Shown: piece by piece, positions 1 through 64,000 of the stretch
Layout of the letters: the number at the start of each line of letters is the position of its first letter
Position numbering within the stretch: position 1 is the stretch's first letter
Source of the DNA: Leclercia adecarboxylata
GTDB taxonomy: Bacteria > Pseudomonadota > Gammaproteobacteria > Enterobacterales > Enterobacteriaceae
DNA: 64,000 nt
Direction: 5' to 3'
Assembly: GCF_006874705.1 (NCBI RefSeq)
Contig: NZ_CP035382.1
Span: forward strand, 1,860,001 to 1,924,000
The notes under the pieces: generated by a model
The model's database searches: none
What the model was told of the DNA's origin: nothing
Seen by the model: only the letters and a program-made list of their open reading frames with translations
Made by a program: the position numbers and the translations under genes

Positions 1-1
1 G

Positions 2-607
<606 letters not shown>

Positions 608-620
608 CTGGATCGCATAA

Positions 621-1802
<1,182 letters not shown>

Positions 1803-1807
1803 CAAAA

Positions 1808-1834
1808 AGCCGTAAAGCGAGTCGCTTTACGGCT
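1808..1834. terminator. Bidirectional terminator between yieL and yieH
   Basis: Perfect stem AGCCGTAAAGC / GCTTTACGGCT with a five-base loop lies between two convergent genes. An A-run precedes it, which serves as the U-tract for the minus strand. Confidence 0.75.
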
Positions 1835-1842
1835 TATCAGGC

Positions 1843-2508
1843 TTAGCGGGTGATATTCCAGCCGCGCGCTTTCCACAGTTCCGGCAGCTGGCCCAGGTCG
1901 GTAAAGGTCGTCACCTTCGGATGGTCCAGCGGTGGGTTGTGCGGATCGGCGCAGAAGTAGAATACCTCCATGCCTGCGGCGATCCCCGCCTGCGCACCCG
2001 CGCTGGAGTCGTCCACCAGAATGCAGTTCTCCACGTTGACGTTCATCGCTTTCGCGGCATGGAACATCATGGCCGGATCGGGTTTCCAGCGCTGGATATC
2101 GTAGCCGCTGTACAGTTTTTCCGGGAAATGGTGCAGCATCTGCAGCTTGCCAAGAGAGTGCTGCATTTTGCTCACCGGGCCGTTAGAGACTACACACATC
2201 GGCACCGCCATTGAATCCAGCAGGGTGCTGGCTCCATTGATCGCTTCCAGTTCGGAGTCGAAGAGGCGTGCGACCTCGGCGCGGTAAACAGGCTCCAGAT
2301 CCGCTTTCGCGAGGCTGACGCCGTGTTCGGCGTTAATGATGTCGATGATTTCGTAGAGCTTCACGCCCTTAAAGCGTTTAAACGTCTCTTCGAGATCGAG
2401 CGTGATACCAAATTCCTGGAACATGGTGACATACGCCCGGGAACAGATGACCTCACTGTCGACCAGCGTACCGTCGCAGTCGAAAAATACTGCATCAATC
2501 TGAGACAT
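1843..2508 (-). CDS. yieH: YieH, HAD-family 6-phosphogluconate phosphatase
   Basis: 221 residues, the same as E. coli YieH. HAD superfamily subfamily I: motif I FFDCDGTLVDSE at residues 8-19 holds the nucleophile Asp and the acid/base Asp. Motif II is VVSNGP, a conserved Lys lies in RWKPDP, and motif IV is VDDSSAG. The E. coli enzyme dephosphorylates 6-phosphogluconate and small phosphosugars. The reading frame stays open far upstream, through the opposite strand of adeP. The ATG at 2506-2508 is chosen because it starts MSQIDAVFF, matches the family length, and follows AAGGGAAA. It is divergent from adeP. Confidence 0.93.
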   Translation of the reverse strand: MSQIDAVFFDCDGTLVDSEVICSRAYVTMFQEFGITLDLEETFKRFKGVKLYEIIDIINAEHGVSLAKADLEPVYRAEVARLFDSELEAINGASTLLDSMAVPMCVVSNGPVSKMQHSLGKLQMLHHFPEKLYSGYDIQRWKPDPAMMFHAAKAMNVNVENCILVDDSSAGAQAGIAAGMEVFYFCADPHNPPLDHPKVTTFTDLGQLPELWKARGWNITR

Positions 2509-2676
2509 GCATTTCCCTTTCTTAACAAGTTTAACGTTTACGTGCTGCATAACGTTGAGACGCAATCGTTGCCGTATAAGCAAATTCAATGAAAAAAAGT
2601 GCCTCTCAACCGCCCCTATTGTCGCATTTTGGTATAGGATAGCGACGAATTTTCCCTCCTTGTTCGGAAATAGATG

Positions 2677-4011
2677 ATGAGTCAACAACACACTACCCAG
2701 TCTTCTGGCACGGGTTTGCTTGAGCGCGTGTTTAAACTGCGCGAACACGGCACGACGGCACGCACCGAAGTGATCGCCGGTTTCACCACCTTCCTGACGA
2801 TGGTCTATATCGTTTTTGTGAACCCGCAAATTCTGGGCGTTGCTGGCATGGATACCAGTGCCGTCTTCGTTACTACCTGCCTTATCGCCGCCTTCGGCAG
2901 CATCCTGATGGGGCTGTTCGCTAACCTGCCGGTTGCGCTGGCACCGGCGATGGGTCTGAACGCCTTCTTCGCCTTTGTGGTGGTCCAGGCGATGGGCCTG
3001 CCGTGGCAGGTGGGGATGGGCGCTATCTTCTGGGGTGCCGTCGGTCTGCTGATCCTGACCATTTTCCGCGTGCGTTACTGGATGATTGCCAATATCCCGG
3101 TCAGCCTGCGCGTGGGCATCACCAGCGGAATCGGCCTGTTCATCGGCATGATGGGGCTGAAAAACGCCGGTGTGATCGTGGCAAACCCGGAAACTCTGGT
3201 CAGCATCGGTAAACTGACCTCCCACAGCGTGCTGCTGGGCGTGCTGGGCTTCTTCATCATCGCGATTCTGGCCTCCCGCAACATCCACGCGGCGGTGCTG
3301 GTCTCCATTATCGTTACTACCCTGCTGGGCTGGATGCTGGGCGACGTGCACTACAGCGGCATCGTCTCTGCGCCGCCGAGCGTGACCACCGTGATTGGCC
3401 ACGTCGATCTGGCGGGCTCGCTGAACCTGGGTCTGGCCGGGGTGATCTTCTCCTTTATGCTGGTGAACCTGTTTGACTCCTCCGGGACGCTGATTGGCGT
3501 GACCGACAAAGCCGGTCTGGCGGATGAGAAGGGCAAATTCCCGCGCATGAAGCAGGCGCTGTTCGTGGACAGTATCTCTTCCGTCACTGGCTCCTTTATC
3601 GGGACCTCGTCGGTGACCGCCTATATCGAATCCTCTTCCGGGGTGTCGGTTGGTGGCCGTACCGGTCTGACCGCGGTAGTGGTTGGCCTGCTGTTCCTGC
3701 TGGTGATCTTCCTTTCACCGCTGGCGGGCATGGTACCGCCGTATGCCGCCGCCGGTGCGCTGATCTACGTGGGCGTGCTGATGACCTCCAGCCTGTCGCG
3801 CGTGAAGTGGGACGACCTGACCGAAGCGGTTCCGGCGTTTATTACCGCGGTGATGATGCCGTTCAGCTTCTCTATTACCGAAGGGATTGCGCTGGGCTTT
3901 ATCTCTTACTGCGTGATGAAGGCGGGCACCGGACGCTGGCGTGAAATCAGCCCGTGCGTGATGGTCGTTGCGCTGCTGTTCGTGCTGAAGATTGCGTTTA
4001 TTGATGCCTGA
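2677..4011 (+). CDS. adeP: AdeP, adenine permease (NCS2/AzgA type)
   Basis: 444 residues with about 12-14 hydrophobic segments. It belongs to the AzgA-like branch of the nucleobase:cation symporters and imports adenine by proton symport. The family signature regions ALAPAMGLNAFFAF and LFDSSGTLIGV, and the loop TSSVTAYIESSSGVSVGGRTG, are clearly readable. Two adjacent ATGs (2674 and 2677) are possible; the second gives the MSQQHTT start of the E. coli protein. It is divergent from yieH and convergent with chrR. Confidence 0.94.
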   Translation: MSQQHTTQSSGTGLLERVFKLREHGTTARTEVIAGFTTFLTMVYIVFVNPQILGVAGMDTSAVFVTTCLIAAFGSILMGLFANLPVALAPAMGLNAFFAFVVVQAMGLPWQVGMGAIFWGAVGLLILTIFRVRYWMIANIPVSLRVGITSGIGLFIGMMGLKNAGVIVANPETLVSIGKLTSHSVLLGVLGFFIIAILASRNIHAAVLVSIIVTTLLGWMLGDVHYSGIVSAPPSVTTVIGHVDLAGSLNLGLAGVIFSFMLVNLFDSSGTLIGVTDKAGLADEKGKFPRMKQALFVDSISSVTGSFIGTSSVTAYIESSSGVSVGGRTGLTAVVVGLLFLLVIFLSPLAGMVPPYAAAGALIYVGVLMTSSLSRVKWDDLTEAVPAFITAVMMPFSFSITEGIALGFISYCVMKAGTGRWREISPCVMVVALLFVLKIAFIDA

Positions 4012-4021
4012 TAAACAGAAA

Positions 4022-4044
4022 GCCCCCTCCCTGTGGGAGGGGGC
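4022..4044. terminator. Terminator between adeP and chrR
   Basis: GCCCCCTCCC / GGGAGGGGGC stem with a TGT loop lies between convergent genes. The T-tract is weak, so it may work in both directions only partially. Confidence 0.6.
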
Positions 4045-4052
4045 CGGACTGC

Positions 4053-4619
4053 TTACGCTTTAACCCGCTGAATATACTTCCCAAACGCGCTCAGCTGACC
4101 GGTCAGATGGTCCAGGGTGCTCTGATCAATCACTTCACCCGTCTGCGGGTCGACCTTGTTCTGAATCACGCCGCCCATAAATTCCGGCTTGTTCAACACC
4201 ATCGCATCCAGGAACACCAGGATCTGGCGCAGATGATACTGACAGCGTGCGCCACCAATCGCGCCCATGGAGCTGGTCTGGATCAGCACCGGTTTACCCG
4301 CCAGCGGCTGTTCCGGCAGACGGGAGAGCCAGTCAATGGCGTTCTTCAGGCCACCCGGCACGGAATAGTTATATTCCGGAGTGACAATCACCACGCCGTC
4401 CGCTTCGCGGATCTGCGCTGCCAGCGCTTCTACCGCAGCCGGGAACCCCTCTTCCTGCTGCACATCCGCGTCGTACAGCGGAATATCGCCGATCGACGGC
4501 AGGGCGGTAATGTCCATGCCCTCGGGCGCCAGCTTCGGCAGCGTGCGGGCAACCATCCCGTTAAATGAACCTTTGCGCAGGCTTCCCAGTAACGTAACAA
4601 CCTTTAACGTATCAGACAT
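4053..4619 (-). CDS. chrR: ChrR/YieF, NADPH-dependent FMN quinone (chromate) reductase
   Basis: 188 residues, the length of E. coli ChrR. A flavodoxin-like fold is indicated by the N-terminal phosphate-binding loop LGSLRKGSFN (about residues 11-20) and by TPEYNYSVPGGLKNAIDWLSR (about 79-99), the hallmark of NADPH-dependent FMN reductases. The family carries out two-electron reduction of quinones, which avoids redox cycling, and also reduces chromate and other metal anions. The start ATG at 4617-4619 is preceded by AAGGAG. The adjacent yieE start side lies 20 bp away on the same strand, as in E. coli, so the two are probably transcribed together. Confidence 0.93.
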   Translation of the reverse strand: MSDTLKVVTLLGSLRKGSFNGMVARTLPKLAPEGMDITALPSIGDIPLYDADVQQEEGFPAAVEALAAQIREADGVVIVTPEYNYSVPGGLKNAIDWLSRLPEQPLAGKPVLIQTSSMGAIGGARCQYHLRQILVFLDAMVLNKPEFMGGVIQNKVDPQTGEVIDQSTLDHLTGQLSAFGKYIQRVKA

Positions 4620-4639
4620 CACTACTCCTTCTTGAAAGG

Positions 4640-5386
4640 TCAGGTGAGAATAATCGCTTTTTCCGCCGGTAGACTGGTCAGGCGCATCAGGCGCGCGGCC
4701 GGTTCGTTCGCACGGGCGGGGACGTCCGGCAGACTCTGCCATCCGAGGCGGCTGTCGAACTCCCAAATTTTTAGCCGTTCAATGGCCGGAGTGACGGCGA
4801 TAGACCAGATCAGAACATCTTCAGCGTCGCTTAAGGCTTCTACCTGTGCGGCTCTGGCGGCCCGTAGACGGCCGGAGCCCGGTAACAGTTGCAGCAGGCT
4901 GGCGCAGTCGCTGGCGTCGCCCGACAGCTTACGGATGCTCTGACGCAGAGTAATCAGCTGCGCTCTGGCTTCGTGGGGGTCGTTCTGGTTGCGCACCCAT
5001 AAGTTCTCGTTGCTGGAGAGCGGGTAGGTGTCATGGGCGTGAGAGCCATCCGGGCTGCGGAGCGCCCGCTGCAGCTCCATATCCAGACCGCAATCGCCTT
5101 CTGTTGTCAGCGCCAGGCCCACGATATTGCCAGCGTAGGCAATGGAAAAGCGGGGAAGCTCCGGATCGGCGAACACAGGGCGACCCTCTGGTTCGGTAAT
5201 CACCTTCGGCAGCTCGCTGGTGCCGTAAAGCATAAACAATAGTTCAGCGAGCAACATCCGGGAAGCCAGAAACCGTGTGCGGCGATGTTCAGGAAGCATC
5301 CGCGCTTCGTTTTGACAGTTTAAAGAGAGTCTGGTTGAAACCAGCCGCCCCTCGGTCAGCGTCCCTCTTGCAAAATGCGTAGCCAT
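4640..5386 (-). CDS. yieE: YieE, 4'-phosphopantetheinyl transferase-family protein
   Basis: 248 residues (E. coli YieE 249). It shows weak but recognisable similarity to Sfp/HetI-type phosphopantetheinyl transferases: FSIAYAGNIVGLALT followed by CGLDMELQRA corresponds to the substrate-binding and Mg-binding Asp/Glu segments. Such enzymes move phosphopantetheine from coenzyme A to a carrier-protein serine. No carrier protein or synthase gene is nearby, so the target is unknown. Upstream of chrR in the same direction. Confidence 0.85.
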   Translation of the reverse strand: MATHFARGTLTEGRLVSTRLSLNCQNEARMLPEHRRTRFLASRMLLAELLFMLYGTSELPKVITEPEGRPVFADPELPRFSIAYAGNIVGLALTTEGDCGLDMELQRALRSPDGSHAHDTYPLSSNENLWVRNQNDPHEARAQLITLRQSIRKLSGDASDCASLLQLLPGSGRLRAARAAQVEALSDAEDVLIWSIAVTPAIERLKIWEFDSRLGWQSLPDVPARANEPAARLMRLTSLPAEKAIILT

Positions 5387-5529
5387 TTTTCGCTCCGTGA
5401 TAATGGTCAGTCGTCAGGTTAAACGGTTACATGATTATCGCTTAACTCGCTTACTGTTTTAATGGCTAAATGGGAGTAAGGGAAGTTTTGCGGCGGAACT
5501 TTACATTTTCTTAGGCGAAAACAAGGCGT

Positions 5530-6492
5530 CTAACGCAACGGCGGGCCGTATAACGCCTTGATGGTCTTTCTCAGCCAGAGGATTTTGGGGTTGTGGCTGT
5601 TACGCTTATGCCAGATCAGGGTGAAGGGCACGGTGAGCTTCAGTGCCTGCGCCTCATCAATGGGGATCGGTAGGGTAACCAGCTGCCGCTGGTGGAGCTG
5701 ATTGTAGTGATGGCAGTAGTGCGGGGCGGTGGCAATGTAGTTATGGCCCGGCTGCGCCGCCATAAACATCGATTGCTCAAAGCCGGGCAGGCTCATGGCG
5801 ATATTGCGCGTACGCCCCATCTCTCTCAGCACTTCATCCAGCGCCCAGGTGTCGCTACGCTCCCAGAAGATACTGATATGCGGATAGCGCAGGAAGGTTT
5901 CGAGGTTCCACTCCTCCTGTAGCGCAGGATGATCTTCGCGCAGATAGACGCACGGGCGATCGCTGAACAAAATTTCGTAGTCAATAAACCACGGCATCAG
6001 CTTTAACAGCTCGCGGGAGCGGGGATGTGTTTCGCGCCCGGTAAAGCCGAGATCGACCTCCCCGCGGGTTATGGCGTCCAGCGAATCATAATCCCAGTGG
6101 CGCATCTTCACCGTGGCCTGCGGATAGCGCTGGTTCACCTGTTCCAGCAGGGCATTAAAGCGGATCAGCATCAGCGGGGTTTCCGCCGCCAGCTCAAACG
6201 TCAGGCCGCCGGGGGAGTCAGGGTGAAATTTATCGAGGATCTGGTTGCCTATCTGCATCCAGTCGGCCAGATCCTGTTCCAGACTCACCGTCAGCGGCGT
6301 CGGCAGCAGCCCCAGCGGAGTCTTCACAAACAGCGGATCGTCAAACCAGTCGCGCAGCTTCGCCAGCGATTTACTCACCGCGGAAGGGGTAACGTTCATC
6401 CGTTTCGCGGCCTTGGTGACGCTGCGTTCCTGCAGCAAAAGCTGCAGGCACAACAACAGGTTAAGATCGAGACTGCTGAGGGGCTTCTTCAT
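5530..6492 (-). CDS. yidZ: YidZ, LysR-family regulator
   Basis: 320 residues. An N-terminal winged helix-turn-helix ([24 protein letters not shown], about residues 22-45) is followed by a LysR effector-binding domain. In E. coli, YidZ has been linked to anaerobic nitric-oxide resistance; its effector is not established. The ATG at 6490-6492 ([11 protein letters not shown]) is used; the longer open frame has no support. Its first 32 bases overlap the end of mdtL on the same strand, so the two are translationally linked. Confidence 0.92.
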
Positions 6493-7636
6493 GATGCGCT
6501 GCGGGCCGGATAAACAAAAGTAGGGTGATGCAGAGCATGCTACAGCCAATCAGCACCCCGATCAGCATATTCAGCGCATTGAGTCCCATTATGGCTGCCA
6601 GCCAAATCCATAGCGAAGAGCCGCAGACCTGGGCGATACCCAGCACCGAGCTGGCTACGCCTGCACGCAGCGAGAACGGGCCGAGTGCCTGACTCATCGC
6701 CACGCCAAAGCCGACGGAGAACCCGGCGCAAATCAGGGTAATACCGACAAGCATCATCGCCTGTGAACCGGCGGTCGCCAGAATCACACCTGCCGCCAGG
6801 AACAGCGCCTGGGAGGTCAGCATCAAGGTGCGCTGGCGGAAGATGTTCAGCGCAAACGGCGTCGAGAACGAGACCGCCATACTGACCAGCGCGGTTAAGG
6901 CCATCACCGTGGAATATTCTCCGCGATCGAAGCCCATCACTTCCATCAGCAACACCGGGGAAACGTTTACATAGGTGAGGATCACCGCCACGCTCAGGGT
7001 GGTGACCAGCAACCGGCTGATGAAGAAGCGGTTGAGCAGCTTCTCGTCAGGCGGGACAGACGCGCTATGCTCCCGGTTTTGCGCTCCGGGGTGGGTCTCT
7101 TTCAGTACCGCGATCGACAGGATAAAGACCAGCATCCCCATCGCCGCCATCGTCCAGAAAAGGCTCTGCCACGGAAACTGCAGCATAATCAGGTAACCCA
7201 CCACCGGCGCCAGCACCGGGATAATGCAGGTGATGCCGTTCATCATGGAGAGCACTTTGGCGCGACGCTGGGTGCTTAAGGTATCGCGCAGGATGGCAAA
7301 AGCCACCACGTAGCAGCCGCCTGCGCCGACGCCCTGGATAAAGCGTCCGGTAAGGAATAGCGAACTCTCCTCTGCCATTGAACAGAGCACGGAGGCCAGT
7401 GCAAAAATCACCGCCCCGGTAATGGCGACCGGCTGCCGTCCGGCTTTATCGGCAATCTTTCCGGCAAACACCATTGATGACGCCATCCCCGCCAGGTAGG
7501 CCGAAAACGCGATATGCAGCTGCGCTTCACTGGCACCCAGATCGCGGGCGATGTGTGGCAAACCCACCAGATACATATCAATGCCCGATGGATAAAGCAG
7601 CACCAGCGCAAAACTACAAAACAGAAAACGAGCCAT
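6461..7636 (-). CDS. mdtL: MdtL, MFS multidrug efflux transporter
   Basis: 391 residues, identical in length to E. coli MdtL. It is a 12-helix major-facilitator protein of the drug:H+ antiporter-1 (Bcr/CflA-like) group. The family motif A is [10 protein letters not shown] after TM2, and the motif C-like [17 protein letters not shown] follows. It exports chloramphenicol-type drugs in E. coli. It lies downstream of tnaB as in E. coli; a hairpin between them separates it from the tryptophanase transcript. Confidence 0.93.
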
Positions 7637-7705
7637 AACCCCCCCATAAAGTCAGGCATGAAGCATAGGGGGAGAAAGGGAAGGTGGCGAGTTGCCATTT
7701 GGACA

Positions 7706-7734
7706 AAGGTGATTTCCTGACAGGAAATCACCTT
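7706..7734 (-). terminator. Terminator after tnaB
   Basis: Long perfect palindrome AAGGTGATTTCCTG / CAGGAAATCACCTT just past the tnaB stop. It would end the tnaCAB transcript and insulate mdtL. The T-tract is short. Confidence 0.65.
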
Positions 7735-7766
7735 CTGATGAGAACCTTGCAGAGGTTCAGTCAGCT

Positions 7767-9023
7767 TCAGCCAAAGCGCGGTAAGAAATGGAAGGTATTA
7801 CCGAACCAGCAAACGATGACCAGGATACCGAACAGGATCACTATCGACGGGACAACCATGCCGCCCCAGACGGTGAAGGTCTTATTCGGGAATTTTTGTC
7901 TCGCTTTCAGCGCCAGGATTGCCGGGACAATCACCGCCCATATGGTGGCGCACAATCCCGCCCCGCCAATACCGTAGATAAACCCGTTCGGGAAGATCAG
8001 GTAGAGCAGGGTGGGCGGCAGGAAGGTCAGCATAATCGTTTTCAGGCGACCAGACGGTGAATTATCGAGTTTAAAGAGGTCGGCAAGATAATCGAACAGG
8101 CCTAAGGTGACCCCGAAGAACGAGCTGGCCACTGCTAAATTGGAGAAAACCAGTAAGCAAAATTCAATCACCCCATGCTGTCGGGTACCGAGGAAGGATT
8201 TTACCAGCGAGTCAACATTGCCCCCGGACGAGATGATCTCCTTGAAGCTGTCGCGTGTAATGTTCCCCATCGTGCAATAGAGCCAGAACAGGTAGATAAA
8301 AAGGGCCAGCAGCGAGCCATAGACAAGGCTTTTTATCAGTTTATCTTTTCGCTTGCCGTAGCAGATGATCAGGCTGGGAATGTTGCCATGAAACCCAAAC
8401 GATGCCAGACAGACGGGCAGGGCCATAAAGATATAGGGGAAGTAGGTGGTATTGCTGGCCGGCGTAACGTTGATGTCTCGTAAGATTGAATAATCGACCT
8501 GAAAGAAGAAGGAGCCGAACACAACGATAAAGGCGATGATCTTAATACCTAAAAACAGCGAGGTAATGCGGCTGGCCGCCAGTGAGCTAAACCACAGTAC
8601 GCCTGCCACGAAGATTGCCGTACAGACACCCACTATCCGGGGATTAACATGGGTCCCCTGATTCATGGCAATGGTTTCACTGATGATGGCACCGTTTGCG
8701 GAGATATAAGCATACGTCAGGATATAAAGTACAAAGGCGACCGTGAAACCGCTGACGATATTCCATTTATTGCCAAGCAGATCTTTGGTGATGGTATTGA
8801 AACTGGAACCGACGGGATAGTTTAAATTTGCTTCTAACAATAATAGCCCGGAGTGGAGCATTGAAAACCAGGCGATAATTAAAATAAACGCGCCCCAAAA
8901 AAACCAGGCTCCCGCCAGATCCACGGGTAAGGCAAACATTCCCCCGCCAATAACGGTACCTGCTATAACCATGACACCCCAAACCGATGAGTGTTTAGTC
9001 TCTAATTCTAAAGCGTTATCCAT
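7767..9023 (-). CDS. tnaB: TnaB, low-affinity tryptophan permease
   Basis: 418 residues, 11 or so membrane segments, aromatic amino-acid permease family (HAAAP). The N-terminal VIAGTVIGGGMFALP is the family's substrate-binding glycine-rich helix. It brings tryptophan into the cell for TnaA. It is 90 bp downstream of tnaA on the same strand and is co-induced by tryptophan through the tnaC leader. Confidence 0.95.
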   Translation of the reverse strand: MDNALELETKHSSVWGVMVIAGTVIGGGMFALPVDLAGAWFFWGAFILIIAWFSMLHSGLLLLEANLNYPVGSSFNTITKDLLGNKWNIVSGFTVAFVLYILTYAYISANGAIISETIAMNQGTHVNPRIVGVCTAIFVAGVLWFSSLAASRITSLFLGIKIIAFIVVFGSFFFQVDYSILRDINVTPASNTTYFPYIFMALPVCLASFGFHGNIPSLIICYGKRKDKLIKSLVYGSLLALFIYLFWLYCTMGNITRDSFKEIISSGGNVDSLVKSFLGTRQHGVIEFCLLVFSNLAVASSFFGVTLGLFDYLADLFKLDNSPSGRLKTIMLTFLPPTLLYLIFPNGFIYGIGGAGLCATIWAVIVPAILALKARQKFPNKTFTVWGGMVVPSIVILFGILVIVCWFGNTFHFLPRFG

Positions 9024-9113
9024 GGTGCCCCCATCAATTATGGTAAGCCTGATGTTATTGAACTATTTATTTTGCGGGCGGCTAAAATCATTTAGCCACC
9101 CGGGGACAGAAGG

Positions 9114-10529
9114 TTAAACTTCTTTGAGTCTGGCAGTGAAGTGACGTAATACTTTAGGTTCGTAGGTAAAGGTTAATCCTTTAATATTCATCGCATTTTC
9201 TTTCACATGTTTAAAAGCTTCGACGATGAAATCCATATGCGATTGCGTATAGGTGGCGCGCGGAATGGTTAAACGCAGCAGCTCTGCCGGGCAGGGTAAC
9301 TGCTTACCGGTTTTCGGATCGCGGCCCAGTAAGAACGAGCCAATTTCCACTGCCCGAATACCGGCCACTTTGTATAACTCACAGGCCAGCGCCTGCGCCG
9401 GGAACTGCTCTGCAGGAATATGCGGCAAGAGCTTACCGGCATCCACAAAGGCCGCATGTCCGCCCGCCTGCTGGCAAATCACGCCGATGGCTTCCAGGCC
9501 GTCGACCAGGTACTGCACCTGATTAATACGGTATGCCAGCCAGTCCTGGCCCATGCCGTCGTGCAGGCCGACCGCCAGACGCTCCATGGCGCCGCCTTCA
9601 AGACCGCCATAGGTCGGGAAGCCCTCCTGGACGACGCACAATGTTCTGCACTCGGTATAGACGTCGAAATAGTCGTCATTCTTAATGCAAAGCAGGCCGC
9701 CCATCGGCACCATGGCATCTTTTTTAGCCGACATGGCCAGCATATCCGCGTACTTGTACGTCTCCCGGGTAATTTCCGCGATAGTCCAGTCTTTATATTC
9801 CGCTTCACGTTTTTGAATGAAGTATGCATTTTCGGCGAAGCGCGCGGAATCCATCACCACCGGAATATCGTATTTTCTGGCAATCGCGTACATCGCCTTC
9901 AGGTTTGCCAGCGACACCGGCTGCCCACCGGCGGAGTTGCTGGTAATGGTCGCGACAATATAAGGGACGTTGCCCGGCCCCACTTCTTCGATGCCGTTTT
10001 CCAGACCCTGAAGGTCAAAGTTACCTTTAAAATCGTAACGGATGCCGGTATCAAAGGCTTCCTTGATATACACGTTGCGCACGGTGCAGCCATTTATCTG
10101 GCTATGTCCCTGGGTGGTATCAAAAAAGTAATTAGAAAAGGCGACCATTTTCGAGCGGTCTAATCCCTTCTCCTGCTCGCGCTTTTTAATGAGCACCGGA
10201 ATATAGATCTGCTCGGCGCCGCGTCCCTGATGGGTCGGGATAGTGTATTGATAACCAAAAATCTCTTTCACCGCATCGGACAGCGCATAATAGCTGCGGC
10301 TTCCGCTATAGGCTTCGTCACCGCGCAGCATGGCGGCCTGCATATTCTGTGTGACCGCGCCGGTGCCGCTGTCGGTCAGCAAATCAATAAATACGTCTTC
10401 ACTATCCAACAGGAAGGGGTTCATACCCGATTTAATAATCGCGTTGTCGCGATGCTCCCTTGTGGTGCGCTTAACTGGCTCAATAACTCTGATGCGAAAT
10501 GGCTCTGGCAAATGTTTGAAGTTTTCCAT
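9114..10529 (-). CDS. tnaA: TnaA, tryptophanase
   Basis: 471 residues, the same as E. coli. This PLP enzyme splits L-tryptophan into indole, pyruvate and ammonia. The PLP lysine lies in [12 protein letters not shown] (Lys270 by E. coli numbering), and the cofactor-binding Asp and Arg lie in [12 protein letters not shown]. The frame extends 22 codons further upstream, but the ATG giving [10 protein letters not shown] is the homologous start, preceded by AGGAATTAT. Gene order tnaC-tnaA-tnaB predicts catabolite-activated and tryptophan-induced expression. The strain should be indole-positive if the operon is expressed. Confidence 0.97.
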
Positions 10530-10758
10530 TATATAATTCCTGTTTTTATCGCAGCGGTGCTGGTGGCTATTTTTAATAACCATTAATACAGGCATGCCCG
10601 GGCCCGCTATATCGCCACACGACCGGGAGAATATATCTCACGGATCGAGGCGTGCAGAGGCACAATTGCAGCCATACGGGCGCAATAATTTCAGGCATAC
10701 CGGATAAATAGAGTATTCGTCTATTCAGGTTGCATAGAGAATGAGAGGCGAAGGGAGA
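10530..10758 (-). promoter_or_regulatory. tnaC-tnaA transcribed spacer (Rho-dependent attenuation region)
   Basis: 229 bp without a gene between the tnaC stop and tnaA. In E. coli this spacer holds boxA and rut plus Rho pause sites: Rho loads here unless a ribosome stalled at the tnaC stop blocks access. Here a C/U-rich, G-poor stretch follows the tnaC stop directly on the minus strand, consistent with a rut site. The exact rut boundary cannot be set by eye. Confidence 0.6.
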
Positions 10759-10836
10759 TTACGGATGGTGATTGACAATTTTATTGTCAATATTGAACCA
10801 CTTAGAAGTGATATATGTATTTAAGATAATCGTCAT
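10759..10836 (-). CDS. tnaC: TnaC, tryptophanase leader peptide
   Basis: 25 codons plus TAA, preceded by GAGG seven bases before ATG. The C-terminal part SKWFNIDNKIVNHHP lines up with the E. coli leader. The residues needed for tryptophan-induced ribosome arrest are in place: Trp13, Asp17 and terminal Pro25, with the same Trp-to-Pro spacing of 12. The N-terminal half differs and is one residue longer than E. coli TnaC (24 aa). It acts in the ribosome exit tunnel, where free tryptophan stalls termination, Rho cannot load, and tnaAB is transcribed. Confidence 0.93.
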   Translation of the reverse strand: MTIILNTYITSKWFNIDNKIVNHHP

Positions 10837-10908
10837 TGATTTATCCTCATTAGACACGCTACTACACTATTCGAATGAGAATATTTGTCTATGTGCAGAG
10901 ATATTAAT

Positions 10909-10924
10909 TGTGATTGTAATCACA
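10909..10924 (-). promoter_or_regulatory. CRP site of the tnaCAB promoter
   Basis: TGTGATTGTAATCACA is a perfect 16-bp CRP-type palindrome. Its centre is about 61.5 bp upstream of a start placed 19 nt before tnaC, the same geometry as the class I CRP site of the E. coli tna promoter. It implies cAMP-CRP activation and catabolite repression of tryptophanase. Confidence 0.88.
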
Positions 10925-10974
10925 GAGAATATAACAGATATATTTGGTATTTATTCAGGTAATATAGAAAAGGA

Positions 10975-11010
10975 AAAAGCCGCAATAACAGGGATGTTAT
11001 GCGGCTTTTT
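10975..11010 (-). terminator. Terminator after mnmE
   Basis: AAAAAGCCGCAATAACA / TGTTATGCGGCTTTTT stem (one bulge) with A- and T-runs on both sides lies just past the mnmE stop, upstream of the tna promoter. Confidence 0.85.
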
Positions 11011-11030
11011 AGCAGAGGGCTGAAACGGGT

Positions 11031-12395
11031 TTATTTCCCGATGCAGAAACTGGAGAAGATGCGTCCCAGCAGGTCATCCGAGGTAAACTCCCCGGTGATC
11101 TCGCTTAACGCCTGCTGCGCCAGACGCAGCTCTTCCGCCAGCAGTTCTCCGGCCCAGGCACCGAGCAGCTGGGCTTTGCCCTGATCCAGATGCATCGCCG
11201 CCTGCTCCAGCGCCTGCAAATGGCGACGACGGGCAAGGAAACCGCCCTCCATGCTGGTATCAAAGCCCATACTCTGCTTGAGATGGTTACGCAGGTCATC
11301 CACGCCCTCACCGGTACGCGCCGACAGGCGAATCAGTGAGTAACCATTCACATCGTTGATGCCCAGCGTTTCGCCGGTAACGTCCGCTTTGTTACGTACC
11401 ACGGTGATCGGCAGTTTAGCCGGCAGACGGGCGATAAAGTCCGGCCAGATCTCTGCCGGGTCAACGGCATCGGTCGTTGTACCGTCTACCATAAACAGCA
11501 CGCGGTCGGCCTGCTCGATCTCCTGCCAGGCGCGCTCGATACCGATGCGCTCAACTTCGTCGCTGGCATCGCGCAGACCGGCGGTATCAATGATGTGCAG
11601 CGGCATACCGTCGATATGGATATGCTCGCGCAGAACGTCGCGGGTTGTACCGGCAATGTCGGTGACAATCGCCGCTTCACGGCCCGCCAGCGCGTTCAGC
11701 AGGCTTGATTTCCCGGCATTGGGACGCCCGGCAATCACCACCTTCATTCCTTCGCGTAGCAGGCTGCCCTGACGCGCTTCGGCGCGTACCGCATCGAGAT
11801 CGTTCATCACGTCGTTAAGCTGGGCTTCGATTTTGCCATCGGAGAGGAAATCGATCTCCTCATCCGGGAAATCAATGGCCGCTTCCACGTAGATCCGCAG
11901 GTGAGTAAGTGCTTCCACAAGATGGTTTACGCGGGCAGAGAAGGCCCCCTGCAGCGAGTTCAGTGCCGAGCGTGCTGCCTGTTCGGAACTGGCATCAATC
12001 AGGTCGGCAATCGCCTCGGCCTGGGCCAGATCGAGCTTATCGTTCAGGAAGGCGCGCTCGGAGAACTCGCCCGGTTTCGCAATGCGCAGGCCCGGCAGGG
12101 TCAGAATGCGTTTCAGCAGCAGGTCGAGGATCACCGGCCCGCCGTGGCCCTGCAGTTCGAGCACGTCTTCACCGGTAAAGGAGTTCGGGCCCGGGAACCA
12201 CAGCGCGATGCCCTGGTCCAGCGCCGTGCCGTCTTTATCTTTAAACGGCAGATAGTCGGCGTAGCGTGGCTTTGGCAGTTTCCCCAGCACCGCTTCTGCC
12301 ACCTCGCGCGCCTTCAGGCCGGAGATACGCAGAATGCCCACACCACCGCGTCCCGGTGGGGTTGCCTGGGCGACGATAGTGTCGTTTTGGCTCAT
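11031..12395 (-). CDS. mnmE: MnmE (TrmE), tRNA wobble-uridine modification GTPase
   Basis: 454 residues, as in E. coli. With MnmG it installs the cmnm5 group on U34 of certain tRNAs, using a formyl-folate-like donor and GTP hydrolysis. An N-terminal tetrahydrofolate-binding domain (residues 1-120) precedes a helical domain interrupted by the G domain: P-loop GRPNAGKSS at about 222, DTAGLRD, NKAD. The protein ends in the catalytic motif CIGK. The ATG at 12393-12395 ([18 protein letters not shown]) is the conserved start, not the longer upstream frame. Confidence 0.97.
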
Positions 12396-12423
12396 GGTTT
12401 GTCTCTTCTTAATGCAATAAAAA

Positions 12424-12444
12424 AGGCGGTCCATAGACCGCCCT
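12424..12444 (-). terminator. Terminator between yidC and mnmE
   Basis: On the minus strand AGGGCGGTC-TAT-GGACCGCCT is followed by a T-run, between the yidC stop and the mnmE start. It probably ends the rpmH-yidC transcript. Confidence 0.75.
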
Positions 12445-12462
12445 TTAATTTATGTTCCGTTT

Positions 12463-12488
12463 GCCGGGTGGCGCTTCGCTTACCCGGC
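12463..12488. repeat. REP (palindromic unit) element
   Basis: GCCGGGTGGCGCTTCGCTTACCCGGC is a typical enterobacterial REP palindrome, in the yidC-mnmE spacer. The same core recurs near 30.5, 45.6, 54.4 and 56.7 kb of the window. Confidence 0.85.
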
Positions 12489-12498
12489 CTACTTAAAG

Positions 12499-14139
12499 TC
12501 AGGAATTTTTCTTCTCGCGGCTATGCAGGCCACGTTTTTCCAGACCACGGTAGATCAGCTGCTGCTGAAGGATAGTTACCAGGTTGCTGACGATATAGTA
12601 CAGCACCAGACCTGACGGGAACCACAGGAAGAACACGGTGAAGATGACCGGCATAAAGGTCATGATCTTCTGCTGCATCGGGTCGGTCACGGTGGTTGGC
12701 GACATCTTCTGGATGAAGAACATCGTCACGCCCATCAGGATCGGCAGGATGTAGTACGGGTCCTGTGCGGACAGGTCATGGATCCACAGTGCGAACGGCG
12801 CATGGCGCAGCTCAACGGAGCCCATCAGCATGTAGTACAGCGCAAGGAAGATTGGCATCTGGATGAGCAGCGGGAAGCAGCCACCCAGTGGGTTCACTTT
12901 CTCGGCTTTGTACAGGGCCATCATCTCCTGGCTCTGACGCTGTTTGTCATCGCCCAGACGCTCACGCATAGCCTGAATCTTCGGCTGCAGCATACGCATC
13001 TTCGCCATGGAGGTGTACTGCGCTTTAGTCAGCGGGTACATGATGCCACGAACGATAAAGGTGATAACGATGATGGAGAAGCCCCAGTTGCCCAGGAAGC
13101 TATGGATCCACTTCAGCAGTTTGAACAGCGGCTGAGAGATGAACCACAACCAACCGTAGTCTACGGTCAGATCCAGGTGCGGTGCCACGGCAGCCATTTT
13201 ATCCTGGATTTCCGGACCGACCCACAGGGTGCTGCCCAGCGTACCGGTTTGACCCGGCTGAATCAGAACCGGCTCAGACTTATAGCCGATAGCGGCAACG
13301 CCGTTCAGGTTGGCAGTGTAGAAGTTGTTGGAGCCAGCGTTGTTCGGCACCCATGCCGTCGCGAAATACTGTTGCAGCATCGCTACCCAACCGCCTTTTG
13401 AGCTGACGTTCAGGTTTTCGTTATCGGCGATGGTGTCGAATTTGTATTTCTCGTACTTGGTATCTGGCGTGGAGTACGCAGCGCCACGGAAGGTATGCAA
13501 CGCGAAGTTGTTGCTTCCGGTGTCACGGTGCGACGGCAGATTGATGGTTTGCTTCAGCTGGCCAAAGGGGGAGAGTTCCAGCGGTTTCGCGCCGGTGTTC
13601 TGCACGTTATAGCCCACGTTCACCGCATACTCACCGCGTTTCAGGGTGAAGGTTTTGGTGAAGGTGTTGCCCGCAGCATCGGTGTAAGTCATCGGGATCG
13701 CGAGTTCGTTCTGGCCATCAGCCAGCACAAACGCATCTTTATCGACGTTATACAGCGGACGTGCGCCGTTAGCCGGGTTATCCGGGCCATCACGACCGGT
13801 CAGGCCGCTCTGCGCCTGGTAGATAAACTGCGGCGTGGTTTCCAGTAACTGGAACGGCTCGTTAGAACCGAGCTCTTTCGGGTAAGTTACCAGTTGTGCC
13901 TGCTCAACATCACCACCACGGGTGTTGATAGTCAGCTCAAGCACATCGGTCTTAACCGTAATCAGTTTACCCTGGCCACTGGCCGGTACGCCCTGGTCGG
14001 CGGCGCTACCCGCTGCGGTGGTCGTTGTCTGCGTGACCTGCTGCTGAGGTTGAGGATTTTTATCCTGCTCCCAAGCCTGGAAGATCATGAAAGACACGAA
14101 CAACAAAGCGATGATAAGAAGATTGCGTTGCGAATCCAT
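12499..14139 (-). CDS. yidC: YidC, membrane protein insertase
   Basis: 546 residues (E. coli 548). It inserts inner-membrane proteins alone or with SecYEG. The N-terminal signal-anchor helix (residues about 5-20) is followed by the large periplasmic P1 beta-domain (to about 345), then five helices of the conserved 60-kDa inner-membrane fold. That fold includes [23 protein letters not shown], with the buried functional arginine. The C-terminus is basic, with [14 protein letters not shown] for ribosome contact. It is part of the rpmH-rnpA-yidD-yidC cluster, 2 bp downstream of yidD. Confidence 0.97.
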
Positions 14140-14141
14140 CG

Positions 14142-14399
14142 TTAGTGTTCTCTGGTATCAAAAGGTCCTGGGGGGACGGGATCGTCTCCACCTGGGTGTA
14201 AAGGGTGGCATTTTAATACGCGTTTCACCGTCAACCAACTGCCTTTTATCATTCCAAACCTGCGCAATGCCTCAATTCCGTAGCTTGAGCAGGTCGGCGT
14301 GAAACGGCAGTGTGGCCCGAGTAGCGGACTAATCAGGCGTTGATAGACCCGGATAAGGCCGATCAGGACCCGTGAGCCAGGCGACAGTGGCGGCGCCAT
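14142..14399 (-). CDS. yidD: YidD, membrane protein insertion efficiency factor
   Basis: 85 residues. A small amphipathic inner-face membrane protein of the HlyA-like/DUF37 family that assists YidC-dependent insertion. The conserved core [19 protein letters not shown] and [18 protein letters not shown] is complete. It overlaps the 3' end of rnpA by 37 bp in another frame and ends 2 bp before yidC, the usual compact arrangement. Confidence 0.96.
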
Positions 14400-14722
14400 A
14401 ATTTTTCCAACGCTTCCGAGAGAGCACGGTTATCGAGGTCGGCAACCCCTTTTTTAGCCACCACCACGAAATCCATAGAAGGCAGTTCATGTTGACGTAA
14501 ACGGAAGCTTTCACGCGTCAGACGTTTAATCCGATTGCGTTCATGCGCACGCTTAACGTTTTTCTTGGCGACAGTGAGACCGATACGGGGATGCCCCAGC
14601 GAATTTTGGCGGCCGAGGATGGTGATTTGCGGCGTGCCAGCCCGTTGTGGCTGCTGGAAGACGAAAGTGAAATGAGTGGGAGTTAACAAACGTAACTCCC
14701 TGGGAAATGCTAGCTTAACCAC
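14363..14722 (-). CDS. rnpA: RnpA, ribonuclease P protein component
   Basis: 119 residues, equal to E. coli, starting at GTG (14720-14722). It binds the RnpB RNA and helps it remove 5' leaders from tRNA precursors. The basic RNA-binding signature [16 protein letters not shown] (RNR motif) is present at about residues 60-75. It follows rpmH by 16 bp and overlaps yidD at its 3' end. Confidence 0.97.
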
Positions 14723-14738
14723 GCAGGGGTTAGCTTAA

Positions 14739-15480
<742 letters not shown>

Positions 15481-16881
15481 GTGTCACTTTCGCTTTGGCA
15501 GCAGTGTCTTGCCCGATTGCAGGATGAGTTACCAGCCACAGAATTCAGTATGTGGATCCGCCCGTTGCAGGCGGAACTGAGCGATAACACGCTGGCTTTG
15601 TATGCGCCAAACCGTTTTGTGCTCGATTGGGTCAGGGACAAATACCTCAATAACATCAATGGACTGCTAAACGAATTTTGCGGTGCCGATGCCCCACAGC
15701 TGCGTTTCGAAGTGGGCACAAAACCGGTCACCCAAACCCTCAGAGAGACCGTTAACGTCGCCGCTGCACCCGCGCAAACCGCGCAGGTTCAGATGCCGCG
15801 TGTCGCCCCTGCGCCACGGGCTGGCTGGGATAACGTTCCGGCCCCGGCAGAGCCGACCTACCGCTCTAACGTTAACGTCAAACACACCTTTGATAACTTC
15901 GTCGAAGGTAAATCGAACCAGCTGGCGCGCGCGGCGGCCCGTCAGGTAGCGGATAACCCGGGCGGCGCCTATAACCCGCTGTTCCTTTATGGCGGTACCG
16001 GTCTGGGTAAAACGCACCTCCTGCACGCGGTGGGTAACGGCATCATGGCGCGTAAGCCGAATGCCAAAGTGGTGTATATGCACTCCGAGCGCTTCGTTCA
16101 GGACATGGTTAAAGCCCTGCAAAACAACGCGATCGAAGAGTTTAAACGCTACTACCGCTCCGTTGATGCGCTGCTGATCGATGACATTCAATTCTTTGCC
16201 AATAAAGAACGATCTCAGGAAGAGTTTTTCCACACCTTCAACGCCCTGCTGGAAGGCAATCAGCAGATCATTTTGACCTCGGATCGTTATCCAAAAGAGA
16301 TCAACGGGGTTGAGGATCGTCTGAAATCCCGCTTCGGCTGGGGGCTGACGGTAGCGATCGAACCACCGGAGCTGGAAACCCGCGTGGCGATCCTGATGAA
16401 AAAGGCCGACGAGAACGATATTCGTCTGCCGGGCGAGGTGGCGTTCTTTATTGCCAAACGCCTGCGTTCCAACGTCCGTGAGCTGGAAGGCGCACTGAAC
16501 CGCGTGATCGCGAACGCCAACTTCACCGGACGGGCGATCACTATCGATTTCGTGCGTGAAGCGCTGCGCGATCTGCTGGCATTGCAGGAAAAACTGGTCA
16601 CCATCGACAATATTCAGAAGACGGTGGCGGAGTACTACAAAATTAAAGTGGCGGACTTGCTGTCCAAACGCCGTTCCCGCTCGGTGGCGAGACCGCGTCA
16701 GATGGCGATGGCGCTGGCAAAGGAACTGACCAACCACAGCCTGCCGGAAATCGGCGATGCGTTTGGTGGCCGTGACCATACTACCGTGCTGCACGCCTGT
16801 CGTAAGATCGAGCAGTTGCGTGAAGAAAGCCACGACATAAAAGAAGACTTCTCCAATTTAATCAGAACATTATCTTCGTGA
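15481..16881 (+). CDS. dnaA: DnaA, replication initiator
   Basis: 466 residues (E. coli 467) from GTG at 15481 with GGAGT upstream. An in-frame GTG four codons earlier is less likely because it overlaps the ribosome site. Domain I (1-86) binds DnaB and DiaA; domain II is a variable linker rich in Ala/Pro (about 87-133). The AAA+ domain III has Walker [11 protein letters not shown] and Walker B LLIDDIQF. The C-terminal domain IV has the DnaA-box signature [15 protein letters not shown]. First gene of dnaA-dnaN-recF-gyrB. Confidence 0.98.
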
Positions 16882-16885
16882 CGCT

Positions 16886-17988
16886 ATGAAATTTACCGTT
16901 GAACGTGAACACTTATTAAAACCGCTGCAACAGGTGAGCGGCCCCTTAGGCGGCCGCCCGACGCTGCCTATTCTCGGTAACCTGCTGCTGCAGGTCGCAG
17001 ACGGCACGCTGTCTTTGACCGGCACCGATCTCGAGATGGAAATGGTCGCACGCGTGACGCTTTCTCAGCCTCACGAAGCGGGCGCAACCACCGTTCCGGC
17101 GCGTAAGTTCTTTGATATCTGCCGTGGCCTGCCTGAAGGGGCGGAAATTGCCGTGCAGCTGGAAGGCGACCGCATGCTGGTGCGCTCCGGCCGCAGCCGT
17201 TTCTCGCTCTCCACGCTCCCGGCTATCGACTTCCCGAACCTCGATGACTGGCAGAGCGAAGTTGAATTCACCCTGCCGCAGGCGACCATGAAGCGCCTGA
17301 TTGAAGCCACCCAGTTCTCGATGGCGCATCAGGACGTGCGTTACTACTTAAACGGGATGCTGTTCGAAACCGAAGGTGAAGAGCTGCGTACCGTGGCCAC
17401 CGACGGCCACCGCCTGGCGGTCTGCTCCATGCCGATTGGCGTGAGCCTGCCGAACCATTCGGTGATCGTACCGCGTAAAGGCGTGATTGAGCTGATGCGT
17501 ATGCTCGACGGCGGCGAAACCCCGCTGCGCGTGCAGATCGGCAGCAACAATATTCGCGCCCACGTTGGTGACTTTATCTTCACCTCCAAGCTGGTGGATG
17601 GTCGTTTCCCGGACTACCGCCGCGTATTGCCGAAGAACCCGGACAAAACGCTGGAAGCGGGCTGCGATATTCTCAAGCAGGCCTTTGCCCGTGCGGCGAT
17701 CCTCTCCAACGAGAAGTTCCGCGGCGTGCGCCTGTATGTCAGCGAAAACCAGCTGAAGATCACCGCCAACAACCCGGAGCAGGAAGAGGCTGAAGAGATC
17801 CTCGATGTTACCTATGCGGCGGGCACCGAAATGGAAATCGGCTTTAACGTGAGTTACGTGCTGGATGTGCTGAATGCGCTGAAGTGCGAGAACGTGCGTA
17901 TTCTGCTGACGGACTCCGTGTCGAGCGTACAGATTGAAGATGCTGCCAGCCAAAGCGCGGCTTATGTTGTCATGCCAATGAGACTGTA

Positions 17989-17989
<1 letters not shown>
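16886..17989 (+). CDS. dnaN: DnaN, DNA polymerase III beta sliding clamp
   Basis: 367 residues, one longer than the E. coli protein. It dimerises into the ring that tethers DNA polymerases to the template. Three clamp repeats are visible, and the C-terminal MPMRL forms the polymerase-binding cleft. It starts 4 bp after dnaA and its TAA shares one base with the recF ATG, indicating coupled translation. Confidence 0.98.
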
Positions 17990-21505
<3,516 letters not shown>

Positions 21506-21525
21506 TGTAACGCCCCGCGTTCCAG

Positions 21526-21560
21526 GCCCGGTAAGCGCTAGCGCCACCGGGCTTTTCTTT
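21526..21560 (+). terminator. Terminator after gyrB
   Basis: GCCCGGT / ACCGGGC stem followed by TTTTCTTT, 20 bp past the gyrB stop. The loop contains the sub-palindrome AGCGCTAGCGC. Confidence 0.75.
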
Positions 21561-21668
21561 GCCCGCAAAAGAGGAATCCCGCTTCCCCTTTCTATCCCCC
21601 TTTTCTTTACTGTTTTTTGAGCGGAATCGCGTTAGCATGAGTCCAGACTCATTCCAACCGGGGATCCC

Positions 21669-22481
21669 ATGGCTATCAAACTCATTGCAATCGATATGGA
21701 CGGCACGCTGCTGCTGCCAGATCACACCATCTCTCCAGGCGTTAAGAACGCGATTGCCGCAGCCCGTGCGAAAGGCGTGAACGTGGTGCTGTGCACCGGT
21801 CGTCCGTATGCTGGCGTCCACAGCTACCTGAAAGAGCTGCACATGAATGAGCCGGGTGATTACTGCATTACCTACAACGGCGCGCTGGTGCAGAAAGCGG
21901 CCGATGGCAGCACGGTGGCGCAAACGGCGCTGAGCTATGACGATTACCGCTATCTGGAACAACTCTCCCGCGACGTGGGCTCGCACTTCCACGCTCTCGA
22001 CCGCAACACGCTTTACACTGCCAACCGCGACATCAGCTACTACACGGTGCATGAATCCTTCGTCGCCACTATCCCGCTGGTGTTCTGCGAAGCGGAGAAA
22101 ATGGATCCGGCTACCCAGTTCCTGAAAGTGATGATGATTGATGAGCCTGCGATTCTGGATCAGGCCATCGCCCGCATCCCGGCGGAAGTAAAAGAGAAGT
22201 ACACGGTGCTGAAAAGTGCGCCGTACTTCCTCGAAATCCTCGATAAACGCGTTAATAAAGGCACCGGCGTGAAGTCGCTGGCCGACGCGCTGGGGATCAA
22301 ACCGGAAGAGATCATGACCCTGGGCGATCAGGAAAATGACATTGCGATGCTGGAATATGCTGGCTTAGGCGTGGCGATGGAAAACGCAATCCCGTCGGTG
22401 AAAGAGGTGGCTAACTTCGTCACCAAATCTAACCTCGAAGACGGCGTGGCATACGCTATTGAGAAGTTTGTACTGAACTAA
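21669..22481 (+). CDS. yidA: YidA, HAD-IIB sugar phosphatase
   Basis: 270 residues, identical in length to E. coli YidA. Cof-type HAD phosphatase: motif I DMDGTLL at residues 9-15, motif II CTGRPYAG, Lys in NKGTGVKSL, motif IV MTLGDQENDIAML. The large C2 cap lies between about residues 85 and 190. The E. coli enzyme acts on erythrose-4-phosphate and other sugar phosphates. It has its own terminator and appears monocistronic. The yidB gene that sits beside it in E. coli is absent here. Confidence 0.95.
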   Translation: MAIKLIAIDMDGTLLLPDHTISPGVKNAIAAARAKGVNVVLCTGRPYAGVHSYLKELHMNEPGDYCITYNGALVQKAADGSTVAQTALSYDDYRYLEQLSRDVGSHFHALDRNTLYTANRDISYYTVHESFVATIPLVFCEAEKMDPATQFLKVMMIDEPAILDQAIARIPAEVKEKYTVLKSAPYFLEILDKRVNKGTGVKSLADALGIKPEEIMTLGDQENDIAMLEYAGLGVAMENAIPSVKEVANFVTKSNLEDGVAYAIEKFVLN

Positions 22482-22507
22482 GACCTGGCAAAACCCGCGC
22501 TCCACGA

Positions 22508-22531
22508 CCCGCACACGTTGCGGGTTTTTTT
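22508..22531 (+). terminator. Terminator after yidA
   Basis: CCCGCA-CACGT-TGCGGG stem followed by seven Ts, about 27 bp past yidA. Confidence 0.9.
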
Positions 22532-22591
22532 ATCCCTGCAGGAACCTTTCTTTAACATTCCTTTCACTGATTGTTCTTTTTGTGATCCAGA

Positions 22592-22623
22592 TTGTAGTAC
22601 AACATTATCTGATTGTACTACAT
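22592..22623. promoter_or_regulatory. Paired DgoR operator sites
   Basis: Two half-palindromic 11-mers, TTGTAGTACAA (22592-22602) and TTGTACTACAT (22613-22623), are spaced 21 bp (two helical turns) apart. They lie about 110 bp before dgoR. They fit the TTGTA(G/C)TACA(A/T) motif reported for E. coli DgoR, so this is the expected autoregulatory operator of the D-galactonate operon. Confidence 0.82.
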
Positions 22624-22731
22624 TACGACCACGGCAATGACGAATAGCATCACGTTTGTACTGCAAAATTGAGGCGAAATTCAGCGGTCGCGGTAAAGTA
22701 GTGATGGACATACAGAGCACAAGGACTCTCC

Positions 22732-23421
22732 ATGACTCTCAATAAAACCGATCGCATCGTCATTACGCTGGGCACCCAGATTGTGGGTGGCAAATACGTT
22801 CCCGGCTCGCCGCTGCCCGCAGAGGCGGAGCTGTGTGAGGAGTTTGAAACCTCGCGCAACATCATTCGGGAAGTGTTCCGCTCGCTGATGGCGAAGCGGC
22901 TGATTGAAATGAAGCGTTATCGCGGCGCCTTTGTCGCCCCGCGTAACCAGTGGAACTACCTCGATACCGACGTTCTGCAGTGGGTGCTGGAAAACGACTA
23001 TGACCCACGGCTGATCGGCGCGATGAGCGAGGTGCGAAACCTGGTGGAACCGGCTATCGCCCGCTGGGCGGCAGAACGCGCAACCTCCGGCGACCTGGCG
23101 CAGATTGAGTCGGCCCTGAACGACATGATCGCCAACAATCAGGACCGGGATGCCTTTAACGAGGCGGATATCCGCTACCACGAAGCGGTGCTGCAGTCGG
23201 TGCATAACCCGGTGTTACAGCAGCTGAGCGTGGCGATCAGCTCGCTACAGCGAGCAGTATTTGAACGAACCTGGATGGGTGATGAGGCCAACATGCCGAA
23301 GACGCTCCAGGAACATAAAGCGCTGTTCGATGCGATACGGCATCAGGACAGCGATGCGGCAGAGCAGGCGGCATTAACCATGATCGCCAGCTCAACACGA
23401 AGGTTGAAGGAAATCACATGA
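22732..23421 (+). CDS. dgoR: DgoR, GntR/FadR-type repressor of D-galactonate operon
   Basis: 229 residues. An N-terminal winged helix-turn-helix (SPLPAEAELCEEFETSRNIIREVFRSLMAKRLI, about residues 24-56) is joined to an all-helical FCD effector domain with metal-site residues (Asp/His in NEADIRYHEAVL and later histidines). In E. coli it represses dgo and is released by D-galactonate. It overlaps dgoK by 4 bp (ATGA), so repressor and enzymes are on one transcript. Confidence 0.95.
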   Translation: MTLNKTDRIVITLGTQIVGGKYVPGSPLPAEAELCEEFETSRNIIREVFRSLMAKRLIEMKRYRGAFVAPRNQWNYLDTDVLQWVLENDYDPRLIGAMSEVRNLVEPAIARWAAERATSGDLAQIESALNDMIANNQDRDAFNEADIRYHEAVLQSVHNPVLQQLSVAISSLQRAVFERTWMGDEANMPKTLQEHKALFDAIRHQDSDAAEQAALTMIASSTRRLKEIT

Positions 23422-24296
23422 CATCTCGCTACATCGCAATTGACTGGGGATCAACCAATCTGCGCGCCTGGCTGTATCAGGGCGAGCAGTGCCTGGAGAG
23501 CAGGCAATCCGAAGCAGGCGTCACGCGTCTGAACGGTAAATCCCCCGAGGCGGTGTTAGCAGAGGTGACACAAAACTGGCGCGACGGCGCCACGCCGGTG
23601 GTGATGGCGGGAATGGTCGGCAGCAACGTGGGCTGGAAGATAGCCCCATATCTGCCGATTCCTGCCCATTTCTCTGCCATTGGCGAACAGTTAACGTCCG
23701 TTGGCGACAACGTCTGGATCATTCCCGGCTTGCGCGTCTCACGTGACGATAACCATAACGTAATGCGCGGCGAAGAGACCCAGCTGCTCGGCGCGCGCAC
23801 GCTCTCTCCTTCTTCTGTCTACGTGATGCCCGGTACGCACTGTAAATGGGTGCAGGCCGATGCTCAGCAGATCCACGATTTTCGCACCGTGATGACCGGC
23901 GAATTGCACCATTTGCTGCTTAAGCATTCGCTGGTGGGTGCCGGTTTACCTGAGCAAGAAGCCTCGCCTGAGGCGTTTGCCGCCGGGCTTGAACGCGGGA
24001 TCGCTTCCCCTGCCGTTTTGCCGCAGCTTTTTGAGGTTCGCGCCTCGCACGTGCTGGGAACCCTTCCCCGCGAGCAGGTCAGCGAATTTTTATCGGGCCT
24101 GCTGATTGGCGCAGAAGTCGCCACCCTGAGCGAGCAGTTCGCCGGGCAGCAGTCCATCACCCTCGTCGCGGGTTCATCACTGACTTCACGTTACCGTCAG
24201 GCGTTCCACGCCATCGGGCGCGATGTGGCGGCGGTGGAAGGCGACACGGCATTTCAGGCAGGAATAAGGAGCATCGCTCATGCAGTGGCAAACTAA
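23418..24296 (+). CDS. dgoK: DgoK, 2-dehydro-3-deoxygalactonokinase
   Basis: 292 residues, as in E. coli. It phosphorylates 2-keto-3-deoxygalactonate to the 6-phosphate using ATP. The N-terminal phosphate loop IAIDWGSTNLRAW and the later PGTHCKWV are typical of the DgoK fold (ASKHA-like). It overlaps dgoR by 4 bp and dgoA by 17 bp. Confidence 0.95.
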   Translation: MTSRYIAIDWGSTNLRAWLYQGEQCLESRQSEAGVTRLNGKSPEAVLAEVTQNWRDGATPVVMAGMVGSNVGWKIAPYLPIPAHFSAIGEQLTSVGDNVWIIPGLRVSRDDNHNVMRGEETQLLGARTLSPSSVYVMPGTHCKWVQADAQQIHDFRTVMTGELHHLLLKHSLVGAGLPEQEASPEAFAAGLERGIASPAVLPQLFEVRASHVLGTLPREQVSEFLSGLLIGAEVATLSEQFAGQQSITLVAGSSLTSRYRQAFHAIGRDVAAVEGDTAFQAGIRSIAHAVAN

Positions 24297-24897
24297 TCTT
24301 CCCCTTATCGCGATTCTGCGCGGCATCACCCCTGACGAGGCTTTAGCCCACGTTGGCGCGGTGATTGACGCCGGATTCGACGCGGTGGAAATCCCGCTCA
24401 ACTCCCCGGCGTGGGAAAAAAGCATTCCGGCGGTTGTGGATGCCTTTGGCGACAGGGCGCTGATTGGCGCAGGAACCGTCTTACAGCCTGAGCAGGTGGA
24501 TCGGCTGGCGAAGATGGGCTGCAAGCTTATCGTTACGCCGAATATCAACCCTGAGGTGATCCGCCGTGCGGTGGATTACGGCATGACCGTGTGCCCAGGG
24601 TGCGCCACCGCCACAGAAGCCTTTACCGCTCTCGATGCGGGCGCGCAGTCGCTCAAAATTTTCCCGTCGTCGGCCTTTGGCCCGGAATACATCAAAGCGC
24701 TTAAAGCGGTCTTGCCCGCCAGCGTCCCGGTCTTTGCCGTGGGCGGCGTAACGCCAGAAAACCTGGCTCAATGGATGAAAGCCGGTTGTGTCGGCGCAGG
24801 GCTCGGCAGCGATCTCTATCGCGCCGGGCAGACCGTAGAACGTACCGCGCAGCAGGCAGCGGCATTTGTGAAAGCGTATCGAGAGGCAGTGAAATGA
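24280..24897 (+). CDS. dgoA: DgoA, 2-dehydro-3-deoxy-6-phosphogalactonate aldolase
   Basis: 205 residues, class I KDPG/KDPGal aldolase TIM barrel. It splits KDPGal into pyruvate and glyceraldehyde-3-phosphate. The Schiff-base lysine is in [10 protein letters not shown] (about residue 126), the catalytic Glu in VEIPLNS (about residue 37), and the phosphate-binding loop is FAVGGV. It overlaps both neighbours, showing tight translational coupling. Confidence 0.95.
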
Positions 24898-26042
24898 AAA
24901 TAACCAAACTCACCACGTACCGTTTACCTCCGCGTTGGATGTTCCTGAAAATCGAAACCGACGAAGGGGTGGTTGGCTGGGGCGAGCCGGTCATCGAAGG
25001 CCGTGCGCGCACCGTCGAAGCGGCGGTGCATGAGCTGGGCGAATACCTGATTGGTCAGGATCCGGCACGCATTAACGACCTGTGGCAGGTGATGTACCGC
25101 GCGGGCTTCTACCGCGGCGGCCCGATCATGATGAGCGCTATCGCCGGTATCGACCAGGCGCTGTGGGATATCAAAGGCAAAGTGCTGAATGCCCCGGTCT
25201 GGCAGCTGATGGGCGGCCTGGTGCGCGACAAAATCAAAGCGTATAGCTGGGTAGGTGGCGACCGTCCGGCAGAGGTGATCGACGGCATCAACAAGCTGCG
25301 CGGCATCGGTTTTGACACCTTTAAGCTCAACGGCTGCGAGGAGATGGGCATTATCGACAACTCGCGTGCGGTCGATCGCGCCGTGAATACCGTGGCGCAG
25401 ATCCGAGAGGCCTTCGGCAACGAGATTGAATTTGGTCTGGACTTCCACGGCCGCGTCAGCGCGCCGATGGCGAAAGTGCTGATCAAAGAGCTGGAGCAGT
25501 ATCGTCCGCTGTTTATCGAAGAGCCGGTGCTGGCCGAGCAGGCGGAGTACTACCCGAAACTGGCGGAACAGACCCATATTCCGATCGCGGCGGGCGAACG
25601 TATGTTCTCGCGCTTCGAGTTCAAACGCGTGCTGGAAGCGGGCGGCGTTGCGATTCTGCAGCCGGATCTCTCCCACGCGGGCGGCATCACCGAATGCTAC
25701 AAAATTGCCGGGATGGCAGAAGCCTACGACGTGGCGCTGGCGCCGCACTGCCCACTGGGGCCGATTGCATTGGCCGCCTGTCTGCATGTGGACTTCGTCT
25801 CGCGCAACGCCGTGTTCCAGGAACAGAGCATGGGCATTCACTACAACAAGGGCGCGGAGCTGCTCGACTTTGTGAAAAATAAAGAAGACTTCAGCATGGA
25901 AGGCGGTTTCTTCAAACCGTTAACCAAGCCGGGCCTTGGCGTGGAGATCGACGAAGCCAAAGTCATTGAGCTGAGTAAAAACGCGCCGGACTGGCGTAAC
26001 CCACTGTGGCGTCATGAAGACGGTTCTGTAGCCGAGTGGTAA
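24894..26042 (+). CDS. dgoD: DgoD, D-galactonate dehydratase
   Basis: 382 residues from the ATG at 24894 ([15 protein letters not shown]), overlapping the dgoA stop by 4 bp; the longer open frame upstream is antisense-like noise inside dgoA. Enolase superfamily, mandelate-racemase group. Mg ligands are Asp in LDFHGRV, Glu in FIEEPVL and Glu in AAGERMF; the catalytic His is in LAPHCPLGP. It dehydrates D-galactonate to 2-keto-3-deoxygalactonate, the first step of the pathway. Confidence 0.97.
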
Positions 26043-26266
26043 ATGCGCGTCATACTTCGCGCTGATGATGCGTTGGCTGCGCTTTCTTACCCCGGTCACA
26101 TACTTTTGTATGCTCCCGGGGATGCGAAAACTTGCCGCCTTCCCCCAGCACGAATTATTTAGCGCATTCTGGTTAAGTTTTTAATTAAAAAATCAAATAC
26201 ACCCTCTGTAATTTACAGGGCATGGTGAGCGGCTTCGCTATGCCCAAAATCTGGAGACAGATTGCG
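26043..26266. repeat. dgoD-dgoT spacer with stem-loop repeat element
   Basis: 224 bp without a gene. Around 26096-26125 is an imperfect hairpin (CCCCGG..CATAC-TTTT-GTATG..CCGGGG). It is followed by CTTGCCGCCTTCCCCCAGCACG and AATTATTTAG, which resembles an intergenic repeat common in E. coli relatives. An inverted repeat CTGTAA-T-TTACAG lies at 26206-26218, about 50 bp before dgoT. The element may set differential expression of dgoT; whether it ends transcription is unknown. Confidence 0.5.
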
Positions 26267-27559
26267 ATGGATATTCCAGTTACTGCTACAAAAACCGGGC
26301 GTCGCCGTTACCTGACGCTGATGATGATCTTTATTACCGTGGTCATCTGCTATGTCGACCGCGCCAACCTGGCCGTGGCCTCGGCCCATATTCAGGAAGA
26401 GTTTGGTATCACCAAAGCGGAAATGGGTTACGTCTTCTCGGCCTTTGCCTGGCTCTATACGCTCTGCCAGATCCCGGGCGGCTGGTTCCTCGACCGCGTC
26501 GGCTCGCGCCTGACCTACTTTATCGCCATTTTCGGTTGGTCCGTGGCGACCCTGTTCCAGGGCTTTGCCACCGGCTTAATGTCGCTGATTGGCCTGCGTG
26601 CTATCACCGGTATTTTCGAGGCTCCGGCATTCCCGACCAACAACCGTATGGTCACCAGCTGGTTCCCGGAGCATGAGCGCGCCTCTGCGGTCGGGTTCTA
26701 TACCTCTGGGCAGTTTGTCGGCCTCGCGTTCCTGACCCCGCTACTGATCTGGATCCAGGAGCTGCTGAGCTGGCACTGGGTATTTATCGTCACCGGCGGG
26801 ATCGGCATTATCTGGTCGTTTATCTGGATTAAGGTCTATCAGCCGCCGCGTCTCACCAAAAGCATCAGCAAAGCCGAGCTGGATTACATCCGCGATGGCG
26901 GTGGTCTGGTCGACGGCGATGCACCAGTGAAAAAAGAGGCGCGTCAGCCGCTGACCAAAGCCGACTGGAAGCTGGTGTTCCACCGTAAGCTGGTGGGCGT
27001 TTACCTGGGCCAGTTTGCTGTCACCTCGACGCTGTGGTTCTTCCTCACCTGGTTCCCGAACTACCTGACCCAGGAGAAAGGTATTACCGCACTGAAGGCG
27101 GGCTTCATGACCACGGTGCCGTTCCTGGCGGCCTTCTTTGGCGTGCTGCTCTCCGGCTGGCTGGCGGATAAGCTGGTGAAAAAAGGCTACTCCCTCGGCA
27201 TCGCGCGTAAAACGCCGATCATCTGTGGGCTGCTGATCTCCACCTGTATCATGGGCGCAAACTACACCAACGATCCGGTGTGGATTATGACTCTGATGGC
27301 GGTTGCATTCTTCGGGAATGGCTTTGCCTCTATCACCTGGTCGCTGGTATCGTCACTGGCACCGATGCGTCTGATTGGCCTGACCGGCGGAGTGTTTAAC
27401 TTCGTTGGTGGCCTGGGCGGGATCACCGTGCCGCTGGTGATCGGCTACCTGGCACAGGACTACGGTTTCGGCCCGGCGCTGGTCTATATCTCAGCGGTAG
27501 CCCTGATTGGCGCGCTCTCCTACATCCTGCTGGTAGGCGACGTGAAACGGGTAGGCTAA
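26267..27559 (+). CDS. dgoT: DgoT, D-galactonate:H+ symporter
   Basis: 430 residues from the ATG at 26267 ([16 protein letters not shown]), the same length as E. coli DgoT. MFS anion:cation symporter family with 12 helices. [14 protein letters not shown] in TM1 carries the conserved Asp-Arg pair, and [11 protein letters not shown] is motif A. It imports D-galactonate for the enzymes encoded upstream. An in-frame ATG 15 codons earlier is possible, but the extension is not conserved-looking. Confidence 0.95.
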
Positions 27560-27573
27560 TCCCCGGCAATGCT

Positions 27574-27606
27574 ATACCCTGATGCCACATCCGCGCATCA
27601 GGGTAT
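27574..27606 (+). promoter_or_regulatory. Hairpin over the yidR translation start region
   Basis: ATACCCTGATG / CATCAGGGTAT forms a perfect 11-bp stem with an 11-base loop, ending four bases before the yidR ATG. The only purine-rich ribosome-binding candidate (CAGGG) is inside the 3' arm. It may act as a dgoT terminator, but there is no T-run; masking of the yidR ribosome site fits better. Confidence 0.6.
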
Positions 27607-27610
27607 CCTC

Positions 27611-28837
27611 ATGAAACAAATCACCTTCGCTCCCCGCAACCATCAGCTCACCAACACCCGCACCTGGACCGCAGATAGCCAGTGGTTGGTCTTTGACGTC
27701 CGTCCTTCCGGCGCGTCCTTTACCGGCGAAACCATAGAGCGGGTTAACGTCGAAACGGGTGAGGTGGAGGTGATTTATCGCGCCAGCAACGGCGCGCACG
27801 TTGGGGTGGTGACCGTTCATCCTGCGGAAAATCAATACGTCTTTATTCACGGCCCGCAAAATCCTGATGCCCACTGGCAGTACGATTTTCACCACCGCCA
27901 GGGGGTGATTGCCGGACAGGGGCAGGTAAACAATCTCGATGCGATGGATATCACCGCGCCCTTCACGCCCGGCGCGCTGCGCGGCGGTAGCCATGTCCAT
28001 GTATATAGCCCGGACGGGCAGTACGTCAGCTTTACCTATAACGACCACGTGCTGCACGATTACGATCCGAAGCGCGATTTACGCAACGTGGGCGTGGCTG
28101 CACCCTTTGGTCCGGTGACACCCGCAGGCAACCATCCGCGGGAATATGCCGGCACACACTGGAGCGTACTGGTCAGCTGTACAACCCCGACGCCGCAACC
28201 CGGCAGCGATGAGATCAACCGCGCCTATGAAGAGGGCTGGATCGGCAACGACCGGCTGGCTTTTATCGGCGATACCCTTTCCGCTGACGGTGAAAAAGTG
28301 CCGGAGCTGTTTATCGTTGACCTGCCGAAAGACGAACAGGGCTGGAAACAGGCGGGCGATCTCCCGCTGCAGGGCACGAAGGATCGTATGCCCGCACCTC
28401 CTGCCGGGGTGAAGCAGCGCCGTTTAACCTTTACCCATGACCATCGTTATCCGGGGCTGGTGAACGTGCCGCGTCACTGGGTACGCAGTAACCCGCAGGC
28501 GACGCAAATCGCGTTTCTGATGCGTGATGATAAAGGTGTGGTGCAGCTGTGGCTGATCGCGCCGGAAGGGGAAAAGCCCCGGCAGCTCACCCATAATCAA
28601 CGTGATATCCAGTCGGCCTTTAACTGGCATCCGGCGGGCCATTCGCTGGGGTTTGTGCTGGAGGATCGTATTGCGTGCTGCGATGCCACATCTGGTGAAG
28701 TAACGTTTTTGACGTCCGATCACGGCAACCCGCCGTCGGGGGATGCGGTGGTTTACTCGCCTGACGGGCGCTATCTGGCCTGGATGGAGGAGGTCGAGGG
28801 CTTCCGTCAATTGTGGATAACAGAAACCGGGTGCTAA
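27611..28837 (+). CDS. yidR: YidR, DUF3748 beta-propeller-like protein
   Basis: 408 residues. TolB/WD-type repeats can be seen (YSPDGQYVSFTY, YSPDGRYLAWMEE, WHPAGHSLGFV), indicating a beta-propeller of the DUF3748 family. The fold is similar to that of oligogalacturonate lyases. There is no signal peptide. The function is not established. The ATG at 27611 gives the conserved MKQITFAPRNHQLTNTRTW start; an upstream in-frame ATG at 27569 would run through the hairpin. Convergent with yidQ. Confidence 0.88.
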   Translation: MKQITFAPRNHQLTNTRTWTADSQWLVFDVRPSGASFTGETIERVNVETGEVEVIYRASNGAHVGVVTVHPAENQYVFIHGPQNPDAHWQYDFHHRQGVIAGQGQVNNLDAMDITAPFTPGALRGGSHVHVYSPDGQYVSFTYNDHVLHDYDPKRDLRNVGVAAPFGPVTPAGNHPREYAGTHWSVLVSCTTPTPQPGSDEINRAYEEGWIGNDRLAFIGDTLSADGEKVPELFIVDLPKDEQGWKQAGDLPLQGTKDRMPAPPAGVKQRRLTFTHDHRYPGLVNVPRHWVRSNPQATQIAFLMRDDKGVVQLWLIAPEGEKPRQLTHNQRDIQSAFNWHPAGHSLGFVLEDRIACCDATSGEVTFLTSDHGNPPSGDAVVYSPDGRYLAWMEEVEGFRQLWITETGC

Positions 28838-29167
28838 TCAGCGAGAGGGCATCTCAGCGGGGGGGATGACGGCGTTGGTCGCCAGCGTCTTCTCCTCGCT
28901 TTGCTCCACGCGGGAGCGAACGGATTTATCCTTGCGGAAAAGATCCCACGGCAGCAGCAGGGTATCAACAACAGCAGTAAACGGCATATCCAGCACCACC
29001 AGAGATTTGGTGCCCCAGTTGGTGTCGTCATCCGCCAGCATGTTCGCGCTGGCGCGCGTTCCGGGATACGTTCCTTCTTTACCGCCGGTGTGAGACATCA
29101 CGCTCGAACATCCGCAAAGCACAACCACCGCGCTGCACATCGTCAGCTTTATCAGAACATTTTTCAT
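28838..29167 (-). CDS. yidQ: YidQ, DUF1375 lipoprotein
   Basis: 109 residues. A lipoprotein signal peptide ends in the lipobox VLCGC, so the mature protein begins with a lipidated Cys at about residue 20; the next residues Ser-Ser predict the outer membrane. The DUF1375 core follows (GGKEGTYPGTRASANML; LVVLDMPFTAVVDTLLLPWDL). Function unknown. Between yidR and ibpA as in E. coli. Confidence 0.92.
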   Translation of the reverse strand: MKNVLIKLTMCSAVVVLCGCSSVMSHTGGKEGTYPGTRASANMLADDDTNWGTKSLVVLDMPFTAVVDTLLLPWDLFRKDKSVRSRVEQSEEKTLATNAVIPPAEMPSR

Positions 29168-29348
29168 TATCAGTCAGTCATCATCAATGGCCCAATACAG
29201 ACCCGCAACCGGGTTTATAACGGGCCATTGTCAAAATGAATAGTTGAAAAGTACCGCTCTGTGGCACCTATCGCATTTTAACCTTACGTGCTGTAGTCCC
29301 AGTCTATTCCAGTACCCGCAAAGTGCAAAAAATTCTCGCTGCGCTGCT

Positions 29349-29376
29349 CTTGAAAAGACCGGAAGCAGACCCATTT
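29349..29376 (+). promoter_or_regulatory. Sigma-32 heat-shock promoter of ibpAB
   Basis: CTTGAA at 29349-29354 and ACCCATTT at 29369-29376, separated by 14 bp, match the sigma-32 consensus (CTTGAA, 13-15 bp, CCCCATNT). It places the ibpA transcript start near 29384, about 98 nt before the ATG. Confidence 0.9.
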
Positions 29377-29384
29377 TAAGAGTG

Positions 29385-29481
29385 TATCAATGAACAAACG
29401 TGCCTGAGGGGCGTTTGGGATACCCCAGCCTGTCCACCGTGGAAGGCGACAATTCTTGCTGATTTCAGGAGTTTTAACTGT
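29385..29481 (+). promoter_or_regulatory. ROSE-type RNA thermometer in the ibpA leader
   Basis: The 97-nt leader carries the ROSE hallmark TTGCT (29456-29460) placed to pair with the ribosome site AGGAG (29467-29471), with further hairpins upstream (for example GGGG..CCCC at 29408-29426). In E. coli this structure melts at heat-shock temperature and frees ibpA translation. Confidence 0.85.
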
Positions 29482-29892
29482 ATGCGTAACTTTGATCTTT
29501 CTCCGCTTTATCGTTCAGCCATTGGCTTCGATCGTCTGTTCAATCATTTAGAAAACAACCAAAGCCAGAGCAACGGCTACCCTCCATACAATGTTGAATT
29601 GGTTGACGAAAACCACTATCGCATCGCGATTGCCGTGGCCGGTTTTGCTGAAAGCGAACTGGAGATCACCGCGCAGGACAACCTGCTGGTGGTGAAAGGC
29701 GCTCATGCGGGCGAGCAGAAAGAACGTACCTACCTCTATCAGGGCATCGCGGAACGTAACTTTGAGCGTAAGTTCCAGTTAGCTGAGAACATTCACGTTC
29801 ACGGCGCGAACCTGGTCAACGGCCTGCTGTATATCGATCTGGAACGTGTGATCCCGGAAGCGAAAAAACCGCGCCGTATCGAGATTAATTAA
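29482..29892 (+). CDS. ibpA: IbpA, small heat-shock protein
   Basis: 136 residues (E. coli 137). Cytoplasmic alpha-crystallin-type chaperone that binds aggregating proteins for hand-over to DnaK/ClpB. The alpha-crystallin domain covers about residues 35-120, ending with [22 protein letters not shown], which includes the family's C-terminal IEI anchoring motif. First gene of ibpAB, driven by sigma-32 and gated by a leader thermometer. Confidence 0.97.
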
Positions 29893-30004
29893 TTGTTCGG
29901 GTCGCTGCGGCGGCCCATACCTGAATGCTTGCCGATATCGGGAGCAAAGGCGGATCCAACAGGATTTGCCGGGACAACTGCGCACAAAATTGTGCCGAAC
30001 TCGC

Positions 30005-30019
30005 TTCTCAGAAGGAGAA
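30005..30019 (+). promoter_or_regulatory. Small hairpin masking the ibpB ribosome site
   Basis: TTCTC-AGAAG-GAGAA pairs across the ribosome site AAGGAG (30012-30017) before ibpB. It is part of the 132-nt ibpA-ibpB spacer, where E. coli has a second thermo-responsive structure. The pairing is short, so heat sensing is inferred, not shown. Confidence 0.6.
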
Positions 30020-30024
30020 CTACC

Positions 30025-30453
30025 ATGCGTAATTACGACTTATCCCCTCTGCTGCGTCAGTGGATCGGTTTTGACAAACTGGCTAACGCGCTGCAAAGCA
30101 CCACTGAAAGCCAGACCTTCCCGCCGTATAACATCGAAAAGAGCGACGATAACCACTATCGCATTACGCTCGCGGTAGCGGGTTTTAGCCAGCAGAACCT
30201 TGATATCCAGCTGGAAGGCACGCGCCTGACGGTAAAAGGCACCCCGGAAAAACCGGAGACCGAAACCAAATGGCTGCACCAGGGGCTGGTCACTCAGCCG
30301 TTCAGCCTGAGCTTTACCCTCGCTGAACATATGGAAGTGACGGGTGCCACCTTCACTAACGGGCTGCTGCATATCGACATCACCCGCAACGTGCCGGAAG
30401 AGATTGCTCCGCAGCGGATCGCCATCAGCGAACGCCCGGCGTTGAATAGCTAA
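30025..30453 (+). CDS. ibpB: IbpB, small heat-shock protein
   Basis: 142 residues, as in E. coli, from ATG 30025 ([17 protein letters not shown]); the longer frame upstream is leader. Alpha-crystallin domain about residues 33-125, with C-terminal ERVxxE-like region [13 protein letters not shown]. It partners with IbpA to keep aggregates in a refoldable state. Co-transcribed with ibpA and followed by a REP pair and a strong terminator. Confidence 0.97.
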
Positions 30454-30462
30454 TGCCATCGT

Positions 30463-30530
30463 GTCGGGTGGCGCTACGCTTACCCGACCTACATAGCTCG
30501 TAGGCCCGTGCAAGCGAAGCGCCGCCGGGC
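30463..30530. repeat. BIME: two REP units in inverse orientation
   Basis: GTCGGGTGGCGCTACGCTTACCCGAC followed by CTACATAGCTCGTAGG and the second arm CCCGTGCAAGCGAAGCGCCGCCGGGC. Typical bacterial interspersed mosaic element after ibpB. Confidence 0.85.
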
Positions 30531-30539
30531 AAACCTGAA

Positions 30540-30562
30540 GCCTCGCTCCGCGAGGCTTTTTT
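30540..30562 (+). terminator. Terminator of ibpAB
   Basis: GCCTCGC-TCC-GCGAGGC stem followed by six Ts. Confidence 0.92.
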
Positions 30563-30641
30563 GTGCGCCATCGCCCATACAACCCGCCTGCGCTCTGCGA
30601 GAATCCCTGTTAATAATAATGTTATTCACAGGGATGCCGTC

Positions 30642-32303
30642 ATGAGTGATATAGCGTTAACGGTCAGTATTCTGGCGTTGGTTGCGGTGGTCGGGCTGTG
30701 GATAGGCAATGTCAAAATCCGCGGCGTCGGGTTCGGCATTGGCGGCGTGCTGTTTGGCGGAATATTTGTCGGCCATTTTGCCGACCAGCTGGGCATCACC
30801 CTTAGCGCGCAAATGCTGCATTTCATTCAGGAATTTGGCCTGATCCTCTTCGTTTACACCATCGGCATTCAGGTCGGGCCCGGCTTTTTCGCCTCGCTGC
30901 GCGTCTCGGGCCTGCGTCTCAACCTCTTTGCGATGGGGATTGTGGTGATGGGCGGGTTGGTCACCGCTCTGCTGCATAAGCTCTTCGCCATCCCGCTGCC
31001 GGTGGTGTTGGGCATATTCTCCGGCGCGGTCACCAACACCCCCGCACTGGGAGCCGGGCAGCAAATCCTGCGCGATCTGGGGATTGAGTCCGGCATCGTG
31101 GATCAGATGGGTATGAGCTACGCCATGGCCTACCCGTTCGGCATCTGCGGCATTCTGCTCACCATGTGGCTGATGCGCGTTCTGTTTCGCATTAACGTCG
31201 AGCAGGAAGCGCAGCAGCACGAATCCACGCTTACCCAGGGTAAGGCGCTGATTAAAACCATCAACATCCGCGTCGACAACCCTAATCTTAACAACCTGGC
31301 GATCCAGGATGTGCCGATCCTCAACAGCGCCAACATTATCTGTTCCCGCCTGAAGCGCGAGCAGACCCTGATGGTGCCTCTGCCCGGCACGGTGATCCAG
31401 ACCGGCGATCTGCTGCACCTCGTCGGCCAGCCGGCGGACCTGCATAACGCCCGACTGGTGATTGGTCAGGAGGTCGACACCTCGCTCTCCACCCGCGGCA
31501 CCGATATGCGCGTTGAGCGGGTGGTGGTAACGAACGAGCGAGTCTTAGGCAAGAAAATCCGCGAATTACAGGCAAAAGAGCGTTATGACGTGGTGATCTC
31601 ACGGCTGAATCGCGCCGGGATTGAACTGGTGGCCAGCCCGGAGGCCAGCCTGCAGTTTGGTGATATCCTCAACTTGGTCGGGCGTCCGGCCTCCATCGAT
31701 GCCGTCGCCAATATCGTGGGCAACGCGCAACAAAAATTGCAGCAGGTACAGATGCTACCGGTATTTATCGGCATCGGTCTTGGCGTGCTGCTCGGCTCCA
31801 TCCCTCTGTACGTGCCGGGGTTCCCGGTGGCGCTCAAGCTGGGGCTGGCAGGCGGGCCGCTGATTATGGCCCTGATCCTCGGGCGTATCGGCTGCGTAGG
31901 TAAGCTCTACTGGTTTATGCCCCCGAGCGCCAACCTCGCCCTGCGCGAGCTGGGGATCGTCCTGTTTCTGGCGGTGGTGGGGCTGAAATCGGGCGGTGAT
32001 TTCGTCGAGACGCTGGCCCGCGGCGACGGGGTCAGCTGGATTGGCTATGGCATACTTATTACCGCCGTCCCGCTGATTACTATGGGCATTCTGGCGCGGC
32101 TGTTGGCGAAGATGAACTACCTGACCCTTTGCGGCATGCTGGCCGGTTCGATGACCGACCCTCCGGCGCTGGCGTTTGCCAACAACCTGCACGCCACCAG
32201 TGGTGCGGCGGCGCTCTCCTACGCCACGGTCTATCCGCTGGTGATGTTCATGCGCATTATCACACCGCAATTGCTGGCGGTGCTGTTCTGGGGGATGGGT
32301 TAA
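30642..32303 (+). CDS. yidE: YidE, AspT/YbjL-family putative transporter with two TrkA-C domains
   Basis: 553 residues, as in E. coli. Two halves of five to six membrane helices each (about residues 4-180 and 370-553) carry the AspT repeat motif GxxxGxxxTNTPALG (here [17 protein letters not shown]; second copy [14 protein letters not shown]). Between them are two TrkA-C regulatory domains (about 190-275 and 280-365). The substrate is unknown; family members include the aspartate:alanine exchanger. The ATG at 30642 gives MSDIALTVS. Its stop overlaps that of the convergent yidJ in a shared TTAA. Confidence 0.93.
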
Positions 32304-33784
32304 ACCGCTAACCCTAATCTGGCGAACTGCTCTGCCGGGGCGTCGCTCTCACGTAGCAGACGCACCAGCAGGGCGATCATCCGCGCTTCGATGGCCTTAT
32401 CCTCAATCGGGCACTGCTGGTGCGGATCGGTGTGTAAATCGAACAGCAGATGGCCGACGCGATTGACTCCCGGGTATTTTTCCTGGGCCGGAATCCGCAG
32501 CGTTTTAACCCCTTTGGTAAAGCGGAAGGGCGGTGCCAGGGCAATCGACTCCAGCTCATCCGGGGTAAAGCGGGTATTCATCTTGATCGGCATCAGGGTG
32601 TAGTTGGCGATGTCATTCTCACGCCCGGGCAGCGCGGCGCGCATATAGACATAGCGCCCGTCCGTGACGTTAACATGCCCGCTGAAAACCCCGAACAGCG
32701 CAGCGTCACGCACCGGGGTGTCATCCTCAAGAATGCGGGCTAACGGGCGACCCTGAACATCAGGCGGGATGGGCTGGTTAAAGAACTCCAGCAGCGTGGG
32801 CGCCCAGTCAATCATCTGTACCAGCGCATCCCGCTGCACCCCCTGATGGGCGCTGCGCGGATCCCAGATAAACAAAGGGTTATTCGCCACCTCGTTGTAA
32901 TAGGGCATCTGGTTTTTTGCCCACCAGCCATGCTCCCCGAGCAAAAAGCCGTGATCGGTCCCGACAATCAACATCGTATCGCGCCACAAATCGTGGCGGT
33001 CCATCAGGTCGAGAATGCGCCCCAGGTTGCGATCGCACATGGAGACCAGGGCGCGATAGCGGCAGCGGATATGCTCTACCGCCTCCGGGCTCTCTTCCAC
33101 TTTGCCGCGCGGCCAGTCGTAGTGCGGGCCCTCCCAGGGATCCTGATACAACGAGAGATAGGCTTCAGTGGTATAAAGCGGCTCGTGCGGGTCGAAGGTT
33201 TCCACCTGCAGCAGCCAGCTGTCCTGCTGATGATTTTTGTCGATGAACTCGCATCCGGCGTTAAAGACCCGGGTTTGCGGGAAGTCCGCCTCCTGTTGAA
33301 TGTAGTCGCGGTTGACCCAGTCGTGTCGCCAGAGCCCGGAGACGCCACCGCCAGTTTGCTTCTGCGGCACCCGCAATACCTCCGGGATCGCCGGGTCGGC
33401 GACGCTGGCCTTCCAGTGATCCCCCTCCTGGCCGCGGATAATTTCCCATGAGCTGTAGCGATTATGGTAGTTACCGCCGCCGTCCTCCCAGTAATGCAGA
33501 TGGTCGCTGATCAGATGGGTATAAACGCCCGCTTTTTTCAGGAGCTCCGGCATGGAGTCGTCGAACGGCTCCAGCGGCCCCCACTCCCGATGCAGAAAAT
33601 TATACCGGCCGGTGTGCAGCTCCCGGCGAGCCGGCATGCAGGGCATACTGCCGACATAGCTGTTGTTGAAGGTGGCGCAGCGGGCCGCCAGACGCTGGAA
33701 GTTCGGCGCCCGGGTGATCGTATCCCCGTAAGGCGGCAGATAGTGTTTATTCAGGCTGTCGAAAAGCAGAATGATCGCTTTCAT
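32300..33784 (-). CDS. yidJ: YidJ, Cys-type sulfatase
   Basis: 494 residues. Alkaline-phosphatase superfamily arylsulfatase. The FGly-modification motif is C49-M-P-A-R53, where Cys49 must be oxidised to formylglycine; this is a Cys-type site, suited to a radical-SAM maturase. Metal ligands include Asp9 (LLFDSLN) and the pair in [15 protein letters not shown]. There is no signal peptide, so the enzyme should be cytoplasmic and act on an imported substrate. It lies 9 bp downstream of a PTS EIIB gene and about 3 kb from the maturase yidF. The natural substrate is unknown. Confidence 0.93.
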
Positions 33785-33793
33785 CGTCGCTCC

Positions 33794-34117
33794 TTAACGG
33801 GCCTGAACCAGATGCGGGAAATGTTCTTCCACCACGGCATAGATCTGCTTCCCGATGGTCTCTCCGTCCATAATATTTTCGATGGGGATCAGATACTGCC
33901 CATGGCGCGGATCGAGGCTCACCACATCAATCAGTTTTTTCGAAATGGCGAAGATATCGGCCCAGTCGGTAAATCCTCCGACCTCGCCCGCGGCGGTATG
34001 CTCCATGTCGAAATGAATGTCATATTTGGCTAACGCCTTTTTCACCACCGTCTGCAACATCACGCTACTGCCGACACCGTAGCCGCATACAAACAGAATA
34101 TTAATTTTGTCTTTCAT
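33794..34117 (-). CDS. PTS EIIB component, ascorbate (SgaB/UlaB) type
   Basis: 107 residues from the ATG at 34115-34117 (MKDKINILFVCGYGVGSS), preceded by AAGGATATC. The phosphoryl-accepting Cys is in VCGYGVGSSVML (about residue 11), the P-loop typical of lactose/ascorbate-type EIIB domains. It takes phosphate from an EIIA and passes it to the sugar in EIIC. It lies between EIIC (28 bp upstream) and yidJ (9 bp downstream), forming an EIIC-EIIB-sulfatase operon. No EIIA gene is adjacent. Confidence 0.88.
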   Translation of the reverse strand: MKDKINILFVCGYGVGSSVMLQTVVKKALAKYDIHFDMEHTAAGEVGGFTDWADIFAISKKLIDVVSLDPRHGQYLIPIENIMDGETIGKQIYAVVEEHFPHLVQAR

Positions 34118-34145
34118 AACGATATCCTTTTCACAATGAGATGAT

Positions 34146-35471
34146 TTAGCCCGCGTAAGGCCCGAGATGGAACGTTGAGGCAATAAACTTAAGTACTTCG
34201 CAAATCGCTGGCCATAACGTCGCCCAGTCGAAAATACCGGTCCAGCCCACCCCTTCGGCGGCGAGTCCGGTTAAGGGAATGGCCCATACGGTGCCGAAGG
34301 TTTGAATAATCCCCAGCAGGAAAGTACAAATAATCACGGCGCGATAACCACCCAGCCGGTTAGCTAATACTCCAATTGGGCCGCCGGAGAAAAATAATGG
34401 TACAAAACCGGGAAGCACCATAATAGGGCTATGGGTAATAAGCAGAATGCCCATCGAGAAAATAGTGCCGAAGGTACAGAAAATAAATCCGAGGGTGGCG
34501 GCATTCGGGGAGAAGGGTAATAATGCTGCGACATCGACGGCGGGAATAGCGTCCGGAATTAAACGATCCTGCCAGCCTTTAAACGAGGCGTTAATTTCCC
34601 CGACCATCATGCGCACGCCCTGCAACAGGATCACCATATACATAGAGAACTGCAGGCCGAGATTAATAATGTAAATATACCAGGGCTTACCTTTTGCCAT
34701 GGCCTGAACGTTATCGATGCCGGTGGTCAGTAAGAACCCGCCAACGAACAGGGTCATCACTATGGCGATGGAGGTGACGTTATGGTTAAAAATCGCCAGC
34801 CAGCCGGGTAGCTTCATGTTTTCAGCATCCTGCTTCTCAGCGTCGCCAAACAGGTGGGCAAATTTCGAGAAGAACCAGATCCCCAGCATCTGGTTATGAG
34901 CAATGGTAAAGCCCGCATTATTGGTGATTTTAGCGACCGGTTTGGCAATCAGGGTCGTGGCGAACGCCCAGAATACCCCGGTTAAAATTCCGGCGATAAT
35001 AATTGACTGCACCCAGCCAAAGCCCAGCCAGAAGACGATCAGCCACAGCACTGCCTGGGAGTGAGACACCCCGGTATTGCCGGTCAGAAAAATGCCTTTT
35101 ACCTTTGTGTAGCGGCCAAATAAAACCAGCAGCAGATTGGTAAAAAAGGCCAGCACAAACACATAGCCCACAAAACCGAAATTATCCCCAAGCGCAATCT
35201 GGGTTGCCGCTTTCATGGCATAGGAATCCATTAAATAACCATGGATCCCATAAGATTTACTGACCGCATCGGCAACGGGTTTAAAGGTGGCTGAAAACTG
35301 AAACCCGCCAAAGAGCACCATCATTAATCCCACCATGGCGCTAACCATACCGGTAATAATTTTAATCGGCGATTTCTTATCAAGGGCATAACCCAGGCCC
35401 ACCAGCAATCCAATTAAAATAGCGGGTTCGGTTAGAAAGGATTGTATTACTGAAATAAAGTCAGAAAACAT
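34146..35471 (-). CDS. PTS EIIC component, SgaT/UlaA family
   Basis: 441 residues with about 11 hydrophobic helices. The pattern (EPAILIGLLVGLGYALDKKSPIKIITG at the N-terminus; GNTGVSHSQAVLWLIVFWLGFG; late PLFFSGGPIGVLANRLGGYRAVI) matches the UlaA-type ascorbate-galactitol EIIC superfamily. It would import and phosphorylate a sugar or sugar acid. First gene of the operon with EIIB and the sulfatase, so the substrate may carry a sulfate ester. In E. coli this site instead holds yidK, a sodium-solute symporter. Confidence 0.87.
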   Translation of the reverse strand: MFSDFISVIQSFLTEPAILIGLLVGLGYALDKKSPIKIITGMVSAMVGLMMVLFGGFQFSATFKPVADAVSKSYGIHGYLMDSYAMKAATQIALGDNFGFVGYVFVLAFFTNLLLVLFGRYTKVKGIFLTGNTGVSHSQAVLWLIVFWLGFGWVQSIIIAGILTGVFWAFATTLIAKPVAKITNNAGFTIAHNQMLGIWFFSKFAHLFGDAEKQDAENMKLPGWLAIFNHNVTSIAIVMTLFVGGFLLTTGIDNVQAMAKGKPWYIYIINLGLQFSMYMVILLQGVRMMVGEINASFKGWQDRLIPDAIPAVDVAALLPFSPNAATLGFIFCTFGTIFSMGILLITHSPIMVLPGFVPLFFSGGPIGVLANRLGGYRAVIICTFLLGIIQTFGTVWAIPLTGLAAEGVGWTGIFDWATLWPAICEVLKFIASTFHLGPYAG

Positions 35472-35802
35472 AATGCAGTCAACCTCCGTGATATTCGCTT
35501 CCGGATGAATAAAATCCAGCTGAGTGTTGCTTGTAATTTAATAACGGAACGACTAATAGTTTATTTGGTAAGATATTTTGAAAGCGAAATCACTTTAATA
35601 ATCAAATATTGTCATTTAAAGATTAAGTTTGATTTTTTGTGATTCTATTTGCAAAAATAGGCAGCATATAATTTGAGATTATTTAACTGAACAATAAATA
35701 CAAAGCTTGTATATATGCCCGTTGTTCAGGGTAGAGAGGCGGTCCCCGGATACGTTACTATTGCCGCAGTTTTGTACAACGGGCAGTCAGACAGGAGACG
35801 TC
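35472..35802. promoter_or_regulatory. AT-rich divergent spacer between PTS EIIC and yidH
   Basis: 331 bp without a gene. The half next to EIIC is strongly AT-rich (about 35530-35700) and probably holds the PTS-operon promoter. The half next to yidH carries AGGAG at 35792-35796 before the yidH ATG. No clear operator palindrome was found, and no regulator gene borders the operon. Confidence 0.45.
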
Positions 35803-36150
35803 ATGAAAATTTCCCGCCTCGGCGAAGCGCCGGATTATCGCTTCTCGCTGGCAAACGAGCGTACCTTTCTGGCGTGGATCCGCACCGCGCTGGGCTTTCT
35901 GGCGGCCGGTGTTGGTCTCGACCAGCTGGCGCCCGATTTTGCCACGCCGGTGATCCGCCAGCTGCTGGCGCTGCTGCTGTGCCTCTTTTCCGGGGGGCTG
36001 GCGATCTACGGCTACCTGCGCTGGCTGCGGAATGAAAAGGCGATGCGTCTGAAAGAAGATCTGCCCTACACCCACAGTCTGCTGCTGGTCAGCCTGATCC
36101 TGATGATAGTGGCGGTGATTGTGATGGGGCTGGTGCTGTATGGCGGATAG
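35803..36150 (+). CDS. yidH: YidH, DUF202 inner-membrane protein
   Basis: 115 residues, as in E. coli. Three membrane helices; the DUF202 signature LANERTFLAWIRTALGFLAAGVGLDQL lies at about residues 15-41. Function unknown. The ATG at 35803 is used because it has AGGAG in front; the frame is open upstream without support. It overlaps yidG by 11 bp. Confidence 0.9.
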   Translation: MKISRLGEAPDYRFSLANERTFLAWIRTALGFLAAGVGLDQLAPDFATPVIRQLLALLLCLFSGGLAIYGYLRWLRNEKAMRLKEDLPYTHSLLLVSLILMIVAVIVMGLVLYGG

Positions 36151-36502
36151 CCGCAAAGCGCGCCGTCTGGCCGACCCGGGGCTGCAACCGGAGCGCACCT
36201 CGCTCGCCTGGCTGCGCACGCTGTTTGGTTATGGCGCGTTGATGGTGCTGGCGGTCAGGCACAACTGGCAGCAGGCGGGCCCGCTGTTCTGGGTGGCGCT
36301 GGGCGTGCTGGCGATGGTGGCGCTGATCCTCTGGCACTACACCCGCAATCGCGCGCGGATGGACGTTTCGCTGTACGACTTTTCAGCATCCCGACCGGTG
36401 CGTATTAAATTTATGATCGCCCTCGCAGTGTTATCCCTCGCATTACTGTTTGCTGCTAGTCACGTTCACCATCTCATCATTTTTATCAGGGATTTTGCAT
36501 GA
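36140..36502 (+). CDS. yidG: YidG, DUF202 inner-membrane protein
   Basis: 120 residues, as in E. coli. A paralogue-like DUF202 protein with QPERTSLAWLRTLFGYGALMVLAV and three helices. It overlaps yidH at its start and yidF at its end (ATGA), so the three genes form one operon. The coupling of two small membrane proteins to a sulfatase maturase is conserved with E. coli but unexplained. Confidence 0.9.
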   Translation: MADSRKARRLADPGLQPERTSLAWLRTLFGYGALMVLAVRHNWQQAGPLFWVALGVLAMVALILWHYTRNRARMDVSLYDFSASRPVRIKFMIALAVLSLALLFAASHVHHLIIFIRDFA

Positions 36503-37611
36503 CAGGATGTCAGGTCATGGCCAAGCCGGCCAGTTCACGTTGCAATCTCGATTGCCGCTACTGTTTTTATATCGATAAGCCCCAGCAGCCGATCATGGAC
36601 GACGCCACGCTGGAAACCTTCATCCAACAGCATATCGCCGCCCAGCCCGGGCCGGAGGTGCAGTTTGCCTGGCAGGGTGGAGAGCCGACGCTTTGCGGGC
36701 TGGATTTCTTCCGCCGCGTCGCGGCGTTGCAGCACCGCTATGGCGGAGGAAAGCGCATCACCAACGCCTTTCAGACCAACGGGATCCTGCTCAACGACGC
36801 CTGGTGTCGGTTCTTTCGCGAGCAGGGCTGGCTGGTGGGTATCTCGCTGGATGGCCCGGCGGCGCTGCATGATGCATATCGCGTCAGCCGCAACGGCAAT
36901 CCTACTCATCACAAGGTATTGGCGGCGATAGAGAAGCTGCGCGCCCATCGGGTGTCGTTTAACCTCCTGACGGTCATTAACCGGCAGAACAGCCGCCAGC
37001 CGGAGCGCCTGTATCGCTATTTACGGGCGCTGGGCACGCCCTTTCTGCAATTTCTTCCGCTGCAGGAGCACGATAATCCGGAATCGGTCAGCGATCGGCA
37101 GTGGGGAGAATTCCTGTCGACGGTATTTGACGTCTGGGTGCGGGAGGATATTGGTCGCGTCTTTGTGCAGCTCTTCGACTCAACGCTGGGGGTGTGGTGC
37201 GGCTATCCGTCGCAGATGTGTTCTCTTGCCGCCACCTGCGGCCACGCCTTTGCGCTGGAGGCCAATGGCGATCTCTTCCAGTGCGATCACTACGTCTGGC
37301 CCCAGTACCGGCTGGGCAACATCCATCAGACGCCTCTGGCAGAGCTTAATCAGAGCGAGGCGGCCATCGCCTTTGGGCTGCGCAAGCAAACAGACCTATC
37401 CGCCGAGTGTCGGGCCTGCCCGATGCGTCACCTGTGTAACGGCGATTGCCCTAAACACCGGGTGGATGGCAAAAGCGCGCTCTGCGCGGGGTATCAGGCG
37501 TTCTTCCGCCACTCCGCCCCGCATATGCGGGTGATGCGCGATTTAATCCGCCATCACCGTTCGCCCATAGAGCTGATGGCCCTGCTCCAGCAGAGCCATC
37601 GGGCAAGTTAA
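36499..37611 (+). CDS. yidF: YidF, radical-SAM anaerobic sulfatase maturase (anSME)
   Basis: 370 residues, full length for an anSME (K-12 YidF is, to my recollection, only about 165). The radical-SAM cluster motif is C15-NLD-C19-RY-C22. The C-terminal SPASM-type region has the cysteines [26 protein letters not shown] and [18 protein letters not shown] for two auxiliary Fe-S clusters. It converts the sulfatase Cys to formylglycine without oxygen. The obvious client is YidJ, which has the matching C-x-P-x-R site. Confidence 0.93.
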
Positions 37612-38906
37612 CGCCCTTTCGCCAGGTACTTCGCCATCTCCTCGTCCGGCACCATCCCGCCGCCGGTTGCCCACACCAGGTGGGTGGCGTTCTCCAGCGA
37701 ATAACGACCGGAGGCGGCGAGGCGCACCGGCCCGGCCATCCCCGCCAGCGCCGACGGCTCAAGGCGGATGTTCTCCTCCTGCGCCAGCCAGCTCAGCATG
37801 TCGTACATACTCTGATCGGAGAGGGTGTAGAACCCGTCGAGCAGGCGCTCCATGGCGCGGCCAACAAAGCCGGAGGCACGGCCTACCGCCAGACCATCCG
37901 CCGCGGTGAGGTTATCGATCCCCAGATCCTGCACCGCAATCTCATCATGCAGACCGGTATACACCCCCAGCAGCATGCACGGGGAGTGGGTCGGTTCGGC
38001 AAAGATACAGTGAACATGATCGCCAAAGGCCAGCTTCAGCCCGAACGCCACTCCGCCAGGGCCCCCGCCCACGCCGCACGGCAGATAGACAAACAGGGGA
38101 TGATCCGCATCCACCACCCGGCCCTGTTCGGCAAACTGCGCTTTCAGACGCTCGCCTGCCACGGCATAGCCTAAGAACAGGGTGCGGGAGTTTTCATCGT
38201 CGATAAAGAAGCAGTTCGGATCGTTTTCCGCCGCCTTGCGCCCTTGCTCCACAGCCACGCCGTAATCGTGCTCATATTCCACCACCGTCACGCCGTGGCT
38301 GCGCAGTTTTGCCTTCTTCCACTCGCGGGCGTCGGCGGACATGTGCACCGTCACCTTAAAGCCGATGCGGGCGCTCATGATGCCAATGGACATCCCGAGG
38401 TTGCCGGTCGACCCCACTGCGATGCTGTACTGGCTGAAGAAGTCCTTAAAGCGGGGCTCCAGCAGGATACTGTAATCGTCGTCGAGGCTGAGCAGCCCGG
38501 CGGCCAGGGCCAGTTTTTCCGCATGGGTCAGCACTTCATAGATCCCGCCGCGGGCTTTAATCGAGCCGGAGATCGGCAGATGACTGTCTTTTTTCAGCAG
38601 CAGGGTACCGGGGATTGCGATGTTTGATTCCTGTTGCAAGCGCTGATGCATCGCCGGAATAGCGACCAGATCGGATTCAATGATGCCGTGGTTTGCGGCG
38701 GTTTCCGGAAAAGCTTTTGCCAGATAAGGGGCAAAACGCGCCAGGCGGGCATGGGCGTCGTCCACGTCCGCCTGGGTCAGGCCGACCCAGGGTAACCCGT
38801 CGGCCAGCGTCGTGGCGTTCGGGTTAAACCAGGTAGTCTCTTGCAGGGCAATCAGATCGTTGAGCAGGGGGTACTGCGCGATTAACTTCAGATGTTCTGG
38901 CGTCAT
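37608..38906 (-). CDS. dsdA: DsdA, D-serine ammonia-lyase
   Basis: 432 residues (E. coli 442). PLP fold-type II dehydratase that converts D-serine to pyruvate and ammonia, detoxifying D-serine. The PLP lysine is in [13 protein letters not shown] (about residue 118), and the glycine-rich phosphate-binding loop is [10 protein letters not shown]. The permease dsdX and activator dsdC that flank it in E. coli are both absent here. Its stop overlaps the yidF stop in a shared TTAA; emrD lies 61 bp upstream. Confidence 0.94.
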
Positions 38907-38967
38907 AGGATCCTCTCAGGCGTATCCCCTTAAGAAAACAGGAAACCAGCCTGAGGGCAAGATCCGC

Positions 38968-40152
38968 TTACACCGCCTGCTCGTGATGCGAGGCGCGGGA
39001 GGCCAGCGGTAGCCAGCAGAGCACAATCAGCAGGCCCATAAGCGTCATCAGCAGCCCGAGGCTCGCCTGTCCGTTTTGCGGCATCATCGCCGAGAGCCAG
39101 GCCAGCGCGCCGGAGCCGATATTCTGCAGGCCTCCCACCAGCGCCCCGGCGGTGCCCGCCAGGAACGGGAAGGGCTCCATCGCGCCGCTGGTCGCCAGCG
39201 GGAACAGCATTCCCGCGCCAAAGAAGAACAGCGCGGCCGGGATCAGCAGGGTCCAGACGTTCATCACTCCGAACAGCCCCGGGATCCACATCATCAGCCC
39301 CGCCACCAGGCAGCTCACCACCGATTGCCACATCAGGGTGGTGAAGCGTTTATTGGCCCGTCCGGCAAACCAGGCGCCGAAAAACGCCGCCGGGATCGGC
39401 AGAATAAACAGAATACTCACCACCATGCTGCTGAGACCCAGCCCGGCACCCAACAGCACGCCCGAGCTGGCTTCGAACACTGCGATGCCCGCCAGGCCGC
39501 CCACCAGCATCAGCACGTAGCAGTTAAAGGCCCCGTTGCCGAAGAGGATTTTGTAGCTGGTGAGTAGTTTGGTGCGCGGCGCTTCAGTGGGCCGGGTTTC
39601 CGGCATCCAGCGCGCCATGCTGAAGGTAACGATGACGCACAGCACCAGCAGGAAGCCGTAGCAGGCGCGCCAGGACCACATGGTGTCCAGCAGGCCGCCA
39701 ATGAGCGGGGCGAGCAGCGGGCTGACCAGAATGCCCATATTCAGCAGGCTGTTGGCATGCCGCAGCTGGGTGCCCTGATACATATCGCGCGGCAGGGTAC
39801 GCGCCATCACCCCGCCGACGCCGGTGCCGACGCCCTGCAACGCGCTGGCGGCAATCAGCACGCTCAGGCTGTGGGTGGTCATGGCAATCACCGTGGCGAT
39901 CATAAAAATCGTCATCCCGACCAGGATCACCGGACGGCGACCAACGCGATCCGAGAGCGGGCCGTAGAACAGCTGCGAGACGCCGTAGGTCAGCAGGTAA
40001 GCGCCCATCACGCTCTGCACCGCGCCTTCACGGACGTTGAGTTCCTTCGCCATATCCGCAATGGCCGGGATATAGATGGTTTGCGCCATCTGACCGACGG
40101 CGACCAGCAATACCAACATCAAGAGTAAATTAACGTTCCGCTGTCTTTTCAT
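38968..40152 (-). CDS. emrD: EmrD, MFS multidrug exporter
   Basis: 394 residues, as in E. coli, from the ATG at 40150-40152 (MKRQRNVNLLLMLV). A 12-helix drug:H+ antiporter with motif A GPLSDRVGRRPVIL and motif C-like GVGTGVGGVMARTLPRD. It exports amphipathic toxicants and protects against energy uncouplers. Upstream of dsdA in the same direction. Confidence 0.94.
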   Translation of the reverse strand: MKRQRNVNLLLMLVLLVAVGQMAQTIYIPAIADMAKELNVREGAVQSVMGAYLLTYGVSQLFYGPLSDRVGRRPVILVGMTIFMIATVIAMTTHSLSVLIAASALQGVGTGVGGVMARTLPRDMYQGTQLRHANSLLNMGILVSPLLAPLIGGLLDTMWSWRACYGFLLVLCVIVTFSMARWMPETRPTEAPRTKLLTSYKILFGNGAFNCYVLMLVGGLAGIAVFEASSGVLLGAGLGLSSMVVSILFILPIPAAFFGAWFAGRANKRFTTLMWQSVVSCLVAGLMMWIPGLFGVMNVWTLLIPAALFFFGAGMLFPLATSGAMEPFPFLAGTAGALVGGLQNIGSGALAWLSAMMPQNGQASLGLLMTLMGLLIVLCWLPLASRASHHEQAV

Positions 40153-40350
40153 GTCGCTGAATACTTTTGCCAAAAGTGATAAATAAAGAATAAGTGACTA
40201 CGCATTCCCATAAATGCGCGAGGAATCTACCACAGGAAAATGACAAATTGAGCATTGCGGTGATGAATGGAAAACGGCAAAAAGGCAGGATTAATAAACA
40301 AGAACGGCAACTAAAGTTGCCATAGGATCGGGCCGGACGCTGCCGGCCCG

Positions 40351-40797
40351 TTACACTGCGCAGAATAACCGGTGCGTGACGCGCGGTTCATCCGCGACCA
40401 GCGTAAAGCCAGCCCGCTGATAGAATGGCCAGGCGGTGTGGGGCGCATGGGTATTGAGAAAATCGAACCAGATGCTGGCATCGGCCATCACCACGGCGAG
40501 CAGTTGCCTGCCGATACCCAGACCACGACAGCTTTCGCTGATATAGAGATGACGAATGCGACCGGCCCGCGGCTGCTGACTGAACGGATCGCGGTTTAGC
40601 CCGCAAATCCCCACCAGTTTGCCGTTCAGAAACGCACCCAGCAGCTTTTCACCCGGGGCGTTAAAGCGATTTTCACCCCGCTCCCAGTTCTCTTCCAGCC
40701 TGCGCAACATATTGAAATTGAGCGCGGTGCTCTCGGCTTTCAGCGCGATATAGCCCGGCTCGTCCGGCGTGACAGGCTCAATTAATAAACGCAACAT
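40351..40797 (-). CDS. GNAT-family N-acetyltransferase
   Basis: 148 residues. Acetyl-CoA-binding motif A is visible as IRHLYISESCRGLGIGRQLLAVV (R/QxxGxG/A form, about residues 83-105), followed by the motif B-like region HTAWPFYQRAGF. The substrate is unknown. It lies between emrD and the tisB locus on the same strand, with 200 bp to emrD. Confidence 0.8.
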   Translation of the reverse strand: MLRLLIEPVTPDEPGYIALKAESTALNFNMLRRLEENWERGENRFNAPGEKLLGAFLNGKLVGICGLNRDPFSQQPRAGRIRHLYISESCRGLGIGRQLLAVVMADASIWFDFLNTHAPHTAWPFYQRAGFTLVADEPRVTHRLFCAV

Positions 40798-40816
40798 AGC
40801 ATTCCCTCGTTATTAA

Positions 40817-40840
40817 AGAGGGGCGGTTTCCCGCCCCTCT
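40817..40840 (-). terminator. Terminator of tisAB
   Basis: AGAGGGGCGG / CCGCCCCTCT stem with a 4-base loop, followed on the minus strand by TTTAATAA. It lies 22 bp past the tisB stop. Confidence 0.85.
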
Positions 40841-40861
40841 CTGGTGCGGCTTGAACCTGAA

Positions 40862-40951
40862 TCACTTAACGTATTTCAGGACAGCATCAAGCAGTTGCAG
40901 TGCTGCAACAATGAGTTTGAGGATAAGTACAACCATATCCACTACGCTCAT
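40862..40951 (-). CDS. tisB: TisB, SOS-induced membrane toxin peptide
   Basis: 29 residues, the same length as E. coli TisB, sharing the core LILKLIVAALQLLDAVLKY. A single hydrophobic helix with Asp5, Lys12, Asp22 and Lys26 (the charge-zipper type) inserts in the inner membrane. There it dissipates the proton gradient and promotes dormancy and persistence under DNA damage. It is too short for usual gene finders. A LexA box lies about 205 bp upstream and IstR-pairing sequence lies in its leader. Confidence 0.95.
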   Translation of the reverse strand: MSVVDMVVLILKLIVAALQLLDAVLKYVK

Positions 40952-41135
40952 ACGCGTCTCCTCTGGTTAAGGAGCACGATGCTGGCGTACCTTTCCGCCG
41001 CCTGTGGCCAGCACCTTTGTTGACGTAACACAGTGTGCTCAGTTGGGGAGTGGAGGCGCTGACGGCACCACCCGTTTCAGCCAGGACTTCGTTGCGCCGG
41101 TGTACTACGAGCGGCTCCCCTCGCACCCTGTGAAC
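40952..41135 (-). promoter_or_regulatory. tisAB mRNA leader with IstR-1 target
   Basis: The untranslated leader of about 184 nt contains the complement of GTTGACGTAACACAGTGTGC (plus-strand 41019-41038). This sequence is repeated exactly as the first 20 nt of IstR-1 at 43179. IstR-1 can therefore form 20 perfect base pairs with the leader, covering the ribosome standby site as known for E. coli. The tisA reading frame is not convincingly conserved and is not called. Confidence 0.85.
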
Positions 41136-41141
41136 ACACCC

Positions 41142-41173
41142 AGTATAGATAAATACTGTATATATGAACAGTG
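41142..41173 (-). promoter_or_regulatory. LexA box and tisAB promoter, interrupted at its edge by an intron
   Basis: CTGTATATATGAACAG (41156-41171) is a near-ideal 16-bp LexA operator. On the minus strand it overlaps the -35 (TTCATA, 41163-41168), and the -10 is TATACT (41142-41147), placing the tisAB start near 41135. The group II intron begins at 41173, so the outermost base of the 20-bp box (A) is replaced by the intron's G, while the 16-bp core and the promoter are intact. Confidence 0.88.
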
Positions 41174-43081
41174 TGCGCCGGGAGACCGGTAGAGATCAAG
41201 GGGTGAAAGTCCCCGACCATTGAAGGACCAGCAATCCACAAGGTCCCCGAGTCATGCGTTGCATACCGCGAGGTATGGGGCGAAGCGTTGACAGGGGTGT
41301 TGACAGGCCAGCCATTGAGCCACGAAATGTATATTAAATTACCGGGTGCCGACGTTGTACTGTTAACGGAAGGCAACATCATAGGGTGCGATACTGCGAG
41401 TGCCACATGGACCCGGCGGGGTCTGAGACCCTGGCATGTCAATACGATCTCTACGCGGGAACCGGGAGATCTCCCCTCTGACCATCTGCCAGTGTCGGAG
41501 ATGGCCCGCACCGGGAAGACGAGGAGTCATAGCCGGTGATGTACGGAGAGGAGAAGTCGGACTCGCTCATAGTAGCGGCGAAGCAGGCGAACAACCCGAA
41601 AGGAGCGGAGTCAGTGGAGCGAAGGAGCGGGGCCAAGGGGAACGCGGAACAGCCACACATGCGCCGGACACAGAGCCGGGAAAGCATGTCACAGAGGCTG
41701 TCACGCGTGCGGGAAGCTGCGAAGCAGCGGAAGAAAGAACGGTTTACAGCATTGTTCCACCTGCTGACAGTCGAAGCACTGGAAGCCGCATTCCTCTCCC
41801 TGAGCAGGAAAGCGGCCGCCGGAGTGGATGGCATCAGGTGGATGGACTACGCCGGAAACATGAAGAACAACATAACAGATCTGCACCGGAGGCTACATCA
41901 GGGCAGCTACAGGGCGCAGCCCGGCAGGCGTCACTACATCCCAAAAGCGGATGGAAAACAACGCCCGCTCGGCATCGCCTCGCTGGAGGACAAGATCGTC
42001 CAGTATGCGCTGGTGAAAATCCTGAACGCAGTCTATGAAAACGACTTTATGGGGTTCTCATACGGGTTCAGACCCGGGCGAAGCCAGCACGATGCACTGG
42101 ACGCACTGGCCACAGGGCTGGTACGCACTAACGTAAACTGGGTACTGGATGCCGACATCAGTCAGTTCTTTGACAGGGTGAGCCACGAATGGCTGATCAG
42201 GTTCACAGAGCATCGGATCGGCGACCGGAGGGTAATCAGGCTCATACGTAAGTGGCTCACAGCCGGGACGTCGGAGGAGGGTCAATGGCGAGCAACGGAG
42301 GAAGGCACCCCACAGGGTGCGGTCATCTCACCGCTGCTGGCAAACATATACCTCCACTACGTCTTCGATCTGTGGGCGCATCAGTGGCGACGTCGCTATG
42401 CCACAGGCAATGTGGTAATGGTCAGATACGCCGATGACATCGTCATCGGGTTCGACAAACGATACGATGCCCGGCGCTTCCGTATAGCCATGCAGCGCAG
42501 ACTGAGGGAGTTCGGACTCACGGTTCACCCGGAGAAAACCCGTCTGATGGAGTTCGGCCGCTTCGCTGCCGAAAACCGTGCCATCAGGGGAAAAGGCAAA
42601 CCAGAAACGTTCAACTTCCTCGGGTTCACGCACATCAGCGGGAAAGATCGCAACGGCAGGTTCATGCTGATACGAAAGACCCGCCGGGATCGGATGACGG
42701 CAACTCTGAAAGCCATCAAAGACGGTCTGCGAAGGCGCTGGCATTACTCAATCCCCGAACAGGGAAAATGGCTCAGGAGAGTGGTTCAGGGATACCTGAA
42801 CTATCACTCGGTACCGGGCAACTTCCCCACCATGCAGAAGTTCAGGACACACGTAACAAACCTCTGGCGCCGGGCGCTCAGGCGCAGGAGCCAGAAGGAT
42901 GATACGACCTGGACGAAAGCAAACAAACTGGCAGCCGCATGGCTACCAAGGGTTCGGGTTCTTCATCCATGGCCTGTGGAGCGGTTCACCGCCAGACACC
43001 CGAGGCAGGAGCCCGGTGCGTAAATCGCGCACGCCGGGATCTGTGCGGGGGGTATCCGGTAACGGGTATCCCTACCGCGAC
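41173..43081 (+). mobile_element. Group II intron inside the tisAB/istR LexA box
   Basis: 1,909 bp. The 5' end GTGCG fits the GUGYG rule. Domain I hairpins begin at once (GCGCCGG.., AAGGGGTGAAAGTCCCC), and the domain IV ORF is a reverse transcriptase. Domain V (43009-43042) overlaps the ORF end and has the AGC triad and a stem AGCCCGG..CCGGG. Domain VI (43043-43081) is a GC-rich hairpin with a bulged A eight bases from the 3' end, which finishes in AC. Precise removal joins ..GAACAGT to AATTTATGG and rebuilds the LexA box TACTGTATATATGAACAGTA. The intron runs in the istR direction. Confidence 0.92.
41539..43023 (+). CDS. ltrA: Group II intron reverse transcriptase/maturase
   Basis: 494 residues (GTG at 41536 would add one). 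The reverse-transcriptase core includes AAAGVDGIRW, the RT2 to RT4 region YIPKADGKQRPLGIASLEDKIVQ and FMGFSYGFRPGRSQHDALDAL, then GTPQGAVISPLLANIYLHYV and the catalytic MVRYADDIVIGF. A maturase (X/thumb) domain spans about residues 350-460 (KPETFNFLGFTH...YLNYHSVPGN). There is no HNH endonuclease domain after the maturase, as in class C and some other bacterial classes. Such introns use hairpin targets or replication-fork DNA. The stop codon lies inside intron domain V. Confidence 0.95.
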   Translation: MYGEEKSDSLIVAAKQANNPKGAESVERRSGAKGNAEQPHMRRTQSRESMSQRLSRVREAAKQRKKERFTALFHLLTVEALEAAFLSLSRKAAAGVDGIRWMDYAGNMKNNITDLHRRLHQGSYRAQPGRRHYIPKADGKQRPLGIASLEDKIVQYALVKILNAVYENDFMGFSYGFRPGRSQHDALDALATGLVRTNVNWVLDADISQFFDRVSHEWLIRFTEHRIGDRRVIRLIRKWLTAGTSEEGQWRATEEGTPQGAVISPLLANIYLHYVFDLWAHQWRRRYATGNVVMVRYADDIVIGFDKRYDARRFRIAMQRRLREFGLTVHPEKTRLMEFGRFAAENRAIRGKGKPETFNFLGFTHISGKDRNGRFMLIRKTRRDRMTATLKAIKDGLRRRWHYSIPEQGKWLRRVVQGYLNYHSVPGNFPTMQKFRTHVTNLWRRALRRRSQKDDTTWTKANKLAAAWLPRVRVLHPWPVERFTARHPRQEPGA

Positions 43082-43087
43082 AATTTA

Positions 43088-43116
43088 TGGACAAAACGTG
43101 AAGCGGGAGCCATACT
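43088..43116 (+). promoter_or_regulatory. Predicted istR-2 promoter
   Basis: TGGACA (43088-43093), a 17-bp spacer, then CATACT (43111-43116) would start a transcript near 43123. Ending at the istR terminator, this gives about 133 nt, close to E. coli IstR-2 (about 140 nt). Without the intron the LexA box would end a few bases upstream of this -35; with it, the box is 1.9 kb away. Confidence 0.6.
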
Positions 43117-43178
43117 CAAATGCGTCAAAATCCGTGCCGTAAATTGCGCGTTCCCGTGCGATCGCGTATACTTCGTGC

Positions 43179-43255
43179 GTTGACGTAACACAGTGTGCAC
43201 TGCGGTCACCAGCCGCAAACGCTGTAAAAATAACCTCGCTTCGGCGGGGTTTTTT
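43179..43255 (+). ncRNA. istR: IstR-1 antisense RNA (antitoxin of TisB)
   Basis: The promoter TTGCGC (43144-43149), 17-bp spacer, TATACT (43167-43172) starts the RNA at G43179. The RNA begins GTTGACGTAACACAGTGTGC, identical over 20 nt to the complement of the tisAB leader, as in E. coli IstR-1 (75 nt). It ends in the terminator AACCTCGC-TTCG-GCGGGGTTTTTT. It blocks the tisB ribosome standby site and guides RNase III cleavage. IstR-2, from an upstream start, contains the same 3' part. Confidence 0.93.
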
Positions 43256-43384
43256 GTTTTCATCACCCGACAAGCGAAACGTGATCACTGACGCATTTTC
43301 AGGCAGATGAAAATAATTCCGTTGTCACGCCTGACAACCTGTGCTTGTATAAATCCACTCAATGATTCCAGAGACAGGTCTCCC

Positions 43385-43483
43385 ATGACTGCATCCATGA
43401 ACACCGCGACCCTACTAAAAACTGCGCACCCAGCCGCAGTGGTCGTCGTGCGTGTGGTGGTGGTCGTCGGCAATGCGCCGTAG
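43385..43483 (+). CDS. ivbL: IvbL, ilvBN attenuation leader peptide
   Basis: 32 residues, as in E. coli. It carries the run AAVVVVRVVVVVGNAP, with a dense block of valine codons, after two leucines. Ribosome stalling when valine or leucine tRNAs are uncharged prevents formation of the terminator at 43507-43536 and lets transcription reach ilvBN. Confidence 0.97.
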   Translation: MTASMNTATLLKTAHPAAVVVVRVVVVVGNAP

Positions 43484-43506
43484 GGACTGGATCAACACAC
43501 GATTCC

Positions 43507-43536
43507 AAACCCCGCCGGCGCAAACCGGCGGGGTTT
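43507..43536 (+). terminator. ilvBN attenuator
   Basis: CCCCGCCGG-CGCAAA-CCGGCGGGG stem followed by TTTTT, 27 bp after ivbL and before ilvB; the regulated terminator of valine/leucine attenuation. Confidence 0.95.
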
Positions 43537-43582
43537 TTGTTTAAAGCCCCCCGGAAAGTCGGCCCATAAGAAGGACTGGAGC

Positions 43583-45271
43583 ATGGCAAGTTCGGGCACA
43601 ACATCACACAAGACGCGTTTCACTGGCGCGCAGTTAATCGTTCATTTGTTGGAACGTCAGGGCATTACCACGGTTGCGGGTATTCCTGGTGGGACGGTAC
43701 TCCCGCTGTATGACGCCTTAAGCCAGAGCACGCAGATTCGCCACGTGCTGGCGCGTCACGAGCAGGGTGCAGGCTTTATCGCGCAGGGCATGGCGCGAAC
43801 CCAGGGCAAACCGGCGGTCTGTATGGCCTGTAGCGGGCCGGGCGCCACCAACCTGGTCACCGCCATCGCCGACGCGCGTCTCGACTCTATTCCGTTAGTC
43901 TGCATTACCGGCCAGGTGCCGGCCTCGATGATCGGCACCGATGCATTTCAGGAAGTGGACACCTACGGCATCTCTATCCCCATCACCAAGCACAACTATT
44001 TAGTGCGCGATATCAGCGAATTACCGCAGGTTATCAGCGATGCGTTCCGTATCGCCCAGTCCGGTCGTCCGGGCCCGGTGTGGATAGACATTCCTAAGGA
44101 TGTGCAGACCGCTGAAATTGAGATCGACGTGCTGCCGGAGCCCGGCACCCGCGCGCCATCGCCAGCGTTCAGCGCAGACAGCGTGCGTGAAGCCGCCGCA
44201 ATGATTAACGCCGCACAGCGCCCGGTGCTCTATCTGGGCGGCGGGGTGATTGATGCGCCAGACGCGGTGCGCACCCTGGCAGAAAAAGCCAGCCTGCCGA
44301 CCACCATGACCCTGATGGCGCTGGGCATGCTGCCAAAAGCGCACCCGCTGTCGCTGGGGATGCTCGGCATGCACGGCGCGCGCAGCACCAACTTTATTCT
44401 GCAGGAGGCGGATCTGCTGATCGTTCTCGGGGCACGTTTTGATGACCGGGCGATTGGCAAAACCGAGCAGTTCTGCCCGAATGCCAAAATTATTCATGTG
44501 GATATCGACCGCGCGGAGCTGGGCAAAATCAAGCAGCCGCACGTGGCGATTCAGGGCGACGTCAACGAGGTGCTGGCGCAGCTGCTGCCGCATATCGACG
44601 CCACCCCGCGCAGCGCGTGGCATCAGCAGGTAAGCGGGTTACAGCAGGAGTTCCCGGGCGCCATCCCAACCGAAGGCGATCCGCTCAGCCACTACGGGCT
44701 GATTAATGCCGTGGCCGCCTGCGTGGACGACAGCGCCATCATCACCACCGACGTCGGTCAGCATCAGATGTGGACCGCTCAGGCCTATCCGCTGAACCGT
44801 CCGCGCCAGTGGCTGACCTCCGGCGGGCTGGGGACCATGGGCTTTGGCCTGCCTGCGGCAGTAGGCGCGGCGCTCGCCAATCCGGACCGCAAGGTGATCT
44901 GCTTCTCCGGCGACGGTAGCCTGATGATGAACATTCAGGAAATGGCGACTGCGGCGGAAAACCAGCTGGATGTGAAAATCATCCTGATGAACAACGAGGC
45001 GCTGGGGCTGGTTCACCAGCAGCAGAGTCTGTTCTACAAGCAGGGCGTGTTTGCGGCGACCTATCCGGGGATGATTAACTTTATGCAGATTGCCGCCGGT
45101 TTTGGCCTGCATACCTGCGATCTGAATGCCGAAGAGGATGCCCACGCGGCGCTGCAGGCGGCGATCTCACGCCCGGGCCCGGCGCTGATCCACGTCCGTA
45201 TCGATCCACAACAAAAAGTCTATCCGATGGTCCCACCCGGTGCGGCCAATACTGAAATGGTGGGGGAATAA
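43583..45271 (+). CDS. ilvB: IlvB, acetolactate synthase I large subunit
   Basis: 562 residues, as in E. coli. Thiamine-diphosphate enzyme that condenses two pyruvates (or pyruvate with 2-oxobutyrate) in valine, leucine and isoleucine synthesis. The catalytic Glu is in ARHEQGAGFIAQGMAR (about residue 60), and the ThDP/Mg motif is FSGDGSLMMNIQEMATAAENQLDVKII, cut here by description only. AHAS I is relatively valine-resistant and is favoured on poor carbon sources. Followed 3 bp later by ilvN. Confidence 0.97.
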   Translation: MASSGTTSHKTRFTGAQLIVHLLERQGITTVAGIPGGTVLPLYDALSQSTQIRHVLARHEQGAGFIAQGMARTQGKPAVCMACSGPGATNLVTAIADARLDSIPLVCITGQVPASMIGTDAFQEVDTYGISIPITKHNYLVRDISELPQVISDAFRIAQSGRPGPVWIDIPKDVQTAEIEIDVLPEPGTRAPSPAFSADSVREAAAMINAAQRPVLYLGGGVIDAPDAVRTLAEKASLPTTMTLMALGMLPKAHPLSLGMLGMHGARSTNFILQEADLLIVLGARFDDRAIGKTEQFCPNAKIIHVDIDRAELGKIKQPHVAIQGDVNEVLAQLLPHIDATPRSAWHQQVSGLQQEFPGAIPTEGDPLSHYGLINAVAACVDDSAIITTDVGQHQMWTAQAYPLNRPRQWLTSGGLGTMGFGLPAAVGAALANPDRKVICFSGDGSLMMNIQEMATAAENQLDVKIILMNNEALGLVHQQQSLFYKQGVFAATYPGMINFMQIAAGFGLHTCDLNAEEDAHAALQAAISRPGPALIHVRIDPQQKVYPMVPPGAANTEMVGE

Positions 45272-45274
45272 GCC

Positions 45275-45562
45275 ATGCAAAAACAAAATGATAACGTCAT
45301 CCTGGAGCTTACCGTCCGCAACCATCCCGGGGTCATGACCCACGTCTGCGGGCTGTTTGCCCGCCGCGCGTTCAACGTGGAAGGCATTCTCTGTCTGCCG
45401 ATTCAGGGCAGCGAACACAGCCGCATCTGGCTGCTGGTGAATGACGATCAGCGGCTGGAGCAGATGATGGCGCAGATCGACAAGCTGGAGGATGTGGTGA
45501 AAGTGGTGCGCAACCAGTCCGATCCGACCATGTTTAACAAAATTGCGGTGTTCTTCGAGTAA
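45275..45562 (+). CDS. ilvN: IlvN, acetolactate synthase I regulatory subunit
   Basis: 95 residues (E. coli 96). Single ACT domain: [29 protein letters not shown], residues about 9-37, with the HPG turn that binds valine. It raises IlvB activity and gives valine feedback inhibition. It lies 3 bp after ilvB on the same transcript. Confidence 0.97.
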
Positions 45563-45584
45563 ATCACTTAAGGTAAGCGGCTTT

Positions 45585-45664
45585 GCCGGATGGCGCTGCG
45601 CTTATCCGGCCTACAAGGACTTTACCCGTAGGCCAGATAAGGCGTTTACGCCGCCATCCGGCGC
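45585..45664. repeat. BIME: two REP units between ilvN and uhpA
   Basis: GCCGGATGGCGCTGCGCTTATCCGGC, then CTACAAGGACTTTACCCGTAGG, and an opposing unit AAGGCGTTTACGCCGCCATCCGGC. It may stabilise the ilvBN mRNA 3' end or bind gyrase. Confidence 0.88.
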
Positions 45665-45686
45665 GTTCACGCATCAGGATCCAGCC

Positions 45687-46277
45687 ATGACCACCATCGC
45701 CCTTATCGACGATCACCTTATCGTCCGTTCCGGATTTGCCCAGCTGCTGAGCCTGGAGCCCGATTTTCAGGTGGTGGCCGAGTTTGGTTCCGGTCGCGAG
45801 GCGCTGGCCGGTCTGCCGGGACGCGGGGTGCAGGTCTGTATCTGCGATATCTCGATGCCGGATCTCTCCGGGCTGGAGCTGCTGAGCCAGCTGCCGAAGG
45901 GGATGTCGACCATCATGCTCTCGGTCCACGACAGCCCGGCGCTGGTGGAACAGGCCCTGAACGCGGGCGCACGCGGGTTCCTCTCCAAACGCTGTAGCCC
46001 GGACGAGCTGATTGCCGCCGTGCGCACCGTCGCTACCGGCGGCTGCTACCTGACGCCGGACATTGCCATCAAGCTGGCGGCCGGACGCCAGGATCCGCTC
46101 ACCCGACGTGAACGCCAGGTGGCGGAAAAGCTGGCCCAGGGGATGGCAGTGAAGGAGATCGCCGTTGAGCTTGGTCTGTCGCCCAAAACCGTCCACGTTC
46201 ACCGCGCCAACCTGATGGAAAAACTGGGCGTCAGCAACGACGTCGAGCTGGCTCGCCGCATGTTTGACGGCTGGTAA
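45687..46277 (+). CDS. uhpA: UhpA, response regulator for hexose-phosphate uptake
   Basis: 196 residues, as in E. coli, from ATG 45687 ([21 protein letters not shown]). Receiver domain residues 1-120 with phospho-acceptor Asp54 in CICDISMPD; NarL/LuxR-type DNA-binding domain at about 134-196 ([22 protein letters not shown]). When phosphorylated by UhpB it activates uhpT. Its TAA overlaps the uhpB ATG by one base. Confidence 0.97.
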
Positions 46278-47782
46278 TGAATTCCCTTTTCTCCCGGCTG
46301 GTGGCGGTGGTCGCCAGCTTCTTCATCTTCTCTGCCGCGTGGTTCTGCCTGTGGAGCATCAGTCTGCATCTGGTAGAGCGCCCGGAGCTGGCGGTATTGC
46401 TCTTTCCCTTCGGCCTGCGGCTGGGGCTGATGCTGCAATGCCCGCGCGGCTACTGGCCCGTTTTGCTCGGTGCTGAATGGCTGATGCTGGCCTGGCTGGC
46501 ACAGCAAGTGGCGCTGGCGCATCTGCCCTTATTGATGACCGGAAGCGTGCTGACGCTTATTCCCGTGGCGCTGATCTCCCGCTATCGTCACCAGCGCGAC
46601 TGGCGCACCCTGCTGGGTCAGGGAGCGGCGCTGATTGCCGCCGCGCTGCTACAGTCCCTGCCGTGGGCGGGCGGAAAGGAGATGCTCAACGCGCTGCTGC
46701 TGACCCTGACCGGCGGCCTGACGCTGGCCCCGACCTGTCTCGTTATCTGGCACTACCTCACCAGCACCGTCTGGCAGCCGCTCGGGCCGGCGCTGGTTTC
46801 GCAGCCGGTGAACTGGCGGGCGCGGCATTTGATTGGTTATGTGCTGCTGTTTGTGGTGAGTCTGTGGCTCCAGCTTGGCCTCCCCGCCGAGCTGTCGCGC
46901 TTTACCCCGTTCTGCCTGGCTCTGCCGATTATCGCCCTCGCCTGGCACTACGGCTGGCAGGGGGCGCTGATCGCCACCCTGATGAACGCCATTGCGCTGA
47001 TTGCCAGCCAGACCTGGCACGATCACCCTGTGGATCTGCTGCTCTCCCTGCTGGCCCAGAGCCTGACCGGGCTGCTGCTCGGGGCGGGCATTCAGCGTCT
47101 GCGCGAGCTGAACCAGTCCCTGCAAACCGAGCTGGCGCGCAATCGCCGCCTTGCCGAGCGGCTGCTGGAGACCGAAGAGCACGTCCGCCGCGAAGTGGCC
47201 CGCGAACTGCACGACGATATCGGCCAGACCATCACCGCCATCCGCACCCAGGCGGGCATCGTTCAGCGCCTGGCCCCGGACAACGCCGGGGTGAAGCAGG
47301 GCGGGGCGCATATCGAGCAGCTCTCGCTGGGGGTGTATGACTCGGTGCGCCGTCTGCTGGGTCGGCTGCGCCCGCGCCAGCTGGACGATCTGTCCCTTGA
47401 GCAGGCGGTACGCTCCCTGATGCGCGAGATGGAGCTGGAGAGTCGCGGCATCGTCAGCCATCTCGACTGGGATATCGACGAAACGGCGCTGAGCGAAGGC
47501 CAGCGCGTTACCCTGTTCCGCGTCTGTCAGGAGGGGCTGAACAATATCGTTAAGCACGCCAGCGCCAGCGCGGTGACGTTGCAGGGCTGGCAGCAGGATG
47601 AGTGGCTGCGGCTGATGATTGAAGACGACGGCTGCGGTCTGCCGCCGGGCTCCGGCCAGCAGGGGTTTGGCCTGGCGGGGATGCGCGAGCGCGTGAAGGC
47701 GCTGGGCGGTACGCTGAATATCTCCTGCACCCACGGGACGCGCGTCAGCGTCAGTTTGCCGCTAAGGACACAGCATGTTTAA
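46277..47782 (+). CDS. uhpB: UhpB, membrane sensor kinase
   Basis: 501 residues (E. coli 500). An N-terminal MASE1-like region of eight or so helices (about 1-285) precedes a HisKA_3 domain with the phospho-acceptor His in [21 protein letters not shown]-terminal HATPase with [12 protein letters not shown] and [10 protein letters not shown] follows. It receives the external glucose-6-phosphate signal through UhpC and phosphorylates UhpA. It overlaps uhpC by 8 bp. Confidence 0.97.
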
Positions 47783-49094
47783 AACCCCCGTCAACGCAGC
47801 CCCGATCGGCGACAAAGCCGAGATCGACGCCCGCTATCGCTACTGGCGTCGCCACATCCTAATCACCATCTGGCTGGGCTACGCGCTGTTCTATTTCACC
47901 CGCAAAAGCTTCAACGCCGCCGCGCCGGAGATCCTCGCCAGCGGGGTGATGACCCGCACCGATATCGGCCTGCTGGCGACGCTGTTTTACATTACCTACG
48001 GCCTGTCGAAGTTCTTCTCCGGCATCGTCAGCGACCGTTCTAACGCCCGCTATTTTATGGGCGTCGGGCTGATCGCCACCGGGGTGGTGAACATCCTGTT
48101 CGGCTTCTCCACCTCGCTGTGGGCCTTTGCCCTGCTGTGGGCGCTGAACGCCTTTTTCCAGGGCTGGGGCTCGCCAGTCTGCGCCCGCCTGCTCACCAGC
48201 TGGTATTCGCGCACCGAGCGCGGCGGCTGGTGGGCCATCTGGAACACCGCGCATAACGTTGGCGGGGCGCTGATCCCCATCGTGGTGGGCGCGGCGGCGC
48301 TGCACTACGGCTGGCGGGCAGGGATGATGATTGCGGGCGGTCTGGCGATTGTCGCCGGGCTGTTCCTCTGCTGGCGGCTGCGCGACAGGCCGCAAACCGT
48401 GGGCCTGCCTGCGGTGGGCGACTGGCGGCACGACGCGCTGGAGATCGCCCAGCAGCAGGAGGGAGCAGGGCTGACCCGCCGGGAGATCCTCACCCGGTAC
48501 GTGCTGCTGAACCCCTGGATCTGGCTGCTGTCGCTCTGCTACGTGCTGGTCTACGTGGTGCGGGCGGCGATCAACGACTGGGGCAATCTGTATATGTCCG
48601 AGACGCTCGGCGTCGATCTGGTCACCGCCAACTCGGCGGTATCGATGTTTGAGCTGGGCGGATTTATCGGCGCGCTGGTGGCGGGCTGGGGGTCGGACAA
48701 GCTGTTCAACGGCAACCGCGGGCCAATGAACCTGATCTTCGCCGCCGGGATTTTGCTCTCCGTCGGCTCCCTGTGGCTGATGCCCTTTGCCAGCTACGTG
48801 ATGCAGGCGGCCTGCTTCTTCACCACCGGTTTCTTCGTGTTTGGCCCGCAGATGCTGATCGGCATGGCGGCGGCCGAGTGTTCACACAAGGACGCGGCAG
48901 GGGCGGCGACGGGCTTTGTCGGCCTGTTTGCCTATCTTGGCGCGTCGCTCTCCGGCTGGCCGCTGGCGCGGGTGATCGACACCTGGCACTGGAGCGGATT
49001 CTTTGCGGTCATCGCCATCGCGGCGGGGATTTCCGCGCTGCTGCTACTGCCGTTTTTGCATGCCCAGGCGCCGCGCGAGGCCAGCGAAGCGTGA
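47775..49094 (+). CDS. uhpC: UhpC, glucose-6-phosphate receptor (MFS)
   Basis: 439 residues, as in E. coli. Organophosphate:phosphate antiporter family, 12 helices, homologous to UhpT but used as a sensor that detects external glucose-6-phosphate and activates UhpB. Readable signatures are [16 protein letters not shown] in TM1 and [35 protein letters not shown]. Overlaps uhpB. Confidence 0.96.
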
Positions 49095-49226
49095 TGCGCC
49101 TCACCTTTTCGCCCTGAGTGGCGCAAAACTAAGAAATTTTCCCGGTTCCGCCTGGACGCTGTCTCAGGCGCCACTCCCGACTGATTTTTACAATGCGATA
49201 AAAATCAGCTCGGGAGAGATTTATTC
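49095..49226 (+). promoter_or_regulatory. uhpT control region
   Basis: The 132-bp uhpC-uhpT spacer contains a 9-bp inverted repeat GAGTGGCGC (49116-49124) / GCGCCACTC (49168-49176), each beside a CCTGA or TCAGG element. UhpA is known to bind upstream of uhpT in E. coli, and these repeats are the likely sites; the assignment is inference. Confidence 0.5.
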
Positions 49227-50618
49227 ATGCTGGCCTTCTTAAACCAGGTGCGCAAGCCGACCCTGGATCTGCCGCTCGATGTGCGGCGCAAAATGTGGTT
49301 CAAACCCTTCATGCAGTCCTATCTGGTGGTCTTTATCGGCTACCTGACCATGTACCTGATCCGCAAAAACTTTAACATCGCCCAGAACGATATGATCTCC
49401 ACCTACGGGCTGAGCATGACCCAACTGGGGATGATTGGTCTCGGCTTCTCCATCACCTACGGGGTGGGGAAAACCCTGGTTTCCTATTACGCCGACGGCA
49501 AAAACACCAAGCAGTTCCTGCCGTTTATGCTGATCCTCTCCGCCATCTGTATGCTCGGCTTCAGCGCCAGCATGGGCGCGGGCTCGGTCAGCCTGTTTAT
49601 GATGATCGCCTTCTACGCCCTGAGCGGTTTCTTCCAGAGTACCGGCGGGTCGTGCAGCTACTCCACCATCACCAAATGGACCCCGCGCCGTAAGCGCGGT
49701 TCGTACCTCGGGATGTGGAACATCTCCCACAACCTCGGCGGGGCGGGTGCGGCAGGCGTGGCGCTGTTCGGCGCGAACGTCCTGTTCGACGGCCACGTCA
49801 TCGGCATGTTTATCTTCCCGTCGATTATCGCCCTGATCGTCGGCTTTATCGGCCTGCGCTACGGCAGCGACTCCCCGGAATCCTATGGCCTGGGTAAAGC
49901 CGAAGAGCTGTTTGACGAAGAGATCAGCGAAGAGGACAAAGAGACCGAAGAGAACGAGATGACCAAATGGCAGATCTTTGTTGAGTACGTGCTGAAAAAC
50001 AAAGTGATCTGGCTGCTCTGCTTCTCGAACATCTTCCTGTATGTGGTGCGTATCGGTATCGACCAGTGGTCGACCGTGTATGCCTTCCAGGAGCTGAAGC
50101 TTTCCAAAGAGGTGGCGATTCAGGGCTTCACCCTGTTCGAAGTGGGCGCGCTGGTCGGCACCCTGCTGTGGGGCTGGCTCTCCGATCTCGCCAACGGTCG
50201 TCGCGCGCTGGTAGCCTGCGTCGCGCTGGCGCTGATTATCGCCACGCTCGGCGTCTACCAGCATGCCAGCAACCAGTACGTTTATCTGGCGTCCCTGTTC
50301 GCGCTCGGCTTCCTGGTGTTTGGTCCGCAATTACTGATCGGCGTGGCGGCAGTGGGCTTCGTCCCGAAAAAAGCGATCGGCGCCGCCGATGGGATTAAAG
50401 GCACCTTCGCCTACCTGATCGGCGACAGCTTCGCCAAACTGGGTCTGGGGATGATCGCCGACGGCACGCCGATCTTCGGCCTCACCGGCTGGGCGGGCAC
50501 CTTTGCCGCGCTGGATGCGGCAGCCATCGGCTGTATCGTCCTGATGGCGATGGTCGCGGTGCTGGAAGAGCGCAAAATTCGCCGCGAAAAAGGTGCACAG
50601 AAATTAAAAGTAGCTTGA
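49227..50618 (+). CDS. uhpT: UhpT, hexose-6-phosphate:phosphate antiporter
   Basis: 463 residues, as in E. coli. MFS transporter that exchanges glucose-6-phosphate, fosfomycin and related compounds for internal phosphate. The N-terminal [20 protein letters not shown] carries the phosphate-binding Arg; an acidic loop ([20 protein letters not shown]) lies between the two six-helix halves. Full-length and undamaged, so fosfomycin uptake by this route should work. Followed by a strong terminator. Confidence 0.97.
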
Positions 50619-50657
50619 GTGTGAGAATTGCACATAAGCGATAAAGTGACTGAATTT

Positions 50658-50699
50658 GCAGGGCTTAAATTTCTCATTCAAGCCCTGCTGATTTTTTTC
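50658..50699 (+). terminator. Terminator after uhpT
   Basis: GCAGGGCTT / AAGCCCTGC stem with a 13-base loop, then TGATTTTTTT. Confidence 0.9.
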
Positions 50700-50784
50700 A
50701 GACTAAATTAATTGCTTTAGGAAATTCTTTTCTGGTTTGTATAATTAATTTTCACACTTGACATTTAGTCCATGATTTTTAACT

Positions 50785-51642
50785 TCAGGATCTATATCTC
50801 CTCTTACTTCTGAAGTTTTTTATTTTTAACAAAACCATTTTTCGTGATTCATATGCAGATATTAATCCCATCAAATGTTTAAATAAAATAAAAACTAAAA
50901 AAGCTAATGTGATTGATACAATATAGAAAAATAATTGCTGTTCTTTGATTTTTCTTTCTATAAAAATCTGATCTTCTTTGCTGCTGAAAGATTTGCATAT
51001 CAGATTGAATGTTTTTTCATCCATTAATTTAATGATGCTTTTTGGTGGTGTGGCTGAATTATTTGCAATACAAGTGGTTTTGTTGATTACCCATGGCTTT
51101 TTTTTATTGGTTAACATATGCTCTGTGGCTTGATTTTTGTTTATCCAAAACCATCCTGTATTTTCTAATTTAATAAGAAATGCTGGTTTTAGCGCAACAT
51201 CAATTGCTGGAAATAATGCAAAAAACGGGACAAAAATGCTTAAAAAGACTAGGGTAAAATATATCTTATTAACTTTTTTTATTTTTAGATTTTCAATGTC
51301 TAGGTGGTTTTTTAGTTTTGATATAAGCCTGAAATCTAACTCGTAAGTTCGAATCCATAACTCAAATCTACTAATCTGTCTTTTGGATATAGCATTAGTA
51401 TTGTAGTGGAAATTGAATTTTTCAATATCTATAATCTCATCGATGAGATCGTTGTTGTTTTTTTTACTGTTTCCTATAAGAAATATGAACAACTTATTGG
51501 AAATTGAGAATCCAGATTTTGCCTTCCATTTGATGTAAAAAGTAAAAGCTAGAACAGTGAAAAAAATAATTGCTGAAAATACATATTTATTATCAATAAG
51601 TTCCGATAAATATGAAAGTAAAGTATTAAATGATGCATCCAT
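50785..51642 (-). CDS. Orphan AT-rich membrane protein, unknown function
   Basis: 285 residues from the ATG at 51640-51642 (MDASFNTLLSYLSE), preceded by AAGAG; a TTG two codons earlier is possible. Three membrane segments are visible: about residues 22-41 (VFSAIIFFTVLAFTFYIKW), 126-150 (IYFTLVFLSIFVPFFALFP) and 236-258 (LFFYIVSITLAFLVFILF). A basic soluble part (about 45-120) and a central soluble part rich in Asn/Lys lie between them. It may belong to a DUF6216-like group, but I cannot confirm this. Codon use is strikingly AT-biased beside GC-rich neighbours, which suggests recent transfer. No partner gene is adjacent. Confidence 0.7.
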   Translation of the reverse strand: MDASFNTLLSYLSELIDNKYVFSAIIFFTVLAFTFYIKWKAKSGFSISNKLFIFLIGNSKKNNNDLIDEIIDIEKFNFHYNTNAISKRQISRFELWIRTYELDFRLISKLKNHLDIENLKIKKVNKIYFTLVFLSIFVPFFALFPAIDVALKPAFLIKLENTGWFWINKNQATEHMLTNKKKPWVINKTTCIANNSATPPKSIIKLMDEKTFNLICKSFSSKEDQIFIERKIKEQQLFFYIVSITLAFLVFILFKHLMGLISAYESRKMVLLKIKNFRSKRRYRS

Positions 51643-52166
51643 TGTCAATTCTCTTAATAATTGCTGCGGCGCTGAAAGTCAAGTTTTTTGAAGCCAACTT
51701 CATCAGGTGTCTGGAGCTTTTGCTATCCCCTATAAATAAGTCTATATTTTAAAGTTAATTGTTTCGATTGGTTTTTCTTGGTTATTATATCCTTAGAGAG
51801 ATTGAAGCATCAATCTCTGCTGAACTGCTTTTGTAGGGCTTATCAAATTTTGGAAGTTACCATTATAATAATGGTAATACGTCGCCTGCATTAACTAAAC
51901 ATCTTTACCAACTCTTTTTCTGGACATAAATTCTCCATGTTGCAGAAAAGCTGTAACCGAGCGTAGGGAACGAATAATTGAGCGCAGTGACGTTTTTTGT
52001 CAGGGCAGTGCACATCCGAATAAAAGCATGGTGGCGCTGACTGAGCAGTCGAAAGGTTGGCTGGATTTTTTGCGCATCGGTACTTCCTGCCTTCATCAGC
52101 GTCACCACTTTCGGGCGTAGGAACCTAGTTGATAATTACCTATAAATTGCGTAAAGAGGCTGCCTC
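51643..52166. other. AT-rich spacer without a supported gene
   Basis: 524 bp between the orphan membrane gene and the decayed gene. A 67-codon minus-strand frame (51905-52108) starts at GTG, has no good ribosome site, and ends in a family I do not recognise. It may be a remnant. The segment just upstream of the membrane gene is AT-rich and probably contains its promoter. No terminal repeats or integrase were seen. Confidence 0.4.
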
Positions 52167-52670
52167 ATGACTATTATCCCATCTCCATACTTTTTCTGAG
52201 TATGACGAAAAATTTACTAAGCAGTTAATTGCCCATTCGCTTCCGTCTACTGCGGATTTCTTTGAGATTGCAAGTTTCTATGCCGCATTTGCGAATGTGC
52301 CTGTCGAAACAGACTATTCCGCAGCACGCAATGCCTGGTGCGGACGATTATTCAATGCGCTTATGCATATGGAAAGGCTCTGCCAAAATGACTTGCCTAA
52401 ACATTTAATCGACCAACTTTCTGCAGAAGAAATACCCGTTTCTATTATGCTTGAATTTTGCATGATCTCGTCTGCTTGTCGGCTGATTTTGTAACGGAAC
52501 CTTATATTCAGCGACAGAAAACGCTCTGATTTGCTTAAGGATGAGCGACAAGTTGCTATTTCTGCCGCTTCAATAATTCCAGTAATAACCTGTTCAACAC
52601 ACCAGAATGTAGCAACTGAGACAATACTTTTACCCCGCTTTACACATCCGCTCCGCCCCATGCTCTACAG
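52167..52670 (+). pseudogene. Decayed gene of unknown family, at least two or three frameshifts
   Basis: A coding-like message can be followed only by changing frame. It starts at MTIIPSPYF (ATG 52167) and shifts near 52190 to EYDEKFTKQLIAHSLP and on through ETDYSAARNAWCGRLFN and LPKHLIDQLSAEEIPV to about 52470. It shifts again to ADFVTEPYIQRQKTL, and near 52525 to SDLLKDERQVAISAASIIPVI. The pieces are amphipathic and look like a soluble helical protein. I do not recognise the family. It marks the region between uhpT and yicN as an old insertion site undergoing loss. Confidence 0.55.
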
Positions 52671-52728
52671 TGTTATTTCGCTGCCGCCTTTCGCGCAGCT
52701 TTAGCCCCTTTGCTAATGGAGAGCTTGC

Positions 52729-53733
52729 ATGTTGACCCGACGATTGCCCTGCCTTGCCCTGCTGGTGGCGCTGGCATCACCCGTGATGGCGGCCGATACC
52801 CCCACCTACGGCGAGAAGCTGGAAGGTTTTGACTACGCCTGGCCGGTGAAACACTTCACCTTTACCTCGCAAAATCAGTCTCTGGATATGGCTTATCTGG
52901 ACGTGAAGCCGGAAAAAGCCAACGGCCACACCGTGGTGCTGATGCACGGTAAAAATTTCTGCGCCGGCACTTGGGACGGCACTATTCGCGCCCTTACCGC
53001 CAGTGGCTACCGCGTGGTGGCCCCGGATCAGATCGGTTTCTGTAAATCCACCAAGCCGGAACGCTATCAGTACAGCTTCCAGCAGCTGGCGGATAACACC
53101 CACGCGTTGCTGAAAACGCTCGGCGTCGATCGCGTGACGGTGATCGGACACTCGACCGGCGGCATGCTGGCCACCCGCTACGCGCTGATGTGGCCGCAGC
53201 AGGTGGAGCAGCTGGTGATGGTCAATCCGATAGGTCTTGAGGACTGGAAAGCGCGCGGCGTGCCGCATATTACCGTCGACCAGTGGTATCAGCGTGAGCT
53301 GAAAACCAGCGCCGACGGCATCCGGCAGTACGAGAAAAATACCTACTATGCCGGGGAGTGGAAGCCGGAATACGAGCGCTGGGTCACCATGCTCGCCGGG
53401 CTGAACAACGGGCCGGGCAAAGAGCGTGTGGCCTGGAACTCGGCCCTGCTCTACGACATGATCTACACCCAGCCGGTGATCTATGAATTCAGCGAGCTGA
53501 AGATGCCGGTATTATTGATGATCGGCACAAAGGACAACACTGCCATCGGGAAAGATCTCGCCCCGCCGGAGGTGCGCAAGACGCTCGGCAACTACGCGGT
53601 GCTGGGCCAGGAGACGGCTAAGCGTATTCCGCACGCCACCCTGGTCGAGTTTAACGACATGGGCCACGCGCCGCAGATGCAGGATCCGCAGCGTTTCCAT
53701 GAGGCGCTGCTGAAAGGGCTTCAGGCGCGCTGA
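52729..53733 (+). CDS. Exported alpha/beta hydrolase
   Basis: 334 residues. A signal peptide of about 21 residues (RRLPCLALLVALASPVMA-A) predicts a periplasmic enzyme. Alpha/beta-hydrolase fold: oxyanion region VLMHGKNFCAGTW, nucleophile Ser142 in GHSTGG, acid Asp in MIGTKDNTAIG, and His in FNDMGHAPQMQDP near the C-terminus. A helical cap lies between about residues 165 and 250. It resembles esterases and haloalkane-dehalogenase-like hydrolases; the substrate is unknown. It has its own start after GGAGAG and stands alone between the decayed gene and yicN. Confidence 0.85.
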   Translation: MLTRRLPCLALLVALASPVMAADTPTYGEKLEGFDYAWPVKHFTFTSQNQSLDMAYLDVKPEKANGHTVVLMHGKNFCAGTWDGTIRALTASGYRVVAPDQIGFCKSTKPERYQYSFQQLADNTHALLKTLGVDRVTVIGHSTGGMLATRYALMWPQQVEQLVMVNPIGLEDWKARGVPHITVDQWYQRELKTSADGIRQYEKNTYYAGEWKPEYERWVTMLAGLNNGPGKERVAWNSALLYDMIYTQPVIYEFSELKMPVLLMIGTKDNTAIGKDLAPPEVRKTLGNYAVLGQETAKRIPHATLVEFNDMGHAPQMQDPQRFHEALLKGLQAR

Positions 53734-53897
53734 CTGGTCTTTAACCGCACGCCAATATTCGCCCGGGTGCCTTCCCCGGGCGGATATCTTTTTTCATGAC
53801 CCCAATCCACTGTTTCTCCGTTCATTAATCCGACGTTGCCTGCTGTCGATACCCGGCATTTCCCGATATCATGCTCGGCTAACCCTAAGGAGAGTTC

Positions 53898-54350
53898 ATG
53901 GTCTGGATAATGCTGGCTACGCTGGCCGTGGTATTTGTGGTGGGCTTTCGCGTCATGACGTCGGGACCCCGGCGCGCGATTCGTCGTCTCAGCGAGCGTC
54001 TGGGCATTACCCCGGTTCCCGTAGAATCGATGATCGACCAGTTTGGCAAAAGCGCCGGGAATGAGTTTATCCGCTATCTGGAGCGCCCGGACGAAGCGCA
54101 CCTGCAGAATGCCGCCCAGGTGCTGCTGATCTGGCAGGTGTGCATTGTCGACAGCAGTGAAAACAACCTGCTGAGCTGGTATCGCCTGCTGCGCAAGGCG
54201 CGTCTCGCCGCGCCGATCACCGATGCCCAGATCCGCATGGCGCTCGGCTTTATGCGCGATATGGAGCCCGATCCGTACGAGTTTAACGCTTTTCAGCTGC
54301 GCTATAACCAGCTCTTCCTGCCGGAAGAGGGGGTCTTCTTCCTGCATTGA
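53898..54350 (+). CDS. yicN: YicN, DUF1198 protein
   Basis: 150 residues, as in E. coli. One N-terminal membrane helix (VWIMLATLAVVFVVGFRVM, residues 2-20) is followed by a cytoplasmic helical domain of the DUF1198 family. Function unknown. AAGGAG precedes the ATG. Upstream of nepI as in E. coli, with a REP pair between. Confidence 0.92.
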   Translation: MVWIMLATLAVVFVVGFRVMTSGPRRAIRRLSERLGITPVPVESMIDQFGKSAGNEFIRYLERPDEAHLQNAAQVLLIWQVCIVDSSENNLLSWYRLLRKARLAAPITDAQIRMALGFMRDMEPDPYEFNAFQLRYNQLFLPEEGVFFLH

Positions 54351-54355
54351 TATTC

Positions 54356-54424
54356 CCTGGTAGCGCTTCGCTTAACGGGCCTACAAGACCCGTAGGCCGG
54401 TGCAAGCGTAGTGCCGCCCGGCAA
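54356..54424. repeat. BIME between yicN and nepI
   Basis: CCTGGTAGCGCTTCGCTTAACGGGC, CTACAAGACCCGTAGG and CCGGTGCAAGCGTAGTGCCGCCCGGC: two opposed REP-like units, the first somewhat degenerate. Confidence 0.8.
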
Positions 54425-54516
54425 AAAGTGCCAAAAGTTGTCAAAACGTTAAATGGATCACATTTAAACTGTTAAACTGCGCGGCTTTCCCGCTCATTTT
54501 ATCCCCAGGTGATGCC

Positions 54517-55707
54517 ATGACAGAACAGATCCAATCCGCCCCTTCGCCCCATGCCAGGGCGGTCTCCCGCCCGAACTGGTCGGCGGTTTTTTCCGTGGCG
54601 TTTTGCGTCGCCTGCCTGATTACCGTGGAGTTTTTGCCGGTTAGCCTGCTGACGCCGATGGCGCAGGATCTGGGCATTTCTGAAGGGCTGGCGGGCCAGT
54701 CGGTCACCGTCACCGCCTTTGTTGCCATGTTTGCCAGCCTGTTCATTACCCAGGCGATTGGTACCACCGATCGCCGCAAGGTGGTGATCCTTTTTTCTGT
54801 CCTGCTGACCCTCTCCTGCCTGCTGGTCTCCTTTGCCGATAACTTCATGCTGCTGTTGCTGGGGCGCGCCTGCCTCGGGTTGGGGCTGGGCGGATTCTGG
54901 GCGATGTCGGCCTCGCTCACTATGCGGCTGGTGCCGGCGCGTACCGTGCCGAAAGCGCTCTCCGTCATCTTCGGCGCGGTCTCCATCGCGCTGGTGATCG
55001 CCGCCCCGCTGGGCAGTTTCCTCGGGGGGATCATCGGCTGGCGTAACGTCTTTAACGGTGCCGCGGTGATGGGGCTGCTGTGCATTCTCTGGGTCTGGAA
55101 AGCGCTACCGTCGCTGCCGGGCGAAGCCGCACATCACAAGCAGAACATGTTCAGCCTGCTGAAACGCCCCGGCGTGATGGCGGGAATGATCGCCATCTTT
55201 ATGTCGTTTGCCGGGCAGTTTGCCTTCTTTACCTACATTCGTCCGGTATTTATGACCATGGCCGGGTTTGACGTCGACGGCCTGACGCTGGTGCTGCTGA
55301 GCTTCGGTATCGCCAGCTTTGTCGGCACCTCGCTGTCGGCGCAGTTCCTGAAACGCTCCCTGAAAGTGGCGCTGGCAGGGGCGCCGCTGGTGCTGGCAGT
55401 CAGCGCCGCCGTGCTGATCCTGTGGGGCAGCGACAAGTGGGTGGCCTCGGCGATTGCGATTATCTGGGGCTTTGCCTTTGCGCTGGTCCCGGTAGGCTGG
55501 TCGACGTGGATCACCCGCTCGCTTGCCGATCAGGCTGAAAAAGCCGGGTCGATCCAGGTGGCGGTGATCCAGCTGGCGAACACCTGCGGCGCGGCGGTGG
55601 GGGGCGTTGCGCTCGACCATCTGGGACTGACGTCACCGCTGGTCATCTCCGGCACATTAATGCTGATGACTGCGCTGCTGGTGGCGGGGAAGGTTAAAGC
55701 GCAATAA
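54517..55707 (+). CDS. nepI: NepI, purine ribonucleoside exporter
   Basis: 396 residues, as in E. coli NepI. MFS, DHA1 AraJ-like family, 12 helices; it exports inosine, guanosine and purine base analogues by proton antiport. Signatures are [19 protein letters not shown] in TM1, GTTDRRKV (motif A form) and [20 protein letters not shown]. Convergent with yicL. Confidence 0.94.
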
Positions 55708-55714
55708 GTGTTTG

Positions 55715-55738
55715 GCCCTCTCCCTGAGGGGAGAGGGC
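55715..55738. terminator. Hairpin between nepI and yicL
   Basis: GCCCTCTCCC-TGAG-GGGAGAGGGC stem between convergent genes; there is no strong T-run, so terminator strength is uncertain. Confidence 0.55.
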
Positions 55739-55744
55739 ATCAGA

Positions 55745-56650
55745 CTACGCGGACGTCTGAACCCGTCTTCTCGAATCCATCGAAATCAGCACCACCGACG
55801 ACACAATCAACAGCGTGCCCAGCCAGTCCGGCAGGGTAAACGCCACGCCCAGTAAAATCACCGACAGCAGGGCGCTGCTCAGCGGCTCGGCGCAGCTCAG
55901 AATGCTCGCCTTCGGCCCGCCAATCATCTGCGCGCCTTTCAGATACAGGCTGAAGGTCACCGCCGTGCCGATCACCACCAGATAGAAGAACGCCAGCAGC
56001 AGGCTACCGTCGACCACGAAAGCGGTGCCGCGCCCGGCATAGAACGGCGTCAGCATTAACCCGGCCAGCAGCATACTCCAGCCGACGATCGGCAGCGTGC
56101 CGTAACGGGCAATCAGCGTGGAGGGGTAGGTGGTATAGAACGCCGCGGCGAAGGCGGAGGCGATGCCCCAGCAGAGCGCGGCCGGGGAGATAGTCAGCGA
56201 GGTCGGGTCGCCGTGGGTGACCAGTAAAAAGGTGCCGACAAGCGAGGTCATGATCGCCGCCAGCACGAAAATGCCCGGGCGCTTTTTGCGCGCCAGCGCG
56301 AACCACGCCACGATAATGGTCGGCGACAGGAATTGCAGCACGGTGGCGGTGGCGGCGTTGGATTTTTCAATCGTCACCAGGAAGGTGAGCTGAACGATCA
56401 GCGCCCCGAACAGGGAGAAGATCAGCAGGCTGATGGCGTCTTTGCGATTTTTGATGACCGAAAAAATCTTGTCGCCGTGGACGAATGAGAGCGTCAGCAG
56501 GATCACGCCGGCAAACAGCAGGCGGATCATGGTCAGATAAGGCGAGGGGATCTGACTTTTCTCCATGATGTACTGCGCGCAAACCCCTGAGCTGCCCCAT
56601 AAAATGGCGGCGATCAGGACGTTCAGCATCCCTTTACGTGTGGAACCCAT
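55745..56650 (-). CDS. yicL: YicL, DMT/EamA-family transporter
   Basis: 301 residues from the ATG giving [22 protein letters not shown]. Ten membrane helices as two EamA repeats of five (about 10-140 and 150-290), the drug/metabolite transporter pattern. The substrate is not established. A 15-codon upstream extension of the frame is not favoured because GGGAGAGC lies just before this ATG. Confidence 0.92.
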
Positions 56651-56702
56651 GCTCTCCCCTGCGATAGTGGCTTTCAAAGGCCAGCAGCATAACACGGGTC
56701 CT

Positions 56703-56773
56703 GCCGGGTGGCGCTACGCTTACCCGGCCTACAAAACTTTGTAGGCCCGTGCAAGCGCAGCGCCGCCGGGCGC
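56703..56773. repeat. BIME between yicL and the porin gene
   Basis: GCCGGGTGGCGCTACGCTTACCCGGC, CTACAAAACTTTGTAGG and CCCGTGCAAGCGCAGCGCCGCCGGGC: a clean pair of opposed REP units. Confidence 0.9.
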
Positions 56774-56780
56774 AGTTGAT

Positions 56781-58160
56781 TTAGAACCAGGCTTCCCACA
56801 TCGCGCCGACGTTGAAGTCGTCGAGCGTTTCATCTTTCGTGTTGTTCACGCGGGCGGTGCGTTCGTTATCCACCTTGCCGCCGGTGACGTAGAAGCGCAG
56901 CATCGGACGGAATTCCGGGCCCATCGCGATGGACATGTTCTGCGACAGGGTCAGCTTCCAGCCCTTGTTATCCCCGCCGTTGTCGTAATCAACATGCTGC
57001 CAGCCCGCTTCCAGCCAGGTGGAGTGCACGTCGTTCCACCAGTGCATCGGCCGCACGATGGCGTTGTAGTTCTTGCGGTTGTCGGTGCTGTCACGGCTGT
57101 TGTCGTAGTCGTGGAAGGCCAGAATGTACTCCACCTGGGTCGCCTGGGTGAACTTGTGCAGCCCTTCGAAGCTGGCGTACACCGTGGTCAGGTCCTCGGT
57201 TTTGTTGAACACGCTGTTATCGGAGTTATCAGAGTAGCGGGCGATCACCTTGTTCACGCCGCTGTCGTTGGTGTGGCTCAGGACCACGCCGCCCTGCCAG
57301 GCGTTGGTGCGCTCTTCCGTTTCGATGGCTTTCGAGTCAAAGCCGTAGTTGGCGTACAGCTCCAGGTCGATGGGGCCGAGCTTCATGCCGTGAATTTTGG
57401 AGGTGGCCGCGTAGTTGCCCTTGTCGCCGGTGCCGGAGCCGCCGGTACAGGTGATGCGCGACGGGTTGGCCTCGTCGTCCATCACTTCCGGGCTACAGGA
57501 TTCGACTGCCGCCACGGTCGCCACGTCAAACTGCACGCCGCCGATGTCGAAGTTCTTCACCCCGGCACCCTGGCCGTCGTGGTTCATCCAGAAGTAGTCG
57601 TTGATGCCCTGCTGCGGACGCTGGTGGAAGTCACGCCCGGCCCAGAGATAGGCGTTCGGGTTGGATTCCAGAATGTTGGTCACCCCGGCGTAAGCCTTTT
57701 TCAGGTTCACCTCGTCGCCCCAGTGGTCGATCATCACGTTGACGTCCCAGATGGCGCCGTTTTCGCCTTTGAAGGCTTTGGAGAGCTGGAACTCGCCGCC
57801 GTTGCCTTCGTTACCCAGACGACCGATCGCCGAGGCGCCGTTGTACGAGCCGTCCACCGCGACGTATTTCTGATCGGCGGCCTGGAAGTGCGCCCCGTAT
57901 CGGGCATAGCCGGTAAATTTAATCCCGAACGGGATCGCCATATCCGGGGACTGGGCGGCGCTTTGCGGTTCGTTGATGACGTCGGCTTTTTTCGCCACCG
58001 CGGCATCCATTTTCGCCTGGCGATCGGCCAGGGCTTTATCCACCGCTCTGGCTACAATGGCGTCGATTTGCTCCTGCGTAAACTCCTGGGCGAGGACAGA
58101 AAGTGGGCAAAGCGCGGCGATTACCGCCATTGTTAATGGAAGTTTTTTAATCATATTCAT
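56781..58160 (-). CDS. LamB-family carbohydrate porin of the beta-glucoside operon
   Basis: 459 residues. A signal peptide of about 24 residues (LTMAVIAALCPLSVLA-Q) is followed by a short helical stretch (QIDAIVARAVDKALADRQAKM), as in BglH/ScrY-type porins. The maltoporin barrel then begins with FGIKFTGYARYGAHF and ends in a terminal Phe (MWEAWF). The motif YLWAGRDFHQRPQQGINDYFWMNHDGQGAG is a clear LamB-family loop. It should form a trimeric sugar channel for beta-glucosides or cellobiose. Last gene of the PTS operon, 161 bp after EIIA. Confidence 0.9.
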   Translation of the reverse strand: MNMIKKLPLTMAVIAALCPLSVLAQEFTQEQIDAIVARAVDKALADRQAKMDAAVAKKADVINEPQSAAQSPDMAIPFGIKFTGYARYGAHFQAADQKYVAVDGSYNGASAIGRLGNEGNGGEFQLSKAFKGENGAIWDVNVMIDHWGDEVNLKKAYAGVTNILESNPNAYLWAGRDFHQRPQQGINDYFWMNHDGQGAGVKNFDIGGVQFDVATVAAVESCSPEVMDDEANPSRITCTGGSGTGDKGNYAATSKIHGMKLGPIDLELYANYGFDSKAIETEERTNAWQGGVVLSHTNDSGVNKVIARYSDNSDNSVFNKTEDLTTVYASFEGLHKFTQATQVEYILAFHDYDNSRDSTDNRKNYNAIVRPMHWWNDVHSTWLEAGWQHVDYDNGGDNKGWKLTLSQNMSIAMGPEFRPMLRFYVTGGKVDNERTARVNNTKDETLDDFNVGAMWEAWF

Positions 58161-58321
58161 GGTTATCTCAATATATTTAAATTTTATTCAGACAATAACC
58201 ACCCCGTTCCGGATTGACAGAATATGTCGCTATCATCAGAAAAGGTTGATTTTTATTTTTTAGGATACAGAGGCTTTATACTATTATCGTAACGATATCT
58301 CCGGTGCTGATATTTAATTAA

Positions 58322-58627
58322 TTAACGCTGATACAGGTGAATAATTTCTTCGGATAATTCACGGGCCAGCAGCGAGTTCATTAAGTGATCCTGGGCGTGT
58401 ACCATAATTAACGTCATCGGCTGACGGGCTTCGCCCGCGTCCTGCTCGATAAGTTTGGTCTGCATATGGTGCGCCTGGCGCGCGTAGCCATCGGCTTCGC
58501 GCAGCAGGCTTTTCGCTTCGTCAAAGTTGCCCTGCCGCGCAGCATGCAGTGCTTCAAAGCACAGGCTGCGCGACTGACCAGCATTGACGATGATTTCCAT
58601 TACGGCTTCTTCTAAGGCAATCATCAT
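58322..58627 (-). CDS. PTS EIIA component, lactose/cellobiose type
   Basis: 101 residues (one fewer if the second ATG is used). Three-helix EIIA-Lac/Cel fold. The phosphoryl His is in LIMVHAQDHLMNSLLARELSEEII (His about 78, with a conserved Asp near 81 for the metal). N-terminal AVMEIIVNAGQSRSLCFEALHAARQG is typical. It lies 12 bp after the glucosidase gene in the same operon. Confidence 0.93.
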   Translation of the reverse strand: MMIALEEAVMEIIVNAGQSRSLCFEALHAARQGNFDEAKSLLREADGYARQAHHMQTKLIEQDAGEARQPMTLIMVHAQDHLMNSLLARELSEEIIHLYQR

Positions 58628-58639
58628 CAGTTACTCTGT

Positions 58640-60025
58640 TTATTTATCAAAACTGTTATTTAGAGAGGTGGCAGCAAACCACTCTCCGCTCTTTTTAATG
58701 GTGCGTTGCTGCGTTTCCAAATCGAGCTGGACAAAGCCATAACGATTTTTATAAGCATTACACCATGACCAGTTATCAATAAATGTCCACATATGGTAGC
58801 CAAGACAATTACAGCCTTCGCTAATGCCTTTATGCAGCCATTTAAGGTGTTCAGAAATAAAATCGATTCGATATTGGTCGTTAATCTGGCCGTTCTCAAT
58901 AAAACGCTGCTCGTTTTCGACGCCCATACCATTTTCAGAAATAAAACAGCGTGGGTTGCCGTAATTATCGCGCAGGTTAATGAGAATATCGTAAATACCT
59001 GGCTCGTAGATTTCCCAGCCGCGATACGGGTTCATCTTGCGGCCCGGCATCTCGTAGCTATCAAAGAACCACTCCGGCATAAACGGTGCCTGCGGATTAA
59101 TGGCCGTATCACGACACTTCACCCGACGCGGCTGGTAGTAGTTAATGCCCAGCAGGTCGATTTTGCCGTCGGCAATCAGGGCGCTGTCTTCCGGCAGACA
59201 GACGGGCAGCTGATCGTGCGCTTTCAGCATCGCCACCAGATCCGCCGGGTATTCGCCACACAGCACCGGATCGAGGAAGCTGCGGTTAAACAGCAGATCG
59301 CAATGGTGCGCGGCTTTCACGTCCGCCGGATTCTGCGAGCGTGGATAGGACGGCGTCAGGTTCAGCACGATGCCAATCTCACCGGCAAAATGCCCGGCGC
59401 GGAAGGCACGAACCGCCTGGGCATGGGCCAGCACGGTGTGATAGGCCACGGTTGCCGCGCGACGGAAATCGACCACGTTCGGGTAGTGGAAGTCGTACAG
59501 ATACCCGCCCTCTACCGGCACAATCGGCTCGTTAAAGGTAAACCAGTGCATTACCCGATCACCAAAAAGCTCAAAGCAGGTTTCTGCGTAGCGGGCATAG
59601 GCCGCCACCACATCACGGTTTTCCCACCCGCCAATCTCCTGCATCGCCATCGGCATGTCGAAGTGGAACAGGGTGATAAACGGCTTGATACCCTGGGCAA
59701 TCAGTTCGTCGATCACCTGATTGTAGAAAGCAACCGCTTCCTGGTTCACTTCACCGGTGCCTTCCGGGATGAGACGCGCCCAGCTTATCGAGGTGCGAAA
59801 GCTATTGTGGTTCAGCTGCTTTAACAGCTGAATGTCGGCTTTCCAGTGCTGATAAAACGTGGAGGTATTCTGCGGCCCTACCCCATTGTGAAAGCGATTC
59901 GGTTCGGTAGCGAACCAGTGATCCCAGGTGGTTAATCCCTTGCCACTGCCCTGGCTTTCCCCTTCGGTTTGCAGTGCAGAACAGGCGCTACCCCACCAGA
60001 AGTTTTCGGGAAATGCATATTTCAT
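58640..60025 (-). CDS. 6-phospho-beta-glucosidase (GH1)
   Basis: 461 residues, glycoside hydrolase family 1. The acid/base Glu is in HWFTFNEPIVP (about residue 164), the nucleophile Glu in CFISENGMG (about residue 363). FPENFWWGSACSALQTEG at the N-terminus is the family signature. It cleaves phosphorylated cellobiose or aryl-beta-glucosides after PTS import. It lies 17 bp after EIIC. Which beta-glucoside is preferred cannot be read from sequence. Confidence 0.93.
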   Translation of the reverse strand: MKYAFPENFWWGSACSALQTEGESQGSGKGLTTWDHWFATEPNRFHNGVGPQNTSTFYQHWKADIQLLKQLNHNSFRTSISWARLIPEGTGEVNQEAVAFYNQVIDELIAQGIKPFITLFHFDMPMAMQEIGGWENRDVVAAYARYAETCFELFGDRVMHWFTFNEPIVPVEGGYLYDFHYPNVVDFRRAATVAYHTVLAHAQAVRAFRAGHFAGEIGIVLNLTPSYPRSQNPADVKAAHHCDLLFNRSFLDPVLCGEYPADLVAMLKAHDQLPVCLPEDSALIADGKIDLLGINYYQPRRVKCRDTAINPQAPFMPEWFFDSYEMPGRKMNPYRGWEIYEPGIYDILINLRDNYGNPRCFISENGMGVENEQRFIENGQINDQYRIDFISEHLKWLHKGISEGCNCLGYHMWTFIDNWSWCNAYKNRYGFVQLDLETQQRTIKKSGEWFAATSLNNSFDK

Positions 60026-60042
60026 AAAACGTCCTCTTTGAC

Positions 60043-61368
60043 TTAATTACCGACGGTCTCTGCTGCACCTACGGTTGCCTGCGCTTTTTGTTCTTCGGTT
60101 TTCATCAAGGAACGTTCATAAGCACGCAGGAACGGTAAATACATCACCGCCGACATGACCATACAAATGACGCACATCACCACCGGACTGAGCGCCCAGT
60201 TTGCCGCCCAGGAGGCACCAATTGGCGCCGGAGTGGTCCACGGCGTCAGCGAGACGACCTGTGCCAGCCAGCCGAGTTTGGTGGCGGTATAGGCCAGACA
60301 AGCGTTGATCATCGGAACGAACACGAAAGGAATAAAGAGCATCGGGTTCATGATGATCGGCGCACCGAACAGAATAGGTTCGTTGATATTAAAGAAGCTT
60401 GGCACCACGCCCATTTTGCCGATGGTGCGCAGGTGGGTGACGCGGCTGCGCAGCAGCAGGAAGGCCAGCGGCAGGGTCGAGCCCACACCACCAATCAGCA
60501 GGTAGTGATCCCAGAAGCCCTGCAGGTAGACGTGCGGCAGCGCAGCGCCGGCAGCCAGTGCGGCCTGGTTGGCGGAGAGGTTAGCCATCCAGAACGGGTT
60601 CATAATGCCGGTGACAATCAGCGCGCCGTGGATGCCGGCGAACCAGAAGATCTGGCACAGCAGCACGGAGAGCAGAATGGCAGGCAGGGAGTCAGAGGCG
60701 GAAACCAGCGGCTCCAGCAGGTGCATAATCGCCTGCGGGATGATCATCCCGGTTTGCGCTTCGATAAACAGGTTCAGCGGGTGCAGGGTACCAATGATCA
60801 CCACCACCGGGATCAGGATCTCAAACGAGCGCGCCACGCCGGTCGGCACTTCCTTCGGCAGACGGATGGTGACTTTATGGTCCTTCAGCCAGGCGTAAAC
60901 GCGGGTGGCATAGATGGAGGTGATCAGGGCGGTGAAAATCCCCTGGCCCGACAGATACTGGGTAGAGATTTTGCCGTCGGCATAAGGGGCGGCCACCAGC
61001 AGGAACGCCATAAAGGCCAGCAGGCCGGACATCACCGGGTCAAGATTGAACTGGCGGCCAAGGCTGGCGCCAATCCCTACCGAGATGAAGAAGGTCATCA
61101 CGCCCATGCTGAGGTTAAACGGCAGCATCAGCTGTTCACGGTAGGTCTCGGAGAAATCGAGCCAGCCGCGGGCAAAGCTGTTGGTGGTGTCTGCGGAGAA
61201 CGGCGGGAAGATAAACACCAGCATAAACGAGCCGATGATCATAAACGGCAGCGCGGCGGTAAAGCCGTCGCGGATGGCAATCACGTACTTCTGCTGGCCC
61301 AGCTTGCCCGCCAGCGGTGCGATGGACTGCTCAATGACGGCAACCATAGATTGATATAACGAACTCAT
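60043..61368 (-). CDS. PTS EIIC component, cellobiose/diacetylchitobiose (CelB) type
   Basis: 441 residues with about 10 helices. The motif for the lactose/cellobiose EIIC family is readable: WFAGIHGALIVTGIMNPFW, and NINEPILFGAPIIMNPMLFIPF, where NEP..FG.P is the substrate-binding loop. It lies 12 bp after EIIB. Confidence 0.93.
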   Translation of the reverse strand: MSSLYQSMVAVIEQSIAPLAGKLGQQKYVIAIRDGFTAALPFMIIGSFMLVFIFPPFSADTTNSFARGWLDFSETYREQLMLPFNLSMGVMTFFISVGIGASLGRQFNLDPVMSGLLAFMAFLLVAAPYADGKISTQYLSGQGIFTALITSIYATRVYAWLKDHKVTIRLPKEVPTGVARSFEILIPVVVIIGTLHPLNLFIEAQTGMIIPQAIMHLLEPLVSASDSLPAILLSVLLCQIFWFAGIHGALIVTGIMNPFWMANLSANQAALAAGAALPHVYLQGFWDHYLLIGGVGSTLPLAFLLLRSRVTHLRTIGKMGVVPSFFNINEPILFGAPIIMNPMLFIPFVFVPMINACLAYTATKLGWLAQVVSLTPWTTPAPIGASWAANWALSPVVMCVICMVMSAVMYLPFLRAYERSLMKTEEQKAQATVGAAETVGN

Positions 61369-61380
61369 GAGAACACCTTC

Positions 61381-61695
61381 TTAGTGTGCCGCTTCGATGA
61401 GCGACAGAGCATAGTCCAGCACTTTATCGCCACGTTGCATACCGTAATCCATTGTATCGATGGACTGTACGGGTATGCCCTGGGTGGCAGCCTTGTCTGA
61501 GAGCGTTTTTAACATGTATTTGACTTGCGGTCCGAGAAGCACGACCTGATATTGCGGAAACTGTGTATCAAATTCTGAAACACCATACGCATCGATTTTG
61601 ACCGGTAAACCGCGTTCGTTCGCGGCTTCGACCATTTTCCGAACCAGCAGGCTGGTGGACATCCCGGCAGAACAGCACAGCATTATCTTGAACAT
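61381..61695 (-). CDS. PTS EIIB component, cellobiose type
   Basis: 104 residues from the ATG at 61693-61695 (MFKIMLCCSAGMSTS); a TTG two codons earlier is too near the GAGGA site. The phosphorylated Cys is in LCCSAGMSTSLLV (Cys7 or Cys8). First gene of the five-gene operon EIIB-EIIC-glucosidase-EIIA-porin, divergent from a LacI-type gene. Confidence 0.93.
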   Translation of the reverse strand: MFKIMLCCSAGMSTSLLVRKMVEAANERGLPVKIDAYGVSEFDTQFPQYQVVLLGPQVKYMLKTLSDKAATQGIPVQSIDTMDYGMQRGDKVLDYALSLIEAAH

Positions 61696-61750
61696 CGACA
61701 ACCATCCTCAAAATGTAAATAGTTATTGCGGAGATGATTGGATAACATAT

Positions 61751-61905
61751 GGAAACCGGTTTCCATTGATATAAGACAGAAGTGTGACAGCCATCAAGAT
61801 CCCTTGCTTATGGGCCCTGATTATCAGATTCAGGTCACGAATTTTGGCTGCTTTTGCATCATATGGATTGGAAACGGAAAATCGGTTTCCATGGAAAACG
61901 GAAAC
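61751..61905. promoter_or_regulatory. Operators of the divergent PTS operon and LacI-type regulator
   Basis: A perfect 14-bp palindrome GGAAACCGGTTTCC (61751-61764) lies about 55 bp before EIIB. A second site GGAAAATCGGTTTCC (61876-61890), with a further half-site GGAAAACGGAAAC (61893-61905), lies nearer the regulator. The form (central CG, purine arms) is typical of LacI/GalR operators; spacing of about 125 bp could allow looping. Confidence 0.8.
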
Positions 61906-61989
61906 AGATATACTCCTGAGTGGCTATAATATGAGCCGAAGTGGAATCAGGAATTACAGGGGCCTGGAGAGACCTGTCAGGGGATAAAG

Positions 61990-62937
61990 ATGTCTACAAT
62001 CAACGATGTATCACGTCTGGCCGGGGTGTCCAAAGCCACGGTATCACGGGTGTTGAGCGGGTCGCGCGGCGTGAAGGAAGCCAGCCGCCAGGCCGTACTG
62101 AAAGCAGTGGAAGAGCTGAACTATCGGCCAAATGTGATTGCCCAGTCGCTGCTCAGCCAGTCTACCGGCTGTATCGGCGTCATTTGCGCCCAGGACAACA
62201 TTAACCAGACCACCGGTTATCTGTACGCGCTGGAAAAACACCTCAGCCAGCACCAGAAGCACCTGCTGCTTCGCTTCGCCAACACCAAAGCCGAAGTCAT
62301 GAGCGCGCTGGATGAGCTGTCCTGCGGGTTATGCGATGACATTCTGATTATCGGCGCCCGTTTTCCGCTGCATATCGATCAGGAGAACGTCATCCTGGTG
62401 GATTGCATGGAAACCAACAACGTCAACAGTATCCAGTACGACCATGCCTTTGCCGCGGAAACCGCGTGTAACTTCCTTGCCAGCCAGGGGCGACGCCAGA
62501 TTGCCCTGATCCACCCGCACGGCAGCGGTTTTGCCGATCAGGTGCTGCTGGGCTACAAGCATGGGCTGGAAAAGAACTTCCTGCCGTTTAATCGCAACCT
62601 GGTCTTTATGGAAGCCACGTCATCCTCCGTGGCCCTGCAGGAGCTGCTTAACAACGCCACTACGGTGAATTTCAACGCCCTACTGGTGGCCGATGAGCAG
62701 GAAGCGCAGCGGGTGATCCCGCAGCTGCAGGCGTTCAACCGATCGGTACCGGGCGACATCATGGTATTCAGTCTTGCGGGCTCCCTGCACCTGCCGGGCA
62801 TTCCGACCATTCCGGCGATTGAGTACTCGATGGATGCCATGGCGGCACGGATTGTCAGCTGGCTGAATGAGAAGACCCAGATGCTGGGTTCGTATGTGCT
62901 GCGCGGGGATTTAATTATTCCGGATGTGCGACGCTAA
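61990..62937 (+). CDS. LacI/GalR-family repressor of the beta-glucoside operon
   Basis: 315 residues. An N-terminal helix-turn-helix and hinge (TINDVSRLAGVSKATVSRVLSGSRGVKEASRQ and YRPNVIAQSL, residues 3-55) is followed by a periplasmic-binding-protein-like effector domain. It resembles AscG-type regulators of aryl-beta-glucoside systems. It is divergent from the PTS operon, with its likely operators in between; repression relieved by a sugar or sugar phosphate is inferred. Confidence 0.9.
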   Translation: MSTINDVSRLAGVSKATVSRVLSGSRGVKEASRQAVLKAVEELNYRPNVIAQSLLSQSTGCIGVICAQDNINQTTGYLYALEKHLSQHQKHLLLRFANTKAEVMSALDELSCGLCDDILIIGARFPLHIDQENVILVDCMETNNVNSIQYDHAFAAETACNFLASQGRRQIALIHPHGSGFADQVLLGYKHGLEKNFLPFNRNLVFMEATSSSVALQELLNNATTVNFNALLVADEQEAQRVIPQLQAFNRSVPGDIMVFSLAGSLHLPGIPTIPAIEYSMDAMAARIVSWLNEKTQMLGSYVLRGDLIIPDVRR

Positions 62938-62941
62938 AAAA

Positions 62942-62968
62942 ATTAAGGGGGCTGTAGGGCCCCTTAAT
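62942..62968. terminator. Terminator between the LacI-type gene and yicS
   Basis: ATTAAGGGG / CCCCTTAAT stem with a 9-base loop between convergent genes; A-run on the yicS-distal side serves the minus strand. Confidence 0.75.
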
Positions 62969-62974
62969 GCGTAA

Positions 62975-63271
62975 TCAATAATCCTCCATGCAGTCCACCT
63001 GACTCACGGCATCCCAGTAACCTTCCTGGTTGTTCCGCTCCATCGCCACGACCGCATTTTTGACCAGCATCTGATTGGCCTCAGAGGCCATAATCATCGC
63101 CTGCCACTCTTTATCACTTTGCTTGCGTTGCGGGGCACAGGCTTTCTTCACATCCTTCAAAACCGACTGTTTCATTTGTTCTAATTTGACCGGGTCGTTC
63201 AGTTCCTGAGCATGAACGAAGGCGGCAAAAAGCAGGCAGACTACCAGGCAAAACAGGTGCGCTGACTTCAT
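62975..63271 (-). CDS. yicS: YicS, small exported protein
   Basis: 98 residues from the ATG at 63269-63271. A signal peptide of about 21 residues (FCLVVCLLFAAFVHA-Q) is followed by a short helical domain with two cysteines (KKACAPQ and VDCMEDY) that may form a disulfide. It retains the family stretch AVVAMERNNQ..YWDAV. Function unknown. Confidence 0.88.
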   Translation of the reverse strand: MKSAHLFCLVVCLLFAAFVHAQELNDPVKLEQMKQSVLKDVKKACAPQRKQSDKEWQAMIMASEANQMLVKNAVVAMERNNQEGYWDAVSQVDCMEDY

Positions 63272-63592
63272 GGAAACCTCCGGAAAAACCACACACGTTT
63301 ATGAAATATATCGTTACATCCGCCTTTGCGACCCAAGCCGAAAGTATTAATTTTGCCAATAGTTGCGCAGGGGTACGAATAAGCGTAGCCGCACAATTTG
63401 GCGGACAGGCAAACCCGGAAGAAAAATTTGTGACGGCAGGCGGCTGCCAGAGAACAAAGGGTGATGCTGCTCGCAAAGGCAATTTAGCGTTGATTGCACT
63501 TACATTTTTTAACGCGCGTTACGCCAGAGTTTGCTGTTTTTATCGTGGGCAGAATGTGGGATAGTCGACGTGCAACGTAACGGGAGAATGAT
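63272..63592. other. Spacer between yicS and acetyltransferase gene
   Basis: 321 bp between divergent genes. A short plus-strand frame (63301-63564) shows no ribosome site or family features. GGGAGAATG just before 63593 is the ribosome site of the next gene. No operator was recognised. Confidence 0.4.
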
Positions 63593-64000
63593 ATGCAACT
63601 GAGTATTACCGACACCATTACTGAACACGAACAGGAAGAGTTACTGCAGGGGTTGCGGGTCTACAACAGCCAGTTTATTAGTTTTTCCCGCGTGGCGAGT
63701 GATATCGCCGTGTATGCCCGCGATGAAGGCGGCAAAATGCGCGGCGGGCTGATCGGCAACCGTCAGGGCGTGTGGCTGAACATCAAATATCTGTGGGTCA
63801 GCGAGGAAATACGCGGCAGCGGGCTCGGTGGCCAGCTGATGCAGGCCGCCGAAGAGGAAGCTAAACGCCAGGGGTGCCAGCATGCGCTGGTGGATACCTT
63901 CAGTTTCCAGGCGCGTCCGTTTTACGAGAAGCAGGGCTATGAGCTGACCATGACGCTGGACGATTTTCCCTACCCGGGAATACAGCGGCATTACCTCTCG
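63593..64000 (+). CDS. GNAT-family N-acetyltransferase (cut by window end)
   Basis: 136 residues are visible and the frame runs off the window. Acetyl-CoA-binding motif A is [27 protein letters not shown] (about residues 64-90), followed by [22 protein letters not shown], typical of small GNAT enzymes. The start ATG at 63593 has GGGAG upstream. The substrate is unknown. Confidence 0.85.

Follow-up and report, generated by a model that had tools for sequence, protein, structure and literature searches.

Kl.pn.I5 is a mobile group II intron that was named by Leclercq & Cordaux (2012; PMC3522654), who placed its reference copy on plasmid pK245 of K. pneumoniae. In that paper EBS were compared with IBS, the Kl.pn.I5 homing site was inferred from three copies and K. 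pneumoniae MGH was scored as being without a free site. The same intron is listed on ColE1-type plasmids as Se.ma.I1 (PMC6764390). It moves today, since two insertions are reported from within one hospital outbreak (PMC8269217).

The targets of bacterial group II introns have been reviewed as being of three types: homing sites, terminators and attC sites (PMC4424553). Kl.pn.I5 resembles the group IIC introns of terminators and attC sites in that no endonuclease domain is found and in that it is specialised for a motif recurring in genomes and not for a single gene (PMC4424553; PMC7923331). It differs from them in having a 6 bp EBS1 together with an EBS2, and in a target that is predicted to be a regulatory operator. 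RmInt1, a IIB intron of Sinorhizobium, homes to an IS element and not to a repressor operator. Like Kl.pn.I5 it is without an endonuclease, and it prefers the lagging-strand template (PMC5010178). The E. coli introns E.c.I1, E.c.I3, E.c.I4 and E.c.I9, which target IS elements, are like Kl.pn.I5 in spreading by way of a repeated target (PMC3522654); for Kl.pn.I5, by contrast, this target would be a site of protein binding that recurs throughout a stress regulon.

Known from these sources, then, are Kl.pn.I5 itself and a homing site derived from three copies. The main text of PMC3522654 contains no 'LexA', 'SOS' or 'palindrom', and in PMC8269217 the string 'lexa' occurs only in an author's name. 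A literature search conducted mostly outside subscription papers found none that names the LexA box as a target of Kl.pn.I5 or of a group II intron. The use of a transcription-factor operator as a homing site would represent a new way for group II introns to spread.

The window, by which we mean the whole 64,000-nucleotide stretch of Leclercia adecarboxylata DNA that was analysed, carries one copy of this element. Its features are as follows.

40862..40951, - strand: tisB, a 29-residue SOS-induced type I toxin of the host bacterium, divergent from the intron; the E. coli counterpart is annotated tisB.
41154..41172, + strand: LexA box TACTGTATATATGAACAGT, read from the sequence, with the same box in intron-free relatives.
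41156-41171: LexA core CTGTATATATGAACAG, inside the box; the intron start GTGCG follows at 41173.
41161-41166 and 41167-41172, + strand: IBS2 (TATATG) and IBS1 (AACAGT), together the 3' 12 nt of the LexA box.
41173..43081, + strand: group II intron Kl.pn.I5, 1909 nt, with 5' end GTGCG and 3' end GCGAC.
41206..41431, + strand: ribozyme domains D1-D4 (Rfam RF02005, group-II-D1D4-6; cmscan E 1.4e-55).
41328..41333, + strand: EBS2, UGUAUA, placed by a scan of 11 introns against shuffled flanks, in which IBS2 at -12..-7 scored best, and by compensation in the diverged intron L144.
41359..41364, + strand: EBS1, ACUGUU, the complement of IBS1 AACAGT, with covariation in relatives.
41536..43023, + strand: intron-encoded RT/maturase (IEP), 495 residues, GTG start, YADD present, assigned from profile matches.
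43009..43041, + strand: domain V, conserved in four relatives.
43042..43081, + strand: domain VI, with a bulged A at 43074, aligned with four relatives.
43082..43082, + strand: A, with which the 3' exon begins and the 20 bp extended LexA box ends, from the sequence and the empty site.
43123-43255, + strand: istR antitoxin RNA (Rfam RF01400, E 3.5e-20).

The element has the parts expected of a group II intron, namely D1-D4, D5, D6 with its bulged A, ends of the GUGYG..AY type (GTGCG/GCGAC) and an RT with a maturase. The IEP matches NCBIfam TIGR04416 (group_II_RT_mat, 1.6e-112) and the GsI-IIC RT (phmmer, 8.1e-43), and a Pfam search at E<=1 returned RVT_1 only, with no endonuclease domain. The Rfam D5-D6 model RF00029 has no match in the window at E<=1, although some related introns do match it. 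Alignment with four related introns, in which the 3' terminal GCGAC at 43081 and the bulged A at 43074 are both conserved, supports the domain VI and 3' end given in the initial annotation; domain V starts at 43009 as given there but is read as ending at 43041 and not at 43042. The pK245 copy (NC_010886.1) is 100% identical to the window intron over 1910 bases, where membership of Kl.pn.I5 asks for more than 90% nucleotide identity to that reference. With this match, an identity with the integron-associated Kl.pn.I3 was dropped. The element is the known mobile intron Kl.pn.I5, with IIB-like exon recognition and without a detected endonuclease domain.

The intron lies between tisB and istR, immediately 3' of a LexA box, the consensus for which is CTG-N10-CAG. 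The core was read as ending at 41171 and the intron start GTGCG at 41173, as first noted. The exact insertion site is TACTG-N10-CAGT|A, after base 19 of the 20 bp extended box, and for this reason the CTG-N10-CAG core is intact. The earlier description of an intron exactly inside a LexA operator is therefore imprecise. The upstream flank is present in 56 of 60 congener genomes, that of the window included. Joining the two flanks had been said to rebuild the box, and the intron-free tisB loci of relatives bear this out: 18 of the 19 other intron-free loci show the predicted empty site, CTG-N10-CAGT with the downstream sequence of the window, or a homologue of it, joined directly to it; in the remaining locus (L255) CAGG replaces CAGT. 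We regard the box as a predicted operator on the grounds that CTG-N10-CAG stands beside SOS genes, the neighbours across the copies being umuD, tisB, DinI and GyrI-like genes.

A census of insertion sites covered further copies. Species genomes and viral contigs were scanned and annotated records added, giving 296 loci. Alignments of 88% identity or less (L062, L065, L077, L132 and L144) or beginning after intron base 12 were dropped before counting, leaving 203 junctions over 88% identity and 91 distinct strings of 30 upstream bases; two of these (L058 and L233) are artefacts in which the alignment runs from intron base 9 and the preceding intron start is not readable, and their removal left 89. 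All five copies in the genome of the window, which are 99.9-100% identical, lie directly after a CTG-N10-CAGT box, and 81 of the 89 flanks end in CTG-N10-CAG. The flanks are not all independent, the largest cluster at the 70% cut holding 28 of the 81, but when grouped by the sequence before the box they still form 35 clusters at 70% identity and 47 at 80%. These counts, which come from the listing of bases before each 5' end that had been proposed as a check, uphold the initial annotation in taking the LexA box as the target. At two sites the same flank is shared by a 92-93% variant and a variant of at least 99%, one of them judged from 157 bases. At +1, A predominates among the listed 3' flanks, a few having G or T instead.

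The eight flanks without the full box have several forms. One is a fragment (L023, CTATGTATATATACAGT); GTG replaces CTG before a GyrI-like gene in L057 and ATG replaces it in L160; an intron lies behind an intron in the L086/L097 type; and an IS end occupies the left half in L224 and L240. The only sites lacking a LexA-like palindrome, a finding that the initial annotation had set against its own reading, are L222, which interrupts the reading of a BCCT transporter gene by lying within it, and L223, which is found at gltS. CAGT precedes the intron at either site, and A is the first 3' base.

Matches to the element occur in 4288 of 72,556 plasmid records and in 219 of 5426 complete E. coli genomes, and it is common on plasmids of Klebsiella and relatives. 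From the plasmids we took a systematic sample, every sixth of 60 listed matches among 4254 records that match the first 300 bases of the intron. All ten have CAGT before the intron and nine have the full box, the remaining one being L240; a umuD-type gene adjoins the intron in seven (five umuD, one impA' and one labelled LexA repressor). The E. coli set, 18 of about 240 matching records, was non-systematic: most were picked as chromosomal, and L222 and L223 were picked because their entries named the host gene under the match. Sixteen of the 18 are at a box site, and the box is complete in 15 of these; the two elsewhere are L222 and L223. The box sites comprise six at umuDC, three at tisB/istR (L224 among them) and seven others, and some records share a site. 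Overall, the genes beside the box include umuD (on chromosome, plasmid and viral contig), tisB/istR (in E. coli), a DinI family gene, a GyrI-like gene and phrog_3893, a phage family of unknown function. One start looks, by eye, like that of a colicin. That copies would be found across SOS genes was thus correctly anticipated, and umuDC, tisB/istR and similar SOS genes carry the intron in real isolates.

In the genome of the window, TACTGTATATNNNNACAGT with at most one mismatch gives 15 matches, against none for a reversed-pattern control. The matches correspond to 13 places, 12 of them on the large contig, and one has CAC for CAG. The four introns on the large contig fill four of the 12 near-consensus LexA boxes there. 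Sequence comparison gives strong support to LexA-box targeting as a regular trait of this already known element. Such a target is dispersed, is conserved by host regulation, is brought by plasmids and prophages bearing SOS genes, and has a core that survives insertion.

How might the box be recognized? EBS1 (ACUGUU) is the complement of AACAGT at -6..-1, a pairing that the initial annotation had proposed should be sought. In relatives whose targets are unrelated, the EBS1 loop covaries with the exon, for example CTGTTG/CAACAG, TGGATG/CATCCA, TCCGTG/CACGGA and TAAGCG/CGCTTA. Over 11 introns EBS1-IBS1 forms 56 of 66 pairs compared with 30.1 in shuffled flanks, a score reached by 0 of 2000 shuffles and lowered by a wrong EBS1 anchor in two of the 11 (L065 and L077). 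EBS2-IBS2 at -12..-7, the best register of the scan, forms 44 pairs compared with 29.9, and again 0 of 2000 shuffles reach it; a plain complement search for EBS2 at one site gave 5-mers only. A 6 bp EBS1-IBS1 and an EBS2-IBS2 at -12..-7 are what IIB-type recognition calls for, and L144 adds a double compensation. Judged from these pairings, recognition is IIB-like and extends over the right-hand two thirds of the box.

The compensation comes from the Burkholderiales. L144 is 74% identical to the window intron (72% for the IEP), its best plasmid matches being Burkholderia cenocepacia records, and is inserted at the LexA box TACTGTATATCCATACAGT|A. Its EBS1 pairs 6/6 (ACUGUA/TACAGT) and its EBS2 also 6/6 (UGGAUA/TATCCA), at positions as in the window intron. 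L317, which shares 81% identity with L144 and comes from a Cupriavidus plasmid, is inserted at CTGTATGAATATACAGT; its EBS1 is ACUGUA, and its IBS2, TGAATA, finds a complement in UAUUCA, about four bases further on than the EBS2 of the window (read by eye). L144 rules out the idea that LexA targeting is confined to copies over 88% identical. Three relatives found alongside it (L298, L299 and L321) are at sites other than LexA boxes. The other relatives whose 5' junction was read, namely the ten introns of the shuffle test besides that of the window and L298, L299 and L321, carry other IBS1 sequences. Pairing seems to have tracked local LexA boxes, to judge by the EBS changes of the two Burkholderiales introns.

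We are confident that the homing site of Kl.pn.I5 is the LexA operator, with the right half-box and centre matching EBS1 ACUGUU and EBS2 UGUAUA, the left CTG nearly always present and the left half presumably read by something other than EBS pairing. This explanation already seemed very probable, and our confidence in it rose a little further because L144 and L317 are also at LexA boxes. The CTG at -17..-15 is outside both EBS pairings, yet it is present in 81 of the 89 flanks. The simplest candidate reader of this left CTG is the RT/maturase, given that contacts between IEPs and a few distal 5' exon bases are described (PMC3522654).

We considered whether EBS pairing alone could set the target, the LexA boxes dominating since selection would remove copies from coding DNA. 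The sequence IBS2-IBS1-A is indeed close to a LexA half-box, and of the eight free TATNNNWACAGTA sites in the genome of the window three have the full box, one is near it (TTG for CTG) and four have none. These four box-less sites are however empty, including an exact TATAAAAACAGTA match (L280), compared with four filled among the 12 near-consensus boxes of the same contig, small numbers in both cases. Nor is TATNNNWACAGTA enriched as such, the reversed control giving 16 matches against its eight. We judge this explanation unlikely. The orientation of the copies also bears on what pairing does: at the 81 box sites the used orientation pairs better in 56 and the unused in 15, with ten ties, and EBS pairing is not the sole determinant of orientation since those 15 pair better the other way. 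The asymmetry of the box centre is weak, 157 of 5000 orientation flips reaching the observed difference.

Specificity for the left half might instead arise if LexA itself, or an SOS promoter opened on induction, recruited the RNP or exposed single-stranded DNA. The near-constant CTG outside the EBS pairings would fit with this, as would the promoter context. Of the 81 box sites, 46 carry a TTG at -42, two carry it at -41 and one at -43, and any other offset from -60 to -21 has it in four sites at most; the set of 81 differs slightly from that of the box counts, and related flanks of the largest cluster add to the signal. TTG at -42 is 17 bp before TACTGT, as in a promoter with TTG at -35 and TACTGT at -10. 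Against involvement of LexA or its promoter are the two copies at non-LexA sites and the behaviour of another intron, Ll.LtrB, which homes at 81-87% of wild type without LexA (PMC3636086). We hold this to be rather improbable.

The initial annotation had assigned the element to class C, with the box hairpin replacing the terminator. On this reading the palindromic box is extruded as a stem-loop and recognized by its shape, in the manner of IIC introns, which insert after terminators or attC stem-loops (PMC4424553), with an EBS1 of 3-4 bp and a stem-loop in place of IBS2 (PMC7923331). The evidence from Kl.pn.I5 does not support this. EBS1 is 6 bp long, an EBS2 is present and both have compensating changes; folding of the boxes predicts weak hairpins (-0.1 to -4.9 kcal/mol, with a mean of -2.6); copies are found at boxes that are poor palindromes (CTGGATATAATTACAGT and CTGGTTATACATACAGT); and L222 and L223 are not at LexA sites at all. 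The intron ends, GTGCGCCGGGAGACC and CCCTACCGCGAC, are also unlike the IIC consensus GUNYGCCNRGCAUGG/CCUACYCGAU (PMC4028801), the 5' end departing from it after ten bases. By ends and by recognition alike, group IIC was rejected, and recognition by shape is very improbable. That a few old insertions simply spread on related plasmids and prophages is scarcely credible, for although umuDC is the usual site on plasmids (a umuD-type gene adjoins seven of the ten copies sampled), there are 35 flank clusters, two new insertions reported from one outbreak (PMC8269217) and diverged Burkholderiales introns that are also at LexA boxes.

Returning to a LexA operator read partly by EBS pairing, we propose that a lariat RNP would reverse-splice into the strand that matches the EBSs of the intron, with the left half-box read by other means, most simply by the RT/maturase. 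The cDNA might then be primed from the nascent strand at the replication fork, by analogy with RmInt1; three of the four copies on the large contig are in the lagging-strand-template orientation, too few to weigh, with the fork placed from one oriC-like and one dif-like match. As the insertion falls at the 3' edge of the operator, the operator core stays whole, and at about half of the sites (46/81) the promoter-like -35/-10 pair is kept as well. In those cases an SOS transcript is predicted to begin at the junction with the intron or shortly before it, which would allow the intron to be transcribed and then removed from the mRNA by splicing.

If TACTGT is the -10 element, transcription would start some 6-8 bases before the junction, and the RNA would then carry IBS1 but hardly IBS2. 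SOS-driven expression of the intron is plausible, given that 46 of the 81 box sites have the promoter-like TTG at -42. A broader proposal, which we offer tentatively and with some doubt, would make SOS-coupled retroelements of Kl.pn.I5 and its relatives in the Burkholderiales. Homing to the 3' edge of LexA boxes overlapping a promoter -10 would place every copy under SOS control, splicing from the SOS mRNA would spare the gene, and expression would coincide with the supply of single-stranded targets by DNA damage, conjugation or prophage induction. If this were true, the repressor operator would be both the address and the switch for the intron. A ribosome-site-like sequence followed by a start codon within 40 bases, in the direction of the intron, is found in 37 of the 59 readable 3' flanks by a loose pattern. 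At umuDC on plasmids, the intron is directed away from umuD.

A single LexA box was found to carry four head-to-tail introns at locus L151 (starts at 6088, 7997, 9906 and 11815, a spacing of 1909) and likewise at L086, and head-to-tail introns also share one box at L177, where there are two, and at L097. An inserted copy keeps IBS2–IBS1, the 5' exon stretch paired by EBS2 and EBS1 of the intron, intact in front of it, and because this stretch is unbroken a repeat insertion at the same box is possible. Alternatively, the head-to-tail arrays may be an artefact of assembly. In the 3' flank of L107 there is a tandem pair of LexA-like boxes, the first taken by the intron and the second empty.

On the large contig of the L. 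adecarboxylata genome itself, eight of the 12 near-consensus LexA boxes are still unoccupied, and the intron targets there are therefore not saturated. Examples of these unoccupied boxes are:

C3:4722542, near-consensus LexA box
C3:4057244, near-consensus LexA box
C3:3500662, near-consensus LexA box
C3:4267137, near-consensus LexA box

Two E. coli copies, in a BCCT transporter gene (L222) and at gltS (L223), occupy sites other than LexA boxes. Both retain CAGT at the end of the 5' exon and A as the first base of the 3' exon, and they are informative on the minimal target rule of the intron.

LexA boxes are also occupied by diverged introns on Burkholderiales-type plasmid sequence (L144 and L317), with compensating changes in EBS; there are three further relatives (H248–H250, 82–92% to L144). 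L030, L031 and L034 hold relatives whose intron-encoded proteins are about 34–36% identical; the Rfam family is likewise RF02005, and the 5' exons end in GCGTTA, a sequence resembling integron attC ends.

Immediately 5' of the intron at L224 and L240, the LexA box holds an IS end (GGGAAGACCCATA) in its AT-rich centre; the IS and the intron therefore share one operator as their site. The element in L224 is annotated as ISKox3 (ISL3-like).

In E. coli 88_1577 (L294, around 2500) the LexA-box intron abuts a dif-like sequence downstream of hipBA. A near-identical intron adjoins a bacteriocin-like gene on a contig labelled as the actinobacterium Arthrobacter mobilis (L061), which is probably enterobacterial contamination.
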